Shown here piece by piece: positions 1 through 64,000 of a DNA stretch of 64,000 nucleotides (its first letter is position 1; each line of letters begins with the position of its first letter). The stretch is from Achromobacter sp. AONIH1 (lineage in GTDB: Bacteria; Pseudomonadota; Gammaproteobacteria; Burkholderiales; Burkholderiaceae_B), in NCBI RefSeq assembly GCF_002902905.1, contig NZ_CP026124.1, positions 744,001-808,000 of the forward strand. Reading direction: 5' to 3'. Made by a program: the position numbers and the translations under genes. The notes under the pieces were generated by a model. The model was not told the origin of the DNA, did no database searches, and saw only the letters and a list, made by a program, of their open reading frames with translations.

Positions 1-834
1 GCGGTCCACCCGCACCGGACGATCCTGCAGCGGACGGACGATGTCGTCGGCCGCGTCCATGAGCTTGTAGAGATCGGTGCCGTGGTTCCAGCCCATGCGG
101 TCGATGGCGGCGATGAATGCTTCCAGCGGCGCGTTGCCCGCGCCCGCGCCCATGCCGGCCAGGCTCGCGTCCACGCGGTCGCAGCCTTCCTCGACGGCGA
201 CGATGGAATTGGCCACGCCCAGGCTCAGGTTGTGATGGGCGTGCATGCCGGTCTGCGTTTCGGGCTTGAGCACATCCTTGAAGGCGCGGAAGCGGTCCCG
301 CACGTCCTGCATGCCGAGCGCGCCGCCGGAGTCCACCACGTAGCAGCAGGTCGCGCCGTAGCTTTCCATGAGCTTGGCTTGCCGCGCCAGCGCCTGCGGT
401 TCGGTCATGTGGCTCATCATCAGGAAGCCGACGGCCTCCATGCCCAGATGGCGGGCGTACTCGATGTGCTGGCGCGAGACGTCGGCCTCGGTGCAATGCG
501 TGGCCACGCGCACCACGCGCACGCCGGCGTCATAGGCGTTCTTCAGGTCGTGCACGGTGCCGATGCCGGGCAGCAACAGCGTGGCGATCCTGGCGTGTTT
601 AACCTCGCTGGCCACGGCCTCGATCCATTCCAGATCGGTGTGCGCGCCGAAGCCGTAGTTGAAGCTGGAGCCCTGCAGGCCGTCGCCGTGCGCGACCTCG
701 ATGGAATCGACCTTGGCCTCGTCGAGCGCCCGGGCGATGCGCCGGGCCTGTTCAACACTGTACTGGTGGCGGATGGCGTGGCTGCCGTCGCGCAGCGTCA
801 CGTCGGAGATATAGATTTTCTTGGCTTGGTTCAT
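1..834 (-). CDS. mhpE: 4-hydroxy-2-oxovalerate aldolase (partial, C-terminus outside window)
   Basis: This class II pyruvate aldolase splits 4-hydroxy-2-oxovalerate into pyruvate and acetaldehyde at the end of meta-cleavage aromatic catabolism. The reading frame is open from an ATG at 834 to the window edge, giving 278 codons. The family is about 340-350 residues, so roughly 60-70 C-terminal residues are missing. Visible family features are an N-terminal VTLRDGSHA motif holding the metal-binding Asp, the HAHHNLSLG metal-binding histidines, and the [13 protein letters not shown] region. It starts 15 bp after mhpF ends, so the two are one transcription unit; the products form a channelling complex in this family. 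The catabolic pathway upstream of it is not in the window. Confidence 0.93.
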
Positions 835-849
835 CGTCTGTCACCGCCC

Positions 850-1806
850 TCAAACAAGCGCCGCGGCCGCCAGCATGCGGCGGGCCATGTGTTCCGCGGT
901 GCGCAGGCCCGCGCTGGTCATGATGTCCAGGTTGCCCGCATAAGCAGGCAGGTAATGGGCCGCGCCCTCGACTTCCAGGAAGATCGAGGTCTTCAGCCCG
1001 GTGAGCGCCTCGCCCACGCCGGGCAGGCGCACGGGCGTGTCGATGCGGTCGAACTGCACCTTCTGCTTCATGCGATAGCCGGGCACGTAGGCCTGCACGG
1101 CGGCGGCCATGTTCTCGACCGAACGCGCGATGGCGTCCTCGTTGGCCAGTTCGCTCAGCGTGTAGACGGTGTCGCGCATGATCAGCGGCGGCTCGGCCGG
1201 ATTGAGCACGATGATGGCCTTGCCGCGCGTGGCGCCGCCCACCGCCTCGATGGCCTTGGACGTCGTTTCGGTGAACTCGTCGATATTGGCGCGCGTGCCG
1301 GGGCCCGCGCTCTTGCTGGAGATCGACGCCACGATTTCACCGTAGTGCACCCTGGCCACGCGCGATACGGCCGCGACCATCGGGATCGTGGCCTGGCCGC
1401 CGCAGGTCACCATGTTCACGTTCAGGGCGTCCAGGTGGTCCTCGCCGTTGACCACGGGAATGCAGTACGGGCCGATGGCGGCCGGCGTCAGATCGACCAT
1501 GCGGATGCCGGGCTTGAGCGCGCGCAGGAATGCGTCGTTCTTCACGTGGGCGCCGGCGCTGGTGGCATCGAACACGAAGTCGATGTCCTGGAATACCGGC
1601 AGGCGCGCCAGGCCTTCGACCCCTTCATGCGTGGTGGCCACGCCCAGCCGCGCCGCGCGGGCCAGGCCGTCCGATTGCGGGTCGATGCCGACCATCGCCC
1701 CCATTTCGATGTGCTGGCCATGGCGCAGGATCTTGATCATCAAGTCCGTGCCGATGTTGCCGCTGCCGATGATGGCGGCCTTGAGTTTGCGTTGGGCTGT
1801 GGACAC
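850..1806 (-). CDS. mhpF: acetaldehyde dehydrogenase (acylating)
   Basis: The 318-residue protein converts acetaldehyde, CoA and NAD+ to acetyl-CoA, taking acetaldehyde from the neighbouring aldolase. The Rossmann motif GSGNIGT is at residues 14-20 and the catalytic cysteine lies in VTCGGQA (Cys135). Length is normal for the MhpF/BphJ/DmpF family. It is the first gene of an mhpF-mhpE pair read leftward from the AT-rich region at 1860-1920. An inverted repeat 80 bp upstream of its start is a likely operator. Confidence 0.95.
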
Positions 1807-1887
1807 TTGGCTCCTTCCTTTCTCCGAACACCGTCGTGGGTTTCCTGTTTCCTTATTGGCCGGAGTGTAGGTAGGTTTTTTTAAATT

Positions 1888-1907
1888 ATCAATATATAAG
1901 TATTGAT
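1888..1907. promoter_or_regulatory. candidate operator upstream of mhpF
   Basis: A perfect inverted repeat ATCAATA-N6-TATTGAT sits in a short AT-rich patch (about 1870-1920) between mhpF and the divergent methyltransferase gene. Its position 80 bp upstream of mhpF suggests a site for a dimeric regulator of the aromatic-catabolism operon. The regulator itself is not in the window, so the function is inferred from symmetry and position only. Confidence 0.45.
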
Positions 1908-2031
1908 CTCATATAGTGAGTATTTAGAGAAAACCATCGCAGGACGACCTGCCGGTCCCCTGACAGTCTTGCCAGTACGGGCGCATGCCGCCCCCCGGCT
2001 AAAATTCCCGGATTCCTCACATGGCCGCTAC

Positions 2032-3219
2032 ATGCAACGCCCCGCTCCCGCCAATCTCCCGCCCCTGGATCCCGCCTCCCTCGAACACAGCGCCGCCGCG
2101 GCCGATCATCTGCGCGCGGCCATCCGGGCCGCGTCCGGATGGCTGCCGTTCGACCACTGGATGGCAGAAGCGCTGTACGCGCCGGGGCTGGGCTACTACG
2201 CGGCCGGCAACGTCAAGCTGGCCGACCCAGCCGACGCCGCCGCGCTGCCGGCGGGCGACTTCGTCACCGCGCCGCAGCTCACGCCGCTGTTCGCGCGCAC
2301 GCTGGCGCGCCAGGCCGCCGACGTGCTGGCGCAGACCGGCACGTCCGCCGTACTGGAATTCGGCGCCGGCACCGGCGCGCTGGCCGAAGGCGTGCTGCGC
2401 GAGCTGGACGCGCTGGGCCAGGCGCACACCGACTACCTGATCCTGGAAGTGTCGGCCGACCTGCGCGCGGTCCAGGCCAAGCGGCTGGCGCCCTTCGGTG
2501 CGCGCGTGCGCTGGCTTGACGCGCTGCCGACGTCCTTCTCGGGCTGCGTGCTGGCCAACGAAGTGCTGGACGCCATGCCGGTGTCGCTGTTCCGCTGGAG
2601 CGAAGACGCAATGCCGCTGGAACGCGGCGTGGCCTTGGGCGCTCACGACGAATTCGTCTGGGAAGACCGCCCGGCCAGCCCCGCGCTGGCGGCCGCGCTG
2701 GCCGAGCGCATGCCGGCCCTGCCCGGCTATGTATCCGAGATCAATCTGCAGGCCGAGGCCTGGATCGGCGCGATGGGCGGCTGGCTGGAACGCGGCGCGG
2801 CGCTGCTGATCGACTATGGCTTTCCGCGCAGCGAGTACTACCATCCGCAGCGCGCGGGTGGCACGCTGATGTGCCATCTGCGGCACCACGCCCATGGCGA
2901 TCCCTTCACCGCGCCGGGCCTGCAGGACATCACCGCCCACGTGGACTTCACCGCCATGGCCGACGCCGCGCAGGCGGCGGGGCTGCAGGTGCTGGGCTAT
3001 ACCTCGCAGGCGCGCTTCCTGATGAACGCCGGCCTGATGGAGCTGCTGGCGCAGCTCGACCCCTCGGATGCGGCCGCCTATGCGCGCGCCGTCGCGCCGG
3101 TGCAGAAGCTGCTGTCGGAAGCCGAGATGGGCGAGCTGTTCAAGGTGCTGGCGGTGGGCCGTGGCATCACCGCGCCGCTGCGCGGCTTCGCGCGCGGCGA
3201 CCGGCTCGGCAAGCTCTGA
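2032..3219 (+). CDS. SAM-dependent methyltransferase, MidA/NDUFAF7 family
   Basis: This 395-residue class I methyltransferase belongs to the COG1565 family, whose mitochondrial member NDUFAF7/MidA methylates an arginine of a complex I subunit. The bacterial substrate is not established. The family GDFVTAPQLTPLF segment is at about residues 75-87, SAM motif I LEFGAGTG at 108-115, and LANEVLDAMPV follows. I chose the ATG at 2032 over an in-frame upstream start at 1903, because the added 43 residues look non-coding and a TAAAAT-like -10 element lies at 2000-2005. It is divergent from mhpF and convergent with cca. Confidence 0.85.
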   Translation: MQRPAPANLPPLDPASLEHSAAAADHLRAAIRAASGWLPFDHWMAEALYAPGLGYYAAGNVKLADPADAAALPAGDFVTAPQLTPLFARTLARQAADVLAQTGTSAVLEFGAGTGALAEGVLRELDALGQAHTDYLILEVSADLRAVQAKRLAPFGARVRWLDALPTSFSGCVLANEVLDAMPVSLFRWSEDAMPLERGVALGAHDEFVWEDRPASPALAAALAERMPALPGYVSEINLQAEAWIGAMGGWLERGAALLIDYGFPRSEYYHPQRAGGTLMCHLRHHAHGDPFTAPGLQDITAHVDFTAMADAAQAAGLQVLGYTSQARFLMNAGLMELLAQLDPSDAAAYARAVAPVQKLLSEAEMGELFKVLAVGRGITAPLRGFARGDRLGKL

Positions 3220-3237
3220 ACCTGGGCGGCAACCCTG

Positions 3238-3264
3238 GAAAAGCCGCGCGCCAGGCTGCGCGGC
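3238..3264 (-). terminator. rho-independent terminator downstream of cca
   Basis: A perfect 7-bp stem GCCGCGC / GCGCGGC with an 8-nt loop (3243-3264) is followed by TTTT when read on the minus strand. It lies between the convergent methyltransferase and cca genes and probably terminates cca transcription. Confidence 0.6.
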
Positions 3265-3324
3265 GGTTTGACGGCGCGTCCCGATCGTGAAGACGCGCCC
3301 CCGCCTTGAAGACGCCTCCCGGCC

Positions 3325-4437
3325 TCAGTTCGCCGGCGACGCCAGCGCTGCCAGGCTCGCCAGCCGGGCCTGCCTGACCCCTTCCTTGATGCGTGCCGGA
3401 TCGCCCGCGCAAGCGCGCGCGATGGCGCCGGCGTCCACGCCGCGCGCCGCGTCCACGCGAGCCTGCCATGCAGCGTCATCAACGGTCCGCAGCACGGCGG
3501 CCGCCTGAATCAGATCCATGAAGCGTTCGGGCTTGCGCAACGCGTCGGCGCGCTCGATCAGCGCCAACTGCGCATTCGCGCCGTCCTGTCGGTCGACCGC
3601 CTCCAGGCCGGACAGCATCTCCGGCAGCAGACGCGCGCAATCATTGCATTCGGTGGGCACACGCAGACGCCGGCCCAGGGCTTCGCGCTCGGGCGTCAGC
3701 CGGCACATCAGCGCATAGCGCGACGCCAGCGGCAGGCCCAGCGTGGCGGCCCGGTCCACGTCCGCGCCCACGGCCGCCGGCTCCCGCAATTCCGGCATCA
3801 CCCGCGCCAGCGCGCCGGACTGGTGCAACACGTCCAGCATGCGCGACGGCTTGACGGTCATGAGGCCGCGCGACAGTTCCTTCCACACGCGCTCGGCCAC
3901 CAGCGCGTCGGCCTCGCCGGCCTCGACCATGCGGCGGCACAACGCCAGCGTCTCGGGCGCGATGCTGAAATCGGCGAAGCGCGCCGCGAAGCGGCCCAGC
4001 CGCAGGATGCGCACGGGGTCTTCCTCGAAGGCCTCGCCCACGTGGCGGAACACGCGCGCGCGCAGGTCGGCCTGGCCGCCCAGCGGGTCGACCAGCTCGC
4101 CATCGGGCTTGCGCGCAATGGCGTTGACGGTGAGATCGCGGCGGCGCAGATCGTCTTCCAGCGTCACGTCGACACCGGTATGGAAGGTGAAGCCCTTGTA
4201 GCCGTGGCCGGACTTGCGCTCGGTGCGGGCGAGCGCGTATTCCTCTTTGGTGCGCGGATGCAGGAACACCGGAAAATCGCCGCCCACGGGCATGAAGCCC
4301 CGGCGCGCCATATCCTCGGGCGTGGCGCCGACCACGACCCAGTCCTGATCGCCGGCCGGCAGGCCCAGCAGGGCGTCGCGCACCGCGCCGCCCACGATAT
4401 ACACCTGCAGGCCCTGGGTTGCGGGGTCCTGCGTCAT
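3325..4437 (-). CDS. cca: CCA tRNA nucleotidyltransferase
   Basis: The enzyme adds or repairs the 3' CCA end of tRNA. The 370-residue product has the class II head motif GGAVRD (residues 16-21) and the metal-binding pair DQD (Asp30, Asp32), followed by the [11 protein letters not shown] signature. I see no HD-domain motif in the C-terminal part, so it is shorter than the 412-residue E. coli enzyme and probably lacks its phosphohydrolase activity. The ATG at 4437 overlaps the stop of the lytic transglycosylase gene (ATGA), showing translational coupling in a two-gene unit. Confidence 0.93.
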
Positions 4438-6560
4438 GGCAGCGTGGTGCTTTCGGCGCCCAGGGGCACGACCTTGCCCAGCCGCTCCTTCAGGGATTGA
4501 GGCTGGCCGCTGAACATGGCCGCGTAATAGACAGAGTTCGACATCACGTTCTTGACGTAGGTGCGCGTCTCGTTGAACGGGATGGTCTCGGCGAAGATCG
4601 CGCCCTCGACCGGATGCGTGAAGGTGGAACGCCAGTTGTGCGGCCGCCGCGGGCCGGCGTTGTAGCCGGCGCTGGCCAGCATCTGCGAACCGTCCAGATC
4701 GCGCAGCACCATGTTCAGATAGTTGGTGCCCAGCTCGGTGTTGGTGTCGAAATCGTTGACGCTGGCGGGCGTGAAATCGGTCATGCCGATCTTGCCCGCG
4801 ACCCATTTTGCGGTCGCCGGCATCAGCTGCATCAGGCCCGACGCGCCCACATGCGAGCGCGCGTCCATGATGAAGCGCGATTCCTGGCGGATCAGGCCGT
4901 AGACCCAGGCCGGGTCCAGCGCGATGGCGTTGGCCTTGGCCGTGACGCGGCCCTCGAAGGGCGCGATGAAGCGCTGGCTGAAATCGAATTCCTTCTCGGT
5001 GCGGTCCGAGGTGTTGACCACACGGTCGTAGATGTTCTCGGCGCGCGCCAGCTCGGCGGCCGCCATCAGCTGGCGGTCGCTCATGCCGCGCAGCGCGAAG
5101 TTCCATTCAGGCACGGCCTCGGCGCGCCAGCCCAGCCGGAACAGCTGCACGGCACGGCGCAAGCCAGGGTTGGCGCGCGCCTCGGCGATCTCGGCGTCGG
5201 TGATCGGCGCGGGACGCGGCGGCACCGTGATGCGGCGGCCCAGTTCCTCGGCGGCCAGCTGGCCGTAAAAGTCGAAACGGTCGGCGATGCTGGCGTAGGC
5301 GGCCTGGGCCTGGTCCTTGCGGCCGGTGGCGGCCAGGCCGCGCGCCTTCCAGTAGACCCAGGAGGTGTCGGCGCGCTGGGCCGGCGGCATCTCGTCGATG
5401 GACTCGATGACCCACTTCCAGTCGATCTTGGGCTGGCGCAGCGCCGCCCGCACCTTCCAGCCGGCGTTGTACTCGGTCATGCGGATATGGCCGGCCTCGT
5501 GGTACCAATCGTTGGCGCGGCTGTCCAGGTTCAGCGCGGCGGCCAGCGCGTACTGGCCGCGCACCCAGGCGAGATTGGACTTGGCCATGGACTTGGCCCA
5601 TTCGCGGCGCAGGTAGGAATCGGCCACGCTGACGTCGGAGCGGGCCAGGCGCGCCAGCGCGATGGTCACCAGCTCTTTCTCGTTGCGGCCCACCGGCAGG
5701 CGGTCCTGCCGGGTGAGCCACTTCATCGGATCCTTGATGAGCAGGTCGTAGGTCTTCTGGTCGCGCGGCTCGAACATGTACTGCACGAACTTGCGCGCGT
5801 CGGTGGTCTTGTTGGCCTCGATGGCGTCGCGCAGCTGCGGCTCAAGCTCGTCCCAGCCCAGGACGCGATCGGCCACCAGCTGGTCGTACAGGCCCCAACA
5901 GGCGGTGCCGGGCTGGAACACGGCCATGGCCTGGGCGGCGGTGGCGCGCTGACCGCTCATGTGCTTGGCGTCGAGGATCGCGCATTCGATCTGCGCGTTG
6001 CTGTTCTTCACCGGCGCCAGCTTGCGCACGGTGTCGAAATCGCCGCTGCGGGCGGCGGCCAGCAGCCAGTCGCCGCGCAGGCGGTCGGCCAGGTAGGCGT
6101 CGGGGTTGCCGCTGATGAAGCGCTGCAGGTCGGCGTTGGGCCGCCCGCCGGCCGGCGGCGACCACAGCTGGTAACGCAGCAGCCAGTATTCCGGGTACAT
6201 GCCCAGCGGGTCGGACTTGGCCTGGGGCACCAACGCGCCCAGCACCGACCACTGCTTGCGGTTCATGGCCTCGCGCGCGGCCTGGACGGCGGCCAGCGCG
6301 GGCGTGTCGTTGGTGGGCGGCAGGCCGGCCAGCACGGCCGGCGGCACGGCGATGGCGGGCTGCGACGCCTGGGCGACGGGCTGGGGTTGCGGATTGACCG
6401 AGGCGCTGCGCTGCTGCGCGTCGACCGGCGCGCAGGCGGCGGTGAACAACGCCAGCAGCGGCAGCCAGCGGCGCAGGCCGGCGCAGGCCGGCGCCGCGTC
6501 GGCGGCGGACGCCGGCCGCGCGGATTTCTGATACCGTCCGGATTGCAGGGCGTGTGCCAT
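4434..6560 (-). CDS. slt: soluble lytic murein transglycosylase
   Basis: The 708-residue protein cleaves peptidoglycan glycan strands non-hydrolytically. A hydrophobic export segment (residues 31-42) ends in Cys43. The preceding FTAA is a poor lipobox because position -3 is Thr, so whether it is a lipoprotein is open. A long alpha-helical superhelix region follows. The C-terminal SLT domain holds the catalytic Glu in LIRQESRF (about residue 560), then [13 protein letters not shown] and AGYNAGPRR. The ATG at 6560 is chosen because longer in-frame extensions cover the divergent promoter region. Its stop overlaps cca by 4 nt. Confidence 0.92.
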
Positions 6561-6650
6561 GGGTGTCTTCCTCACGTGCCAGCCTTGTTCTGCGCCTGGT
6601 CGCAGGCCTGCATTCTTGCTTTCATTTTCCACCCTCGTTACCGCTACCGC

Positions 6651-7325
6651 ATGACTACGCAAAATACTCCAGAGGATACCGCAGTCCCGCTGCGCGCGCG
6701 ATTGCGCCAACTGCGCGCCGACATGCCGGAAAACCAGCGCAGCCGTGGCGGTCTGCTGATGCGCGCAAGGCTGTTCACTTGGCTGAACGCCGCCCGCGAC
6801 GAAGCGGTCAAGGCGGGCCGCCGCGCGCCCTCCATCGTGGCCGCGTTCTGGCCCATGGAGGACGAACCCGACCTGCGCCCGCTGCTCGAGCAATGGGTGG
6901 AAGCCGGCATCACCGTGGTGCTGCCGGTGGTGCGCGAACGCAACGCCCCGCTGGCCTTCCTGCCCTGGACGCCGGACGCCCCCATGCGCAGCGGCGCTTA
7001 CGGCATCCAGGAACCCGCCGCGGGCGACGAACTGCCGCCCGACGTGGTGCTGGCGCCCACGCTCGGCTTTACCCAGTTTGGCGACCGCGTGGGTTACGGC
7101 GGCGGCTACTACGACCGCACGCTGGCCGCGCTGCGCGACGGCGGCCAGCCCTTCACCGCCATCGGCATCGCCTGGAGCTGCGGCGAGCTGGACGCCGACT
7201 ACGAGCCGGCCGAACACGACTACCCGCTGGACGCCATCCTGACCGAGGACGGCTGGGTGCCCGAGGCGCCGCTGTCGCAACCCGGCAAGGGCGGCAAGAC
7301 GCTGTTTTCCTATCGGCTCGGCTGA
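6651..7325 (+). CDS. 5-formyltetrahydrofolate cyclo-ligase
   Basis: The enzyme (YgfA/FAU1 family) uses ATP to turn 5-formyl-THF into 5,10-methenyl-THF, recycling a dead-end folate. The 224-residue product has the normal length and the family signature GYGGGYYDRTLA near residue 150, plus an N-terminal basic helix. The ATG at 6651 is the first start after the divergent slt gene, leaving 90 bp for two promoters. In-frame sequence further upstream is antisense to slt and not coding. Confidence 0.9.
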   Translation: MTTQNTPEDTAVPLRARLRQLRADMPENQRSRGGLLMRARLFTWLNAARDEAVKAGRRAPSIVAAFWPMEDEPDLRPLLEQWVEAGITVVLPVVRERNAPLAFLPWTPDAPMRSGAYGIQEPAAGDELPPDVVLAPTLGFTQFGDRVGYGGGYYDRTLAALRDGGQPFTAIGIAWSCGELDADYEPAEHDYPLDAILTEDGWVPEAPLSQPGKGGKTLFSYRLG

Positions 7326-7377
7326 GCCTGGCCCCGCCCCGGGGCCCGCGCCGCGCACCATTTCCGCCCCGCGCCCT

Positions 7378-7394
7378 TGCACCAAAACGGTGCG
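7378..7394 (+). promoter_or_regulatory. NtrC-type enhancer site
   Basis: The sequence TGCACCAAAACGGTGCG is one base from the dyad core GCACCA-N3-TGGTGC recognised by the nitrogen regulator NtrC. It lies about 380 bp upstream of a perfect sigma-54 promoter (7759-7774), a workable enhancer distance. The match was seen directly; that NtrC binds it is an inference. Confidence 0.6.
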
Positions 7395-7414
7395 ATCTGT
7401 AACATCAACCGTCG

Positions 7415-7439
7415 GCAGGCCCGCCGAACGCGGGCCTGC
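7415..7439 (+). terminator. strong hairpin after the cyclo-ligase gene
   Basis: Perfect 10-bp arms GCAGGCCCGC / GCGGGCCTGC are separated by 5 nt, about 90 bp after the cyclo-ligase stop. There is no T-tract, so it may be a weak terminator or an RNA 3'-end stabiliser. Confidence 0.4.
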
Positions 7440-7758
7440 ACCGCCCTGATCACTTCGGTGAGCGCTCACTGACCGAGCGGCATCGAATCCCCTGCCAGCC
7501 CGGCCGCAAGCCCCGGCCGCCGCCCACTCCACCCAGGCCAGCAGCGCCACGCGCCCTGGTCCAACCTGTTGCCGTTCCCTGGCGGCGCCATCGTCCGCCA
7601 GCCCTCGCAACCCGCCGCCGGCCGCCCCGCCGCCGCGCGCGCCCAAGGGGCGGCGCGCCGCCCCCCTTTCCCTGCGGCATCCATCGCGACGGGGATAGCC
7701 AACAACCGCCCGGCGGAGGATAGTGTTTCCGCAGGGACCGTCCGCGCGCCGGCCAGCC

Positions 7759-7774
7759 TGGCACGCGGGTTGCT
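7759..7774 (+). promoter_or_regulatory. sigma-54 promoter of the ATP-grasp/alpha-E/transglutaminase operon
   Basis: TGGCACG-CGGG-TTGCT matches the -24/-12 consensus TGGCACG-N4-TTGCW at every defined position, and lies about 50 bp upstream of the ATP-grasp start. The remainder of the 500-bp gene-free stretch 7326-7825 holds the NtrC-type site, the 7415 hairpin and a 12-bp palindrome GTGAGCGCTCAC at 7458-7469. I see no gene in it. Confidence 0.8.
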
Positions 7775-7825
7775 TGTTATCAGGACCGGCTTCGAGCCGG
7801 CCCCAGCACTTGCATCGGAGGAGCC

Positions 7826-9256
7826 ATGAAGGACAGACCCGCCCGCCCCCCCGCCTATGACGAAATGCGCGACAGCGCTGGCGGCATACGCTCCCACTAC
7901 GAAGCGTTCGAACGCTGGCACGGCGAGCAGTCGGCCGAGTCCATGGCCGTGCGCCGGCTGGAAGCGGACCTGAGCTTTCGCCGCGTCGGCATCACTTTCT
8001 CGGTGGCCGGCGACGCCGCCGGCACAGAACGACTGATCCCGTTCGACCTGATCCCCCGCGTCATCCCCGCCGACGAATGGCGCCGGCTCGACGCCGGCCT
8101 GAAACAGCGCGTGCGCGCGCTGAACATGTTCATCCACGACATCTACCACGGCCACGACATCGTGCGCGCCGGGGTGGTGCCGGCCGAGCAGGTCTTCCTG
8201 AACGCGCAATACCGGCCCGAGATGCAGGACGTGGACGTGGCCGAGGATATCTACTGCCATATCGCCGGCGTCGACATCGTGCGCGCCGGCGCGGGCGAGT
8301 TCTACGTGCTGGAAGACAACCTGCGCGTGCCCTCGGGCGTGTCCTACATGCTGGAGAACCGCAAGATGTCGATGCGGCTGATGCCCGACGCCTTCGGCCG
8401 CATCAAAGTCGAACCCGTGGCGCATTACCCCGACCTGCTGCTGGACAATCTGCGCGAGGTCGCGCCGCACGGCGGCGACGCGCCCACCGTGGTGGTGCTG
8501 ACGCCGGGCATGTACAACTCGGCCTATTTCGAGCACGCCTTCCTGGCGCAGCAGATGGGCGTGGAGCTGGTAGAGGGCCAGGATCTGTTCGTCGAACAGA
8601 ACACGGTCTACATGCGCACCACGCAGGGCCCGCGCAAGGTGGACGTGATCTACCGCCGGCTGGACGACGATTTCCTGGACCCGCTGTCGTTCCGCGCTGA
8701 TTCAGCGCTGGGCGTGCCGGGCCTGCTGTCGGTCTACCGCGCCGGCCGCGTCACGCTGGCCAACGCCATCGGCACCGGCATCGCCGACGACAAGTCCACC
8801 TACCTGTACGTGCCGGACATGATCCGCTTCTACCTGGGCCAGGAACCGATCCTGTCGAACGTGCCCACCTGGCGCTGCGCGCGGCCCGACGAGCTGTCGC
8901 AAGTGCTGGACCGCATGCACGAGCTGGTGGTCAAGGAGGTGCATGGCGCGGGCGGCTACGGCATGCTGGTCGGGCCGTCGGCCACGCGCGCCGAGGTCGA
9001 GGCCTTCAAGGACCGCGTGCGCGCCAACCCCGCCAATTACATCGCCCAGCCGACGCTGGCGCTGTCCACCGTGCCCACCTACGTCGAGTCCGGCGTGGCG
9101 CCGCGCCACGTCGACCTGCGCCCCTACGTGCTGTGCGGCAAGGACATCCGCACGGTGCCAGGCGGACTGTGCCGCGTGGCGCTGACCGAAGGCTCGCTGG
9201 TGGTCAACAGCAGCCAGGGCGGCGGCACCAAGGATACGTGGGTACTGGAGGACTGA
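7826..9256 (+). CDS. circularly permuted ATP-grasp protein
   Basis: This 476-residue protein belongs to the circularly permuted ATP-grasp family (DUF404/DUF407). These are predicted ATP-dependent carboxylate-amine ligases, probably making a peptide-like bond; no substrate has been established to my knowledge. A clear GGAGG ribosome-binding site precedes the ATG. The family segments LEDNLRVPSGVSYMLENR and KEVHGAGGYGMLVGP are visible. It is followed after 3 bp by the alpha-E gene, the standard family pairing, and is the first gene after the sigma-54 promoter. Confidence 0.9.
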   Translation: MKDRPARPPAYDEMRDSAGGIRSHYEAFERWHGEQSAESMAVRRLEADLSFRRVGITFSVAGDAAGTERLIPFDLIPRVIPADEWRRLDAGLKQRVRALNMFIHDIYHGHDIVRAGVVPAEQVFLNAQYRPEMQDVDVAEDIYCHIAGVDIVRAGAGEFYVLEDNLRVPSGVSYMLENRKMSMRLMPDAFGRIKVEPVAHYPDLLLDNLREVAPHGGDAPTVVVLTPGMYNSAYFEHAFLAQQMGVELVEGQDLFVEQNTVYMRTTQGPRKVDVIYRRLDDDFLDPLSFRADSALGVPGLLSVYRAGRVTLANAIGTGIADDKSTYLYVPDMIRFYLGQEPILSNVPTWRCARPDELSQVLDRMHELVVKEVHGAGGYGMLVGPSATRAEVEAFKDRVRANPANYIAQPTLALSTVPTYVESGVAPRHVDLRPYVLCGKDIRTVPGGLCRVALTEGSLVVNSSQGGGTKDTWVLED

Positions 9257-9259
9257 ACC

Positions 9260-10240
9260 ATGCTGAGCCGAACCGCCGACAACCTGTTCTGGATGTGCCG
9301 CTACACCGAGCGCGCCGAGAACACGGCCCGCATGCTGGACGTGAACCTGCAGATGTCGCTGCTGCCGCAGGACGCGCAGGCGCGCGAGGGCTCGTGGCTG
9401 GCCGTGCTGCGCATCTCCGAGCTGCAGGGCCTGTACCGCGCCCGGCACGCCGCCATCTCGCCGCACGACGTGCTGCACTTCATGGTGCGCGACGCCGACA
9501 ATCCCTCGTCCATCTATTCCTGCGTGCACGCCGCCCGCGAGAACGCGCGCGCCGTGCGCGGCAGCCTGACCACCGAGGTCTGGGAAACCTACAACACCAC
9601 CTGGCTGGAACTGCAGAAGCACCTGCACACCGGCCTGCTGGAACGCAATCCGGGCGAGTTCTTCGAATGGATGAAGTTCCGCTCGCACCTGGCGCGCGGC
9701 GTCACCATCGGCACCATGCTGGAAGACGAAGCGCTGTATTTCATGCGCATCGGCATGCACCTGGAACGCGCCGACAACACCGCGCGCATGCTGGACGTGA
9801 AGTTCCACGAACGCGGCGGCAACGGCCACGCCGGCGAGGCGCGCAACGACGCCGCCGCGCCGCCGACGGCCGCGCAAAGCGAGTTCTACCGCTGGTCGGC
9901 GCTGCTCAGCTCGGTGTCGGGCCTGGAGATCTACCGCAAGGTCTACCGCGACGTGATCACGCCCGATCGCGTGGCCGAGCTGCTGATCCTTCGGCCGGAC
10001 ATGCCGCGCTCGCTGCTGGCCGCGATCCACTCGCTGTCCGACGACCTGGCGCGCGTGGCCAACCAGCGCTCGGCGGAAACGCAGCGCCGCACCGGCATGC
10101 TGCGCGCGGAACTGCAATACGGGCGCGTCGAGGACATCCTGGCCAGCGGGTTGCACCAGTACCTGGAGCACTTCCTGGACCGCATCAACGATCTCGGCAA
10201 CCGCATCAGCCAGGATTTCCTGGTGCCCTTGTCGGCGTAG
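9260..10240 (+). CDS. alpha-E domain protein (DUF403)
   Basis: The 326-residue all-helical protein begins LSRTADNLFWMCRYTERAENTARML, the hallmark of the alpha-E family. A second ERADNTARMLD motif at about residues 172-182 suggests an internal duplication. Members always accompany circularly permuted ATP-grasp and transglutaminase proteins; the biochemical role is unknown, possibly as a partner of the ligase. Spacing of 3 bp to the upstream and 9 bp to the downstream gene supports one operon. Confidence 0.9.
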   Translation: MLSRTADNLFWMCRYTERAENTARMLDVNLQMSLLPQDAQAREGSWLAVLRISELQGLYRARHAAISPHDVLHFMVRDADNPSSIYSCVHAARENARAVRGSLTTEVWETYNTTWLELQKHLHTGLLERNPGEFFEWMKFRSHLARGVTIGTMLEDEALYFMRIGMHLERADNTARMLDVKFHERGGNGHAGEARNDAAAPPTAAQSEFYRWSALLSSVSGLEIYRKVYRDVITPDRVAELLILRPDMPRSLLAAIHSLSDDLARVANQRSAETQRRTGMLRAELQYGRVEDILASGLHQYLEHFLDRINDLGNRISQDFLVPLSA

Positions 10241-10249
10241 GAGCGCAGC

Positions 10250-11053
10250 ATGAAACAGATCATCACCCACGTGACCCATTACCGCTACACCGCGCCTGTG
10301 ACCTACAGCATCCAGACGCTGCGCCTCACGCCGCGCGACGACGAGCACCAGCGCGTGCTGCGCTGGCATATCGAGGCGCCCGGCGCGCTGGAGCGGCAAG
10401 TGGACGCCTACGGCAATATCACCCATACCCTGACGCTGAACCGCCCGCACACCGACATCGAGCTGCGCGTGGTCGGACAGGTTGTGGTGGGCGCGCTCGC
10501 GCGCGGCGCGCTGGGCGGCGAGGACAGCCGGCTGCCGGTGCATGCCTACTGCGTGCAGACGGCGCTGACCCAGGCCGACGAGACCATCCTGGCCTTCACC
10601 CGCCACGCGCTGCCCGACGGCCTGAACACGCCCGACGACGCGCTGGCGCTGGCGCGCGCCATCTGCGACCGCGTAGCGTATGAGCCCGGCATGACCGACG
10701 TGACCACCGCGGCCAACCAGGTGCTGGCCATGGGCCACGGCGTCTGCCAGGACCACGCCCACCTGTTCCTGGCCTGCGCGCGCGGCCTGGGCGTGCCCGC
10801 GCGCTACGTCAGCGGCTACCTGTACACCACCGCCGAGCACGCCGCCAGCCACGCCTGGGCCGACATCTGGCTGCCGGGCGCGGGCTGGACCAGCGTGGAC
10901 ATCACCAACCGCCAGTTCGCCTCGGAATGCCATTGCCGGCTGGCCGTGGCGCGCGACTACGACTCGGCCTCGCCGGTGCGCGGCGTGCGCAATGGCGGCG
11001 GCGAGGAATCCATGGAAGTCACCGTGCAGGTGCAGACCGCGGCGCAGCAATGA
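10250..11053 (+). CDS. transglutaminase-like cysteine protease
   Basis: The 267-residue protein has an N-terminal transglutaminase-associated beta domain and a catalytic core with Cys166 in GHGVCQDHAH, His201 in ASHAWAD and Asp217 in SVDITN. Bacterial members act as proteases or peptide-bond rearranging enzymes and are cytoplasmic; no signal peptide is present here. It completes the ATP-grasp/alpha-E/transglutaminase set and precedes the Anbu peptidase gene by 64 bp. Confidence 0.9.
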   Translation: MKQIITHVTHYRYTAPVTYSIQTLRLTPRDDEHQRVLRWHIEAPGALERQVDAYGNITHTLTLNRPHTDIELRVVGQVVVGALARGALGGEDSRLPVHAYCVQTALTQADETILAFTRHALPDGLNTPDDALALARAICDRVAYEPGMTDVTTAANQVLAMGHGVCQDHAHLFLACARGLGVPARYVSGYLYTTAEHAASHAWADIWLPGAGWTSVDITNRQFASECHCRLAVARDYDSASPVRGVRNGGGEESMEVTVQVQTAAQQ

Positions 11054-11117
11054 CCCCCGCCGTGCATGCGGGCCGCGCCGCACTACAATGCGGCGTGGCT
11101 TTTCCCCTGCTCCGATC

Positions 11118-11981
11118 ATGACCTACTGCGTCGCCGCCCGCCTGAACGCCGGCCTGGTTTTCCTGTCCGACTCCCGCACCAACGCGGGGGTGGACCAGAT
11201 CAGCGTCTACCGCAAGATGACCGTCTTCGAACGCCCCGGCGAACGCGTGCTGGTCCTGATGACCGCCGGCAACCTGGCCGTCAGCCAGGCCGTGCTGGAC
11301 GGCCTGGCCCGCCAGCAGCAGGAAGGCGGCGAAACGCTATGGAACGCGCCCGATATGTTCGAGGCCGCGCGCCGCATCGGCAACGCCGTGCGCGAGGTCT
11401 ACCGCCGCGAGGCCGACGCGCTGCGCGAACAGGGCGTGGACTTCAACGTCAGCCTGATTTTCGGGGGCCAGATCGGCGCCGAACGCTGCCGGCTGTTCCA
11501 GATCTACGCCGCCGGCAACTTCATCGAGGCTGGCGAGGAATGCCCGTACTTCCAGATCGGCGAGGCCAAGTACGGCAAGCCCATCCTGGACCGCGTGCTG
11601 CAACCCGATACGCCGCTGGACGAGGCCGCCAAGTGCGCGCTGATCTCCATGGATTCCACGCTGCGCTCGAACATCTCGGTCGGCCTGCCACTGGACCTGC
11701 TGGTCTACGACACCGGCGCGCTGCGCGTCACGCACTTCGCCAGCATCGACGAGCACAACGAATACTTCCGCATGATCCGCGGCACCTGGGGCGAACGCCT
11801 GCGCCAGGTCTTCGCCGAAATCCCCGACCCGCTGTGGACCAACCCCGAGTCGCCCGACTCCCTGGTGCCCGCCAGCCGCGTGCACCAGCCCAAGCGGGTC
11901 GACCCCATGGACGTGCCGCAGGAAAGCTACCCGGCGCCGCAGGTGCTGGCCGAGGGGCCGGGGTCGGATCAGTTGAACTAG
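11118..11981 (+). CDS. Anbu, proteasome-type Ntn peptidase
   Basis: The 287-residue protein is an Anbu (ancestral beta-subunit) homologue of the proteasome/HslV fold. It begins MTYCVAARLNAGLVFLSDSR; Thr2, exposed after Met removal, is the expected nucleophile. I chose the ATG at 11118 because it places Thr next to the initiator as the family requires; an upstream in-frame extension would bury it. Anbu genes are known to travel with ATP-grasp, alpha-E and transglutaminase genes, as here. A TACAAT element at 11084-11089 may give it its own vegetative promoter besides the upstream sigma-54 one. Confidence 0.92.
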   Translation: MTYCVAARLNAGLVFLSDSRTNAGVDQISVYRKMTVFERPGERVLVLMTAGNLAVSQAVLDGLARQQQEGGETLWNAPDMFEAARRIGNAVREVYRREADALREQGVDFNVSLIFGGQIGAERCRLFQIYAAGNFIEAGEECPYFQIGEAKYGKPILDRVLQPDTPLDEAAKCALISMDSTLRSNISVGLPLDLLVYDTGALRVTHFASIDEHNEYFRMIRGTWGERLRQVFAEIPDPLWTNPESPDSLVPASRVHQPKRVDPMDVPQESYPAPQVLAEGPGSDQLN

Positions 11982-12067
11982 AGACTGCGCATGTTCGCTT
12001 GTACGCAATTCCGGGCTGTCCTACACTGCGGCCAACGCATGTGAATTTCACGTGCCCACCATCCGAG

Positions 12068-12104
12068 GCCCGTATGCAAGCAATTGCTGCGGGCTTTCGT
12101 GTTT
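12068..12104 (+). terminator. possible terminator after the Anbu gene
   Basis: Stem GCCCG/CGGGC with an inner GCAA/TTGC pairing is followed by TTTCGTGTTT on the plus strand, about 90 bp after the Anbu stop. The T-tract is interrupted, so confidence is moderate. Confidence 0.4.
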
Positions 12105-12158
12105 CTGGCGCCAACGCTGGCCGCCCTGCTGAGCCTGGCCCGCTTGCGAAGCGCCATG

Positions 12159-12183
12159 AAAAAAGCCGGCATGCGCCGGCTTT
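12159..12183 (-). terminator. rho-independent terminator of metF
   Basis: Arms AAAGCCGGC / GCCGGCTTT with a 4-nt loop are followed, on the minus strand, by a run of six T. It lies 25 bp beyond the metF stop. Confidence 0.8.
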
Positions 12184-12208
12184 CTTCATGTATCGCTTGC
12201 CCGAACGA

Positions 12209-13051
12209 TCAACGCGACAGCTCGCGCCAGATCGCCATCGGCGCCTCGGCGTGGTTGAGCGTATAGAAATGCACGCCCGGCGCGCCGTTGTCCAGCAGGG
12301 TCTGGCACAGCTCGGTCACCACGTCCACGCCGAAGGCGCGGATCGAGGCCTTGTCGTCGCCGAACTCGGCCAGGCGCAGACGGATCCAGCGCGGCACTTC
12401 GGCGCCGCACATTTCCGAGAAGCGCAGCAGCTGCGAGTGGTTGGTGATGGGCATGATGCCCGGCACGATCGGCACGTTCACGCCCTTGGCCTGGGCCCGG
12501 TCGACGAAGTCGAAATAGGCGTCGGCGTTGAAGAAATATTGCGTGATGGCGGCGTTGGCGCCGGCCCGCACCTTGGCCACGAAATGCGCCAGGTCGGCCG
12601 ACGGACTGGCGGCCTGCGGGTGCATTTCGGGATAGGCCGCCACTTCGATGTGGAACCAGTCGCCGGTTTCCTCGCGGATGAAGGACACCAGCTCGTTGGC
12701 ATAGCGCAGCTCGCCCGCGTCGCCGCCCATGCCGGACGGCAGGTCGCCGCGCAGCGCGACCACGCGCCGCACGCCTTCGTTCTTGTAGGCCTGCAGGATG
12801 TCGCGCAGGTCCTGGCGGGACGCGCCCACGCAGGACAGGTGCGGCGCCGCGTCACAACCCAGGTTGCGCAGCGTGCGCACCGCGTCGGCGGTGCCGGCGC
12901 GCGTCGAGCCGCCCGCGCCGAACGTCACGCTGACGTACTTGGGCTGGATCGCCAGCATCTGCTTGGCCGCGCGCACCAGCCGTTCCTGGCCGGCCAGGTC
13001 GCGGGGGGGAAAGAACTCCAGGCTGAATGCAGGAGAAGTCGATTCGGACAT
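12209..13051 (-). CDS. metF: 5,10-methylenetetrahydrofolate reductase
   Basis: MetF reduces 5,10-methylene-THF to 5-methyl-THF, the methyl donor for methionine synthesis. The 280-residue product starts MSESTSPAFSLEFFPPRD, with the FAD/folate-site FEFFPP-type motif at the N-terminus; VTFGAGGSTR and IVPGIMPI follow. The ATG at 13051 is preferred to an extension to 13090, which adds residues not typical of the family. It is the third gene of the ahcY-yvlD-metF unit, with a GC-rich repeat in the 197-bp gap before it. A TTGACA-like hexamer (minus strand, 13092-13097) lies just upstream, but I see no good -10. Confidence 0.95.
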   Translation of the reverse strand: MSESTSPAFSLEFFPPRDLAGQERLVRAAKQMLAIQPKYVSVTFGAGGSTRAGTADAVRTLRNLGCDAAPHLSCVGASRQDLRDILQAYKNEGVRRVVALRGDLPSGMGGDAGELRYANELVSFIREETGDWFHIEVAAYPEMHPQAASPSADLAHFVAKVRAGANAAITQYFFNADAYFDFVDRAQAKGVNVPIVPGIMPITNHSQLLRFSEMCGAEVPRWIRLRLAEFGDDKASIRAFGVDVVTELCQTLLDNGAPGVHFYTLNHAEAPMAIWRELSR

Positions 13052-13165
13052 TTCAGTTATCCATGACGCTGACCGCGCCCCTTGAAACAAGTGTCAATCC
13101 ACCGGAAACCGCTGGACAAGAGCCCTCTGCCGGAACCGCGCCCACGGATGCCACCCCATCGGGAT

Positions 13166-13250
13166 GCCGCGGATCCGGCTCCGCCGGTCCGCAGGCATGC
13201 CCCCTTGAGGGGGAAGCGCGCAGCGCTTCGGGGGTGGGCCTTCCCCCTCT
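13166..13250. repeat. dispersed GC-rich repeat, copy 1
   Basis: The gap between yvlD and metF holds the blocks GGATCCGGCTCCGCCGGTCC, CCCCCTTGAGGGGGAAGCG and GCGCTTCGGGGGTG. The same blocks recur near 57940-58021 and, in the other orientation, at 60154-60292. Internal inverted repeats would fold as RNA. It resembles a REP-like intergenic element; its mobility is unknown. Confidence 0.7.
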
Positions 13251-13584
13251 ACGGGATCAACTTGGTCAGCAGGCCGGAGATGATGCTGTAGAGGATCGCT
13301 CCGCCCACGGCCCACCAGAACCCGTTGACCTGGAAGCCCTTCAGCACGGAGCCGACGAACCAGAACAACAAGGCGTTGATCACGATGAGAAAGAGGCCGA
13401 GCGTGACGATGGTGATGGGCAGCGTCAGCAGCACCAGCACCGGCTTGACCAGCATGTTCACCAGGCCCAGCACCAGCGCGGCGATCAGCGCCGAACCGAA
13501 ACTGGCCACCGTGATGCCGGGCAGCAGGTAGGCGACCGCCAGCAGGGCCACCGCGTTCAGGATCCAGACGAGAATCATGGACAT
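13249..13584 (-). CDS. YvlD-type small membrane protein (phage holin superfamily IV)
   Basis: The 111-residue protein has four hydrophobic segments and fits the mycobacterial phage holin superfamily IV / YvlD family. These are chromosomal membrane proteins of unknown function and not necessarily holins. The ATG at 13584 is chosen because GGAGG lies 6 nt upstream; a second Met two codons on is possible. It sits between ahcY and metF on the same strand, an arrangement seen in related betaproteobacteria, so it is probably co-transcribed under the SAH riboswitch. Confidence 0.8.
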   Translation of the reverse strand: MSMILVWILNAVALLAVAYLLPGITVASFGSALIAALVLGLVNMLVKPVLVLLTLPITIVTLGLFLIVINALLFWFVGSVLKGFQVNGFWWAVGGAILYSIISGLLTKLIP

Positions 13585-13652
13585 GCTCAACCTCCAGTCT
13601 TGAAGCTCCGGGACCCGGCGGCCCGGTTGCGGCCGCCTTGCCCTGGAACCGG

Positions 13653-13680
13653 AAAACGCCGCGCCGACATGGCGTGGCGT
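13653..13680 (-). terminator. terminator-like hairpin after ahcY
   Basis: Read on the minus strand, arms ACGCC-A-CGCC and GGCG-C-GGCGT pair around a 5-nt loop and are followed by TTTTCC. It lies 20 bp beyond the ahcY stop and may attenuate read-through to yvlD and metF. Confidence 0.55.
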
Positions 13681-13701
13681 CCCCCTATTTTGCTACAAGC
13701 A

Positions 13702-15120
<1,419 letters not shown>

Positions 15121-15220
15121 GGTGTGTAGCTCCACGTGTAGATCGAACGGCGCGCACAGGGCCGGACAACGCGAAACACCACGACGGTCGTGTGCTCGCC
15201 TTTCCCGCCACATGCGACAA

Positions 15221-15345
15221 AGGTGAGCGCCGTTGCTGTAGCGCCGCGCAAGGATGCGGGACGCATGAACAGGGATTCCTGAGCCTGGCGAGCCGTGTTC
15301 CGCGCAAGGGGAACAGCCGGATCGTCGCAACGCTCCTCAGGATCG
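15221..15345 (-). promoter_or_regulatory. SAH riboswitch upstream of ahcY
   Basis: On the minus strand the sequence shows the conserved S-adenosylhomocysteine aptamer. P1 arm CCTGAGGAGCG (from 15341) pairs with CCAGGCTCAGG (CCTGAG with CTCAGG), and TTGCGAC follows the first arm. The downstream strand GCAACGGCGCTCACC (15236-15222) can pair GAGCGTTG as the pseudoknot. SAH riboswitches are on-switches found before ahcY in many betaproteobacteria. Binding of SAH should raise expression of ahcY and probably metF. Confidence 0.88.
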
Positions 15346-15351
15346 TCGGGC

Positions 15352-15357
15352 ATTGTA
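15352..15357 (-). promoter_or_regulatory. -10 element of the ahcY operon promoter
   Basis: TACAAT on the minus strand lies so that transcription would start at about 15345, immediately before the riboswitch P1 stem. No convincing -35 hexamer is seen. Confidence 0.55.
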
Positions 15358-15432
15358 CCGGTTTGGCCGCCTTGCGGGAAAGCGCCGCAAGGCCGGAACG
15401 CATCCGACCCCTTATTCTTCCAACGGCGCGGC

Positions 15433-16473
15433 TCAACCCGCATGCACCAGCGGCGGGTCCGGTTCGGCCCGCGGCGTCAGCGGCGCCAGCGCCGCCAGCA
15501 GGTCGGACGCGATGGCATCCCAACTGCGCGTCAGCGCGTGCGCCCGCACGGCGTGCCGGTCCAGCGACAGCGCCTCGCGGCAGGCGTGCGCCAGGTCCTC
15601 GTCCAGGCAGCCCGTCACGCCCGGCTGCACCACGGCCAGCGGCGCCTCGCTGCGGAACGCCGCCACCGGCGTGCCGCAGGCCATGGCCTCCAGCATCACC
15701 AGGCCGAAAGTGTCGGTCAGGCTGGGAAACACGAACACGTCGGCGGCCTGGTAATAGCCCGGCAGCTCATCGTCGTTGCGCATGCCCAGGAACACCGCGT
15801 CGGGAAACTTCTTCTTCAGGCGCGCCTCGTCCGGGCCGCCGCCCACCACCACCTTGCTACCCGGCAGGTCCAGCGACAGGAAGGCGTCCAGGTTCTTTTC
15901 CCGCGCGACCCGGCCCACGCTGAGGAACACCGGACGGGGCAGATCCTTGAACACCTGGCTCGCGCCCGGCTGGAACTTGACGGGGTCCACCCCGCGCGAC
16001 CAGATCTGCAAATTGCCCAGGCCGCGCTGGACCAGGACGTCGCGCACCGTGGGCGTGGGCACCAGCACGCGCTGCGAGGGCCGGTGGAACCAGCGCAGGT
16101 AGCGCCACGGCAAGGCCGCCGGAATGCCCATGCGCGCCTGCAGGTAGTCGGGGAACATGGTGTGGAACGAGGTGGTGAAACGCCAGCCTCGGGCCAGCGC
16201 CATCTTGCGCGCGGCCAGGCCCAGCGGCCCCTCGGTGGCGATGTGCAGCGCGTCCGGCACCCGGTCGCCCAGCACGCGGCGCAGCTGGCGGCCGGGCTGC
16301 AGGCATAACCGCAGGTCGGGCTCGGAAGGCGCGGGAATGGTGCGGCTGCCTTCAGGGCTGACCACGGTCACTTCGTGGCCCCATTCGGCGAGGATCCTCA
16401 GCATGGTCGTCCAGGTGCGGACGACGCCGTTGACTTGCGGATGCCAGGCATCCGTGACCAGGACGATGCGCAT
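15433..16473 (-). CDS. glycosyltransferase family 4 (alpha-mannosyltransferase-like)
   Basis: The 346-residue GT-B fold enzyme starts MRIVLVTDAWHPQVNGVVRT, typical of the MgtA/PimB-like GT4 group. It has the nucleotide-sugar segment FLSVGRVAREKNLDAFL and the donor-binding SLTDTFGLVMLEAMACGTPV. Members transfer mannose or glucose to lipids or sugars at the inner membrane; the acceptor is not known here. The ATG at 16473 is preferred to an upstream extension of 8 residues. Its end is 75 bp from the ahcY promoter and it appears to be a single gene. Confidence 0.85.
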   Translation of the reverse strand: MRIVLVTDAWHPQVNGVVRTWTTMLRILAEWGHEVTVVSPEGSRTIPAPSEPDLRLCLQPGRQLRRVLGDRVPDALHIATEGPLGLAARKMALARGWRFTTSFHTMFPDYLQARMGIPAALPWRYLRWFHRPSQRVLVPTPTVRDVLVQRGLGNLQIWSRGVDPVKFQPGASQVFKDLPRPVFLSVGRVAREKNLDAFLSLDLPGSKVVVGGGPDEARLKKKFPDAVFLGMRNDDELPGYYQAADVFVFPSLTDTFGLVMLEAMACGTPVAAFRSEAPLAVVQPGVTGCLDEDLAHACREALSLDRHAVRAHALTRSWDAIASDLLAALAPLTPRAEPDPPLVHAG

Positions 16474-16551
16474 GATGAGGCCGGAAGTGGTCGACAAGCG
16501 CGATTTAGCCCGCGCTATGTGACATGCCCAAGACCGGCCGCGCCGGCGGCC

Positions 16552-16788
16552 TTAATTGTTGCGCCGGGGGTAGCCCTGGGCCTTGATGCGGATCCAGACC
16601 GCGCGCTTTTCCTCTTCCGTCATGAAAACCCAGTTGGCCACTTCCATGGCCGTGCGGCCGCAGCCCCGGCAGATGTCGTCGAACAGCGTCGAGCAGACGG
16701 CCACGCAGGGGGAATCCGTGGCCTTGAAAGCGCGTTGCGCGTCTTCGGGCTCGGGCAATTCGGACAGATCGGCGAAATTCAAACTCAT
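16552..16788 (-). CDS. DUF1289 family small cysteine-rich protein
   Basis: The 78-residue protein has the DUF1289 core DSPCVAVCSTLFDDICRGCGR, four cysteines likely to bind a metal, followed by a WxxM(T)EEE-type helix and IRIKAQG. The function of the family is unknown. The ATG at 16788 begins MSLNFADLSELPEPEDAQRA; longer in-frame starts are basic and non-family. It lies upstream of the glycosyltransferase on the same strand with a 78-bp gap. Confidence 0.8.
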   Translation of the reverse strand: MSLNFADLSELPEPEDAQRAFKATDSPCVAVCSTLFDDICRGCGRTAMEVANWVFMTEEEKRAVWIRIKAQGYPRRNN

Positions 16789-16885
16789 GGGCGCGAGATT
16801 ACCACCGGCAGACCGTCCCTTTTTACAAGACCCTGCCCGCGACCAGGCGGGAATGCGCCCGACGCCTGCCATACGCCGCCGGCGC

Positions 16886-18388
16886 CTACAGAAACGGCGT
16901 GACCGCGCCGGCCAGCCTGCTCAGCTGCGGGCCGATCTCCTCCTCGGGCACCGAGCCGTAGCCCAGCAGCAGTCCGCGCGCCGCGGCCTCGGGATTGAGG
17001 TGATAGATCGACAGCGGCCGCGTCGCCACGCCGGCATACAGGCCGCGCTCCATCACCGCCACGTCGTCGACAGTGCGCGGCAGGCCCAGGATCATGTGCA
17101 GCCCGGCCTCGGCGCCGATCACCGGCACCGCCTCGCCGAACTCGCGCCGGATGGCGTCCATGAGCGCATCGTGGCGCGCGCGGTAGACGCCGCGCATGCG
17201 CCGGATGTGCGCCGCGTAGTGGCCTTCCGCCAGAAAGCGCGCCAGCACCGCCTGCTGCATCGTCTGCCCCTCGCGGAACAGCTCGCGCAACGCGCGCGCG
17301 AAGCCGTCCACCAGATCGGGCGGCAGGACCAGGTAGGCCAGCCGCAGCGCGGGAAACAGCGTCTTGGAAAACGTGCCCAGGTAGATCACCCGGCCGGACT
17401 CGTCCAGCGCCTGCAAGGCGGACAGCGGATGCGCGTCGTAGCGGAACTCGCTGTCGTAGTCGTCCTCGATCACCCAGACCCCGTGCTGCGCCGCGTAGTC
17501 CAGCAACTGGCGGCGGCGCGCCAGGCTCATGTGCGCGCCGGTGGGATATTGGTGCGACGGCGACACGAACGCCAGCCTCGGCGGCTCGGCCCATTGCGCG
17601 GCGCTTGGCGCCAGGCCCTCGCCGTCGACCGCCACCGCCACGCTCTCCAGGCCGGTGGCATGAAAGACGCTGCGCGCGCCCCAATAACCCGGGTCCTCCA
17701 GCCACACCCGGTCGCCCGGATCCGCCAGCAGCTGCGCCACCAGGTGCAAGGACTGCTGCGTGCCGCTGGTGATCACCACCTGCGCCGGCGTACAGGCGAT
17801 GCCGCGCGTGCCTCGCAGATAGTCCGCGATGGCTTCGCGCAGTCCGGCATCGCCGTGTCCCGTGGCGTAGCTCAGCCGCTCCGGCTCGACGCGGCGCCAC
17901 ACGCGCGCCTGCAGCCGGTTCCAGGTCTGTATCGGGAACATGCGCAGCTCCGGCACGCCGGGCGCGAAAGCGCCCCATTGCAAACGCGCGGCCAGCGCCT
18001 CGCGCACCGTGCGCTCGCCCCGGCGCGACAGCGGCGCGTTGCGATCCAGCGGGAATTTTCCGGCCGCCACGACGGGTCGGGGAAACACGTCGGCGACGAA
18101 GGTGCCGCGCCCCACGCGCGCCTGCACATAGCCTTCGAAGGTCAGTTGTTCGTAGACATGGACCACCGTGTTGCGCGCGATGCCCAGCGTGCGCGCCAGC
18201 ACCCGCGTGGGCGGCAGCCGCAGGCCGGCCGCCAGGCTGCCATCGCGGATGCCCGCCTGCAAGATGCCATACAGCTGCTGATGCGACGGCTGCCCGAGCT
18301 TGAACTGGCGCAGCACGAAGTCCGGCAGTCCGGTCGCGGCCAGCGGCGCCTTGCGCGTCGTCTCAGGATTGGTTCCCGCTTCAATCAT
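16886..18388 (-). CDS. MocR-type GntR regulator with aminotransferase domain
   Basis: The 500-residue protein joins an N-terminal GntR winged helix (QQLYGILQAGIRDG, LPPTRVLARTLGIARNTV, about residues 35-100) to a fold-type I aminotransferase-like domain with the PLP lysine in YLGTFSKTLFPALRL. MocR proteins sense PLP or amino-compounds and usually control a divergent neighbour. The divergent amino-acid/decarboxylase operon at 18797 is the obvious target, but this is inferred. The start is uncertain: the ATG at 18388 lacks a spaced Shine-Dalgarno, and a GTG at 18439 would add 17 residues. Confidence 0.87.
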   Translation of the reverse strand: MIEAGTNPETTRKAPLAATGLPDFVLRQFKLGQPSHQQLYGILQAGIRDGSLAAGLRLPPTRVLARTLGIARNTVVHVYEQLTFEGYVQARVGRGTFVADVFPRPVVAAGKFPLDRNAPLSRRGERTVREALAARLQWGAFAPGVPELRMFPIQTWNRLQARVWRRVEPERLSYATGHGDAGLREAIADYLRGTRGIACTPAQVVITSGTQQSLHLVAQLLADPGDRVWLEDPGYWGARSVFHATGLESVAVAVDGEGLAPSAAQWAEPPRLAFVSPSHQYPTGAHMSLARRRQLLDYAAQHGVWVIEDDYDSEFRYDAHPLSALQALDESGRVIYLGTFSKTLFPALRLAYLVLPPDLVDGFARALRELFREGQTMQQAVLARFLAEGHYAAHIRRMRGVYRARHDALMDAIRREFGEAVPVIGAEAGLHMILGLPRTVDDVAVMERGLYAGVATRPLSIYHLNPEAAARGLLLGYGSVPEEEIGPQLSRLAGAVTPFL

Positions 18389-18796
18389 TCCTGCGGCCTG
18401 TTCAAAGGACCAATCACACACCACATCACTTCGGGCCACGCGCCGGGGACCGCCAAGAAAAAGTGCGCGCCCTGCGCTTCGCAGCCATGCGCGCGTTGAG
18501 ACCGACAGGCCCCGCCCACATCGCGAAGCGCCTTGATCTTACGCCGCGCAACGCGGTGTGAAAGTGAACTCGCATCGAAAAAATGGCTTGAAAAATTGAA
18601 CGGCGCGGCGCGGCAATGCGCGCCTTCCCGGCAGCCGCCAACGCGTTCTCAACGCCAGGGAATTGGTTCTTCAACAATTCGATTCTTGGACCTTCTTCAC
18701 GAACCACCCAAGCCATAGACTGCTCGCGAACAAGCCGTTTCCGGGACTCGACTCATGTCCCGGCCAGCAGTCATCAGTAGAAAGGAAGGATCCACA
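18389..18796. promoter_or_regulatory. divergent control region between the MocR gene and the nitrilase operon
   Basis: This 408-bp stretch has no convincing gene. Near the operon it holds an inverted pair GGTTC (18664) / GAACC and three TTCTT direct repeats within 18660-18705, and MocR regulators commonly bind direct repeats. The operon's ribosome-binding site AAGGAAGGA is at its right end. No clear -35/-10 pair was found. Confidence 0.35.
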
Positions 18797-19672
18797 ATGA
18801 ACGGCGCCATGCATGGCAACTTCGGCATCGCCGGCGTGCAGATGAACGTCTCGGCCTTCGAGAACAACGTCGAGCGCATGGGCAATTACCTGCGCCACAT
18901 CCGCGGCCGCTTTCCCTGGGTTCGGATGGTGCTCTTCTCCGAGCTGGCGCCCCTGGGTCCCCGGCACCACAACGCCGAGCCGCTGCCCGGCCCCACCGAG
19001 ACCCGGCTGACCGAACTGGCGCGCGAAACCGGGCTGTGGCTGATCCCGGGCTCGCTGTTCGAACGCGTGGATGGCCCGGATGGATCCGTGGTCTACAACA
19101 CCATGCCGGTGATCAATCCCCAAGGCGAGATCGTCGCGCGCTTTCGCAAGCTGTTCCCGTTCCGTCCGTATGAACGCGATGTGGCCGGCGGCACGGAGTT
19201 CTGCGTTTTCGACGTGCCCGGCGCGGGCCGCTTCGGCGTCTCGATCTGCTACGACATGTGGTTCCCCGAGACCACGCGCACCCTGGCCGCGATGGGCGCG
19301 GAAGTGATCCTGCATCCGACGATGACGGACACCATCGACCGCGATGTCGAGCTGGCCATCGCCCGCGCATCGGCCGTGCAGAACCAGGTCTATTTCTTCG
19401 ACATCAATGGCGTGGGCGACGGCGGCGTGGGCCGTTCCATCGTCTGTGATCCCTCCGGCTATGTGTTGCACCAGGCCGACGGCGGCGCCGAGATCGTGCC
19501 GATCAGCGTGGACTTCGAGCGCGTGCGACGCGAGCGCGAACTCGGCTTGCGCAACCTGGGCCAGCCGCTCAAGAGCTTCCGCGACCGCGATTGCGACTTC
19601 AAGGTCTACCGGCGCGAGAGTCCGGACTTTCCGTATCTGAATACGTTGGGACCGCTGACCAAGCCCGACTGA
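18797..19672 (+). CDS. carbon-nitrogen hydrolase (nitrilase superfamily)
   Basis: The 291-residue enzyme has the nitrilase-superfamily triad Glu49 (FSELAPLG), Lys118 (RFRKLFPF) and Cys151 (SICYDMWFPE). Such enzymes hydrolyse amides, carbamoyl groups or N-acyl amino acids; the substrate cannot be read from sequence. The ATG at 18797 follows AAGGAAGGA. It is the first gene of a seven-gene plus-strand operon with a PLP decarboxylase, an ATP-grasp ligase, a second amide hydrolase, transport genes and aspartase. Confidence 0.88.
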   Translation: MNGAMHGNFGIAGVQMNVSAFENNVERMGNYLRHIRGRFPWVRMVLFSELAPLGPRHHNAEPLPGPTETRLTELARETGLWLIPGSLFERVDGPDGSVVYNTMPVINPQGEIVARFRKLFPFRPYERDVAGGTEFCVFDVPGAGRFGVSICYDMWFPETTRTLAAMGAEVILHPTMTDTIDRDVELAIARASAVQNQVYFFDINGVGDGGVGRSIVCDPSGYVLHQADGGAEIVPISVDFERVRRERELGLRNLGQPLKSFRDRDCDFKVYRRESPDFPYLNTLGPLTKPD

Positions 19673-19709
19673 GATCGGCGCTGGCGACGAAAAAAGCAAG
19701 GAGACAAGC

Positions 19710-22592
19710 ATGCCGACCCCCCCCATCAAGAACGGCACGTCGCTGAGCCGCTACCGCAGCGTCTGGGAAATGCGCGCCGACGGCTGGATCAACCTGGTCG
19801 ACGACCTGAGCCGCCTGGCCATCCTGCCGCCGGACGATCCGGAACGCGCGCGCCGCCTGGCGCACGTGCACAGGATCGTTGAATCGCTGACGCCGATCGA
19901 AAGCTACTGGGCCTTCCCTGGCGGCCGGGTGTTCGGCGAGCTGTGCCACTGGATCGAGCGCGAGGAGCTGGCGCGCGCGCACCAGGCCGCGCGCCGCATC
20001 CACCGCGTGCTGGCCGCGCGCACCTACCGCCACGACGCCAACACCCTGGACAGCGACCACGAGCTGCCCTCGCAGATCGAGACCGACAGCGAGCGCCAGG
20101 CCCAGCTGGCCCGGCCGTACTTCGAAGTGCTGATCGTCGACGAGATGTCGGCCAGCGAGGAGGACGCGCTGCGGCGGCGCGTGCAGCGCAAGCGCAGCGC
20201 CGACGACGACTTCATCTTCGACGTGGTGGTCGTGCCCACGTTCGAGGACGCGTTGATCGCGACGCTGGTCAACTTCAACCTGCAGGCGGTGGTGATCCGC
20301 CACGGCTTCCCATTCCACTCGGTCAACCACAACCACATGCTGCGCCGCTTCCTGGACGGCATGGACGGCAAGGTCGAGGACATGCCCGAGTTCGAGCGCG
20401 GCCCGCTGCTGGGCCGCCAGATCGCGCAGATCCGGCCCGAACTGGACCTGTACCTGGTCACCGACGTCAACGTCGAGGCCATCGCGGCGCAGGTCGGCGA
20501 AGTCTTCAAACGCATCTTCTTCGGCGAGGAAGACCACATCGAGCTGTACAGCTCGATCATGAAGGGCGTGGGCGAGCGCCACCGCACGCCCTTCTTCAAC
20601 GCCCTGCGCGACTACGCCAAGCAGCCCACCGGCGTGTTCCATGCGCTGCCGCTGGCGCGCGGCAAGGCGATCATGAACAGCAACTGGATCGGCGACATGG
20701 CGCAGTTCTACGGCATGAACCTGTTCATGGCCGAAACGTCCGCCACCTCCGGCGGCCTGGATTCGCTGCTGGATCCGGTGGGGCCGCTGAAGCTGGCCCA
20801 GGAATACGCCGCCCGCGCCTTCGGCGCGCGCCGCACCTACTTCGCCACCAACGGCACGTCCACCTGCAACAAGATCGTGGTGCAAGCGCTGGTCAAGCCC
20901 GACGACATCGTGCTGGTGGACCGGAACTGCCACAAGTCGCACCACTACGGCCTGGTGCTGGCCGGCGCGCAGGTGGCCTACCTGGACTCCTATCCGCTGG
21001 ATGAATTCTCGATGTACGGCGCGGTGCTGCTGCGCCACATCAAGGAAACGCTGCTGAGCTTTCGCCGCGCCGGCACGCTGGACCGCGTGCGCATGGTGCT
21101 GCTGACCAACTGCACCTTCGACGGCATCGTCTACGACGTCGAGCGCGTCATGCTCGAATGCCTGGCGATCAAGCCGGACCTCGTGTTCCTGTGGGACGAA
21201 GCCTGGTTCGCCTTCGCCCGCTGCCACCCGATCTACCGCCAGCGCACCGGCATGGCCAGCGCCGCCCGGCTGGCCGAGACCTTCAAGGATCCGGCCTACG
21301 CCCGCCGCCATGCCGCCTTCGCCGCTGGCATCGACTGGAACGACGACGAACAGCTGCTCAACGCCCGGCTGCTGCCCGACCCCGCCCGGGCGCGGGTGCG
21401 CGTGTACGCCACGCACTCCACCCACAAGACGCTGACCGCGCTGCGCCAGGGCTCGATGATCCATGTGTGGGACCAGGACTTCAAGGACAAGGTCGAGGAG
21501 TCCTTCCACGAAGCCTACATGACCCACACCTCGACCTCGCCCAACTACCAGATCCTGGCCTCGCTGGACGTGGGCCGCAGGCAGGTGGAACTGGAAGGCT
21601 ACGAGCTGATCCAGCGCCAGCTCGAACTGGCGATGAGCCTGCGCGAGCAGGTGCTGCATCACCCCCTGCTCAAGCGCTATTTCCGCTTCCTGCGGGTGTC
21701 GGACATGGTGCCCGCGCCCTACCGCGAGTCCGGCGTCGACAACTACTACAACGACGAGACCGGCTGGGACAACCTGGAAGCGGCGTGGCAGACCGACGAG
21801 TTCGCGCTCGATCCGACCCGCGCCACGCTGACCATCGGCGCCACCGGCATGGATGGCGACACGTTCAAGAACAAGGAGCTGATGGACCGGTACGGCATCC
21901 AGATCAACAAGACCTCGCGCAACACGGTGCTGTTCATGACGAACATCGGCAGCACCCGCTCGGCGATCGCCTACCTGATCGAAGTGCTGGTCAAGATCGC
22001 CCGCGACGTGGACGCGCGCGTGGCCGATATGAGCTCCATCGAACGGCGCATCCACGAACGGCGGGTGCGCTCGCTGACGCTGGAGCAGCCGCCGCTGCCG
22101 GATTTCTCCAGCTTTCACTTCGCCTTCCGGGGCCGCAGCGTGGAAGGACGCGCCGAGACGCGCGATGGCGATATCCGCAGCGCCTTCTTCCTGTCCTACG
22201 AGGACGCCAATTGCGAGTACATCGGCATGGTCGAGGCCGGCCAGGCCATCGCCGCCGGCCGCGAGCTGGTGTCGGCGCTGTTCGTGATCCCCTACCCGCC
22301 CGGCTTTCCCATCCTGGTGCCCGGCCAGGTCATCAGCGCCGAGATCCTGCAGTTCATGGCCGCGCTGGATGTGCGCGAGATCCACGGCTTCCGGCCCGAG
22401 CTGGGCTTCCGCATCTTCAGCCAGGCCGCGCTGGACCTGGCCGCGCAGGCCACCGCCGCACGCGCGGCCCTGGCGCTGGCCGGACGCGCCGCCCAGTCGC
22501 AGGCCGGCGACCCGCCCGCGCAGACCGAACCGGCGCTTGCCGCCACGGCGTCCCCCGCCGCCAAGAAGCCCGCCTCCAGGAGCAAGAAATGA
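19710..22592 (+). CDS. Orn/Lys/Arg-type PLP decarboxylase, large form
   Basis: The 960-residue protein has a fold-type I decarboxylase core. FATNGTSTCNKIVVQAL is at about 378-394, DEAWFAF at 496-502 and the PLP lysine is Lys573 in THSTHKTLTALRQGS. A response-regulator-like wing domain precedes it (about 135-290). The first 130 residues and the Ala/Pro/Lys-rich tail are not typical of E. coli AdiA/SpeC (about 710-755 residues). Substrate could be arginine, ornithine, lysine or an unusual amino acid. Its stop overlaps the next start by ATGA, so the decarboxylase and ATP-grasp proteins are translationally coupled. Confidence 0.87.
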   Translation: MPTPPIKNGTSLSRYRSVWEMRADGWINLVDDLSRLAILPPDDPERARRLAHVHRIVESLTPIESYWAFPGGRVFGELCHWIEREELARAHQAARRIHRVLAARTYRHDANTLDSDHELPSQIETDSERQAQLARPYFEVLIVDEMSASEEDALRRRVQRKRSADDDFIFDVVVVPTFEDALIATLVNFNLQAVVIRHGFPFHSVNHNHMLRRFLDGMDGKVEDMPEFERGPLLGRQIAQIRPELDLYLVTDVNVEAIAAQVGEVFKRIFFGEEDHIELYSSIMKGVGERHRTPFFNALRDYAKQPTGVFHALPLARGKAIMNSNWIGDMAQFYGMNLFMAETSATSGGLDSLLDPVGPLKLAQEYAARAFGARRTYFATNGTSTCNKIVVQALVKPDDIVLVDRNCHKSHHYGLVLAGAQVAYLDSYPLDEFSMYGAVLLRHIKETLLSFRRAGTLDRVRMVLLTNCTFDGIVYDVERVMLECLAIKPDLVFLWDEAWFAFARCHPIYRQRTGMASAARLAETFKDPAYARRHAAFAAGIDWNDDEQLLNARLLPDPARARVRVYATHSTHKTLTALRQGSMIHVWDQDFKDKVEESFHEAYMTHTSTSPNYQILASLDVGRRQVELEGYELIQRQLELAMSLREQVLHHPLLKRYFRFLRVSDMVPAPYRESGVDNYYNDETGWDNLEAAWQTDEFALDPTRATLTIGATGMDGDTFKNKELMDRYGIQINKTSRNTVLFMTNIGSTRSAIAYLIEVLVKIARDVDARVADMSSIERRIHERRVRSLTLEQPPLPDFSSFHFAFRGRSVEGRAETRDGDIRSAFFLSYEDANCEYIGMVEAGQAIAAGRELVSALFVIPYPPGFPILVPGQVISAEILQFMAALDVREIHGFRPELGFRIFSQAALDLAAQATAARAALALAGRAAQSQAGDPPAQTEPALAATASPAAKKPASRSKK

Positions 22593-24046
22593 GCAACAAA
22601 GTCACCAGCATTTCGGATCTGCAGCTGATGTTCCACCGCAACGAGCGGCCCATCTACTTCATCAGCGCCACCAACTTCAACCTGCTGGGCATGGATCGCT
22701 GGGTCAACCGCTTCCGCTACATCAACTACATCGACTGCTTCGACGGACGCCATCCGAATGTGTTCGTGCCGCAGGAATCGCCGCATGCGGAATTCGAATC
22801 CATCGAGGACATCAACAACTACCTGCTGCAGCACAAGGACGTGATCGACATGATCGAGCGTCGCGGCGGCAAGCCGGTGGCCACGTTCCTGATGTTCGAC
22901 GAGAAGACCGAGGCCTTGGCCAAGGAACTGGGCATGGAGGTCTGGTTCCCGCCGGCGGCGCTGCGCACCCGCTGCGACAACAAGATGGAAACGGTGCGCA
23001 TCGGCAACAAGGCCGGCGTGCATTCGGTGCCGAACGCGCTGGAGAAAGTGGACAGCTACGCGCACCTGATGCAGATCGCGGACCGCAACGGGCTGGGACG
23101 CGACCTGGTGGTGCAATCGGCGTTCGGCGACTCGGGCCACACCACCTTCTTCATCGCGTCGGAAGACGATTTCAACAAGCACAAGGACGAAATCGTCAAC
23201 GACCCCGAGGTCAAGATCATGAAGCGCATCAATTGTCGCGGCGCCACGCTGGAGGCCTGCGCAACGCAGTCCGGCACGCTGGTCGGACCGCTGCTGACCG
23301 AGGTGGTGGGCGCGCGCGAGCTGACACCCTACAAGGGCGGCTGGTGCGGCAACGAGGTCTTCCCCGGCGCGTTCTCCGAAGAGGTCCGCGCCAAGGCGCG
23401 CGACATGGCCGAGCGCTTCGGCAACCAGCTGCTGGCCGAGGGCTATCGCGGCTACTTCGACCTGGACTTCCTGATCGACACCGACAGCGGCGAGGTCTAC
23501 CTGGGTGAACTGAACCCGCGCATCTGCGGCGCCAGCCCGATGACCAACCACGCCGCCTTCGCCTATGCCGACGCGCCGCTGTTCCTGTTCCACCTGCTGG
23601 AGTTCTCGGGCGTGCCGTTCGATCTGAACGTCAAGGAAATCAACGAGCGCTGGGCGCAGCCGCGCTTCATCGATTCCTGGTCCCAGGTGGTGATGAAGTT
23701 CACCGACGAAAAGGTCGACCAGGTGACGCACGCGCCGGCCACCGGCATCTACCGCATGGCCGAGGACGGCAGCGTGGCCTACCAGCGCTTCGACTATGAG
23801 CGCCGCGCCATCGACACCGAGCGCGAGGCCTTCTTCATGCGCATCACCGGGCCGGGCGACTACCGCTACGAGGGCGCCGACCTGGGCATCCTGATCACGC
23901 GCGGACGCTCGATGGACGACAACTTCAAGCTCAACATCCGCGCGCGCGACTGGATCCGAGGCATCAAGAACTACTACGCGGGCAAGCCGGTCATGACGAC
24001 GCAGCACGACGCGGCGCCGGCGCCCGGTTCGTTCAAGATCCTGTAG
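22589..24046 (+). CDS. ATP-grasp ligase of unknown substrate
   Basis: The 485-residue protein has a biotin-carboxylase-like ATP-grasp arrangement: a nucleotide-binding segment around LVVQSAFGDSGHTTFF, then the metal-binding FDLDFLIDTDSGEVYLGELNPRICGAS. Such proteins join a carboxylate to an amine or thiol through an acyl phosphate. No biotin-attachment motif is seen, so annotation as biotin carboxylase would be misleading. The start overlaps the decarboxylase stop. Placement between a decarboxylase and an Ntn hydrolase suggests it makes an amide later cut by its neighbours, which is inference. Confidence 0.82.
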   Translation: MSNKVTSISDLQLMFHRNERPIYFISATNFNLLGMDRWVNRFRYINYIDCFDGRHPNVFVPQESPHAEFESIEDINNYLLQHKDVIDMIERRGGKPVATFLMFDEKTEALAKELGMEVWFPPAALRTRCDNKMETVRIGNKAGVHSVPNALEKVDSYAHLMQIADRNGLGRDLVVQSAFGDSGHTTFFIASEDDFNKHKDEIVNDPEVKIMKRINCRGATLEACATQSGTLVGPLLTEVVGARELTPYKGGWCGNEVFPGAFSEEVRAKARDMAERFGNQLLAEGYRGYFDLDFLIDTDSGEVYLGELNPRICGASPMTNHAAFAYADAPLFLFHLLEFSGVPFDLNVKEINERWAQPRFIDSWSQVVMKFTDEKVDQVTHAPATGIYRMAEDGSVAYQRFDYERRAIDTEREAFFMRITGPGDYRYEGADLGILITRGRSMDDNFKLNIRARDWIRGIKNYYAGKPVMTTQHDAAPAPGSFKIL

Positions 24047-24059
24047 GGGAGACGCCGCC

Positions 24060-25058
24060 ATGCCGCCCATCAGCATCCGCTTCCAGGCCATCGCGCAGGA
24101 CCAGCCCGGAGAAAAATGGCACGCACTGTTCGAGCGCTCCTGGCCCGCTTACCGCTCGTGGTTCCTGCGCGGCCGCGTGGTCGGGCGTCCGACCTACCTG
24201 GAATGCCGGCGCGCCCTGCGCGAACACATGCCCGAACTGGTGCCGGTCTGGGAACAGCTGGCCGAACTGGCCGGCGGCGGCGATGTGGAGGCCCGCTTCC
24301 TGTCGCTGTGGTGCCCGCCCGCCTATATCGCCGGCTGCTCGCAAACCGTATGGATCGACCCGCAAGGCCGCGACGAGCCCGCGCTGCTGCGCAACTACGA
24401 CTTCGCGCCGGCGCTGCTGGAGGGAAACTGGCTGGCCACGCGCTGGACCGGGCGGCGCGTGGCGGCGATGGGCGACTGCCTGTGGGGCGCGCTGGACGGC
24501 GTCAACGAGGACGGCCTGGCCGCGTCCCTGTCGTTCGGCGGGCGCACCGTCGCGGGCATCGGCTTCGGCATCCCGCTGGTGCTGCGCTACGTGCTGGAAA
24601 CCGCGCGCAACACCGCCCAGGCCATTTCCATCCTGCAGCGCGTGCCGGTGCACATGAGCTACAGCGTCACGCTGCTGGACAAGGCGGCGGATTGGGCCAC
24701 CGTCTTCGTCGGCCCGGACCGCCCCGTGGAAGTCACGCGGCGCAAGGCGGTCACCAACTATCAGCGCGTCATCGAGTGGCCCGAGCACGCGCGCGCCACC
24801 CGCGCCTACGAACGGCTGGAGGCCATGGAGCGGCAGCTCGACAACCGCGCGAGCGCGCAGACGCTGACCGAGACACTGCTGGCCGACCCGCTGTACCAGA
24901 ACGCCTGGGCGCGCGGCTACGGCACGCTGTACACGGCCGTGTACCGCCCGCTGTCCGGCCGCATCGACCTGCATTGGCCGGGCGCGGTCTGGGCGCAATC
25001 GCTGCGCACATTCGAGGAAGGCCACCACGACATCCTCTACCGCGCTCCGTCGCAGTAG
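24060..25058 (+). CDS. C45-type Ntn hydrolase / acyltransferase
   Basis: The 332-residue protein resembles the C45 family (acyl-CoA:6-aminopenicillanate acyltransferase-like, autoproteolytic). Cys93 in AGCSQTVW would become the N-terminal nucleophile after self-cleavage at Gly92-Cys93, and the family RNYD motif follows at 111-114. These enzymes cut or form amide bonds of acylated amino compounds. The gene begins 13 bp after the ATP-grasp gene. With the nitrilase it is the second amidase-like enzyme of the operon. Confidence 0.8.
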   Translation: MPPISIRFQAIAQDQPGEKWHALFERSWPAYRSWFLRGRVVGRPTYLECRRALREHMPELVPVWEQLAELAGGGDVEARFLSLWCPPAYIAGCSQTVWIDPQGRDEPALLRNYDFAPALLEGNWLATRWTGRRVAAMGDCLWGALDGVNEDGLAASLSFGGRTVAGIGFGIPLVLRYVLETARNTAQAISILQRVPVHMSYSVTLLDKAADWATVFVGPDRPVEVTRRKAVTNYQRVIEWPEHARATRAYERLEAMERQLDNRASAQTLTETLLADPLYQNAWARGYGTLYTAVYRPLSGRIDLHWPGAVWAQSLRTFEEGHHDILYRAPSQ

Positions 25059-25137
25059 ACCGCGACATTTCCGCAGAGACCCCGCGCAACGCCCTTTCCC
25101 GCGCATCAAAGCGATGCGTGGATCATGGAGACACAAC

Positions 25138-26448
25138 ATGAACAAGAAGAAGATTCCCCCCGCCGCCTGGATCCTGGTCGCGATGGTGATAGGCATCGTG
25201 ATCGGCTACATGATCTTCGTCAACTTCCCCGACAAGAAGGCGGCCACGCAGGTCGCCGGCTACATCTCGATCATGTCGGATGTCTTCCTGCGCCTGATCA
25301 AGATGCTGATCGGCCCCCTGGTCTTCTCCACGCTGGTGGTGGGCATCGCCCACATGGGCGACGCCGCCTCGGTCGGGCGCGTGTTCGCCAAGGCGCTGGG
25401 CTGGTTCGTGATCGCCTCGCTGTTCTCGCTGGTGCTGGGCCTGATCATGGCCAACTGGCTGCAGCCGGGCCACAACCTCGGACTGCCGCTGCCCGACATC
25501 GGCTCGGCGACCAACCTGGCGACGTCCAAGTTCACGCTCAAGGATTTCGTCAGCCATCTGGTGCCCAAGTCCTTCGCCGAGGCCATGGCCAACAACGAGA
25601 TCCTGCAGATCGTGGTGTTCTCCATGTTCTTCGGCGTGGCGCTGGCCGCGCTGGGCGAGAAGGGCAAGACGCTGGTGGCCGCAGTCGACGAACTGGCGCA
25701 CGTGATGCTCAAGATCACCGGCTACGTGATGAAGCTGGCGCCGCTGGCGGTGATGGCGGCCATGGCGGCCACCGTGGCGGTCAACGGCCTGGGCATCCTG
25801 CTGAAGTTCGCCGCCTTCATGGGCGACTTCTACACCAGCCTGTTCATGCTGTGGGGCCTGCTGATCCTGGCGGGTTTCCTGTTCCTCGGGCCGCGCGTGC
25901 TCAAGCTGCTGGTGCTGATCAAGGAAGCCTTCATGCTGTCCTTCGCCACCGCCAGCTCCGAAGCCGCCTACCCGAAGATCCTGGACGCGCTCGATCGCTT
26001 CGGCGTCAAGCGCAAGATCTCCAGCTTCGTGATGCCGATGGGCTATTCCTTCAATCTGGACGGCTCGATGATGTACTGCACCTTCGCGACGCTGTTCATC
26101 GCGCAGGCCTACGACATCCATCTTTCCCTGGGCACGCAGATCACGATGCTGCTGATCCTGATGCTGACCTCCAAGGGCATGGCCGGGGTGCCGCGCGCCT
26201 CGCTGGTCGTGATCGCCGCCACGCTGAACCAGTTCGACATTCCCGAGGCCGGCCTGCTGCTGATCCTGGGCGTGGACACCTTCCTCGACATGGGCCGTTC
26301 CGCCACCAATGCCGTGGGCAACTCCATCGCCACCGCCGTGGTGGCCAAATGGGAGGGCGAGCTGCTGCCGGAAGCCGAGGCCGACGCCAATGCGGCGCGG
26401 ATGGATGAAGAACTCAAGACCAGTCAGGCGCGCCCCGCGCAAGCCTGA
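25138..26448 (+). CDS. dicarboxylate/amino acid:cation symporter
   Basis: The 436-residue inner-membrane protein belongs to the DAACS (GltP/DctA) family. Several hydrophobic segments and the two re-entrant loop signatures are visible: the serine-rich FATASSEAAYPKI and the NLDGSMMYC / DTFLDMGRSATNAVGNS segment with conserved Asp and Asn that bind substrate and sodium. Substrates are C4-dicarboxylates, aspartate or glutamate. With aspartase downstream, aspartate or a C4 acid is a reasonable guess. The ATG at 25138 follows GGAGA. Confidence 0.9.
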   Translation: MNKKKIPPAAWILVAMVIGIVIGYMIFVNFPDKKAATQVAGYISIMSDVFLRLIKMLIGPLVFSTLVVGIAHMGDAASVGRVFAKALGWFVIASLFSLVLGLIMANWLQPGHNLGLPLPDIGSATNLATSKFTLKDFVSHLVPKSFAEAMANNEILQIVVFSMFFGVALAALGEKGKTLVAAVDELAHVMLKITGYVMKLAPLAVMAAMAATVAVNGLGILLKFAAFMGDFYTSLFMLWGLLILAGFLFLGPRVLKLLVLIKEAFMLSFATASSEAAYPKILDALDRFGVKRKISSFVMPMGYSFNLDGSMMYCTFATLFIAQAYDIHLSLGTQITMLLILMLTSKGMAGVPRASLVVIAATLNQFDIPEAGLLLILGVDTFLDMGRSATNAVGNSIATAVVAKWEGELLPEAEADANAARMDEELKTSQARPAQA

Positions 26449-26470
26449 GTCCCGTTCCAAGGAAACCGTC

Positions 26471-27427
26471 ATGGCCTCCCGAACTGTCTGGAAACCGTTG
26501 CTGGCCTTCTGCGCGGCGGGCGCCCTGCTGACCGGCCCCGCCGGCGCGCAGGAAAGCGGCGCATCGTCCCTGCCCGACGCCGCGCGCATCACGTTCACGA
26601 CCCTGACCGGCAAGCTGGCCAAGGCCCGCAGCACGGGCAGCGTCGCGCTGGGCTATCGCGAAGACGCGATCCCGTTCTCCTTCCTCAACGCCCGCAAGCA
26701 GCCCGTGGGCTACTCCATCGAGCTGTGCAAGGCGCTGGTGTCGTCCATCGAGGACGCCATCGAAAGAACAGTCGACATCCAATGGGTGCCGGTCACCGCC
26801 GACTCCCGCATCGACGCGGTGGTCACGGGCCGCGTCGACCTGGAGTGCGGGTCCACCACCAGCAATGTCGAGCGGCAGAAGCGCGTGGCCTTTTCCCCGG
26901 TCATCTTCGTGGCCGGCACCAAGGTGATGGTCAAGTGGGGATCGCCGATCAGCTCGTTCCGCGATCTGGCGGGCAGGACGGTCGCGGTGACGGCCGGCAC
27001 CACCAACGAGAAGGCGCTGCGCGACCTGGACCAGAAGTTCAAGCTCGGCATGCGGCTGCAGGTCGTGAACACGCACGCCGACGGCTACGCGCGCGTGACC
27101 CGCGGCGAGGCCGACGCCTTCGCCACCGACGATGTGCTGCTGTACGGCCTGCTGGCGCAGCACGGCAAGGCGGGCGGCGGCGCCGAAATGGTGGTGGTGG
27201 GCGACTACCTGTCCTACGACCCCTACGCCATCATGTTCCGCAAGGACGATCCGCAGCTCGCCCAGCTCGTCAAGGACAGCTTCCAGGTGCTGGCCGAGGA
27301 TGGCGAGATCGAGCGCCAGTACCGCCGCTGGTTCCTGCGCAAGCTGCCCACCGGCGCCAGCCTGGATCTGCCCATGAGCGCGCAGCTGCAGACCCTGATC
27401 GAAACCATGGCCATCAAATCACAATAA
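26471..27427 (+). CDS. amino-acid ABC transporter substrate-binding protein
   Basis: The 318-residue protein has a signal peptide (hydrophobic residues 8-25, likely cleavage after AGA before QES) and a type II periplasmic binding fold. It has the GYREDAIPFSFL and QPVGYSIELCKAL segments and the DLECGSTTSN ligand loop seen in glutamate/aspartate binders. No permease or ATPase gene is adjacent, so it either works with components elsewhere or has another role. It starts 22 bp after the symporter stop. Confidence 0.88.
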   Translation: MASRTVWKPLLAFCAAGALLTGPAGAQESGASSLPDAARITFTTLTGKLAKARSTGSVALGYREDAIPFSFLNARKQPVGYSIELCKALVSSIEDAIERTVDIQWVPVTADSRIDAVVTGRVDLECGSTTSNVERQKRVAFSPVIFVAGTKVMVKWGSPISSFRDLAGRTVAVTAGTTNEKALRDLDQKFKLGMRLQVVNTHADGYARVTRGEADAFATDDVLLYGLLAQHGKAGGGAEMVVVGDYLSYDPYAIMFRKDDPQLAQLVKDSFQVLAEDGEIERQYRRWFLRKLPTGASLDLPMSAQLQTLIETMAIKSQ

Positions 27428-27471
27428 CGCACCCGCCACAGCGGGACCGACGTCCCGCAACGAGGACCATC

Positions 27472-28923
27472 ATGATGAGCGACCCGGCATTCCGCGACGA
27501 GCATGACCTGCTGGGGGACCGCGCGGTCCCCGCCTGCGCCTACTACGGCGTGCACACCTTGCGTGCGCAGGAGAACTTTCCGATCACCGGCATCCCGATA
27601 TCGACCTATCCGGAGCTGATCCGGGCGCTGGCCTATATCAAGCAGGCGGCGGCGTTGAGCAATTGCGAGCTTGGCCTGCTGGACGAACGGCGCTGCGACG
27701 CCATCATCGAAGCCTGCAACGAACTGATCAAGGGCCGGCTGCACGATCAGTTCGTGGTCGACGTTATCCAGGGCGGCGCGGGCACGTCCACCAACATGAA
27801 CGCCAACGAGGTCATAGCCAACCGGGCGCTGGAGCTGCTGGGCCAGAACCGGGGCGACTACCATGTCCTGCACCCGAACGAGCATGTGAATATCGGCCAG
27901 AGCACCAACGACGTCTACCCGTCCGCGCTCAAGATCGCGACCTGGTTCGGCGTCCACGGACTGATCGACGCCATGGACATCCTGCGCGAGGCGTTCGAGG
28001 CCAAGGCCGAGGCCTTCAAGGACGTGCTGAAAATGGGCCGCACCCAGCTGCAGGACGCGGTGCCGATGACGCTGGGCCAGGAATTCAGCACCTATGCCGT
28101 GATGCTGGGCGAGGACCAGGCGCGACTGCGCGAAGCGGTGATGCTGATCTGCGAGATCAACATGGGCGCCACGGCGATCGGCACCGGCATCACGGCGCAT
28201 CCCGACTATGCGCCGCTGGTGCTGATGCACCTGCGCAAGATCACCGGCATTCCGCTGCAGACGGCACCCAACCTGATCGAGGCCACCCAGGACTGCGGCG
28301 CGTTCGTGCAGCTGTCCGGCGTGCTCAAGCGGGTGGCGGTGAAGCTGTCGAAGACCTGCAACGACCTGCGGCTGCTGTCCAGCGGCCCGCGCGCCGGCCT
28401 GGGGGAGATCAACCTGCCGGCCATGCAGGCCGGCTCCAGCATCATGCCCGGCAAGGTGAATCCGGTCATCCCGGAAGTGGTCAACCAGATCGCCTTCGAG
28501 GTCATCGGCAACGATGTCACCGTCAGCTTCGCCGCCGAGGCCGGACAGTTGCAGCTCAATGCCTTCGAGCCCATCATCGCGCACAGCATCTTCAAAAGCG
28601 TCAGCCATCTGCGCAACGGCTGCCTGACCCTGGCCGAACGCTGCGTGAAAGGGATTACCGCCAACGCGGACCGCCTGCGCGCATCGGTCGAGAACTCCAT
28701 CGGCATCGTGACGGCGCTGAACCCGTACATCGGCTACGCCAATGCCACCTCCGTGGCGCAGGAGGCGCACCTGAGCGGCGGCAGCGTCTATGACATCGTG
28801 CTGAGCCGGGGCCTGCTGTCCAAGGCCCAGCTCGACGAGATCCTGCAACCGGAAACGCTCACGCACCCCGTCGCGATGCACCCGGCCGCCGTGCGCAGGC
28901 CGGCTGGCGCGTCACAGGGCTAG
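27472..28923 (+). CDS. aspA: aspartate ammonia-lyase
   Basis: The 483-residue enzyme of the fumarase/aspartase superfamily deaminates aspartate to fumarate. The signature GSSIMPGKVN is at 321-330, with conserved NTSTNMNANEV-like residues at 105-114 and HPNEHVNIGQSTNDV at 134-148. Length fits aspartases (about 470-480). Two consecutive ATGs (27472, 27475) follow GAGG. It closes the nitrilase-decarboxylase operon. A 7-bp hairpin GCGGGAC/GTCCCGC at 27441-27458 precedes it. Confidence 0.9.
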   Translation: MMSDPAFRDEHDLLGDRAVPACAYYGVHTLRAQENFPITGIPISTYPELIRALAYIKQAAALSNCELGLLDERRCDAIIEACNELIKGRLHDQFVVDVIQGGAGTSTNMNANEVIANRALELLGQNRGDYHVLHPNEHVNIGQSTNDVYPSALKIATWFGVHGLIDAMDILREAFEAKAEAFKDVLKMGRTQLQDAVPMTLGQEFSTYAVMLGEDQARLREAVMLICEINMGATAIGTGITAHPDYAPLVLMHLRKITGIPLQTAPNLIEATQDCGAFVQLSGVLKRVAVKLSKTCNDLRLLSSGPRAGLGEINLPAMQAGSSIMPGKVNPVIPEVVNQIAFEVIGNDVTVSFAAEAGQLQLNAFEPIIAHSIFKSVSHLRNGCLTLAERCVKGITANADRLRASVENSIGIVTALNPYIGYANATSVAQEAHLSGGSVYDIVLSRGLLSKAQLDEILQPETLTHPVAMHPAAVRRPAGASQG

Positions 28924-28929
28924 ACGGAC

Positions 28930-28978
28930 GGATGGGCTGGGCACGCGCCGGTGGCGCCTGCCCGCCTCAAGCCCATCC
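28930..28978. terminator. large hairpin between convergent aspA and hydrolase genes
   Basis: Outer arms GGATGGGCT / AGCCCATCC enclose further pairing GGGCA/TGCCC and GCGCC/GGCGC. It overlaps the last codons of the minus-strand hydrolase. There is no T-tract; it may act in both directions. Confidence 0.4.
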
Positions 28979-29860
28979 AAAAAACGCGCCCGCCTCGCGC
29001 AACACCTCGTCGGGGATTTCCTCGGCCAGATAATGCGCGCCCGGCAACGGCCCGCCGTCGACCTGGTCGGCGATGGCGCGCCACAGGGCCAGCACATCGA
29101 AGTTCCGGCCCACCGCGCCGCGCTCGCCCCACAGCGCGCGCACCGGCATGCGCAGGCGCTCGCCGGCGGCTCGGCCCTGGCGGTCATGCTCCAGATCCAC
29201 GGTGGCGGAAGCGCGGTAGTCCTCGCAGATGCCCGTGGCCCAGCCGGGCAGGCGCGCGACGCGCTCGTACTCGGCCATGGCCCGCGCGGAGAAATGCGCC
29301 AGCCCGCCGGGCCGCCCGCCCATGACCGAGCGCAGGTAGAACACCGGATCGCGCTCGATCATGGTCTCCGGCATGGGCGCGGGCTGGATCAGCCAGAACC
29401 AGTGGAAGTACGCCTGCGCGAAGGCGCGGGTGGTGTGCTCGTACATATCCAACGTGGGCGCGATGTCCAGCAGCATCAGGCGCGTGACGGCCGTCGGATG
29501 ATCCAGCCCCAGCCGGTGCGCGACGCGCGCGCCACGGTCATGCGCCAGCACCTCGTAGCGTTCGTGCCCCAGCGCGCGCATCAGCGCCGCCATGTCCTGG
29601 GCCATGACGCGCTTGGAATGCGCGGCGTGGCCAGGCGCGGCCGGCGGCTTGTCGCTGTCGCCATAGCCGCGCAGATCGGCGGCCACGCAGGTGCGATGCC
29701 GCGTCAGTGTCGGCCACAGGCGATGCCAGATGGCGCTGGTCTGGGGATGGCCGTGCAAGAGCAACAGCGGCGGCCCGTCGCCGCCGACGCGGGCGGCGAT
29801 GCGCACGCCATTGACGGCGTGCAGGCGGATCGGAAGGTCGAAGAAATCGCTATCGCTCAT
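28967..29860 (-). CDS. alpha/beta hydrolase, haloacetate dehalogenase-like
   Basis: The 297-residue alpha/beta hydrolase has the oxyanion motif LLHGHPQTSAIW, the nucleophile elbow AHDRGARVAHRL (Asp nucleophile), and DLRGYGDSDKP. An Asp nucleophile in HDRG is typical of epoxide hydrolases and fluoro/haloacetate dehalogenases rather than esterases. The catalytic His is likely in the C-terminal GAHYLAEE. Start at 29860. It runs the same way as the AsnC-type gene 89 bp upstream, which may regulate it. Confidence 0.82.
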   Translation of the reverse strand: MSDSDFFDLPIRLHAVNGVRIAARVGGDGPPLLLLHGHPQTSAIWHRLWPTLTRHRTCVAADLRGYGDSDKPPAAPGHAAHSKRVMAQDMAALMRALGHERYEVLAHDRGARVAHRLGLDHPTAVTRLMLLDIAPTLDMYEHTTRAFAQAYFHWFWLIQPAPMPETMIERDPVFYLRSVMGGRPGGLAHFSARAMAEYERVARLPGWATGICEDYRASATVDLEHDRQGRAAGERLRMPVRALWGERGAVGRNFDVLALWRAIADQVDGGPLPGAHYLAEEIPDEVLREAGAFFGWA

Positions 29861-29949
29861 GGATCGTCCTGTGTCGTTTGCCCCCCGGGAAGACGCCCGC
29901 CGGCCTCGCGGACCGGACGTCCGCCTCATCCCGGCCCTGCGCCGCGCCC

Positions 29950-30915
29950 TCAGTCTTCGGCGCCCAGCAGCGGGCCGGCGCGCACGATGCCGCAGCGCTT
30001 GTGCGCGCGCATCACCACGGCCACATCGCTGTTGAGCACGCCTTCCAGTTCGCCCAGCCGGCGCGTCACCACGTCCCAGAGCTGCGGGCTGTCGCGGCAC
30101 AGCACATGCCAGAACAGCTGCGATGCGCCGCTGGTGCCGAACAGGCAGCGCGTGTTCGGATCGCGCGCCAGGTGCGCGGCCAGCGCATTGACCGCCTGAG
30201 GCCGCACCTGCACGGAAATCACCGCCTCCACCGGAAAGCCCACCAGCGACGGCTCGACTTCCACGCGGAAGCTCAACGCGCGCCGGTCCACCAGGTTTTG
30301 CAGCATGCGGTGGGCGGTGGGCTCGCTGACGCCGACCTGCTCGGCCAGCTCGGCCAGGCTGGCGCGGCCGTCGCGCATCAGATGGCCGGCCAGGCGCTGC
30401 TCGGACTCCGTGAGCGCGGCGGGCGGATTGGACGGCGCAGGCTCGAGCGCGGCGCCAGCCTCGGCCAGGATGCGCCACTGGCCAGCGCGGCGGAAGGGCC
30501 GCAGCACCAGCCGCGCCTCGACATGCTCGACGCCGTCGATGGAAGGCAGCACCCGCGTCACCAAGTCCGGCATGTCGGCCTCGTCGGCCAGCGTCAGCTC
30601 GGCCATCAGGTCGGCCGAGCCGGCCAGCGTCACCGCCAGTTGGCAGCTGTCCAGCGCCGCCAGCCTTTCGGCCACGTCCGGCACCCGCCCGGAACGGCAA
30701 CGCACCCAGGCATGCAGCACTACGCCGCGACCGGTGACCAGCGGGTCGGGCTCGGCGATGACGCGCAGCGCGTCCGCGTCCATCAGGCGCTTCAGGCGCC
30801 GGGCCACCGTGCGCTCGGCGATGCCCGTGGCCGCCCCCAGCTCGCGCCAGGACGCGCGGGGTTCGGCCTGCAGGGCCACCAGGCAGGCCAGATCGGTGTC
30901 ATCGAGTGTTGGCAT
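29950..30915 (-). CDS. double-module Lrp/AsnC family regulator
   Basis: The 321-residue protein contains two Lrp/AsnC units in tandem. The first winged helix is LDDTDLACLVALQAEPRASW to VARRLKRLMDADAL, and the second is LTESEQRLAGHLMRDGRASL to AHRMLQNLVDRRAL. Each is followed by a RAM-like beta domain. Single-module Lrp proteins are about 150 residues, so this is a fused pair. The start is uncertain: the ATG at 30915 or in-frame ATGs at 30945/30951. The divergent MHS transporter at 31034 and the AT-rich gap 30916-31033 suggest it controls that transporter and the amidase. Confidence 0.83.
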   Translation of the reverse strand: MPTLDDTDLACLVALQAEPRASWRELGAATGIAERTVARRLKRLMDADALRVIAEPDPLVTGRGVVLHAWVRCRSGRVPDVAERLAALDSCQLAVTLAGSADLMAELTLADEADMPDLVTRVLPSIDGVEHVEARLVLRPFRRAGQWRILAEAGAALEPAPSNPPAALTESEQRLAGHLMRDGRASLAELAEQVGVSEPTAHRMLQNLVDRRALSFRVEVEPSLVGFPVEAVISVQVRPQAVNALAAHLARDPNTRCLFGTSGASQLFWHVLCRDSPQLWDVVTRRLGELEGVLNSDVAVVMRAHKRCGIVRAGPLLGAED

Positions 30916-31033
30916 TAGGGGCTTACCCTTACTTGACGTGACCATATTCATTAATCTAACGTGGCGGAAATTACCAAATCATAAAAATTAGACGGTCTTT
31001 TTGACCAAAAATAAACACCTGATTGAGGACTTC

Positions 31034-32338
31034 ATGAGCAGCCCCTCCACGACCCTGCACGCCAAGCAGGGGGCCGCCGCCGCGCCCGTGTCGCGCGCCC
31101 GCACCATCCTGGCCGGTAGTGTAGGCAATGCCGTCGAATGGTTCGACTGGACCATCTACGCATCCTTCGCCATCTTCTTCTCCAGCCAGTTCTTCCCCGA
31201 AGGCAACGAGACCACCGCGCTGCTGGCCTCGTTCGGCATCTTCGCGGTCGGCTTCTTCATGCGCCCGGTGGGCGGCTGGCTGCTGGGCATTTTCTCCGAC
31301 CGCTACGGCCGCAAGGCCGCGCTGGGCCTGACCATCCTGATGATGGCCGGCGGCTCGCTGATCATCGCCGTCACTCCCACCTACGCCACCATCGGCCTGG
31401 CCGCCCCGCTGCTGCTGACCGCCGCGCGCCTGCTGCAAGGCCTGTCGCTGGGCGGAGAGTATGCCTCGGCCACGACCTTCCTGGCGGAAATGGCGCCGTC
31501 CAACCGCCGTGGTTTCTATTCCAGCTTCGTGTTCTTCAGCGCCGCCGTCGGCATCCTGGCCGCGTCCGCCGTGGGCTGGGCGCTGACGTCCACCCTGACC
31601 AAGCCCGAGATGGCCGCCTGGGGCTGGCGCATTCCGTTCCTGCTGGGCGCGCTGGGCGGCCTGGCCGGCCTGTGGATCCGCCGCTCCATCCCGGAGACCG
31701 AAGCCTTCTCGCACAGCAAGAAGGCCGGCGTGGAAAAGCAGCCGCTGCGCACCCTGCTGCGCGAGCATCCGGTGGAAGTGCTGCGCATCGTCGGCTTCTC
31801 CATCCTGACGACCTTCGCGTTCTACATCTTCGTGGCCTACGTGCCCACCTACGCCATCCGCCAGGTGCACGCCGATCCGAAGACCGCCTTCGCCGCCAAC
31901 ACCGTCGCGCTGATCGTCTTCATGCTGGTGCAGCCGCTGTTCGGCGCGCTGTCGGACCGCATCGGCCGCAAGCCGCAGCTGATCGTGTTCGCCGCCGGCT
32001 ACCTGATCTTCTTCTACCCGCTGATGACCACGCTGGGCCCGTCCTTCGGCTCGATCCTGGCGGTGGAACTGTTCGGCCTGGTGCTCTACGCCATGTACAC
32101 GTCCATCGCGCCGGCCATCATGTCCGAGCAGTTCCCCACCAGCGTGCGCGCCGTCGGCATCGGCACGCCCTACAACCTGGTCGTGGCGCTGCTGGGCGGC
32201 ACCACGCCCTACCTGCTGACCTGGCTGCAAAGCCAGGGCATGGAACGCTGGTTCTTCTACTACGTGCTAGCCGGCGCCGTGATCACCCTGATCACCTTCA
32301 TCCGCATGCCCGAGACGGTCGGCCAGAAGCTCCGCTAA
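31034..32338 (+). CDS. MHS-family (ProP/KgtP-like) MFS transporter
   Basis: The 434-residue protein has twelve predicted membrane segments. It carries the metabolite:H+ symporter signature GNAVEWFDWTIYASFA near residues 31-46 and the MFS loop GIFSDRYGRKAAL. Substrates of this group are organic acids and betaines. The ATG at 31034 follows GAGGA. The amidase gene 90 bp downstream suggests import of an amide or its product. Confidence 0.9.
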   Translation: MSSPSTTLHAKQGAAAAPVSRARTILAGSVGNAVEWFDWTIYASFAIFFSSQFFPEGNETTALLASFGIFAVGFFMRPVGGWLLGIFSDRYGRKAALGLTILMMAGGSLIIAVTPTYATIGLAAPLLLTAARLLQGLSLGGEYASATTFLAEMAPSNRRGFYSSFVFFSAAVGILAASAVGWALTSTLTKPEMAAWGWRIPFLLGALGGLAGLWIRRSIPETEAFSHSKKAGVEKQPLRTLLREHPVEVLRIVGFSILTTFAFYIFVAYVPTYAIRQVHADPKTAFAANTVALIVFMLVQPLFGALSDRIGRKPQLIVFAAGYLIFFYPLMTTLGPSFGSILAVELFGLVLYAMYTSIAPAIMSEQFPTSVRAVGIGTPYNLVVALLGGTTPYLLTWLQSQGMERWFFYYVLAGAVITLITFIRMPETVGQKLR

Positions 32339-32428
32339 GGCCCGCCCGACGCCGCCCTCCGCGCGGCGCGTCCCCGCGCTTTCCGGCACCGCCAGGTCCG
32401 GAAAGCCGTTTCATTTTCAGGAAGCCCC

Positions 32429-33856
32429 ATGTCCGCACCCGATACCGCCCTGCACTTCCAAGACGCCCTCGGCATCGGCCGCGCCATCCGTCAGGGAACG
32501 CTGACGTCGCGCCAGGCCGCCACGCATTTCCTGGACCGCATCGAGCGCGCCGGCGCGCTCAACGCGTACAGCGTGGTCACGGCCGAGCGCGCGCTGGCGC
32601 AGGCGGACGCCGCCGACCGGCTGCTGGCCGCCGGCATCGTGCTGGGCCCGCTGCACGGCGTGCCGGTGGCGGTGAAGGACAGCGTGCAATGGGAAGGCAC
32701 CGAAGCCACGCTGGGCTCGCAGGCGCGCGCCGGCCAGATCAGCGCCGGCACCGCCCAGGCGCTGCGCGCGCTGGCCGCGCACGGCATGGTGATCCTGGGC
32801 AAGACGCGCATGACCGAATTCGCGTTCGGGCTGTCCGGCCAGAACGGCACGCAAGGCACCGCACGCAACCCCTGGGACGCCGTTCAGGCCCGCGCGCCGG
32901 GCGGCTCGTCCAGCGGCGCGGCCGTGGCCGTGGCCGCGGGGCTGGCGCCGATCGCGCTGGGCGGCGACACCGGCGGCTCCGTGCGCGCGCCGGCGGCGCT
33001 GAACGGCCTGGTCGGCTACAAGCCGTCGACCGGCCTGATCAGCCGCGCCGGCAGCCTGCCGCTGTCGGACACGCTGGACGTGCTCGGCCCCATCGCCCGC
33101 AATGTCGCCGACGCGCGCGCGCTGGCCGTGCTGCTGTCCGGCCCCGACGTCGACGACGCCGCCACGCTGGCGCTGCCCCCGGGCTGCGTGACCGCGCTGC
33201 GCCATCTCGAAACGCGCGCCCCCGGCCCGCTGGCCGTGCTGGCGCCGGAGGCCTGGCCCGCCGCGCTGGGCGAGGCCAGCCTCGCGCTGTGGCGCCACAC
33301 GCTGGACCAGCTGGCCGCCGCCGGCCACACGCCCCAAACCTGGACGCCCCCGCCCGGCCTGTCCTTCGACCGCATGGCCGAGGACAACTCGCTGGTGCTG
33401 GCCTACGAGGCCTACCGCTACTACGGCGCGCTGGCCGAAGACCCCGCCCAACCGCTCTGGACCGTGGTGCGCTCGCGCATCGCGGCCGGCGGCCGCATCC
33501 GCCAGGCCGACTACGAGGCCGCCCTGCAACGCCGCGACGCCGACATAGCCGCCTACGCCCGCGCCATGCAGGGCCACGACGCGCTGCTCATGCCCGCCTG
33601 CGACCAGGCCGCTCAACCGCTGGACGCCGCCGACCTGCGCCACGCCGGCCTGGGCAAGCTGCTGCGCCCGGCCAACTTTCTGGGCGCTGCGGCGATTTCG
33701 CTGCCTGCGGGGTTTGATGGGGAGGGGATGCCGATCGGGGTGCAGCTGCTGGCGCCGGCGGGGGAGGATGCAGCGTTGATGGATTGCGCGGCGGCGGTGG
33801 AGGGGGTGTTGGGGGTGGAGGTCAGGCGGCCGGAGGTGGGGGCTTGGGGGTTGTAG
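32429..33856 (+). CDS. amidase (amidase signature family)
   Basis: The 475-residue enzyme shows the Ser-cisSer-Lys amidase machinery: Lys in GVPVAVKDSVQW, the glycine/serine-rich GGSSSGAAVAVAAG, and the nucleophile region GGDTGGSVRAPAALNG. It is a cytoplasmic amide hydrolase of unknown substrate, unlikely to be GatA because no gatB/gatC are near. The last 150 bp are unusually G-rich. Its stop is about 80 bp from the distal end of the CRISPR array. Confidence 0.88.
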   Translation: MSAPDTALHFQDALGIGRAIRQGTLTSRQAATHFLDRIERAGALNAYSVVTAERALAQADAADRLLAAGIVLGPLHGVPVAVKDSVQWEGTEATLGSQARAGQISAGTAQALRALAAHGMVILGKTRMTEFAFGLSGQNGTQGTARNPWDAVQARAPGGSSSGAAVAVAAGLAPIALGGDTGGSVRAPAALNGLVGYKPSTGLISRAGSLPLSDTLDVLGPIARNVADARALAVLLSGPDVDDAATLALPPGCVTALRHLETRAPGPLAVLAPEAWPAALGEASLALWRHTLDQLAAAGHTPQTWTPPPGLSFDRMAEDNSLVLAYEAYRYYGALAEDPAQPLWTVVRSRIAAGGRIRQADYEAALQRRDADIAAYARAMQGHDALLMPACDQAAQPLDAADLRHAGLGKLLRPANFLGAAAISLPAGFDGEGMPIGVQLLAPAGEDAALMDCAAAVEGVLGVEVRRPEVGAWGL

Positions 33857-33938
33857 GGACCAGGGAGGGCAGGCGGCGAGGTTGTGGTGTTTGGGCGACT
33901 GCGAACTTGCCGCTCAAGGTGGCGCTGGATTCGGTTTT

Positions 33939-36540
33939 TTTCAACACTGCCTGTACGGCAGAGAACCCACGCCGCGCTGGCAAGCGCCCCTGTGGCCCTT
34001 CTAAGCTGCCTGTACGGCAGCGAACGATGCGAATAGCCATGCCGGCATGTTGCCGATTTTCTAAGCTGCCTGGAACCTTCACGCGCGCGCGAAGAACCCC
34101 GGCAGGATTTTCTAAGCTGCCTGTGCGGCAGCGAACGGAAATCTACGGCGGCCGCGAATACGGCGACTTTTCTAAGCTGCTTGTGCGGCAGCGAACCCGG
34201 CATCGTGTAGATTGCACATCATCGTGTATTTCTAAGCTGCCTGTACGGCAGCGAACAGTTGCAGGCGGCCAAGACTCCTCAGCAAGCTTTTCTAAGCTGC
34301 CTGTGCGGCAGCGAACCGTGAGCGATTGAAGCCCGAAGGGGCGAGACTTTTCTAAGCTGCCTGTGCGGCAGCGAACAAGAAGCCAACGCAGGCCCAACAG
34401 CGACGCTTTTTCTAAGCTGCCTGTGCGGCAGCGAACGAGCAGCCGGCCGCCTGTGCGATCTCCTTCATTTTCTAAGCTGCCTGTGCGGCAGCGAACCCTA
34501 CGGCTGGCTGTACATGGAGAGCCGAGAATTTCTAAGCTGCCTGTGCGGCAGCGAACGGCGTTCTGGTTCAGCGTGCGCGTGGGCTCTTTTTCTAAGCTGC
34601 CTGTGCGGCAGCGAACACCGTCATGGTGTCGATGATGTGGGTTGCGATTTTCTAAGCTGCCTGTGCGGCAGCGAACCGCATCCCGAATCCTGAAAGAAGC
34701 GGCAGCACTTTCTAAGCTGCCTGTGCGGCAGCGAACTTGCGGCCGGTCGTGATCGGCGCTCGCGGCTTTTTCTAAGCTGCCTGTGCGGCAGCGAACCGCG
34801 TTCTGGTTCAGCGTGCGCGTGGGCTCCTTTTCTAAGCTGCCTGTGCGGCAGCGAACCTTGCCCTTGAGGCGCACGCCGAAGTAGGCCATTTCTAAGCTGC
34901 CTGTGCGGCAGCGAACATCGCTGGCCTGTGGGACCGCTGGCGCGATGATTTCTAAGCTGCCTGTGCGGCAGCGAACGCCAGCATGTCCCAGAAGCGCTTT
35001 TGCTCGGCTTTCTAAGCTGCCTGTGCGGCAGCGAACACAAAGTTGCATTACTACCGAACTCAAGCTGATTTCTAAGCTGCCTGTGCGGCAGCGAACACTC
35101 GCCAGCAATACGGCAACATGCTGTCGCTTTTCTAAGCTGCCTGTGCGGCAGCGAACCCCATGACCAGCATCGCACGGGAGCTGCTGGATTTCTAAGCTGC
35201 CTGTGCGGCAGCGAACATGCCGCTCGTCTTGAGACGCTGCTCGATAACTTTCTAAGCTGCCTGTGCGGCAGCGAACGATTGCAGCCTCTCAGCAGCAGGA
35301 GGGGTGATTTTCTAAGCTGCCTGTGCGGCAGCGAACTTGCGACATAGGCCAACCCGAAAATAGGCGTTTTTCTAAGCTGCCTGTGCGGCAGCGAACCTCC
35401 CCGGCTACAGAGCTGGCCTGGGGCGCGGCTTTCTAAGCTGCCTGTGCGGCAGCGAACTGATCGACGCATCACGCTTGCCGGATTGGTTCTTTCTAAGCTG
35501 CCTGTGCGGCAGCGAACGTCCGGGCCCAGCCTGACGAGCTGGCCGTTTTTTTCTAAGCTGCCTGTGCGGCAGCGAACTCGAGAAGGCTTGGCGCGGCCGC
35601 GCTGTCGATTTTCTAAGCTGCCTGTGCGGCAGCGAACGCGTTCATCACGACGCAGAGCGATGGTGTTCCTTTCTAAGCTGCCTGTGCGGCAGCGAACCTC
35701 TCGGTATTCCACGTCATTTCCTTTCTGCTTTTCTAAGCTGCCTGTGCGGCAGCGAACACCGAAGACGCGCAACTCAGTGCAGACGGATTTTTCTAAGCTG
35801 CCTGTGCGGCAGCGAACGCCGACGCGGTCGTCGGTGGCCCACGCCATGCTTTCTAAGCTGCCTGTGCGGCAGCGAACGCTGCGTGCGACTCCGGTCCCCG
35901 TGTCGCTTCTTTCTAAGCTGCCTGTGCGGCAGCGAACATTGCACAGGCGAGCTGCTGGGCTCCCACGGTTTTCTAAGCTGCCTGTGCGGCAGCGAACGCA
36001 TTGAAGGAATGCCGTTTTCGTTCGTCAACTTTTCTAAGCTGCCTGTGCGGCAGCGAACCAGGATGACCTTTTTGCCGTACTGCACGTACATTTCTAAGCT
36101 GCCTGTGCGGCAGCGAACGTATCCGGATGCGCCACCGCCCGATCCGTACATTTTCTAAGCTGCCTGTGCGGCAGCGAACTGGCGTTCTGCGCGCTTGGCG
36201 TGCGCTGGTATTTTCTAAGCTGCCTGTGCGGCAGCGAACGGTGGATCCGGCCTTCGCTGCCGGCCGGATGCATTTCTAAGCTGCCTGTGCGGCAGCGAAC
36301 GTGCCCAAGCATGGAGCGCGGCATGACTCAACTTTCTAAGCTGCCTGTGCGGCAGCGAACGAGTTGCCGCGCCTGCTTGAGCTTGCATGCAATTTCTAAG
36401 CTGCCTGTGCGGCAGCGAACGATGATCCAGCGGTGGAGAAGCGCCAGGAAAATTTCTAAGCTGCCTGTGCGGCAGCGAACCTGGATGGCCGCTTCGTGCT
36501 GGCCTACCTGGATTTCTAAGCTGCCTGTGCGGCAGCGAAC
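33939..36540 (-). CRISPR. type I-F CRISPR array, 44 repeats, 43 spacers
   Basis: A 28-bp repeat recurs every 60 bp. In crRNA sense (minus strand) it begins GTTCG, forms the hairpin CTGCC-GCACA-GGCAG and ends CTTAGAAA, the classic I-F repeat cleaved by Cas6f. Spacers are 32 bp, with four of 33 bp near the leader side and one of 31 bp at the far end. The leader is at the right (36541 on). The left end is degenerate: the repeat at 33939-33966 has five changes, and the one at 34058-34076 has lost 9 nt including one arm of the hairpin. Single-base variants lie at 33998, 34169 and 34229. Spacers 34557-34588 and 34797-34828 are almost identical. Open frames across the array are repeat translations, not genes. 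Confidence 0.99.
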
Positions 36541-36670
36541 TATGGCCAAAAACCACTAACCCATTGATTTTTAAAGAAACAACGTTCAAAACCTCACCAA
36601 CACCCAAATTCCGGGCACATTCCTAACCCATTGATTTTTCAGACCTTCCAATCGCGCCCAAAAAAAGGGT
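36541..36670 (-). promoter_or_regulatory. CRISPR leader with two IHF sites
   Basis: The gap between cas6f and the first repeat is AT-rich and contains two identical 13-bp matches to the IHF consensus WATCARNNNNTTR (AATCAATGGGTTA on the minus strand) at 36557-36569 and 36624-36636, 67 bp apart. IHF bends I-F leaders to guide Cas1-Cas2/3 spacer integration. New spacers should enter at 36540. Confidence 0.85.
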
Positions 36671-37237
36671 TCAAAACCACGGCACCGTACCGCCCTGGCT
36701 CAAGCCATAGGAATTGAACCCTTTACCAGCCCCGCCCTCCTCCCCGCGCTCCTGAGCAATGAACAGGCAGAACGGCTGCCTGGTGCTGGCGCTGTTCAGA
36801 CGGACGAAGGGCAATTCGACCTGACGCTCGACGCTATCGGGAATGGCTGCGGCTGCCTGGTCCGCCGTTTCTCCCTTGCGACGCATGCGGCGACGGCGCA
36901 GGCGTTCCGCGCTGGTCTTGAACTGACGGCGCTGCACCACGTAGCGCGGCGCGTCGGATGGCGCAGGTGCCAAGTCAGTCAGCCGAACGTGATCCCGCAT
37001 GCCCTGCAGCCATGCCAAGGCCATCAGGTCCTGAAGCGCATCGGGATCGCCGTGCAACCTCAGCACCGAGCCCATGGTGCGCGGCCGCAATCGGTATTGG
37101 GGAAAGCTGACCCCGATGCTTGCCGATTGCAGCTGCACCAAGGCCCGATGCAGCTTGGCCACCAACGCCCCCAGCAGATGCGCGTGGCTGAACTCCGGAT
37201 CGGGCAGCAAGGTGATGTCTATATAGTGGGTCGTCAT
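36671..37237 (-). CDS. cas6f: CRISPR endoribonuclease Cas6f (Csy4)
   Basis: The 188-residue enzyme cuts pre-crRNA at the base of the repeat hairpin and stays bound to it. The N-terminal HYIDITLLPDPEF and the catalytic His30 in KLHRAL match Csy4, and an arginine-rich helix (RLRRRRMRRKG, about residues 112-122) would sit in the RNA major groove. It is the last gene of csy1-csy2-csy3-cas6f, 5 bp after csy3, and directly borders the leader. Confidence 0.96.
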   Translation of the reverse strand: MTTHYIDITLLPDPEFSHAHLLGALVAKLHRALVQLQSASIGVSFPQYRLRPRTMGSVLRLHGDPDALQDLMALAWLQGMRDHVRLTDLAPAPSDAPRYVVQRRQFKTSAERLRRRRMRRKGETADQAAAAIPDSVERQVELPFVRLNSASTRQPFCLFIAQERGEEGGAGKGFNSYGLSQGGTVPWF

Positions 37238-37242
37238 GGCGG

Positions 37243-38268
37243 TCAGCTCGCGTCGCCGAACACGCCGCCGCGGATCAAGACCGCCATCACGAAATGCTGT
37301 TGCTCGGTCGGCGGCGCCTTGTCCTTGAGCAGCCAGTCGTCCAGCAGGGTATAGAAGTCCTGCTTCTGCTTGGGCTGGCGATAGGCCTTACCTTGCGTGG
37401 TGACCGAACCGTAGGGTTCCACAGCGATTGGCCCCAGATCGTGCGCGCCTTCGTACCAGGTATCGATAGTGCGCAAGGCATTGCCGATCTTCTGGGAATG
37501 GATGGCGGCGATCTCCTGACCTTTCTCGCCGATCTGGTAGAGCGTCTTGCTCTTGTCGCCGCGTCCGCGATCCAGGATCAGTTCCTGGGACGGAAACACC
37601 TCCTGCCCCGCACCCACCCGCAAGAACGCCGTGACCTGCAGCAGCACATGACCGCCTGCCAAACCCTCAGCGATCACAGAACCCAATGACTTCACCTCAT
37701 CACTCAACGCATCAAGCGCGCGCAGATTCTGCGCCAGGGCATCGAAGCGCCATTGCTGGTCAGCCTTGCCGTCCTTGAGCCGCGCCACATCCACGCGCAC
37801 ATGTTCCGCACCGACCCGGTTGCGCCACAGGAAGCGGCCATTGGCCAGGTTGGCCGCATAGCGGTTGGCCAATTCGGCATAGCCGTGCTCCGCGACGTAG
37901 GACTGCACGGTCTGCAAGAGTTTCGCCTGATATTCCGCGCTGTTGCATGCGGACGGCGTGCCCGTGCCGGGCAGCACGCGCAGCGTGAATTGCACCTTGA
38001 GCGTGTCGGCATCCGCAGGCAGGGTCGCCACGTCCACGGTTTGCAGGTTGGGGTTCTCTATCGCGGCGTCGAGCTTGGCGGGATCCTGGTCCTTGGCCTT
38101 GAGGCGGTTGGAGATGGTGCCGCGCACGGATTTCTCGCGCAGCCGAACGGGCGGCCACGATGCGGATTTCGCCAGATCCTCCCAGTTGCCAGCATGGAAG
38201 ACGGCATCGGAGGGATCCAGCTTGCGTTCAAAGGCCAGTACGGAGGCGGTCTTGAGTGCGTTCGACAT
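37243..38268 (-). CDS. csy3: type I-F backbone protein Cas7f (Csy3)
   Basis: The 341-residue protein is the Cas7 backbone subunit. In known I-F complexes six copies coat the crRNA spacer and every sixth base is flipped out. The N-terminal ASVLAFERKLDPSDAVF and TISNRLKAKDQDPAKL segments are family features, and length is normal. It is co-directional with csy2 upstream (55-bp gap) and cas6f downstream. Confidence 0.96.
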   Translation of the reverse strand: MSNALKTASVLAFERKLDPSDAVFHAGNWEDLAKSASWPPVRLREKSVRGTISNRLKAKDQDPAKLDAAIENPNLQTVDVATLPADADTLKVQFTLRVLPGTGTPSACNSAEYQAKLLQTVQSYVAEHGYAELANRYAANLANGRFLWRNRVGAEHVRVDVARLKDGKADQQWRFDALAQNLRALDALSDEVKSLGSVIAEGLAGGHVLLQVTAFLRVGAGQEVFPSQELILDRGRGDKSKTLYQIGEKGQEIAAIHSQKIGNALRTIDTWYEGAHDLGPIAVEPYGSVTTQGKAYRQPKQKQDFYTLLDDWLLKDKAPPTEQQHFVMAVLIRGGVFGDAS

Positions 38269-38323
38269 GATGATTCAATCCTTGTAAATGGCGTATTCAA
38301 ATCAACGGGACGAGCGGCGACGC

Positions 38324-39403
38324 TCAGGAATAGGGATAGATCTCGTCGTCATCTTCCTGCCCGGTCTCATCCGTGACGGGAAGCTGCGACGGATCCGGCG
38401 CATAGTCGTTGCGGCAGCGATACAGGCCCAGGGCTTCGTCGGTCTCGGCGCGCCAGAGCAACTGGTCCAGGTGCGTGAGCCGGTGCGGGCTGATCCATTC
38501 GCCCATGGAATAGACCGATTCGACGAAGCGCAACGGTGTCGCGGCATCTCGGGCGTTCAGGACAGAACCTGCTTCGTGCAACGGCGATAGCGCGGCATAG
38601 CCGACCGGTATCGGCACGATCCAGCCGCTGCCGGCGCCGCGCCAGGGATCCGCCCAGCGCTGTTTGCCATCGGTTGGCGCGGGTTCGCCGTCCTGGAGTG
38701 GTACCGGCTCATGGTTGAAGCGCGAGGCATGGAGCCAGGCGTCCAGCAGGGACGTCTGCGGATCGCGCTCGCGGAGACGATGCAACCGGTCAGCCAGCAG
38801 ATCATCACGTCCAACCAGCGCGAAGCCGGGCAACCACTGCCGACGCCATTGGCGGAACTGCCTATCGCGCTCCTGTGGGTCGTCTGCCAGGACTGCCAGC
38901 CAAGGACGCACGCGCCGGCCAGGTGCGGGACGGGAAGGCAACAGGCTGCCGCCGGCGACACGCATTTGCGCCAGCACGTCGCCTGCCGTATTCGCCCATT
39001 TCTGTGTGTCGGTTTCGTTGCCCCGCAGCAGCTTCGGCACCGTATCGGTGGTGCGTATTTCCGAAACGCTAAAGACCAGCGAAATGTCCAGATGAATGCG
39101 GCCTTCTTCGACGATGGCTGCCGTGCTTCCGTCCTTGTCCACGGGATTGCGGGTCAAGTTGAAGCTACGCACGTAGCCTTGCGTCGTCTGCTCCTGGTGA
39201 TGGTGGCAGATCACGCCAACGCCGTGCAGCCGCAGCGGGACTTTGGCCTTGGCCAGATTGCGTTCCAGCGCCCACATCAGGCCGGTGAAGGCGGTGATGG
39301 AGGGAAAGCCGTGCGTCAGCGGGCTGGAGATGGCGTTGGCGTTTTGGATGCGTAGGTGGGGAAATACCAGAAGTGCTTCAGAGGAGAAGAGAGCATTCAC
39401 CAT
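38324..39403 (-). CDS. csy2: type I-F Cas5f (Csy2)
   Basis: The 359-residue Cas5-like protein caps the 8-nt 5' handle of the crRNA together with Csy1. Recognisable segments are LLVFPHLRIQNANAISSPLTHGFPSI (start) and the GFALVGRDDLL region. Its ATG at 39403 overlaps the last codons of csy1 by 7 nt, indicating translational coupling. Confidence 0.95.
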   Translation of the reverse strand: MVNALFSSEALLVFPHLRIQNANAISSPLTHGFPSITAFTGLMWALERNLAKAKVPLRLHGVGVICHHHQEQTTQGYVRSFNLTRNPVDKDGSTAAIVEEGRIHLDISLVFSVSEIRTTDTVPKLLRGNETDTQKWANTAGDVLAQMRVAGGSLLPSRPAPGRRVRPWLAVLADDPQERDRQFRQWRRQWLPGFALVGRDDLLADRLHRLRERDPQTSLLDAWLHASRFNHEPVPLQDGEPAPTDGKQRWADPWRGAGSGWIVPIPVGYAALSPLHEAGSVLNARDAATPLRFVESVYSMGEWISPHRLTHLDQLLWRAETDEALGLYRCRNDYAPDPSQLPVTDETGQEDDDEIYPYS

Positions 39404-40800
39404 GCATCCCCCCGCCCTGCCGTAGGCGAATCACCGTCTTGACGCGAAATGCGATCAGACGCATCCAGCTGCCTGCGCAGTTCACGAAGCTGCTGAACGA
39501 ATCCATCTTCGTCGGCAAGCAGTTCTTTTTTCCACTGCCGCGCCTCTACGTCTCCAACTGGCAATTGCGCAGACAAATAGCGATTTAGCCAGTTCGCAAA
39601 ACGGCGGCCAATCTCATTGGGCCAAGTCATAAGCAGCCATTCTCGAGCGAACTTCGACTCTTCAGGCAACTCCCCCCGCAATGGGTCCAGCCACAACTGT
39701 TCTTCTCGGGCCAGCTTCTGGAATCGTTCGGCATCGCGCGTCCAACCCGCAGGAAATGTCTGCAAGAACTCACCCGCCATCGTCACAATTTCATCCACCA
39801 CAACATCGATGTAGGCATCTCGACGTTGGCGCGTCTGCAAGTTGGGCGCAGGCTCTGTAGCAAGAAACGCGCGCAGGTCGCGAATTGCCCTGCGGACTTC
39901 CGGACGAACGATATAGAGCTTTTCAAATACCGATTCGACGTGAGCGGGTTGCCAGAGCTTCGTGCGGCTCCACATCGGTGGCAACGAGGCGAGCAGATAG
40001 TTCACTCCGCCGCGCTCGCTATTCAGCTGCGAAATGTTCTGAGGCTTGGTGCCACCGAGCTTCTGTGCGGCCAGCCCCGGATAGTCCCGAAACACGCCAT
40101 CATGGGGCTTTCGCTCTCGCCGCGCCTGACGCGCGGCCTTGTTGACCTCACCAAAACGATCCTCCTGAATTTGAGCGTACAACTCATGGACAAGAGATGT
40201 GGCGTGCAGGGGCGCCAGCAGCACATAGTCGTCATCTGTGCACGGATCGTCGGCAGCAAGCCAATACACCTGCTTGGCTCGCGTATGCGAACTGGGAGCG
40301 CCGGCACGTGGCTGTGTGAGCCCTACGAATGCATCACTCAAGCTTTGAGCTTGAGCCGGGTTGTCGTGCAAGGCTAGGCGTGCGGCCTCATCGTTCGTCA
40401 GCAATGCGGTCAGCAAGCTAATACCATCGACTTCAAGCTTCAGCAGCTTGTACACATCGAGCGCCGCGGCATTGCCGACCACATCACCCACGAAGGACTG
40501 CCCCAACACATGGCTGCCCAGTTCCTTCAACGGAGGCAGGCCGCGAGGGTCCACATAAAGATTGGTACCTCGAGCGTCAGGGTGTACTGGCTTGAGGGAA
40601 TGGGTCACTGCCTGGATTTGTTCGACACGTTTGGCTGCGCTGAGCAACCATGTGTCACGCGCATACGCCGCAATGATCTCTTCGCGTTGAGAGTCATCGG
40701 GGCCTAGCTTTTCGAGCTTGGACTGCAATCGCTCCAGCAAGAATTGGTCGATTGCGGCACGAAAGCGTTCCTTGCGCCTTGTTACATGAACATCGGACAT
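39397..40800 (-). CDS. csy1: type I-F large subunit Cas8f (Csy1)
   Basis: The 467-residue protein recognises the PAM and recruits Cas2-3. Family segments include HPDARGTNLYVD and KLGGTKPQNISQLNSERGG. It is the first gene of the csy operon and starts at 40800 with AAAGG upstream. The 1-kb region before it, which separates it from cas2-3, contains a crRNA-like guide, its target and a mini-ORF, and probably controls this operon. Confidence 0.95.
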   Translation of the reverse strand: MSDVHVTRRKERFRAAIDQFLLERLQSKLEKLGPDDSQREEIIAAYARDTWLLSAAKRVEQIQAVTHSLKPVHPDARGTNLYVDPRGLPPLKELGSHVLGQSFVGDVVGNAAALDVYKLLKLEVDGISLLTALLTNDEAARLALHDNPAQAQSLSDAFVGLTQPRAGAPSSHTRAKQVYWLAADDPCTDDDYVLLAPLHATSLVHELYAQIQEDRFGEVNKAARQARRERKPHDGVFRDYPGLAAQKLGGTKPQNISQLNSERGGVNYLLASLPPMWSRTKLWQPAHVESVFEKLYIVRPEVRRAIRDLRAFLATEPAPNLQTRQRRDAYIDVVVDEIVTMAGEFLQTFPAGWTRDAERFQKLAREEQLWLDPLRGELPEESKFAREWLLMTWPNEIGRRFANWLNRYLSAQLPVGDVEARQWKKELLADEDGFVQQLRELRRQLDASDRISRQDGDSPTAGRGDAW

Positions 40801-40833
40801 GGGGAATACCTTTCACGCAAAAAAGGAGATAAT

Positions 40834-40861
40834 TTCCCAGTCAGCAATAGCCGACTGGGAA
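40834..40861 (-). terminator. 9-bp hairpin just before csy1, possible attenuator
   Basis: Perfect arms TTCCCAGTC / GACTGGGAA with a 10-nt loop lie in the csy1 leader. On the minus strand a T6 run follows 9-10 nt after the stem (40819-40824), too far for a canonical terminator. It may attenuate transcription between the mini-ORF and csy1. Confidence 0.4.
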
Positions 40862-40868
40862 TGATGGA

Positions 40869-40919
40869 TTACGGCGTTTCAGCCGTCACAGCTCTTCTGA
40901 GCGCGTGATTGCTTGTCAC
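40869..40919 (-). CDS. 16-codon mini-ORF with tandem AGA codons, CreT-like candidate
   Basis: On the minus strand the strong Shine-Dalgarno AAGGAGG (40930-40924) is followed after 4 nt by GTG and a 16-codon frame, MTSNHALRRAVTAETP, ending in TAA. Codons 8 and 9 are AGA AGA (40898-40893); AGA is visibly rare in the neighbouring high-GC genes. CreT toxins of CRISPR-associated CreTA modules are tiny transcripts, and the founding haloarchaeal one works by tandem rare arginine codons behind a strong Shine-Dalgarno. The frame sits 45-50 bp before the csy1 hairpin and downstream of a promoter targeted by the crRNA-like guide. Expression and toxicity are untested; it could instead be a regulatory leader peptide. 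Confidence 0.5.
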   Translation of the reverse strand: MTSNHALRRAVTAETP

Positions 40920-40965
40920 GATTCCTCCTTCTCTTTGGTTGGTGCCTCGACAGCACGTTGTTGAC

Positions 40966-41000
40966 ATGTCGTGACGCAGGTCTGAACTGCGTCACGACAT
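40966..41000. repeat. perfect 14-bp inverted repeat in the csy1 upstream region
   Basis: Arms ATGTCGTGACGCAG / CTGCGTCACGACAT are fully complementary around a 7-nt loop. It lies between the guide-targeted promoter and the mini-ORF, so the transcript would carry a very stable stem in its 5' leader. It could equally be an operator, for example for the neighbouring ribbon-helix-helix protein. Confidence 0.7.
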
Positions 41001-41012
41001 CTTAAAATTTAA

Positions 41013-41041
41013 CCAGTCAGCGTAGCTGCGCAGCGGCAAAA
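41013..41041 (+). promoter_or_regulatory. target site of the crRNA-like guide, with CC PAM
   Basis: CC at 41013-41014 is the type I-F PAM, and the following 27 nt match the pseudo-spacer at 41116-41142 in 20 positions. Mismatches are at 6, 12, 16, 18, 24, 26 and 27. All four positions that Cas7f flips out (6, 12, 18, 24) are mismatched, while seed positions 1-5, 7 and 8 pair. The site overlaps the -10/start region of the minus-strand promoter at 41044-41072. Confidence 0.8.
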
Positions 41042-41043
41042 AA

Positions 41044-41072
41044 TTAATATGAATAATTCATCGTAGCTTGAA
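41044..41072 (-). promoter_or_regulatory. candidate minus-strand promoter for the mini-ORF and csy operon
   Basis: TTCAAG (41072-41067), a 17-bp spacer and TATTAA (41049-41044) would start transcription near 41037, inside the guide target. The -35 is weak. A palindrome ATGAATAATTCAT (41049-41061) overlaps it. On the plus strand an extended -10 TGG-TATCGT (41077-41085) with a weak -35 TTCATC could drive the guide RNA from the same region. Confidence 0.5.
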
Positions 41073-41088
41073 AGGGTGGTATCGTGCA

Positions 41089-41170
41089 AGCCTCTGTCGC
41101 AAGACAGCTCAGAAAAGTCACCGTAGTTGCACGGCGGCTATTCTTCTCTGCTGAACAAGCAGCTTGAATT
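41089..41170 (+). ncRNA. crRNA-like guide: degenerate repeat, 27-nt pseudo-spacer, degenerate repeat
   Basis: The first pseudo-repeat has the hairpin CTGTC-GCAA-GACAG (41094-41107) and handle CTCAGAAA, one change from the array handle CTTAGAAA; its stem carries a compensatory pair change. The second (41143-41170) aligns without gaps to the array repeat at 19 of 28 positions, with hairpin CTGCT-GAACA-AGCAG. Cas6f processing would give an 8-nt handle, a 27-nt guide and a 3' hairpin. It is transcribed opposite to the cas genes. The guide matches the promoter region 75 bp away with a correct PAM. This matches CreA antitoxin RNAs (CreTA) or CreR autorepression RNAs of type I loci. The partial complementarity would favour binding without Cas3 cleavage. 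Confidence 0.8.
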
Positions 41171-41354
41171 TGTTGGAAACGTCGTCCATCACGCAAATTG
41201 CTGGTATTTCGCCCAAGCGCGTCCCGTCCGTACGTTAGACAAGATACTCATCAAAGATCTATTTGCCCGGCGCCCCTCGCTTGCCTACCAACGGCAGATA
41301 TCTCGAGTGCCTACGGTCAATACGTATTCACGATGTGAGTACGCAACCGTACCG

Positions 41355-41383
41355 TTGACCTTGCTTTCTGACGGGCGTTACAC
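41355..41383 (+). promoter_or_regulatory. sigma-70 promoter for the ribbon-helix-helix gene
   Basis: TTGACC-N17-TTACAC gives a transcription start near 41390 and a leader of about 110 nt before the ATG at 41501. A palindrome AATACGTATT at 41319-41328 lies upstream and could be an operator. Confidence 0.45.
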
Positions 41384-41500
41384 AAGCGCGAGCACCACAT
41401 CAAAGCTCCCGAAACGTTCCACACGCGGTGACTTGTGCACCTTCGACAACGCGCCACATCTTCTCCGCGCGCCACGCGAGAACCTTGAGGGAGTCCCGCT

Positions 41501-41785
41501 ATGTTGAGTGACCGCCTGAAATCCCGCCTGACCAAAGACCGACCAATGACCCCGATCACGCTGCGCATTCCGGTGGACGTGGTCGAATCGATGAAGACCA
41601 TCGCGCCGCAACGCGGTTTTTCCGGATACCAGGCCCTGCTCAAGTCATACCTCAGCGAAGGCTTGCGCCGTGACGAGCAGCAGTTCGCTTCCGCCTCGCA
41701 CGCCCGGCTGGTTGAAGCACTCAAGCGCCATGGCGTTTCCCCTACGCTGATCGAGCAGGCCGAACGCGAAGCGGCCGACGCCTGA
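41501..41785 (+). CDS. ribbon-helix-helix (CopG/BrnA-like) regulator inside the cas locus
   Basis: The 94-residue protein has a short basic start and then TPITLRIPVDVVESMKTIAPQ, a beta strand and helix pattern of ribbon-helix-helix DNA-binding proteins. GFSGYQALLKSYLSEGL follows, resembling CopG-type antitoxins, and then a charged C-terminal helix. GGGAG lies 7 nt before the ATG. No toxin partner gene is adjacent. It is the only protein gene on the plus strand within the cas block, convergent with cas2-3. It may be an antitoxin remnant, an autoregulator, or a regulator of csy1 and the guide RNA. Confidence 0.7.
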   Translation: MLSDRLKSRLTKDRPMTPITLRIPVDVVESMKTIAPQRGFSGYQALLKSYLSEGLRRDEQQFASASHARLVEALKRHGVSPTLIEQAEREAADA

Positions 41786-41814
41786 CGCGAGCGGTGTCTA
41801 CGCACCGCCTCGCG
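41786..41814. terminator. hairpin between the RHH gene and cas2-3
   Basis: Arms CGCGAGCGGTG and CACCGC-C-TCGCG (one bulge) lie immediately after the RHH stop, 27 bp from the cas2-3 stop. No T-tract; probably a shared stop of convergent transcripts. Confidence 0.45.
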
Positions 41815-41840
41815 CGGGCCCGCCCGCACTGTCGCCTTCA

Positions 41841-44800
41841 TCATTTCGCCTTGAATCCCAGACACTCGTGATACCACCAGCCCTGCCCTGCGTTGTCGGG
41901 CAGGCTGGCGATGGCGTATCGCTGCGCGCAGTCCGGTAGCGACTGCCCCAATTCCTGCGCCAGCGTCATCAAATCCTCCAGCAAGCTGCCTCGCAGCCAC
42001 GGTGTGACGCAGCCAACCGCGATGCTCTCCAACGGCACCGAATGCCGCTGGAACGCATCGACCGGCACGTGCAGGGGTTTCCTGCGATCCCGCTCATCGA
42101 CCACGCGATGCAGCAACAACCGCTCTTCCTCATCGTCAGGCAGCAGCGCGACATCCACGCGCGGCGCCGGATCATGGCGAAAGCGCTGGAACTGCGGCAA
42201 CAGACCCGTCAGCCAGAGGTTCTCGCTGCTGGCCCAATGCAGGCTGGCCGAACGCTGCACGGACGGCGCGTTTGGATTGTCCGTGGCGGGAGGCAGCATC
42301 GCTTCGTGCATGCGCGCATGTTCCAGATCGACCAGATTGCGAGTGGGGCGCAGCCCTTCCTTGACGACGGAGATGCGCGCGCGCGCATCAACCGGCCAGA
42401 TGACCGCGCCGGCGGTTTCCCGAGCCAGCAACGATTGCAGTTGATGCGACTTCAAATGGAAGTAACGCTCCATGCCCGTCTTGCCGCCGGTCTCATCCAT
42501 TTCAAAACCTGGCTTGCAAAAGGCGGCCTTGCCCGACGGCCTTTCGTAGGCTCGCAGATTGCTGTCCAGCACCCGCATGTTCACCCCGCCCGCCTTGCCC
42601 GGCCGATGCCGTCGCACCCGCCCGGCCAGCTGAATAAGCGATCGCATCGACGAGGGTTCGACCACGGCCCAGTCGTAGTCATGGTCACGCCCCACTTCCG
42701 TGACCGGCGAACCCAGGACGATGAACAGATGATGAGATTCCGGGCTGGCATCCATCAGGGCGCGTATCGACGGCTGTCGGAAGACCGGATCGATCCCATC
42801 CGTGGCGCGGCGGTCAAGCACGGTGTCTAGCTGCCGCTCGATGCTGGAGCGCGCCAACAAGGGAAACTGCGAGTGATAGACGCACATATGCACGCGCACG
42901 CCGGGCGCGGGCGCGCCTTGGGCATACATGGCCAGCGCCACATCGAACAACGGATCGATATTCGCCATGCGGACCAGGCCGAAGCTCACGCGCTTGCCGC
43001 TGGCGGGATCGACGCCATGGTTGTGGGGCTGCTGATGCAGTTCCCAGGCCTGCGCCAACACATAGCGGGCGAAGTCGCGGCGGCGATCGGCTTCGTTCAT
43101 TCCGCTCCATTCGGTTGGCAGCGCCACAATGGCGGCCAGCCGGCGCGGCTCGGCCTGGGCGAGCTGGGCCACGCGCTTTTCCACGAAGCGTTCATGGCAG
43201 GCGCGAAAACCCTGCGCGTCGGCGCAATCCTGCTCCTGCTGCTGAAACTCGTCCATCCACAGGCAGCAGATGGCGGCGGACTCGCCGGGCCGCTCGCCAC
43301 GATGACGCTGATACACCTCGCGTCCGGCGCGATAGGCCAGGAACAGTCCCTCGACCAGCGCCGGCGGCAAGGTGGCCGAGGACAGCAACACGCGCGCGCC
43401 CAGCAATCCCGCCCAATGCACCAGCCGCGTCAACGCGGGCAGGTCGGCCATGTCGAAATCGTCCGGTTCGTCCAGCACCAGGTCGCTGGTCATGAGCCGC
43501 AGCATGGGCGCGATCTGGCGGCCGCCGCGCAGGCTCTCGGTGGCGGGCGTCAGGTGGTCCACGGTGCAGGCCAGCACGGGCGCGGCAATCAGCGAGCGAA
43601 CCTGGGCATCGTCGGTCAGACGTTGCAGCAGCGGATGCCGGTCGTCGCCTTCGAACAGAACTTGCCCGCCTTCGTCGAGCAGCGCCTGGCGCGAGGCCGA
43701 GCCCGTCGCCTCGGCCCGGGCTTCCCAGTATTCGAACAAGGCGCTGCTGGCGGCGCCGCCGACCTTGATGGCCAGCTGCTCATCGCCCAGGCCCAGATCC
43801 CTCTGAAACACGCGCCCTGTCTGCAAGGTCAGTGTGCGCAAGCCAATGGCGAATGCGCAGCGCATGCCCACGCCAGGGTCGGCCAAGGCATTCATGATGC
43901 GGGCATTGCCCAGCGTCTTGCCGCAGCCGGTCGACGCCATGTTGACGATGAACGCACCCTGGCGCTGCGCGCGCTCACGCACGCCGGCGGCCAGGTCGGC
44001 CGCCTTGTCCTGCCATTGGAATCGTGGATTGGAATTGCGCTTTTTCAGGCCACGGTGATTTTGCAAGGCGGGCAGGCTGCGCGTCAGCGTGGGCAGCGAA
44101 CGCGCCACCAATGTGGCATGGGCCTGCACGCCGAGCAGGTGTTCGTCCAGCGTCTGGTTGAACAGGACCTTCCCAGCTGGCGCATCATGGTTTCTGCTCG
44201 TATTGGCGTACAGCGGATAACTCGCATTGCGGTAGGGCTTGCGCTGCGCTTCGTCCTCGATGCTCGAGTAGTAATGATCGGCCAGCATCAGGCACATGCG
44301 CGAGACGTGTATCGCGAATGGGTCTGTCATTGCCGCGTCCCAGTCCGACGGCCGCGGCAGCTCCAGCAGTTTGCGTGCATAGCGTGCGGCCTGCTTGCGC
44401 CATGCGAGCGTGCCAACAGGCAGCCCCAGCGGGAAATGCCAGTGGGCGTGCACGCTGGAAATAGGTGCATCCTCGCGAGGTTCATTCCAATCGGCGCTGA
44501 TGCGCTGCAACAGCCCGTGCAGCTCGGCAGCGTTCACGAACCGGGGATGGGCGCCAAAGCGCCGCCAGCGATACTGCGGTTGATCGATATCCTCGCCGAT
44601 GCTGCCGCTGTCCTGCGATACCGGCTTGCATGGCAGACGATGGTGCGTCAGCACCAGCCAGGCCACGGCCTGAGCCAACGGCGGCAACGAGGCGAAAGGC
44701 AGGCATTCTCCAGCCTGCGGCTCGTCAATACCGTCGCGCAACAGGCGGCCTCCTTCGGTATCCAGCCATTGCCTCTCGAAAGCCTGTGCTTGCGCGTCCG

Positions 44801-45335
44801 CATCGGCGCTAGCGGCCAGCCGACGCAGCCAACCCGCATCGTCGTCATCGCCCACAAAGGCCTGGAACAGGCGCACCGACACCCATTCATGACGATAGTG
44901 ATTGCGCTCCCGCAAGCCAGGCTGCTTGAGGCGATCCTGGAACGCCTGCGTCGCTTTCCCCAAATCGTGCATCAGGGCGGCTAGCGCGGTCAGCGCCGTC
45001 ATCAGCGGCAAATGATGCCAGTGGCTTTCGTCTTCGACACGCAGCACATCGCTGGCTGTGGTGTTGGTGGGGACGGCGCCCACGGCGTTGAACTGACGCG
45101 CATCGCCGACGATCCACAGCAGTTCGCTATGGTCGCGGCCGCGTATCCAATGGCAGGCCACGGCAGTGTTCTTGCGCGCGCGCTGGCGCAGCAGCCGGCG
45201 CACGGCGTCCAGGCCGGCCTGGGTAATGGGCGTCTGCCAGGTACGGTCTCCGCGCCGCTCGGCATACTGATCCAGGATGCGGCGCGTCTCGGTCAGCGCG
45301 CGCTTGGAGCATTGGGACACGAAAAGCACGTTCAT
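41841..45335 (-). CDS. cas3: Cas2-Cas3 fusion nuclease-helicase
   Basis: The 1164-residue fusion has a Cas2-like N-terminal domain (residues 1-95), an HD nuclease domain (LMHDLGKA, His123-Asp124) and a superfamily 2 helicase. The helicase has Walker A STGCGKT at 468-474, the DExD-type box DEPD at 622-625 and SSATLPP near 655. It degrades DNA marked by the Csy complex and serves with Cas1 in spacer acquisition. Cas2-Cas3 fusion is the hallmark of type I-F. Its start overlaps the cas1 stop by 4 nt. Confidence 0.97.
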   Translation of the reverse strand: MNVLFVSQCSKRALTETRRILDQYAERRGDRTWQTPITQAGLDAVRRLLRQRARKNTAVACHWIRGRDHSELLWIVGDARQFNAVGAVPTNTTASDVLRVEDESHWHHLPLMTALTALAALMHDLGKATQAFQDRLKQPGLRERNHYRHEWVSVRLFQAFVGDDDDAGWLRRLAASADADAQAQAFERQWLDTEGGRLLRDGIDEPQAGECLPFASLPPLAQAVAWLVLTHHRLPCKPVSQDSGSIGEDIDQPQYRWRRFGAHPRFVNAAELHGLLQRISADWNEPREDAPISSVHAHWHFPLGLPVGTLAWRKQAARYARKLLELPRPSDWDAAMTDPFAIHVSRMCLMLADHYYSSIEDEAQRKPYRNASYPLYANTSRNHDAPAGKVLFNQTLDEHLLGVQAHATLVARSLPTLTRSLPALQNHRGLKKRNSNPRFQWQDKAADLAAGVRERAQRQGAFIVNMASTGCGKTLGNARIMNALADPGVGMRCAFAIGLRTLTLQTGRVFQRDLGLGDEQLAIKVGGAASSALFEYWEARAEATGSASRQALLDEGGQVLFEGDDRHPLLQRLTDDAQVRSLIAAPVLACTVDHLTPATESLRGGRQIAPMLRLMTSDLVLDEPDDFDMADLPALTRLVHWAGLLGARVLLSSATLPPALVEGLFLAYRAGREVYQRHRGERPGESAAICCLWMDEFQQQEQDCADAQGFRACHERFVEKRVAQLAQAEPRRLAAIVALPTEWSGMNEADRRRDFARYVLAQAWELHQQPHNHGVDPASGKRVSFGLVRMANIDPLFDVALAMYAQGAPAPGVRVHMCVYHSQFPLLARSSIERQLDTVLDRRATDGIDPVFRQPSIRALMDASPESHHLFIVLGSPVTEVGRDHDYDWAVVEPSSMRSLIQLAGRVRRHRPGKAGGVNMRVLDSNLRAYERPSGKAAFCKPGFEMDETGGKTGMERYFHLKSHQLQSLLARETAGAVIWPVDARARISVVKEGLRPTRNLVDLEHARMHEAMLPPATDNPNAPSVQRSASLHWASSENLWLTGLLPQFQRFRHDPAPRVDVALLPDDEEERLLLHRVVDERDRRKPLHVPVDAFQRHSVPLESIAVGCVTPWLRGSLLEDLMTLAQELGQSLPDCAQRYAIASLPDNAGQGWWYHECLGFKAK

Positions 45336-46333
45336 GGCCGGGATTCCACATTATCCGCCGGGGCCGCCAGGCGCGATGTTTCCAACGCGATGCGCTTGAG
45401 CGTGTCGATGACGAAGTCCAGGGCCTCGTTGCGCGTCAGCGCTTCGATGCATTGCCGACGGAACTGTTGTTCGTCGTCGCCGCGCATGGCCGACAGAAAG
45501 GCTTGCGGCAATATCACGGCGTCCTTGATCAGGTCCGCGGCATCAAACACCAGACCACCACGACGCGTCTTGCCGTGCAGGACGGCCAGGCCATGCGGCA
45601 GACCCAGCACCCAGGTGGCGGTTGCGCCCAGACCATATGCCAGGTAGTTGCCATGGTCTAGATAACGGTTGGCGATATCCGTGCCGCTACCACGCTTGGC
45701 CCTGGTGAAGTCGCCGTAGCCCACCGTATCGACGGCAAGCTTGAACAGTGATTTAGTCAGCTGCGCTTCGCCGACCAGCAACGCGGTGACGTCCGGCGCA
45801 TTGTCGATCTGCGTACCGGCTTGCCGCAGCAGCGCCGTCAGACGTTCGCCGTCCACCTCGAAACCGGACTCGCGCGTGGCGCGCGTGGTCCATGCGGCGT
45901 GCAGGCACTGCAGCCGCGCAGCCTGTAATTGCTTGGCGGCATGCAAGCGCAGCCCGTCGTCGAACCAGAACCGGACCCAGGCCTGCAAGTATTCCGTCGG
46001 CCGATATTCGCTTTGCGGTGCGAACCAGGCCACCTCGACATCCAGCTCGTTGACGCTGAACAGCGGCGTGCCTCCGCCGCCGCAAAAACCGACCAGCACG
46101 CCTGCCTTGGCCAACTCGCGCATCGCCGCCTGCGTGACGGACGTGCCCGTCCCGAGCAGGATGCTGGTGGTATTGGCAATGGGAATGTTCCAGTACAGCT
46201 GTTTCTTGCCCGTATCCGTCACATACTCGACGCGGCCGCCATTGATCAACACCCGGCAATGTTCCAGGTAATAGATGTTGGCGCGCTTGGAATGCAGAAT
46301 GCTCTTGAGATCGGCGGCGCGTATCGCTTCCAT
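45332..46333 (-). CDS. cas1: Cas1 integrase, type I-F
   Basis: The 333-residue spacer-integration enzyme has its metal-binding residues in place: Glu189 (LVGEAQLTK), His253 (GLAVLHGK), Asp264 and Asp267 (LVFDAADLIKD). It is the first gene of the minus-strand cas1-cas2/3 unit. The upstream 210 bp to the metK terminator must hold the promoter, but I see no strong -35/-10 pair there. Confidence 0.96.
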   Translation of the reverse strand: MEAIRAADLKSILHSKRANIYYLEHCRVLINGGRVEYVTDTGKKQLYWNIPIANTTSILLGTGTSVTQAAMRELAKAGVLVGFCGGGGTPLFSVNELDVEVAWFAPQSEYRPTEYLQAWVRFWFDDGLRLHAAKQLQAARLQCLHAAWTTRATRESGFEVDGERLTALLRQAGTQIDNAPDVTALLVGEAQLTKSLFKLAVDTVGYGDFTRAKRGSGTDIANRYLDHGNYLAYGLGATATWVLGLPHGLAVLHGKTRRGGLVFDAADLIKDAVILPQAFLSAMRGDDEQQFRRQCIEALTRNEALDFVIDTLKRIALETSRLAAPADNVESRP

Positions 46334-46544
46334 GCTTTCCCCGTTGCAGATTCGGACGAGGGCCAGTCAAACAGATTCCGTCGCACAGCGTCAAGGCATC
46401 GATCATGGGAAGAATCTGAAAAACATCTTGAACGCCGAACGGATGCCGATGGCTTGATTTCCATCACTACGGGCTGGGCATGCTCTGCATGGATCGCGAG
46501 CGGAGAGTCCCATTCCACACAAACGACAAAAAATCTCGAACAAC

Positions 46545-46576
46545 AAAAAACCCCGACACCGTTACCAATGTCGGGG
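46545..46576 (-). terminator. rho-independent terminator of metK
   Basis: Arms CCCCGACA / TGTCGGGG with a 10-nt loop are followed on the minus strand by TTTTTT. It lies 43 bp after the metK stop and insulates metK from the cas locus. Confidence 0.88.
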
Positions 46577-46618
46577 CTTTGCCGGACAGCCGCGCTGTCC
46601 GATGCAAGCAAGCAGCGC

Positions 46619-47782
46619 TTAAACCGCCTTCTTCAGTTCCTGCACCTTGTCCGTGGCTTCCCACGAGAATTCCGGCTCGGAACGGCCGAAGTGGCCGTAG
46701 GCGGCGGTCTTGGTGTAGATCGGGCGCAGCAGGTCCAGCATGTTGACGATGCCCTTCGGACGCAGGTCGAAGTGCTCGCGCACCAGCTTGGCGATCTGGT
46801 CGTCGGGGATGACGCCGGTGCCTTCGGTGTAGACGGTGATGTTGATGGGCTCGGCCACGCCGATGGCGTAGCTGACCTGCACCTGGCACTGGCGCGCCAG
46901 GCCGGCGGCCACGATGTTCTTGGCCACGTAGCGGGCCGCGTAGGCGGCCGAGCGGTCGACCTTGGACGGATCCTTGCCCGAGAACGCGCCGCCGCCGTGC
47001 GGGCATGCGCCGCCGTAGGTGTCGACGATGATCTTGCGGCCGGTCAGGCCGCAATCGCCTTGCGGGCCGCCGATGACGAAGCGGCCGGTCGGGTTGACCA
47101 GGAACTTGGTCTGGGGCGTGATCAGGCCTTCGGGGAAGCTGGGCTTGATGATGTCTTCGATGACGGCTTCACGGATCGCGGCTTGCGAGATCTCGGGCGC
47201 GTGCTGGGTCGACAGCACCACGGTGTCGACTTCCACCGGACGGCCGTTGACGTAGCGGAAGGTCACTTGCGACTTGGCGTCCGGGCGCAGCCACGGCAGG
47301 CGGCCGTCCTTGCGCAGCTCGCTCTGGCGCTGCACCAGGCGGTGCGAGTACCAGATCGGCGCGGGCATCAGGTCGGGGGTTTCGTCGCAGGCGTAGCCGA
47401 ACATCAGGCCCTGGTCGCCGGCGCCCTGGTTCAGGTAGTCCTCGGAGCTGCGGTCCACGCCCTGGGCGATGTCGGGCGACTGCTTGTCGTAGGCGACCAG
47501 CACCGCGCAACCCTTGTAGTCGATGCCGTACTCGGTGTTGTCGTAGCCGATGCGGCGGATCGTGTCGCGCGCGACCTGGATGTAGTCGACGTTGGCGGTG
47601 GTGGTGATCTCACCGGCCAGCACGACCAGGCCGGTGTTGCACAGCGTCTCGGCCGCCACGCGGGCGTTGGGGTCCTGCGTGAAGATGGCGTCCAGGATCG
47701 AATCGGAGATCTGGTCGGCTACCTTGTCGGGATGCCCTTCAGAGACGGACTCGGAAGTGAAGAGGAAGTCGTTGTTGGCCAC
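46619..47782 (-). CDS. metK: S-adenosylmethionine synthetase
   Basis: MetK makes SAM from methionine and ATP. The 387-residue product begins [35 protein letters not shown] and [19 protein letters not shown] (P-loop-like) follow. The start codon is GTG at 47782, with AAGGA 8 nt upstream. No known SAM riboswitch was recognised in the 275-bp divergent gap to the acyltransferase gene, which carries a TTAAAAT-like -10 (about 47965, minus strand). Confidence 0.97.
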
Positions 47783-48057
47783 AGATGCGTCCTTTGCTGC
47801 CCGCTTGACGCAGGCGTTGGTTCACAAGGCGCGTAGCACCCCGGACTGCATGGCATGACGCTATCTGGGCGCGACGCTTTAGCGGATTTGGCAGGCGCCG
47901 CGCAATGCGCATGGCCCCTGTCGTCGCCCCGCAAGTTGTCGGTTAACTCGGCGACCAGTCGATTTTAAGCGAAAATGCGGGTCTGATGCTTTGCCGGGGG
48001 TCCGACCCGATCTTCCGAGCACCGGCACGACCATGCCCGACCTTATCCCTTTGCCGC

Positions 48058-48924
48058 ATGCTTCTCGCCCTCTTCCGCCTGTTCGCCTCCCTGCCCCTGC
48101 CGGCCGCGCATGCGCTCGGCCGCCTGGCCGGACGGCTGGTCTATGCCTGCCCGGGCAAGTACCGGCGCCGGCTGCAGGCCAATGCCGCCCAGGCGGGCTA
48201 CCCCGATCCGGCCTTCGCCCGGCGGGCCGCGGCCCAGGCCGGCGCCATGATCCTGGAAATGCCCCGGGTATGGTTCCGCAATGAGCAGAGCCTGGCCCAG
48301 GTGGTGTCGGACGACAACGAGGTGGTGGCGGCCGCGCGCGCCGAGAACCGCGGCATCCTGTTCCTGACGCCGCACCTGGGCTGTTTCGAGATCACCGCCC
48401 GCTACCTGGCGCGGCTGATGCCCATGACCGTGATGTTCCGTCCGCCGCGCAAGGACATCCTGGCGCCGCTGCTCGAAACGGCGCGCAACAGTTCGGCGGT
48501 CAACGCCGTGCCCGCGACCATGCAAGGCGTGCGGGAATTCGTGCGCGCGCTGCGCCGTGGCGAATCGGTGGGCATGCTGCCCGACCAGGCGCCCGGCGTG
48601 GGCGACGGCGTCTGGGCGCCCTTCTTCGGACGCATGGCCTACACCATGACGCTGCCGGGCAAGCTGGCCACGCAAACGGGCGTGCCCATCATCCTGACCG
48701 CGGGCGAGCGCCTGCCGGGCGGCCGTGGCTGGCGCATCCACTATGTGCGCGTGCCCGAGCCGCTGCCGGCCGAGCCCGAAGCCCAGGCCGCGCTGCTGAA
48801 CGCCGCCATGGAAACGCTGATCCGGCGCTGCCCCGAGCAATATCTGTGGAGCTACAACCGCTACAAGACGCCGCGCGGGGCGCCGCCGGCCCCGCAGGCC
48901 GACGCGACCCCGACCGCCGGCTGA
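48058..48924 (+). CDS. LpxL/HtrB-type lipid A acyltransferase
   Basis: The 288-residue protein belongs to the lysophospholipid acyltransferase superfamily that adds secondary acyl chains to lipid A. The catalytic HX4E motif is HLGCFE, and MLPDQAPGVGDGVWAPFFG is typical of LpxL/LpxM. A hydrophobic N-terminal segment anchors it in the inner membrane. The ATG at 48058 is preferred to an upstream in-frame start because it begins the hydrophobic anchor. It is in tandem with a second paralogue. Confidence 0.88.
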   Translation: MLLALFRLFASLPLPAAHALGRLAGRLVYACPGKYRRRLQANAAQAGYPDPAFARRAAAQAGAMILEMPRVWFRNEQSLAQVVSDDNEVVAAARAENRGILFLTPHLGCFEITARYLARLMPMTVMFRPPRKDILAPLLETARNSSAVNAVPATMQGVREFVRALRRGESVGMLPDQAPGVGDGVWAPFFGRMAYTMTLPGKLATQTGVPIILTAGERLPGGRGWRIHYVRVPEPLPAEPEAQAALLNAAMETLIRRCPEQYLWSYNRYKTPRGAPPAPQADATPTAG

Positions 48925-48967
48925 GCCGGAACGCCGCTCCGCCGTCCCGGCAATTCATTCTTCCGCC

Positions 48968-49861
48968 ATGAGCAATCCCAAGAAAACACGCACGCTCGTT
49001 ACCCTGATGAAATGGTTCGGCCGCATGCGGCCGTCCACCCGGCTGCGCGTCGGCGCGGCGCTCGGCTGGCTGGCCCTGAAGCTGGCGAAGTCGCGCGTGC
49101 GCATCGTGCGCAAGAATCTTGAGCTGTGCTTTCCCGACCAGCCCGAGGCGGTGCGCGAGCGCTGGGTCGCCGAGCATTTCCGCGCGCTGGCGCAGTCGAT
49201 CGTGGACCGAGGCGTGCTCTGGTACGGCACGCCCGAGGCGGTGCGCGAGCTGGTCACCGAAAGCGGCTCCGAACGCATCAACGACCTGACCGCGCAGGGC
49301 CGTTCCGTCATCCTGCTGGCGCCGCACTTCATCGGCCTGGACGCCGCCGCCACGCGACTGACCATGGAGGTGCCCAGCGCCGCCACCATGTACACGCCGC
49401 AGAGCGACCCGCACATCGACGCGCTGGTCGCCGCCGGCCGCGCCCGCTTCAACGAGGTCTTCCTGGTCAGCCGCAAGGATGGCGTGCGCGACCTGGTGCG
49501 CCATCTGCGCGCGCCGCGCCCGGTCTATTACCTGCCCGACATGGACTTCGGCCGCCAGGGCGCGGTGTTCGTGCCCTTCTTCGGCGTGCAGGCCGCCACG
49601 CTGCTGGCCACGGCCCAGTTGGCCAAGAAGTGGGACGCCGCCGTGCTGCCGGTGCTGGACTTCTGGAATCCCGAGACCGGCAAGTATCATGCCGAGGTGC
49701 TGCCGCCGCTGGAGAACTTCCCCGGCGAGAACACCCTGGAAGAAGCCACCGCGCGCCTGAACCGCGAACTGGAAACCTGGGTGCGCCGCTGCCCCAGCCA
49801 GTATTACTGGGTGCACCGCCGCTTCAAGACCCGTCCGCCCGGCGAGCCCAAGATCTACTGA
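48968..49861 (+). CDS. second LpxL/HtrB-type acyltransferase
   Basis: The 297-residue paralogue has HX4D in [10 protein letters not shown], the [17 protein letters not shown] segment and the C-terminal [16 protein letters not shown]. It lies 43 bp after the first acyltransferase. The two probably add different secondary chains to lipid A. Which is LpxL and which LpxM cannot be decided from sequence alone. Confidence 0.88.
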
Positions 49862-49907
49862 GGCCGCCCGCCTGCCCGCGCCCCCGGGAATGGGCGATAA
49901 TCCCGCC

Positions 49908-50801
49908 ATGAACTGGAACTTCACCAAAATGCATGGCGCGGGCAACGACTTCGTCGTCCTGGACGGCGTGCGCCAGACCATCGAGATGACGCCCGAGCGC
50001 ACCCGCGCGCTGGGCGACCGGCATTTCGGCGTCGGCGCCGACCAGATCCTGCTGGTCGAGCGCGCCACCCGGCCGGACGCCGATTTCCGCTACCGCATTT
50101 TCAATGCCGACGGCAGCGAGGTCGAGCATTGCGGCAACGGCGCCCGCTGCTTCGTGCGCTTCGTGCATGAACAGGGCCTGTCCGACAAGAACCCGCTGCG
50201 CGCCGAGATCTCCACCGGCATCCTGGTGCTGGACGAAGGCGACGACGAGCAGGTCACCGTAGACATGGGCAGCACACGCTTCGAGCCGTCCGCCCTGCCC
50301 TTCGACACTGCCGGCCTGGCTTCGCGCCAGCAAGGCCAGGACACGCTCTGGGCGCTGGAACTGGACGCCCCCGCCGGCCTGCCCCGCTCGGTCGAGGTAT
50401 CGGCGGTGGCCATTTCCAACCCGCACGCGGTGCAGGTGGTGGACGACGTGGACGCCTTCCCCGTCGGCGTGATCGGCCCGCTGGTCGAGACGCACGCGCG
50501 CTTTCCGCGCCGGGTCAACGCCGGTTTCATGCAGGTCGTGGACCGCAACAACATCCGCCTGCGCGTCCATGAACGCGGCGCCGGCGAGACGCTGGCCTGT
50601 GGCACGGGCGCCTGCGCGGCAGTGGCCGCCGGCATCCGCCGCGGCCTGCTCGATTCGCCGGTACGCGTCCAGGCGCGCGGCGGCGTGCTCACCGTGGCCT
50701 GGGACGGTGCGCAACTGCGCATGACCGGCCCGGCCGAATCCGTATTTTCCGGGCAGATCGACATCGACAAGCTCGTCTTTTCCATGGCGCTGAACCGCTG
50801 A
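49908..50801 (+). CDS. dapF: diaminopimelate epimerase
   Basis: DapF interconverts LL- and meso-diaminopimelate for lysine and peptidoglycan. The 297-residue product has both catalytic cysteines, Cys75 in EHCGNGARC and Cys231 in LACGTGACA. The start [15 protein letters not shown] at 49908 fits the family. It is followed 4 bp later by the DUF484 gene, the conserved dapF-DUF484-xerC order. Confidence 0.96.
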
Positions 50802-50805
50802 CCCC

Positions 50806-51483
50806 ATGACCGATACCGCATTCACCGCCCAAGACATCGCCGCCTTCCTGCAGGAACATCCCGGCTTCTTCGACGAGCACGCCGAGGTCTTCGCCACGCT
50901 GCAGGTGCCGCACCCGCACGGCTCGCGCGCCATCTCGCTGGGCGAACGCCAGATCATGACGCTGCGCGAGCGCAACCGCGAGCTGGAATGGCGCATGAAC
51001 GAGCTGGTGCGCAACGCCAGCGCCAGCGAGAGCATCGGCGCGCACATCGCCAAGTGGTGCTGCCGGCTGCTGTCGGAATCCGAGCCGCAGCGCGTGCCGG
51101 GCGAGATCGCGCTGGGCCTGGCCGAACAGTTCGACCTGAACCATGTCGCGCTGCGCCTGTGGAACCTGTCCGGGCAGCCCGACAATGGCTACGGTGAACC
51201 AGTGAGCGCCGACCTGCGCGCCTTCGCCGACAGCCTGAAGGCGCCGTACTGCGGCACCGACACCGGCTTCGAGGCCGTGGCCTGGCTGGACGCCAAGCCC
51301 AAGTCGCTGGCCCTGGTGCCGCTGCGCCTGGAAGCCGACGGCCCCAGCGTGGGCCTCCTGGTGCTGGGTTCGGACGACGCCGAACGCTTCAGCCCGGACA
51401 TGGGCACCACCTTCCTGGAATCCATCGGCCAGCTGGCCTCGGCGGCCCTGCACCGCCTGGAACCGGCCGCGCCCAAGGCCTAG
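50806..51483 (+). CDS. DUF484 protein (GAF-like)
   Basis: The 225-residue protein has the DUF484 start DIAAFLQEHPGFFDEHAEVF. A coiled-coil segment with SLGERQIMTLRERNRELE follows, then a GAF-like domain. Function is unknown; the gene sits between dapF and xerC in many proteobacteria. Confidence 0.88.
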   Translation: MTDTAFTAQDIAAFLQEHPGFFDEHAEVFATLQVPHPHGSRAISLGERQIMTLRERNRELEWRMNELVRNASASESIGAHIAKWCCRLLSESEPQRVPGEIALGLAEQFDLNHVALRLWNLSGQPDNGYGEPVSADLRAFADSLKAPYCGTDTGFEAVAWLDAKPKSLALVPLRLEADGPSVGLLVLGSDDAERFSPDMGTTFLESIGQLASAALHRLEPAAPKA

Positions 51484-51514
51484 CGCCGCCCCGGCGGACG
51501 CGACGGATGACGCC

Positions 51515-52501
51515 ATGACGCAAGCCGACACTGCCGACGCCCCGTCCGAACCGCTGCCCGGTCCCATGCAGGACTGGCTGCGGCACCTGGAAGCCAACCG
51601 CCGCTACTCGCCGCACACGCTGGCCGGCTACCGCCGCGAACTGCATTTCCTGCACGAACTGGCCGGCAAGGCCGGCCAGCCGCTGGACAAGCTGGCCAAC
51701 GGCCATATCCGCCAATTCGTGGCGCGATTGCACGCGCAGGGCCGCGGCCCGCGCAGCCTGGCCCGCACGCTGGCCGCCTGGCGCGGCTTCTACAAATGGT
51801 GGGCGCCAGCGATGGACATGGCCGGCAATCCGGTGGCCGGCGTGCGCGCGCCCAAGGCCCCGCGCGCCCTGCCCAAGGCGCTGTCGGTGGACCAGACCCA
51901 GGCACTGCTGGACCGCGCGCCCGCCCAGGTCGCCAACGAACCGGCGGCCCTGCGCGACCAGGCCATGTTCGAACTGTTCTATTCCAGCGGCCTGCGGCTG
52001 TCCGAACTGGTCGGCCTGGACCTGCGCTATGAACGCTCCGCGCAATACGAGTCGCGCGGCTGGCTCAACCTGGACGAAGCGGAGGTCGTGGTGCTGGGCA
52101 AGGGCGGCAAGCGCCGTTCGGTGCCCGTGGGCCAGGCCGCATTGGCGGCCCTGCGCAAGTGGATCGCGGCGCGGCCGCAGCTGATGCCCTTCAGCGCCGC
52201 GCCCGAGGATGCCGCCGCCCTGTTCCTGGGCGCGCGCGGCCGCCGCATCTCGCCGCGCGTAGTGCAGCTGCAGCTGGCGCGCGTGGCGCGCGAGGCCGGC
52301 CTGCCCACGCATGTGCATCCGCACGTGCTGCGGCACAGCTTCGCCAGCCACGTGCTGCAATCGGCCCAGGACCTGCGCGCCGTACAGGAAATGCTGGGCC
52401 ACGCCAACATCTCCACCACCCAGGTCTACACGCGCCTGGACTTCCAGCATCTGGCCAAGGCCTACGATCAGGCGCATCCGCGCGCCGGCCGCAAGTCCTG
52501 A
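51515..52501 (+). CDS. xerC: site-specific tyrosine recombinase XerC
   Basis: XerC with XerD resolves chromosome dimers at dif. The 328-residue product has an N-terminal SAM-like core-binding domain and the catalytic set: Arg in SSGLRLSELVGL, the Lys beta-hairpin GKGGKRR, HVLRHSFASH and the Tyr in TTQVYTRLDF. It follows DUF484 in the standard order and is not a phage integrase by context. Confidence 0.94.
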   Translation: MTQADTADAPSEPLPGPMQDWLRHLEANRRYSPHTLAGYRRELHFLHELAGKAGQPLDKLANGHIRQFVARLHAQGRGPRSLARTLAAWRGFYKWWAPAMDMAGNPVAGVRAPKAPRALPKALSVDQTQALLDRAPAQVANEPAALRDQAMFELFYSSGLRLSELVGLDLRYERSAQYESRGWLNLDEAEVVVLGKGGKRRSVPVGQAALAALRKWIAARPQLMPFSAAPEDAAALFLGARGRRISPRVVQLQLARVAREAGLPTHVHPHVLRHSFASHVLQSAQDLRAVQEMLGHANISTTQVYTRLDFQHLAKAYDQAHPRAGRKS

Positions 52502-52522
52502 CGGCGTCCGTTCGCGGACGCC

Positions 52523-53638
52523 TCAACCGCCGCCGGCCAGCATCCCGCCCAGCAGCAGAATGCCCAGCAACAGCACCGCCAGGGCCGCCAAGGCCTCGAC
52601 GCCGTAGCGCAGCCGCGCCGCGCCGGCGCTGGACAGGCGCGCGCCCAGCCGGTTGGCCGCGCCGCCGGCGGCCACCGCCAGGCAGGCCAGCCCGGCGACC
52701 GTCAGCCCCGTTCCCAGGCCCATCGCGAGGGCCGATGCGATGCCGGCGGCGAAGAATCCCTGCGATAGCGAAAAGACCAGCACAATCAGCGCGCCGCTGC
52801 AGGGCCGCAGCCCGACCGCCAGGATGGCCGACACGGCGCGCCGCCAGTTCATCGGCCCGGCGACCTGCTCCGCCGCCGGCGCATGGGCGTGGCCGCAACC
52901 GCAGTCCTCGTGATGGACGTGATCATGCTCGTGATGATGCGTCGTTGCATGGCCCTGTCCGCCCGGCGCCGACACGCGCACGGCGATTGCCCGCAGCGCC
53001 GCAGCACCCTTGGGCGGGGATGCGGCCGGTGCCTGAACGGCAGGCGGCGCCGTGCGCCGCGCATCGGCCCTCCGCCGAAGCAATGGCCTCAGCGCCTTGA
53101 GCCAGACCAGCCAGACACCCAGCAAGGTCACCAGCGCATACGAGGCCAGCTCCAGCCAGCGCGTCGCCTGATTCATGACGGCCGCCGTAGCATCGAAAAC
53201 CAGCGCCAGCACGGCGACCAGCGCGATCGCCACCAGCGCCTGGATCAATGACGACAACAACGCCAGCAGCGCGCCGTTGCGCGCGGTCTGCCGGTTGGCC
53301 AGCACATACGAGGAGATCACGGCCTTGCCATGCCCCGGCCCCAAGGCGTGGAAGACGCCGTAGGCGAAGGACAGGCCCGCCAGCGCCCAGGCTGCGCCGC
53401 CCTCGGCCTGCCAGGCCCGCACCGCGCCGGTCAGCTGACGGTAAAAGTGCGTCTGCCAGGCCGAGACCTGGCCGAAGAAGCCCGCCAGCCAGCCCGGGCC
53501 GGCCATGCCGCCGCCGCTCTCGGGCACGCCGAAAGGATGCGCGGACTGGGACCAGGCCGGCCCCGCCCACGCCAGCAGCGCCGCCAGCGCGAGCGCCAGG
53601 ATCGGAGACCAGGCGCGCAACGTGCCGGCCGGCCGCAT
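52523..53638 (-). CDS. NicO-family metal permease with histidine-rich loop
   Basis: The 371-residue inner-membrane protein belongs to the nickel/cobalt transporter (NicO/RcnA-like) family. It has a cleavable N-terminal segment, FHALGPGHGKAVISSY in an early helix, a cytoplasmic loop rich in His (about residues 240-270, HHHEHDHVHHEDCGCGHAHA), and LRPCSGALIVLVFSL. As the last gene of a Zur-boxed cluster it is more likely part of zinc handling than of nickel export. Its ATG overlaps the DUF1007 stop by one base. Confidence 0.83.
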   Translation of the reverse strand: MRPAGTLRAWSPILALALAALLAWAGPAWSQSAHPFGVPESGGGMAGPGWLAGFFGQVSAWQTHFYRQLTGAVRAWQAEGGAAWALAGLSFAYGVFHALGPGHGKAVISSYVLANRQTARNGALLALLSSLIQALVAIALVAVLALVFDATAAVMNQATRWLELASYALVTLLGVWLVWLKALRPLLRRRADARRTAPPAVQAPAASPPKGAAALRAIAVRVSAPGGQGHATTHHHEHDHVHHEDCGCGHAHAPAAEQVAGPMNWRRAVSAILAVGLRPCSGALIVLVFSLSQGFFAAGIASALAMGLGTGLTVAGLACLAVAAGGAANRLGARLSSAGAARLRYGVEALAALAVLLLGILLLGGMLAGGG

Positions 53639-54281
53639 CACGGGCAGCGGACCTCGATGCGATGCGTCAGGCCCTTGGTGATGGCGAACAGTTCTTCCGG
53701 CAGCGCGTCCGGGTCGGCCGGAATCGCGGCCAACTGCTGCATGGTCTTCCAATCCAGTTCCTTGGGCTTGCGGTAGGCCCGGTTGCAGGCCGCGGCCTGC
53801 GGCCCGCCCAGCGAGACCGCGTCCTTTTCGTCGAACGCATAGGCGACGAAATAGGTCGGGTCATAGATGTCGATCTGCGCGCCGTCCGCGCCCAGCGCCA
53901 TGGGCTCGGCCAGCGGCAGCGTGAAGGCCAGCGACAGACGGCCGGCCTTCGCGTCCCAGTCCACGCGCGCATCACGCGGCGCGGCGAATGCCGCGCTCTT
54001 GCCGTCCACGGACACGCGCGTGAAGTAATGCGAAATCGGCTCGCCCAGCGCCTTCATCCAGTCGCGCGCCATGCCGGCGCGCGTGTCGGCGGACAGCGAG
54101 CCGTCCTTGCCTCGCTTCAGGCCCTGCGTGGCGTAGGCGCCGAACATCTCGTCGAATCGCCAGACCTGCCGCACGGCGGTGATGCGCTTGTCCGCGTCCA
54201 GGTCGATCACCGCGCGCGCGTCGATCCACATGTGGGGATGCGCGCTGGCGGTCGAAGCCGCCAGCAGGCCGGCGGCGACGC

Positions 54282-55343
<1,062 letters not shown>

Positions 55344-55361
55344 GGCGGATCTCCGGAAGAA

Positions 55362-56228
55362 TCAGGCGCGGCCGGCAAGACGGCGCGCCCGCAGCAGCCC
55401 GCCTCGCGGGCCGCCGACGATGGAAAGGAGGTAACAGCCGCCCGCGACCAGGATGATGGCGGGCGAGGCGGGCACATTGAAGTGATAGGAAACCAGCAGG
55501 CCGGCCACGGACGAGAACAGCCCCAGCCCGGCCGCCAGCGGAATCTGGCGCGCGGCGGACAGCGCCCAGAAGCGGGCCGAAGCGGCGGGCAGCATCATCA
55601 TCCCCACCACCATCAGCGTGCCCAGCACCTGGAAGCCCGCCACCAGGTTCACCACCACCAGCACCAGGAAGCCCATGTGCACCCAGCCGCCCGCGCCGCC
55701 GCTGGCGCGCAGGAATCCCGGGTCCAGGCATTCGGCCACCAGCAGGCGGTAGATGGCGGCCACCGCCAGCAGCGTGACGCTGGCCGTGCCCGTGACCAGC
55801 AGCAGGGCATCGTCATCCAGCCCCAGCACGGTGCCGAACAGCACGTGCAGCAGGTCCATGTTGGAGCCGCGCAGCGACACCAGCAGCACGCCCAGGCCCA
55901 GCGAGATCAGATAGAAGGCGGCGAAGCTCGCGTCCTCGCGCAGCGGCGTGAGCCGCGCCACCAGGCCCGACAGCAGCGCCACCGCCAGGCCGGTCAGAAT
56001 GCCGCCCAGCATCATGGCCCAGAGCGACAGCCCCGACAGCAGGAAGCCCGCCGCCACGCCCGGCAGAATGGCATGTGACATGGCGTCGCCCATCAGGCTC
56101 ATGCGCCGCAGCACCAGGAACACGCCCAACGGCGCGGCACCCAGCGACAATGCGCAGGCGCCGGCCAGGGCGCGCCGCATGAAGCCGTAGTCCAGGAACG
56201 GCGAAACGATCCAACCGGCCAGCGTCAT
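55362..56228 (-). CDS. znuB: zinc ABC transporter permease ZnuB
   Basis: The 288-residue protein has about eight to nine membrane segments and the ABC-3 family signature around LGAAPLGVFLVLRRMSLMGDAMSHAILPG. The start ATG at 56228 overlaps the znuC stop (ATGA). It moves zinc across the inner membrane with ZnuC and ZnuA. Confidence 0.93.
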   Translation of the reverse strand: MTLAGWIVSPFLDYGFMRRALAGACALSLGAAPLGVFLVLRRMSLMGDAMSHAILPGVAAGFLLSGLSLWAMMLGGILTGLAVALLSGLVARLTPLREDASFAAFYLISLGLGVLLVSLRGSNMDLLHVLFGTVLGLDDDALLLVTGTASVTLLAVAAIYRLLVAECLDPGFLRASGGAGGWVHMGFLVLVVVNLVAGFQVLGTLMVVGMMMLPAASARFWALSAARQIPLAAGLGLFSSVAGLLVSYHFNVPASPAIILVAGGCYLLSIVGGPRGGLLRARRLAGRA

Positions 56229-56968
56229 GCCAGGCTCCCGCCTTGCCGCTCGCGCGCGGCGCGTAGATGCGCCTCGCTCAAGGTCTCTTCCGTGCGGCCC
56301 CAGGCCACAACGGATCCGGACAGCAGCAGGCATTGCGGAAAATGGCCACGCACGACGTCCAGGTCGTGCAGCACGGCGATCACGGTGCGGCCCTGCTGGT
56401 GCAGGCCGCAGAGCAGCGCCATGAGCTGATCGGCGGTATGGCTGTCCACGGCTGCAAAGGGCTCGTCCAGCAGCAGCACCGGTGCGTCCTGCACCAGCAT
56501 GCGCGCGAACAGCGCGCGCTGCATTTGGCCGCCGGACAAGGCATCCAGGCTGCGGCCCGCCTCGGAGGCCAGGCCCACGGTCTCCAGCGCCTGCATGCAG
56601 CCGTCGAGTTCCTCGCCACGGTAGCGGCGCCAGGCGCCGACCCGCCGCCAGGCGCCCATCGCCACCAGCTCCAGCACCGTCATGGGAAAACTGCGATCCA
56701 GCTCGGCGGCCTGCGGCAGCCACGCCAGATCGGCGCGGCCCGCGCCAGCGATTCTCAGGGTACCGGCCATCGGGGGCAACACGCCCATGATGCCTTTGAT
56801 CAGCGTGGACTTGCCGGCGCCGTTCGGACCGACCACCGCGGTCATGCCGCCGGCTGCGAAGCTGCCGGAGACGGAGCGCAGCACCGGATGCCCGTGCCAG
56901 CCGAAGGAAATCTGGTCGAGTTCGATGGCGGCGCCGGCGGCGGCCCCGGACGACAGTGCGGCGCTCAT
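56225..56968 (-). CDS. znuC: zinc ABC transporter ATPase ZnuC
   Basis: The 247-residue ATPase has Walker A GPNGAGKST, the ABC signature LSGGQMQRA, Walker B VLLLDEPFAAVD and the switch His in AVLHDLDVV. The ATG at 56968 overlaps the stop of a 55-residue ORF upstream (ATGA). It is transcribed from the Zur-boxed divergent promoter. Confidence 0.94.
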   Translation of the reverse strand: MSAALSSGAAAGAAIELDQISFGWHGHPVLRSVSGSFAAGGMTAVVGPNGAGKSTLIKGIMGVLPPMAGTLRIAGAGRADLAWLPQAAELDRSFPMTVLELVAMGAWRRVGAWRRYRGEELDGCMQALETVGLASEAGRSLDALSGGQMQRALFARMLVQDAPVLLLDEPFAAVDSHTADQLMALLCGLHQQGRTVIAVLHDLDVVRGHFPQCLLLSGSVVAWGRTEETLSEAHLRAARERQGGSLA

Positions 56969-57132
56969 GCGCCCCACCAACCCAGCGCCCAGCTGGTCAG
57001 CGCCCACAGGCCGCCAGCAGCCAGCGCCGCACCGGCCATGCGGCGCCATGCGGAAGCCAGGATAGCGGAGCGGACAAGACGCCGCGAGGGCGTGGCGCCC
57101 GGCCTCGGCGGCAGAAGCGTGAAGTGGGACAT
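56965..57132 (-). CDS. small predicted membrane protein coupled to znuC
   Basis: A 55-residue ORF starts MSHFTLLPPRPGATPSRRLV and ends with a hydrophobic stretch (about residues 34-53, rich in Ala, Leu and Trp). Its TGA overlaps the znuC ATG. The 4-nt overlap, its position as first gene after the Zur box and the lone membrane segment support a real gene. No family was recognised and the Shine-Dalgarno is weak. Confidence 0.55.
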   Translation of the reverse strand: MSHFTLLPPRPGATPSRRLVRSAILASAWRRMAGAALAAGGLWALTSWALGWWGA

Positions 57133-57198
57133 ACGGCGAAAAACAGGAAAAGGCGGCGGGCGGCGAAGCCGGGAGAAGCTGAGTTCAGACCAGTTTCT

Positions 57199-57216
57199 GT
57201 TATATTATATCATAAC
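57199..57216. promoter_or_regulatory. Zur box between znu operon and zur
   Basis: GTTATATTATATCATAAC is a near-perfect 18-bp dyad matching the proteobacterial Zur operator pattern GTTAT-N8-ATAAC. It lies in the only AT-rich patch of the gap between the divergent znu cluster and zur, so Zur would repress both when zinc is ample. Confidence 0.8.
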
Positions 57217-57326
57217 CAATCGACTTGGATTTTCCCGGACCCGCCCGCATCTGGAGGTTTTCTGCTACCTTCCAGCCATCGCGCGCGCGGCGCGCGTGCT
57301 TCACCCCTTGATAGATATCGCCCGCC

Positions 57327-57830
57327 ATGCCCGCTACGCCCCGCTCTCCCCGCAGTGACACCGTAGGCGCCCAGCTCAGCGTCGCCGAGGCGCTGTGCGA
57401 ACAGCGCGGACGCCGCCTCACGCCCATCCGCCGCAAGGTGCTGGAACTGCTGCTGCGCCACGGCCGCAGCCTGAAGGCCTACGAATTGCTGGACGCCATG
57501 CGCGAAGTGCACCCCGGCGCGGCGCCTCCGACCGTCTATCGGGCGCTGGATTTCCTGATGGACGAGGGCCTGGTCCACCGCCTGGACGCCGTCAATGCCT
57601 GGAGCGCCTGCCACGACGCCGGCGGCGCGCCGCATGATCTGCTGGTGGTCTGTACCGGCTGCGGGGCGGTGGCCGAGCTGTCCGATCCCGCCATGAGCCG
57701 CCAGTTGGCAGAACGCGTGGCCCAGACCGGCTTCACGCTGGCCACCCACGAAACCGAGATCCGCGCGCTCTGCCCGCAGTGCCAGCAGAAGCAGCCCGCC
57801 GACGCCGGCCACCACAACCACCGGCACTGA
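57327..57830 (+). CDS. zur: zinc uptake regulator Zur (Fur family)
   Basis: The 167-residue Fur-family repressor has the winged helix RRLTPIRRKVLELLLRHGRSLKAYELLDAM and TVYRALDFLMDEGLVHRL. The structural zinc pairs are CTGC and CPQC, and a His-rich tail (HHNHRH) ends it. The cysteines and the zinc-uptake neighbours support Zur rather than Fur. It is divergent from the znu cluster. Confidence 0.93.
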   Translation: MPATPRSPRSDTVGAQLSVAEALCEQRGRRLTPIRRKVLELLLRHGRSLKAYELLDAMREVHPGAAPPTVYRALDFLMDEGLVHRLDAVNAWSACHDAGGAPHDLLVVCTGCGAVAELSDPAMSRQLAERVAQTGFTLATHETEIRALCPQCQQKQPADAGHHNHRH

Positions 57831-57855
57831 GCACCGTCCGGCAAGGGCAGCGACA

Positions 57856-57884
57856 GGGGCGGACAATCCGCCCCTTTTATTTTG
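57856..57884 (+). terminator. rho-independent terminator of zur
   Basis: Arms GGGGCGGA / TCCGCCCC with a 3-nt loop are followed by TTTTATTTT. It lies 26 bp after the zur stop. Confidence 0.88.
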
Positions 57885-57939
57885 CAATCTGCGTCCACCC
57901 CAATAGCCGCCGCGTGCATCGCACAGGCTTCCCCCAAAC

Positions 57940-58021
57940 GCGGCCGCGCGGAGCCGGCTCCGCCGGTCCGCAGCGGCGCCCCTTGGGGGGAAGTGCCGCA
58001 GGCGCTTCGGGGGTGAACCTT
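57940..58021. repeat. dispersed GC-rich repeat, copy 2
   Basis: The blocks GGAGCCGGCTCCGCCGGTCC, CCCCTTGGGGGGAAG and GGCGCTTCGGGGGTGAACC correspond in order and orientation to the copy at 13166-13250, with some base differences. Confidence 0.7.
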
Positions 58022-58428
58022 CCCATGGCCTCCCCTACTCTTGAAACCGGGCAAACCGCCCCCAAATAGTGGTATCGCCCGATACTTGACGGCGTACAGC
58101 CCCGATCTGGCCGGGCTCCGGCCCCGGGTTATTCCGGGGGTTTGCCCCCCGCCCCCGACTGTGCTGTAATCCTGCGTCCGGTCGCCATTGGCGGCCTTCG
58201 CAGCCCGTGGCAGAACGACATCCGGCAGGTGGCTGCACCGATCGCAGCGCCGGCTTGGCGGCCCTGGCGGGCCAGGAGACGCACCGCGTCCTGGCAGTCA
58301 CAGTGCCGGCAATCCGCGAAAGATCGGCTCACATCCACCGGCACGCCCACTTGGCGGTCGCCGCAGGCGGCGCCGCTGGGCCGCCCGCCCAGTCCCTGTC
58401 TGTTTAACTTCACGCAAGCAGCTTCGCC
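58022..58428. other. gene-free control region upstream of the CobW GTPase
   Basis: About 400 bp hold no convincing gene. Visible features are a perfect dyad GTATCG-CC-CGATAC at 58072-58085 (possible operator), and strong GC hairpins at 58109-58123 (GGCCGG/CCGGCC) and 58136-58149 (GGGGG/CCCCC). A minus-strand frame around 58130-58330 encodes a Cys-rich stretch (CRHCDCQ, CRMSFC) that I cannot support as a gene. Confidence 0.4.
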
Positions 58429-59556
58429 ATGAACACCCCGCGCAGTTTGGACAAAATGGTTCCCGTCACCATCCTCACCGGCTTTCTCGGTGCGGGCAAG
58501 ACCACCCTGCTCAAGCGCATCCTGACCGAATTCCATGGCCGCCGCGTCGCGGTCATCGAAAACGAATTCGGACCGGAAAGCATCGACAACGACCTGCTGG
58601 TGCAGGACCGCGACGAGGAAATCATCGAGCTGTCCAACGGCTGCGTCTGCTGCACGGTCCGCGGCGACCTGATGCGCACGCTGTCCGACCTGCGCGCCAA
58701 GCGCCAGGCCGGCGAGCTGAACTTCGAGCGCGTCATCCTGGAAACCACCGGCATGGCCAACCCCGGCCCGGTGTGCCAGACCTTCTTCATGGACGACGAC
58801 ATCGCCGAGTACTACCGCCTGGACGCGGTGGTGACGGTGGTCGACGCCAAGCACGGCATGGTCACGCTGGACGAACAGTCCGAAGCGCAGAAGCAGGTCG
58901 GCTTCGCCGACCGCATCCTGATCTCCAAGCGCGACCTGGTCAACGAAGCCGACTACGAAGCGCTGCGCAACCGCCTGGTGCACATGAACCCGCGCGCGCC
59001 GATCACGCCGGTCAACTTCGGCGAAGTGGACCTGAAGTCCATCATCGACATCAGCGGCTTCAACCTGAATTCCATTCTCGACATCGACCCGGACTTCCTG
59101 GCCGATGAGCACCCCGACGCCGCCCATAACCATGCTCACGGGCATGACCACGGCCACGATCATGGCCATGGCCACGATCACGACGATCATGAGCACGACG
59201 GCGAGTGCGGGGCGCATTGCAATCATGCCCATCACCATCATCACCACCAGCACGACGACGAGATCGGCGCCTTCGTGTTCCGCTCGAACAAGCCGTTCGA
59301 TCCGGCCCGCCTGGAAGAATTCCTGGGCGGCGTGGTGCAGGTCTATGGTCCCGACCTGCTGCGCTACAAGGGCATCCTGTACATGAAGGGCATCAACCGC
59401 CGCATGTTGTTCCAGGGCGTGCACATGATGATGGGCGCCGAACCCGGCAAGCCGTGGACCGCGGCCGAAAAACCGTCGACCAAGATGGTCTTCATCGGAC
59501 GCAAGCTGCCCCAGGAAATTTTCACCCGGGGCTTGGAGCAGTGCCTGGCGGGGTAA
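58429..59556 (+). CDS. CobW/COG0523-family GTPase, likely zinc chaperone
   Basis: The 375-residue GTPase has Walker A GFLGAGKT (18-25), the metal-binding GCVCC (71-75), an NKxD-like SKRDLV and a His-rich insert (about 228-275), then the CobW C-terminal domain. COG0523 proteins deliver metal to target proteins; the ZigA/YjiA group acts in zinc limitation. No cobalamin synthesis genes adjoin. Nearness to zur and to a cysteine-poor dksA supports a zinc role. Confidence 0.9.
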   Translation: MNTPRSLDKMVPVTILTGFLGAGKTTLLKRILTEFHGRRVAVIENEFGPESIDNDLLVQDRDEEIIELSNGCVCCTVRGDLMRTLSDLRAKRQAGELNFERVILETTGMANPGPVCQTFFMDDDIAEYYRLDAVVTVVDAKHGMVTLDEQSEAQKQVGFADRILISKRDLVNEADYEALRNRLVHMNPRAPITPVNFGEVDLKSIIDISGFNLNSILDIDPDFLADEHPDAAHNHAHGHDHGHDHGHGHDHDDHEHDGECGAHCNHAHHHHHHQHDDEIGAFVFRSNKPFDPARLEEFLGGVVQVYGPDLLRYKGILYMKGINRRMLFQGVHMMMGAEPGKPWTAAEKPSTKMVFIGRKLPQEIFTRGLEQCLAG

Positions 59557-59684
59557 ACCCCCGTCCTGGATACGTGACGCGATGCGACGAAGGCAGTACT
59601 GTGAGGTACGAATAGCGTAGGCAAAAGGCAGCACGAACCGGGAAGGGATCCCGCGCCAGGATCGATTCATAGTGGAGTGTTTAC

Positions 59685-60149
59685 ATGGCTACCAAGGCAG
59701 CAACCAAGAAATCAAGCAAGTCGACGAGCGATACGGCGATTGATCTGCCCAGCGAAAAAGAATTGCTGGCCATGCCCGAGTCCGACTATATGAACGAACG
59801 CCAGCTGGCGTTCTTCAAGGAACGGCTCAAACAACTCGAACAGGACATCCTGGCCAACGCCGGCGAGACCACCGAGCACCTGCGGGAAACCCAGTTCGTG
59901 CCGGACCCTGCCGACCGCGCCACGATCGAGGAAGAACACGCGCTGGAACTGCGCACGCGCGATCGCGAGCGCAAGCTGCTCAAGAAGGTGCAACAGTCCA
60001 TCGCCCGCATCGACAGCGGCGAATACGGCTGGTGTGAGGAAACCGGCGAACCCATCGGCATCCCCCGCCTGCTGGCCCGCCCCACGGCCACCCTGTCGCT
60101 GGAAGCGCAGGAACGCCGCGAAATGCGTCAAAAACTCTACGGCGATTGA
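59685..60149 (+). CDS. dksA: DksA family RNA-polymerase regulator with degenerate zinc site
   Basis: The 154-residue protein has the DksA coiled-coil with tip residues DPADRA (Asp74, Asp77) and the GEPIGIPRLLARPTATL segment. The four zinc-binding cysteines of E. coli DksA are here Cys117, Thr120, Ser138 and Ala141, with spacing kept (x2, x17, x2), so zinc should not bind. The same C/T/S/A pattern marks zinc-independent DksA2-type proteins. It binds the RNA polymerase secondary channel and acts with ppGpp. Confidence 0.93.
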   Translation: MATKAATKKSSKSTSDTAIDLPSEKELLAMPESDYMNERQLAFFKERLKQLEQDILANAGETTEHLRETQFVPDPADRATIEEEHALELRTRDRERKLLKKVQQSIARIDSGEYGWCEETGEPIGIPRLLARPTATLSLEAQERREMRQKLYGD

Positions 60150-60153
60150 GTTT

Positions 60154-60292
60154 GCCCCCCCGAAGCGCTTACGCGCTTCCCCCAGGGGCACCGCTACGAA
60201 CCAGAAGGTTTAGACCCACCCCCGAGCGCTACGCGCTTCCCCCTCAAGGGGGCGCCGCTACGGACCGGCAAAGCCGGCTCCGTGCGGCCCCG
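60154..60292. repeat. dispersed GC-rich repeat, two inverted copies
   Basis: Two adjacent copies (60154-60201 and 60214-60292) carry CGAAGCGCTTACGCGCTTCC and GAGCGCTACGCGCTTCCCCC, and the second ends with AAAGCCGGCTCCG. They are reverse-orientation relatives of the elements at 13166 and 57940. They fill most of the gap between dksA and the hairpin before hslV. Confidence 0.65.
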
Positions 60293-60384
60293 ATGAAGTG
60301 GCATCGGCTGCATGCGTCGGAAGTGGCTGGGGGAGTGACAGGGTGGTTTTGCAGATACGTTCCGTAATCCGTCCGTCGTGCTGA

Positions 60385-60416
60385 AAGGCTATGCTGGTTT
60401 CCGGCATGGCCTTTTT
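60385..60416 (+). terminator. rho-independent terminator between dksA and hslV
   Basis: Arms AAGGCTATGC / GCATGGCCTT (one G-T pair) with a 9-nt loop run into TTTTTCTTTTT. It probably ends the dksA transcript. Confidence 0.8.
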
Positions 60417-60563
60417 CTTTTTCCGGAACGAAGATGGCCATGCGGCGGTTCCGGCTCGATGGCGCGCCTTGTGCCGCCCGGTCTTTGTCTTTTCCCGGCC
60501 GCCTTGCCGCGCCTTGAATTTTTCCGGCCCGCCCCCAGCTAGTCCTTTCAAAGGAAGGAACGC

Positions 60564-61103
60564 ATGGAACAATTTCACGCCACCACCATCGTGTGCGTGC
60601 GTCGCGGCAACCGCGTCGCACTGGGCGGCGATGGCCAGGTCACCCTGGGCAACATCGTCATCAAGGGCACGGCGCGCAAGATCCGCCGCCTGTACCACGA
60701 CAAGATCCTGGCCGGCTTCGCCGGCGCCACCGCCGACGCCTTCACGCTGCAGGAGCGCTTCGAGGCCAAGCTCGAGAAACACCAGGGCAACCTGATGCGC
60801 GCGGCGGTCGAACTCACCCGCGACTGGCGCACCGACCGCGTGCTGCGCCGCCTGGAAGCCATGCTGATCGTGGCCGACGCCGAGCACACGCTGGTACTGA
60901 CCGGCAACGGCGACGTGCTCGAGCCCGAGCACGGCCTGGCGGCCATCGGCTCGGGCGGCGCCTATGCCCAGTCGGCCGCGCTGGCGCTGCTGCGCAACAC
61001 CGAGCTGTCACCCGAGGCCGTCGTCAAGCAGTCGCTGGAAATCGCCGGCGACCTGTGCATCTACACCAACCAGAACCACGTCATCGAAACGCTGGGCGAA
61101 TGA
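60564..61103 (+). CDS. hslV: ATP-dependent protease peptidase subunit HslV
   Basis: The 179-residue proteasome-like peptidase has [21 protein letters not shown] at its start. In E. coli HslV the nucleophile Thr directly follows Met; here MEQFHA precedes TTIV and there is no start codon between, so a six-residue propeptide must be removed. AAGGAAGG precedes the ATG. It forms HslUV with the next gene. Confidence 0.95.
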
Positions 61104-61173
61104 CGCACGCCGCGCGGCGCGCCCACAGCGCCGCGCCGCCCCCAGCCCCGCCTAGCCCGAAGGACCCGCTCTC

Positions 61174-62508
61174 ATGTCCGCATCCAACATGACGCCCGGA
61201 GAAATCGTCTCCGAACTCGACAAATACATCGTCGGCCAGGACCGCGCCAAGCGCGCCGTCGCCGTCGCGCTGCGCAACCGCTGGCGCCGCCAGCAGGTAG
61301 CCGAGCCGCTGCGCCACGAGATCCACCCCAAGAACATCCTGATGATCGGCCCCACCGGCGTGGGCAAGACCGAGATCGCGCGCCGCCTGGCCAAGCTGGC
61401 CAACGCGCCCTTCATCAAGATCGAGGCCACCAAGTTCACGGAAGTGGGCTACGTCGGCCGCGACGTCGACACCATCATCCGCGACCTGACCGAATACTCG
61501 ATCAAGCAGACCCGCGAGCTGGAAATGCGCCGCGTGCGCACCCAGGCCGAGGACGCCGCCGAGGACCGCATACTGGACGCGCTGGTGCCGCCGGCCCGCG
61601 GCGTGTCGGGCGAGCCCGAGCGCGGCGAGGACAACAGCGCCCGCCAGACTTTCCGCAAGCGCCTGCGCGAAGGCAAGATCGACGACCTGGAAATCGAGAT
61701 CGAAGTGGCCCAGGCCGCGCCGCAGATGGACGTGATGACGCCGCCCGGCATGGAAGAAATGGCCGAGCAGCTGCGCGGCATGTTCGCCGGCCTGGCCCGC
61801 GACAAGACCAAGCCCAAGAAGATGAAGGTGCGCGACGCCTTCAAGCTGATCGTCGACGAGGAAGCGGCCAAGCGCATCAACGAGGAAGACCTGCGCACCG
61901 CCGCCATCAACAATGTCGAACAGAACGGCATCGTCTTCCTGGACGAGATCGACAAGATCGCCGCCCGCCAGGAAACCGGCGGCGCCGACGTGTCGCGCCA
62001 GGGCGTGCAGCGCGACCTGCTGCCGCTGGTCGAAGGCACCACGGTGAACACCCGCTACGGCATGGTCCGCACCGACCACATCCTGTTCATCGCCTCGGGC
62101 GCCTTCCACCTGTCGCGCCCGTCCGACCTGATCCCCGAGCTGCAGGGCCGCTTCCCGATCCGCGTCGAACTGGATTCGCTGTCGGCCGAGGATTTCGTGC
62201 GCATCCTGTCGTCCACCGACGCCTCGCTGACCAAGCAGTACACCGCGCTGATGGCCACCGAGGGCCTGGAGCTGGAGTTCACCGAGGAAGGCGTGCGCCG
62301 CCTGGCCGAGCTGGCCTACGACGTCAACGAAACCACCGAGAACATCGGCGCCCGCCGCCTGTACACGGTGATGGAGAAGCTGCTGGACGAGCTGTCGTTC
62401 GATGCCACCTCCACCAGCGACAAGACAGTGAAGATCGACGCCGCCTACGTCAACGCGCAACTGGCCGAAGCGGCCAGCAGCCAGGATCTGGCGCGCTACG
62501 TGCTGTAA
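61174..62508 (+). CDS. hslU: ATPase subunit HslU of the HslUV protease
   Basis: The 444-residue AAA+ unfoldase has Walker [10 protein letters not shown], Walker [12 protein letters not shown], the I-domain between, and a C-terminal sensor-2 [14 protein letters not shown]. The C-terminus ends LARYVL, as needed to dock into HslV. It follows hslV by 70 bp. Confidence 0.97.
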
Positions 62509-62547
62509 GGCCAGGAGCGGCCCAGGCCGTTCCCCAACCGTCCAACG

Positions 62548-62584
62548 AAAAGCCCGCCGCGATCGCTCGCGGCGGGCTTTTTTC
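62548..62584 (+). terminator. rho-independent terminator of hslVU
   Basis: Arms AAGCCCGCCGC / GCGGCGGGCTT with an 8-nt loop are followed by TTTT. It lies 40 bp after the hslU stop. Confidence 0.92.
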
Positions 62585-62649
62585 TGCTTGCGAGTTCTGT
62601 TTGATAGCTCTGTTGGCGAAGGGTCGCCCACAAGCGGGCCTGGCCCCGC

Positions 62650-62955
62650 TCAATTACTGATCGCCGTCACCACATACTTGCCATCCTTGCGCTCGGCGGT
62701 GAACTTCACCTTGTCGCCGGCCTTGATCTTGGCCAGCAGCGCCGGATCGGCCTCGTACACCAGCGTCATGGCCGGCAGGTCCAGCGCCTTGATCGCGTCG
62801 TGCTTGATGGTCACCTTGCCGGCGGCCGGATCGACGCGGCGCACCTCGCCGCTGGCGTCGGCCTGCTGGGCAAAGGCCAGCGGCGTGGCCAGGGACACGA
62901 CCGCCATCGCGGTGGCGATCGCCATGGGGGTGGCGTATCTGCGGTTGAAAGCCAT
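62650..62955 (-). CDS. CusF-like periplasmic copper-binding protein
   Basis: The 101-residue protein has a signal peptide (TPLAFAQQA) and a CusF-fold domain SGEVRRVDPAAGKVTIKHDAIKALDLPAMTL. CusF binds Cu(I)/Ag(I) through His, Trp and two Met. Here His and one Met (PAMTL) are kept but the Trp is Leu and the second Met is Leu, so metal affinity may differ. AGGAGG precedes the ATG at 62955. No cus efflux genes adjoin. Confidence 0.78.
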   Translation of the reverse strand: MAFNRRYATPMAIATAMAVVSLATPLAFAQQADASGEVRRVDPAAGKVTIKHDAIKALDLPAMTLVYEADPALLAKIKAGDKVKFTAERKDGKYVVTAISN

Positions 62956-63165
62956 GGACTCATCCTCCTGTAGCAACGAAAGCCTGCGCCGGACCGAGGC
63001 CGCGAACGCGCTTTCCACAATGCTAGGATAGCGCCCGCAGGCAACAGTTCCCCACCGATTACGCAACAATTCCGACGTTTGTTTGCGGCGCGCCCCGGCG
63101 AACCCGGCGCGGGCTTACCAAGCCGTCGATTCCCTAACGCTTCGTCACCGACTACAGGAGCCGCC

Positions 63166-63726
63166 ATGGCCAACCGCCTATCCGTCATCGCCACCCGCAC
63201 CGGGGACGACGGCACCACCGGACTGGGGGACGGTTCCCGCTGCGCCAAGGATGCGCCGCGCATCGCGGCGTTGGGCGACGTGGATGAGCTGAACAGCGCC
63301 ATCGGCCTGCTGCTGACCGAAACGCTGCCGGAAGACGTGGCCAAGGATCTGCTGGCGATCCAGCATGATCTGTTCGACATGGGCGCGGAGCTGTGCATAC
63401 CGGGTCATGCGGCAGTGACACCGGCACAAATCCTGTGGCTGGACGAACGGCTGAAGCACTACAACGCGCAGCTTCCGCACTTGCGCGAGTTCATCCTGCC
63501 AGGCGGCTCCCGTGCCTCAGCCCAGGCGCATGTAGCGCGCACGGTTTGCCGCCGCGCCGAACGCGCGGTGGCGACTCTGGCGCACGAAGAGGCCATCCAT
63601 CCGCCGGTGCGGCAGTATCTGAACCGGCTGTCGGACCTGATGTTCGTGCTGGCAAGACATGTCAACCACGCGCAAGGTCGGTCCGACGTATTCTGGGCCA
63701 GCGCGCATTCCCGGCAGAAGCCCTAA
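63166..63726 (+). CDS. cob(I)yrinic acid a,c-diamide adenosyltransferase, PduO type
   Basis: The 186-residue enzyme transfers the adenosyl group of ATP to cob(I)alamin. The N-terminal RTGDDGTTGLGDGSR is the PduO ATP-binding motif, and the C-terminal CRRAERAV and YLNRLSDLMFVLAR are family signatures. CAGGAG precedes the ATG at 63166; an upstream in-frame start is not supported. Confidence 0.92.
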   Translation: MANRLSVIATRTGDDGTTGLGDGSRCAKDAPRIAALGDVDELNSAIGLLLTETLPEDVAKDLLAIQHDLFDMGAELCIPGHAAVTPAQILWLDERLKHYNAQLPHLREFILPGGSRASAQAHVARTVCRRAERAVATLAHEEAIHPPVRQYLNRLSDLMFVLARHVNHAQGRSDVFWASAHSRQKP

Positions 63727-63918
63727 ATACGCGCCTCGCCAGCGCCACAAGGCACACATACCATGGCCATGCTCTTCTGAGTCGCGAAGACAGACGCTTA
63801 CATGTGACGACGCCACCTGCAATCTCTGGAAAAAAATTCACGCCATGATTGCGGCATAATTACAGAATACTGGGGAACAGGGCTGAATGCCGGCAGGCTG
63901 CTCAAGGGTCATACAAGA

Positions 63919-64000
63919 ATGAGTATCATTGTTACTGGTGGGGCCGGTTTCATCGGTTCCAACTTCGTGTTGGACTGGCTGCAAGCAAGTCGAGAGCCCG
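63919..64000 (+). CDS. rfbB: dTDP-glucose 4,6-dehydratase (5' end only)
   Basis: The frame from ATG at 63919 runs off the window. Its 27 residues begin MSIIVTGGAGFIGSNFVLDW, the Rossmann motif TGGAGFIGSN of RmlB/RfbB. The preceding 190 bp are less GC-rich than the rest, which often marks an O-antigen or surface-sugar cluster. Other extended SDR epimerases remain possible. Confidence 0.75.
   Translation, partial: MSIIVTGGAGFIGSNFVLDWLQASREP

Follow-up and report, generated by a model that had tools for sequence, protein, structure and literature searches.

The gap between cas2-3 and csy1 in the type I-F CRISPR-Cas locus of Achromobacter sp. AONIH1 is likely to hold a type I-F CreTA module, in which, judging from sequence, a guide RNA probably keeps a neighbouring, tiny RNA toxin in check, so that a cell losing its CRISPR machinery would be poisoned. 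The kind of module and its arrangement are already known from Acinetobacter, for which the accessible text of PMC10097628 describes type I-F CreTA modules in WCHA45, LoGeW2-3 and ANC3789, the WCHA45 module being located in the cas3-csy1 gap and proven by experiment. New, as far as the literature search shows, are the spread of such modules over about half of the sampled I-F loci, a strict six-base rule in the pairing of guide and target, and an AGA/TTA codon cassette, with the reservation that the 19 further modules in the supplement of that paper may include Burkholderiales ones.

The window, meaning the whole 64,000-nt stretch that was analysed, carries a complete type I-F locus on its minus strand, consisting of cas1 and cas2-3 (41841..46333), csy1 (cas8f; 39397..40800; TIGR02564) as the first gene of the csy operon, csy2, csy3 and cas6f (36671..39403), and a CRISPR array of 42 repeats (33998..36540) that match the Rfam family CRISPR-DR4. 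The cas2-3/csy1 gap is 1040 bp long, and its plus strand bears two degenerate repeats and a 27-nt pseudo-spacer, the same cas3-csy1 intergenic position as in CreTA modules of the WCHA45 kind. Within the array itself (34469-34856), the spacer after the repeat at 34529 and the one after the repeat at 34769 differ very little (98% identity over an 88-nt unit), which looks like a spacer duplication or a double acquisition.

The first degenerate repeat, psiR1 (41089..41115, plus strand), has the stem CTGTC/GACAG, in which CTGCC/GGCAG has been altered on both sides so that pairing is kept; its loop is shorter by one base than in the array repeats, and the repeat ends in the 5' handle CTCAGAAA (41108-41115). 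It is followed by psiS (41116..41142, plus strand), the pseudo-spacer or guide of the creA-like gene, and by the second repeat, psiR2 (41143..41170, plus strand), with the stem CTGCT/AGCAG. Both repeats, aligned with those of relatives, retain the Cas6f hairpin, as in the WCHA45 kind; Rfam matches above threshold were confined to the array repeats and included neither psiR1 nor psiR2. A 5-bp Cas6f-type stem with a handle agreeing at 7/8 positions or better occurs 42 times in the window, psiR1 being the sole such element outside the array; psiR2 has kept the stem, but its handle, CTTGAATT, falls below the 7/8 test. From what is known of Cas6f, a cut is expected within psiR2 after 41162, and the mature CreA RNA predicted from the repeat anatomy (41108..41162, plus strand, 5' CUCAGAAA) would comprise the 8-nt handle, the 27-nt guide and a 3' hairpin (fold z -2.0).

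The site matched by the guide (41015..41041, plus strand) is flanked by the I-F PAM CC (41013..41014, plus strand), sits 74 nt before the pseudo-spacer and agrees with it at 20 of 27 positions, with mismatches at 6, 12, 16, 18, 24, 26 and 27; the PAM position at the guide's own locus is AA. With both strands of the window counted, there are 11,394 CC sites, among which this target has the top score (20, the next best being 15), and 3000 Markov versions of the gap (40801-41500) reached a maximum of 18. When CC plus the first 15 target positions were searched with positions 6 and 12 left free, the target was the only exact match in the 6.65-Mb genome. The first-pass annotation of this DNA had placed the repeats, handle, pseudo-spacer, PAM and target at these same positions and had reported the same count of matches, the compensatory stem change and the retained Cas6f hairpins, all of which held on recounting.

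For comparison with relatives, 84 csy1 loci were gathered, including the window and 18 loci from genome contigs. Whole-genome searches found csy1 in 10/200, 12/268, 33/369 and 20/399 genomes (the sets overlap, and loci were kept for most), and five of 17 plasmid records with csy1 were added. Fourteen loci were skipped for an upstream region that was too short or for non-ACGT letters, leaving 70, among them the window and two genomes that are represented twice (L017/L069 and L077/L084). A guide locus was defined by a Cas6f-like hairpin with handle, followed by a guide for which at least 13 of the 17 counted positions match at a CC site. Such a pair is present in 36 of the 70 loci, as compared with 9 of 700 Markov controls. 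Self-guarding guides thus appear to be widespread among type I-F loci and to have been overlooked there, and pseudo-spacer and target do covary across related loci, a check that the annotation had suggested. Four Markov controls reached 17/17, likely as low-complexity sequence. Set against the gaps of other loci, guides passed in 25 of 1260 comparisons, some of these involving close relatives. The guide runs opposite to csy1 in 34/36 loci, the exceptions being L032 and L033, where it runs with csy1, and the target lies on the guide's strand in 35/36.

The mismatches follow a regular pattern. Among the 33 guides left after removal of near-identical ones, positions 6, 12, 18 and 24 are paired in 8, 9, 8 and 6, respectively, as against 24-33 for the other positions from 1 to 17. 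Omission of positions 6, 12 and 18 yields 36 loci and omission in any other phase 21-24; with at most two mismatches, the corresponding numbers are 24 and 2-6. The six-base period is that of the bases flipped out in the Csy complex. That the pattern might be an artefact of choosing on 17 positions was refuted by a selection on all 20 positions, in which 9, 10 and 11 of 35 guides were paired at 6, 12 and 18, respectively, and 22-35 at each of the remaining positions up to 19. Together with the mismatches at every sixth base, the covariation indicates that each guide evolves in step with its target and that Csy reads the pair. The same features provide a search rule, namely an opposite-strand mini-CRISPR, a CC target and a mismatch at each sixth base.

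These observations bear on the notion that the element is a relic, either a decayed array fragment or an old self-targeting spacer, with no present function. Both repeats are indeed degenerate, and no other searched genome of the genus has csy1, so that the locus may have been acquired recently. A compensatory stem change, however, together with an intact handle, PAM and seed, mismatches confined to unread positions and the far end, and covariation seen independently in 32 further distinct guides, makes a relic highly improbable. The earlier claim of a CreTA/CreR-like guide with correct PAM, aimed at a promoter, stands strongly supported in its guide part, by the covariation and by the Acinetobacter precedent in the same gap, and falls short in its promoter part, discussed below. 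Three traits had been taken as possible signs of a distinct variant and no longer speak for one: orientation against csy1 is the rule, as published; the pseudo-spacer of WCHA45 is even shorter (20 nt against 27 nt in the window); and the nearby RHH gene, which looks like an orphan BrnA-like antitoxin gene, is absent from most module-bearing relatives.

As in WCHA45, the target is followed by a mini-ORF that diverges from creA. This creT-like mini-ORF has 16 sense codons from GTG (VTSNHALRRAVTAETP; 40869..40919, minus strand) and is preceded by the Shine-Dalgarno sequence AAGGAGG (40924..40930, minus strand). The frame is open upstream as far as an ATG at 40967, over which the GTG start is preferred because of the Shine-Dalgarno sequence and the relatives. 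The start codon stands in a predicted hairpin of 5 bp with a 7-nt loop (40904..40920, minus strand); 4/4 pairs of the short stem characteristic of the WCHA45 kind are present, and the predicted fold agrees, although weakly (-3.7 kcal/mol, z only -0.3). Codons 8-9 are the tandem rare arginine codons AGA AGA (40893..40898, minus strand).

The surrounding RNA structure was examined in an alignment of nine Burkholderiales sequences, guide-and-creT loci picked as close relatives. The named structure pairs in 88% of their cells, and 14/37 pairs show two-sided changes; 0/500 shuffles scored as high. The predicted creT transcript contains a 14-bp hairpin (40966..41000, minus strand; z -6.4) with two-sided changes at 11/14 pairs and, upstream of the Shine-Dalgarno sequence, a small conserved stem GTGC/GCAC (40942..40956, minus strand) that is paired in 97% of cells and is almost invariant, hence without covariation. 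Between creT and csy1 stands a conserved 12-bp hairpin (40835..40862, minus strand; 97% of cells paired, z -6.4), which is terminator-like with a weak T run and was not called by the terminator caller. Helix 4, which follows the ORF, pairs in only 69% of cells and is weak, and the fourth pair of the start-codon hairpin is broken in four of the nine relatives.

Since all testable sequence features of the WCHA45 kind were found, the module is filed as a member. It shares with the Acinetobacter modules the cas3-csy1 gap, two degenerate hairpin repeats, the CC PAM, the Shine-Dalgarno sequence and the start codon inside a hairpin, and differs from them in its GTG start, its longer ORF, the extra 14-bp hairpin upstream of the Shine-Dalgarno sequence, a GC-rich host that uses AGA very rarely, and a csy1 identity of about a third (33% with LoGeW2-3). 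LoGeW2-3 was recovered by the same guide scan (as L064), and its 33-bp creT reads ATG TTT AGC ACA CAT TTA GTT AGA AGG GTC TAG, that of the window GTG ACA AGC AAT CAC GCG CTC AGA AGA GCT, followed by seven more codons. Both have AGC as codon 3, tandem AGR codons at 8-9 and a start codon stemmed with codon 5. Start codon and codon 5 are exchanged together in the 15 tandem-codon mini-ORFs with 3/4 or more stem pairs, ATG going with CAT in 3/3 and GTG with CAC or CGC in 12/12; the remaining two (L068 and L071) have only 2/4 stem pairs. Mutation of the start-codon stem showed it to be required for toxicity of the Acinetobacter CreT, according to the available part of PMC10097628.

With anatomy, guide-target covariation, conserved creT features and codon rarity directly observed, transcription, processing, repression and toxicity of the CreTA module can be predicted as follows. 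The plus-strand mini-CRISPR (creA) would be transcribed, Cas6f would cut at both degenerate repeats, and the Csy complex would take up the RNA. This guide, which is short and matched in part, would then bring Csy to 41015-41041 without recruitment of Cas2-3, and target-bound Csy would block transcription towards creT. In another I-F1 system, as reported in the accessible portion of PMC7296934, Csy with spacers of 14-176 nt binds and only wild-type-length R-loops trigger Cas2/3; by analogy, binding without cutting would be expected of the 27-nt guide, mismatched as it is at 24, 26 and 27. The creT product would be a small RNA whose ribosome-binding site is strong, whose start codon is in a hairpin and whose codons 8-9 are AGA-AGA. 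Loss or inhibition of Csy would free creT, ribosomes would be over-engaged and the scarce AGA-decoding tRNA-Arg would be sequestered, ending in arrest or death of the cell. This is of relevance to anyone deleting csy genes or applying anti-CRISPRs in such strains. Against the CreTA reading stand the empty promoter scan of the gap, the weak fold of the start-codon hairpin with its fourth pair broken in some relatives, the guide loci that have no tandem-codon mini-ORF, the interrupted mini-ORF of L066 and the codon conclusion published for WCHA45, all described here or below.

In the window, no minus-strand ORF of at least 60 aa that could encode a protein toxin occurs between target and csy1. 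In CrePA, as far as the accessible text of PMC12737573 goes, CreA likewise guides repression of a toxin gene, but CreP is a KilA-N protein, and such a gene is absent from the window gap. In L061, a gene for a 58-aa protein without Pfam match (1228-1404, in csy1 orientation) lies between target and csy1, and a reading frame that resembles it by eye has the same location in L050; these small genes are possible protein cargo under guide control. L066, on the Acinetobacter plasmid pANC7970.1, retains guide and target (16/17) with a creT reading frame that is broken up, and is a natural toxin-less derivative.

The guide might also serve to set Csy levels. In a CreR-type autorepressor, target-bound Csy would block transcription into csy1 and thus set its own level, and the mini-ORF would be no toxin. 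The gap is the sole leader of csy1, the target is 215 nt upstream of that gene, and the mini-ORF stops just 69 nt before it. In ten guide loci without tandem-codon creT (L006, L021, L023, L025, L032, L033, L060, L065, L067 and L080), moreover, the target is 26-108 nt from csy1, and these are candidate I-F CreR autorepressors; eleven further guide loci without tandem-codon mini-ORF have their target farther away than that. CreR is a crRNA-like RNA from a mini-CRISPR that represses a cas-locus promoter, a plan that the element described here would share, but in the part of PMC12737573 consulted it is generally toxin-less, whereas in the window the stretch from target to csy1 includes a creT-like mini-ORF. 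The window retains a Shine-Dalgarno sequence, a start-codon hairpin and tandem rare codons, all needless for an autorepressor, a conserved hairpin stands between creT and csy1, and the creT-csy1 distance is 401 nt in L041. The window thus belongs with the creT-bearing loci, and CreR-type control is unlikely. Because a CreT-like mini-ORF follows the target, the sequence leans to addiction rather than to Csy-level control; since the T run of the hairpin before csy1 is weak, read-through into csy1 may occur and give the module a double role.

The annotation had also proposed that the target overlaps a minus-strand promoter, as would befit a CreR target in a cas-operon promoter. This could not be confirmed, a sigma-70 consensus scan of 40780-41520 having called zero promoters. 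By eye, the seed spans TTGACT in the relatives L014, L017 and L020, with TAAAAT or CATAAT 16 nt further on; the window equivalent is CTGACT, with no clear -10 visible downstream.

The Shine-Dalgarno sequence, a short ORF containing the tandem rare codons, a pair of hairpins and then csy1 follow one another as in a leader and could represent a ribosome-mediated attenuator, in which stalling of the leader peptide at the rare codons would choose between hairpins, Csy would rise when rare tRNAs are short, and the guide would be a second control. An ORF-to-csy1 distance of 69-106 nt in 16/17 loci and hairpin 5, paired in 97% of cells, agree with such a device. Against it, the last hairpin has a weak T run and was uncalled as a terminator, the 401 nt that separate the mini-ORF from csy1 in L041 do not fit, and the mini-ORF is homologous to a proven toxin, which leaves attenuation very unlikely.

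Tandem rare codons were scored in 38 loci, the 36 guide loci together with L008 and L065, which match at 12/17 and were included by hand. A Shine-Dalgarno sequence and a mini-ORF with AGR-AGR or TTA-TTA were found in 17/38, compared with 44/7600 controls, six of these with a start-codon stem; without the two hand-added loci the figure is 16/36. The codons are AGR-AGR in 12 and TTA-TTA in five (L017 and L069 being one genome), and the pair begins at codon 8 in 14/17. Among the 21/38 guide loci left without tandem-codon mini-ORF by this strict test is L042, which has TTA-TTA at codons 8-9 and lacks an early stop; L035 has TCA-ATA at codons 8-9, and in L043 codon 6 is a stop. In 400 kb sampled from the genome (168 mechanically called ORFs, 87,335 codons), TTA (0.69 per 1000) and then AGA (1.94) are the rarest sense codons. 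ARAGORN called 57 of 58 tRNA hits, with one Arg-UCU gene, one Arg-CCU gene and no Leu-UAA gene among the 57. On the csy1 tree, which is largely unresolved, the TTA label (five rows, assigned by the analyst) needs four changes, at least two of them forced by well-supported branches. That two very rare codons replace each other at a constant position is taken, from sequence comparison, as evidence of selection for scarcity, as in archaeal CreT.

In the archaeal modules, as described in the accessible text of PMC8501985, tRNA-Arg UCU is sequestered in Haloarcula hispanica and tRNA-Ile CAU in Halobacterium hubeiense. These also have a short ORF, a strong Shine-Dalgarno sequence and two consecutive minor codons, which in the window are present early in the mini-ORF; they differ in being type I-B, in lacking the start-codon hairpin family and, in H. 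hispanica, in having one repeat in creA. For WCHA45, the available text of PMC10097628 reports that toxicity was abolished only by synonymous changes at codons 2, 3 and 5; its authors reject a codon effect and propose rRNA targets. A change of a single codon, however, would still spare the other rare codon, and AGA may be a common codon in the WCHA45 host. Contrary to the published Acinetobacter conclusion, there is about an even chance that creT acts by sequestering a rare tRNA. The wider proposal, which is slightly less probable than that, is that non-Acinetobacter I-F CreT RNAs are rare-tRNA sinks in which one and the same type of start-codon-hairpin mini-ORF has an exchangeable AGA-AGA/AGG or TTA-TTA cassette that tracks the scarcest codon, and that the gap shifts between CreTA and CreR in evolution.

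We found no report of tandem rare codons in bacterial CreT in a search that mostly did not extend to subscription papers; the text of PMC10097628 consulted contains neither AGA nor arginine nor tandem, and PMC9458426 was also word-searched. If such codons matter, bacterial and archaeal CreT toxins would come under one mechanism, and how the Acinetobacter toxin kills would become directly testable; the leucine (TTA) version would be a tRNA target so far undescribed for CreT.

The cas3-csy1 gap also looks like a hot spot for addiction genes. In the window, the RHH ORF (41501-41785, plus strand) shares 85% identity with the BrnA-like antitoxin of L021, which adjoins a BrnT toxin gene (Pfam BrnT_toxin, E 1.7e-23); the Pfam scan of the RHH protein gave CopG_antitoxin with a score below the family cut-off. 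A tblastn search of window positions 41100-41860 for brnT returned noise only (best E 0.36), and the RHH gene therefore looks like an orphan antitoxin gene. Type II toxin-antitoxin genes occur in the gaps of other loci, with an HTH antitoxin in L014, HigB in L019, BrnT/BrnA in L021 and, by annotation, VapC with XRE in L068, and the gaps of L005, L006, L012, L020 and L027 contain HTH proteins that are similar as judged by eye.
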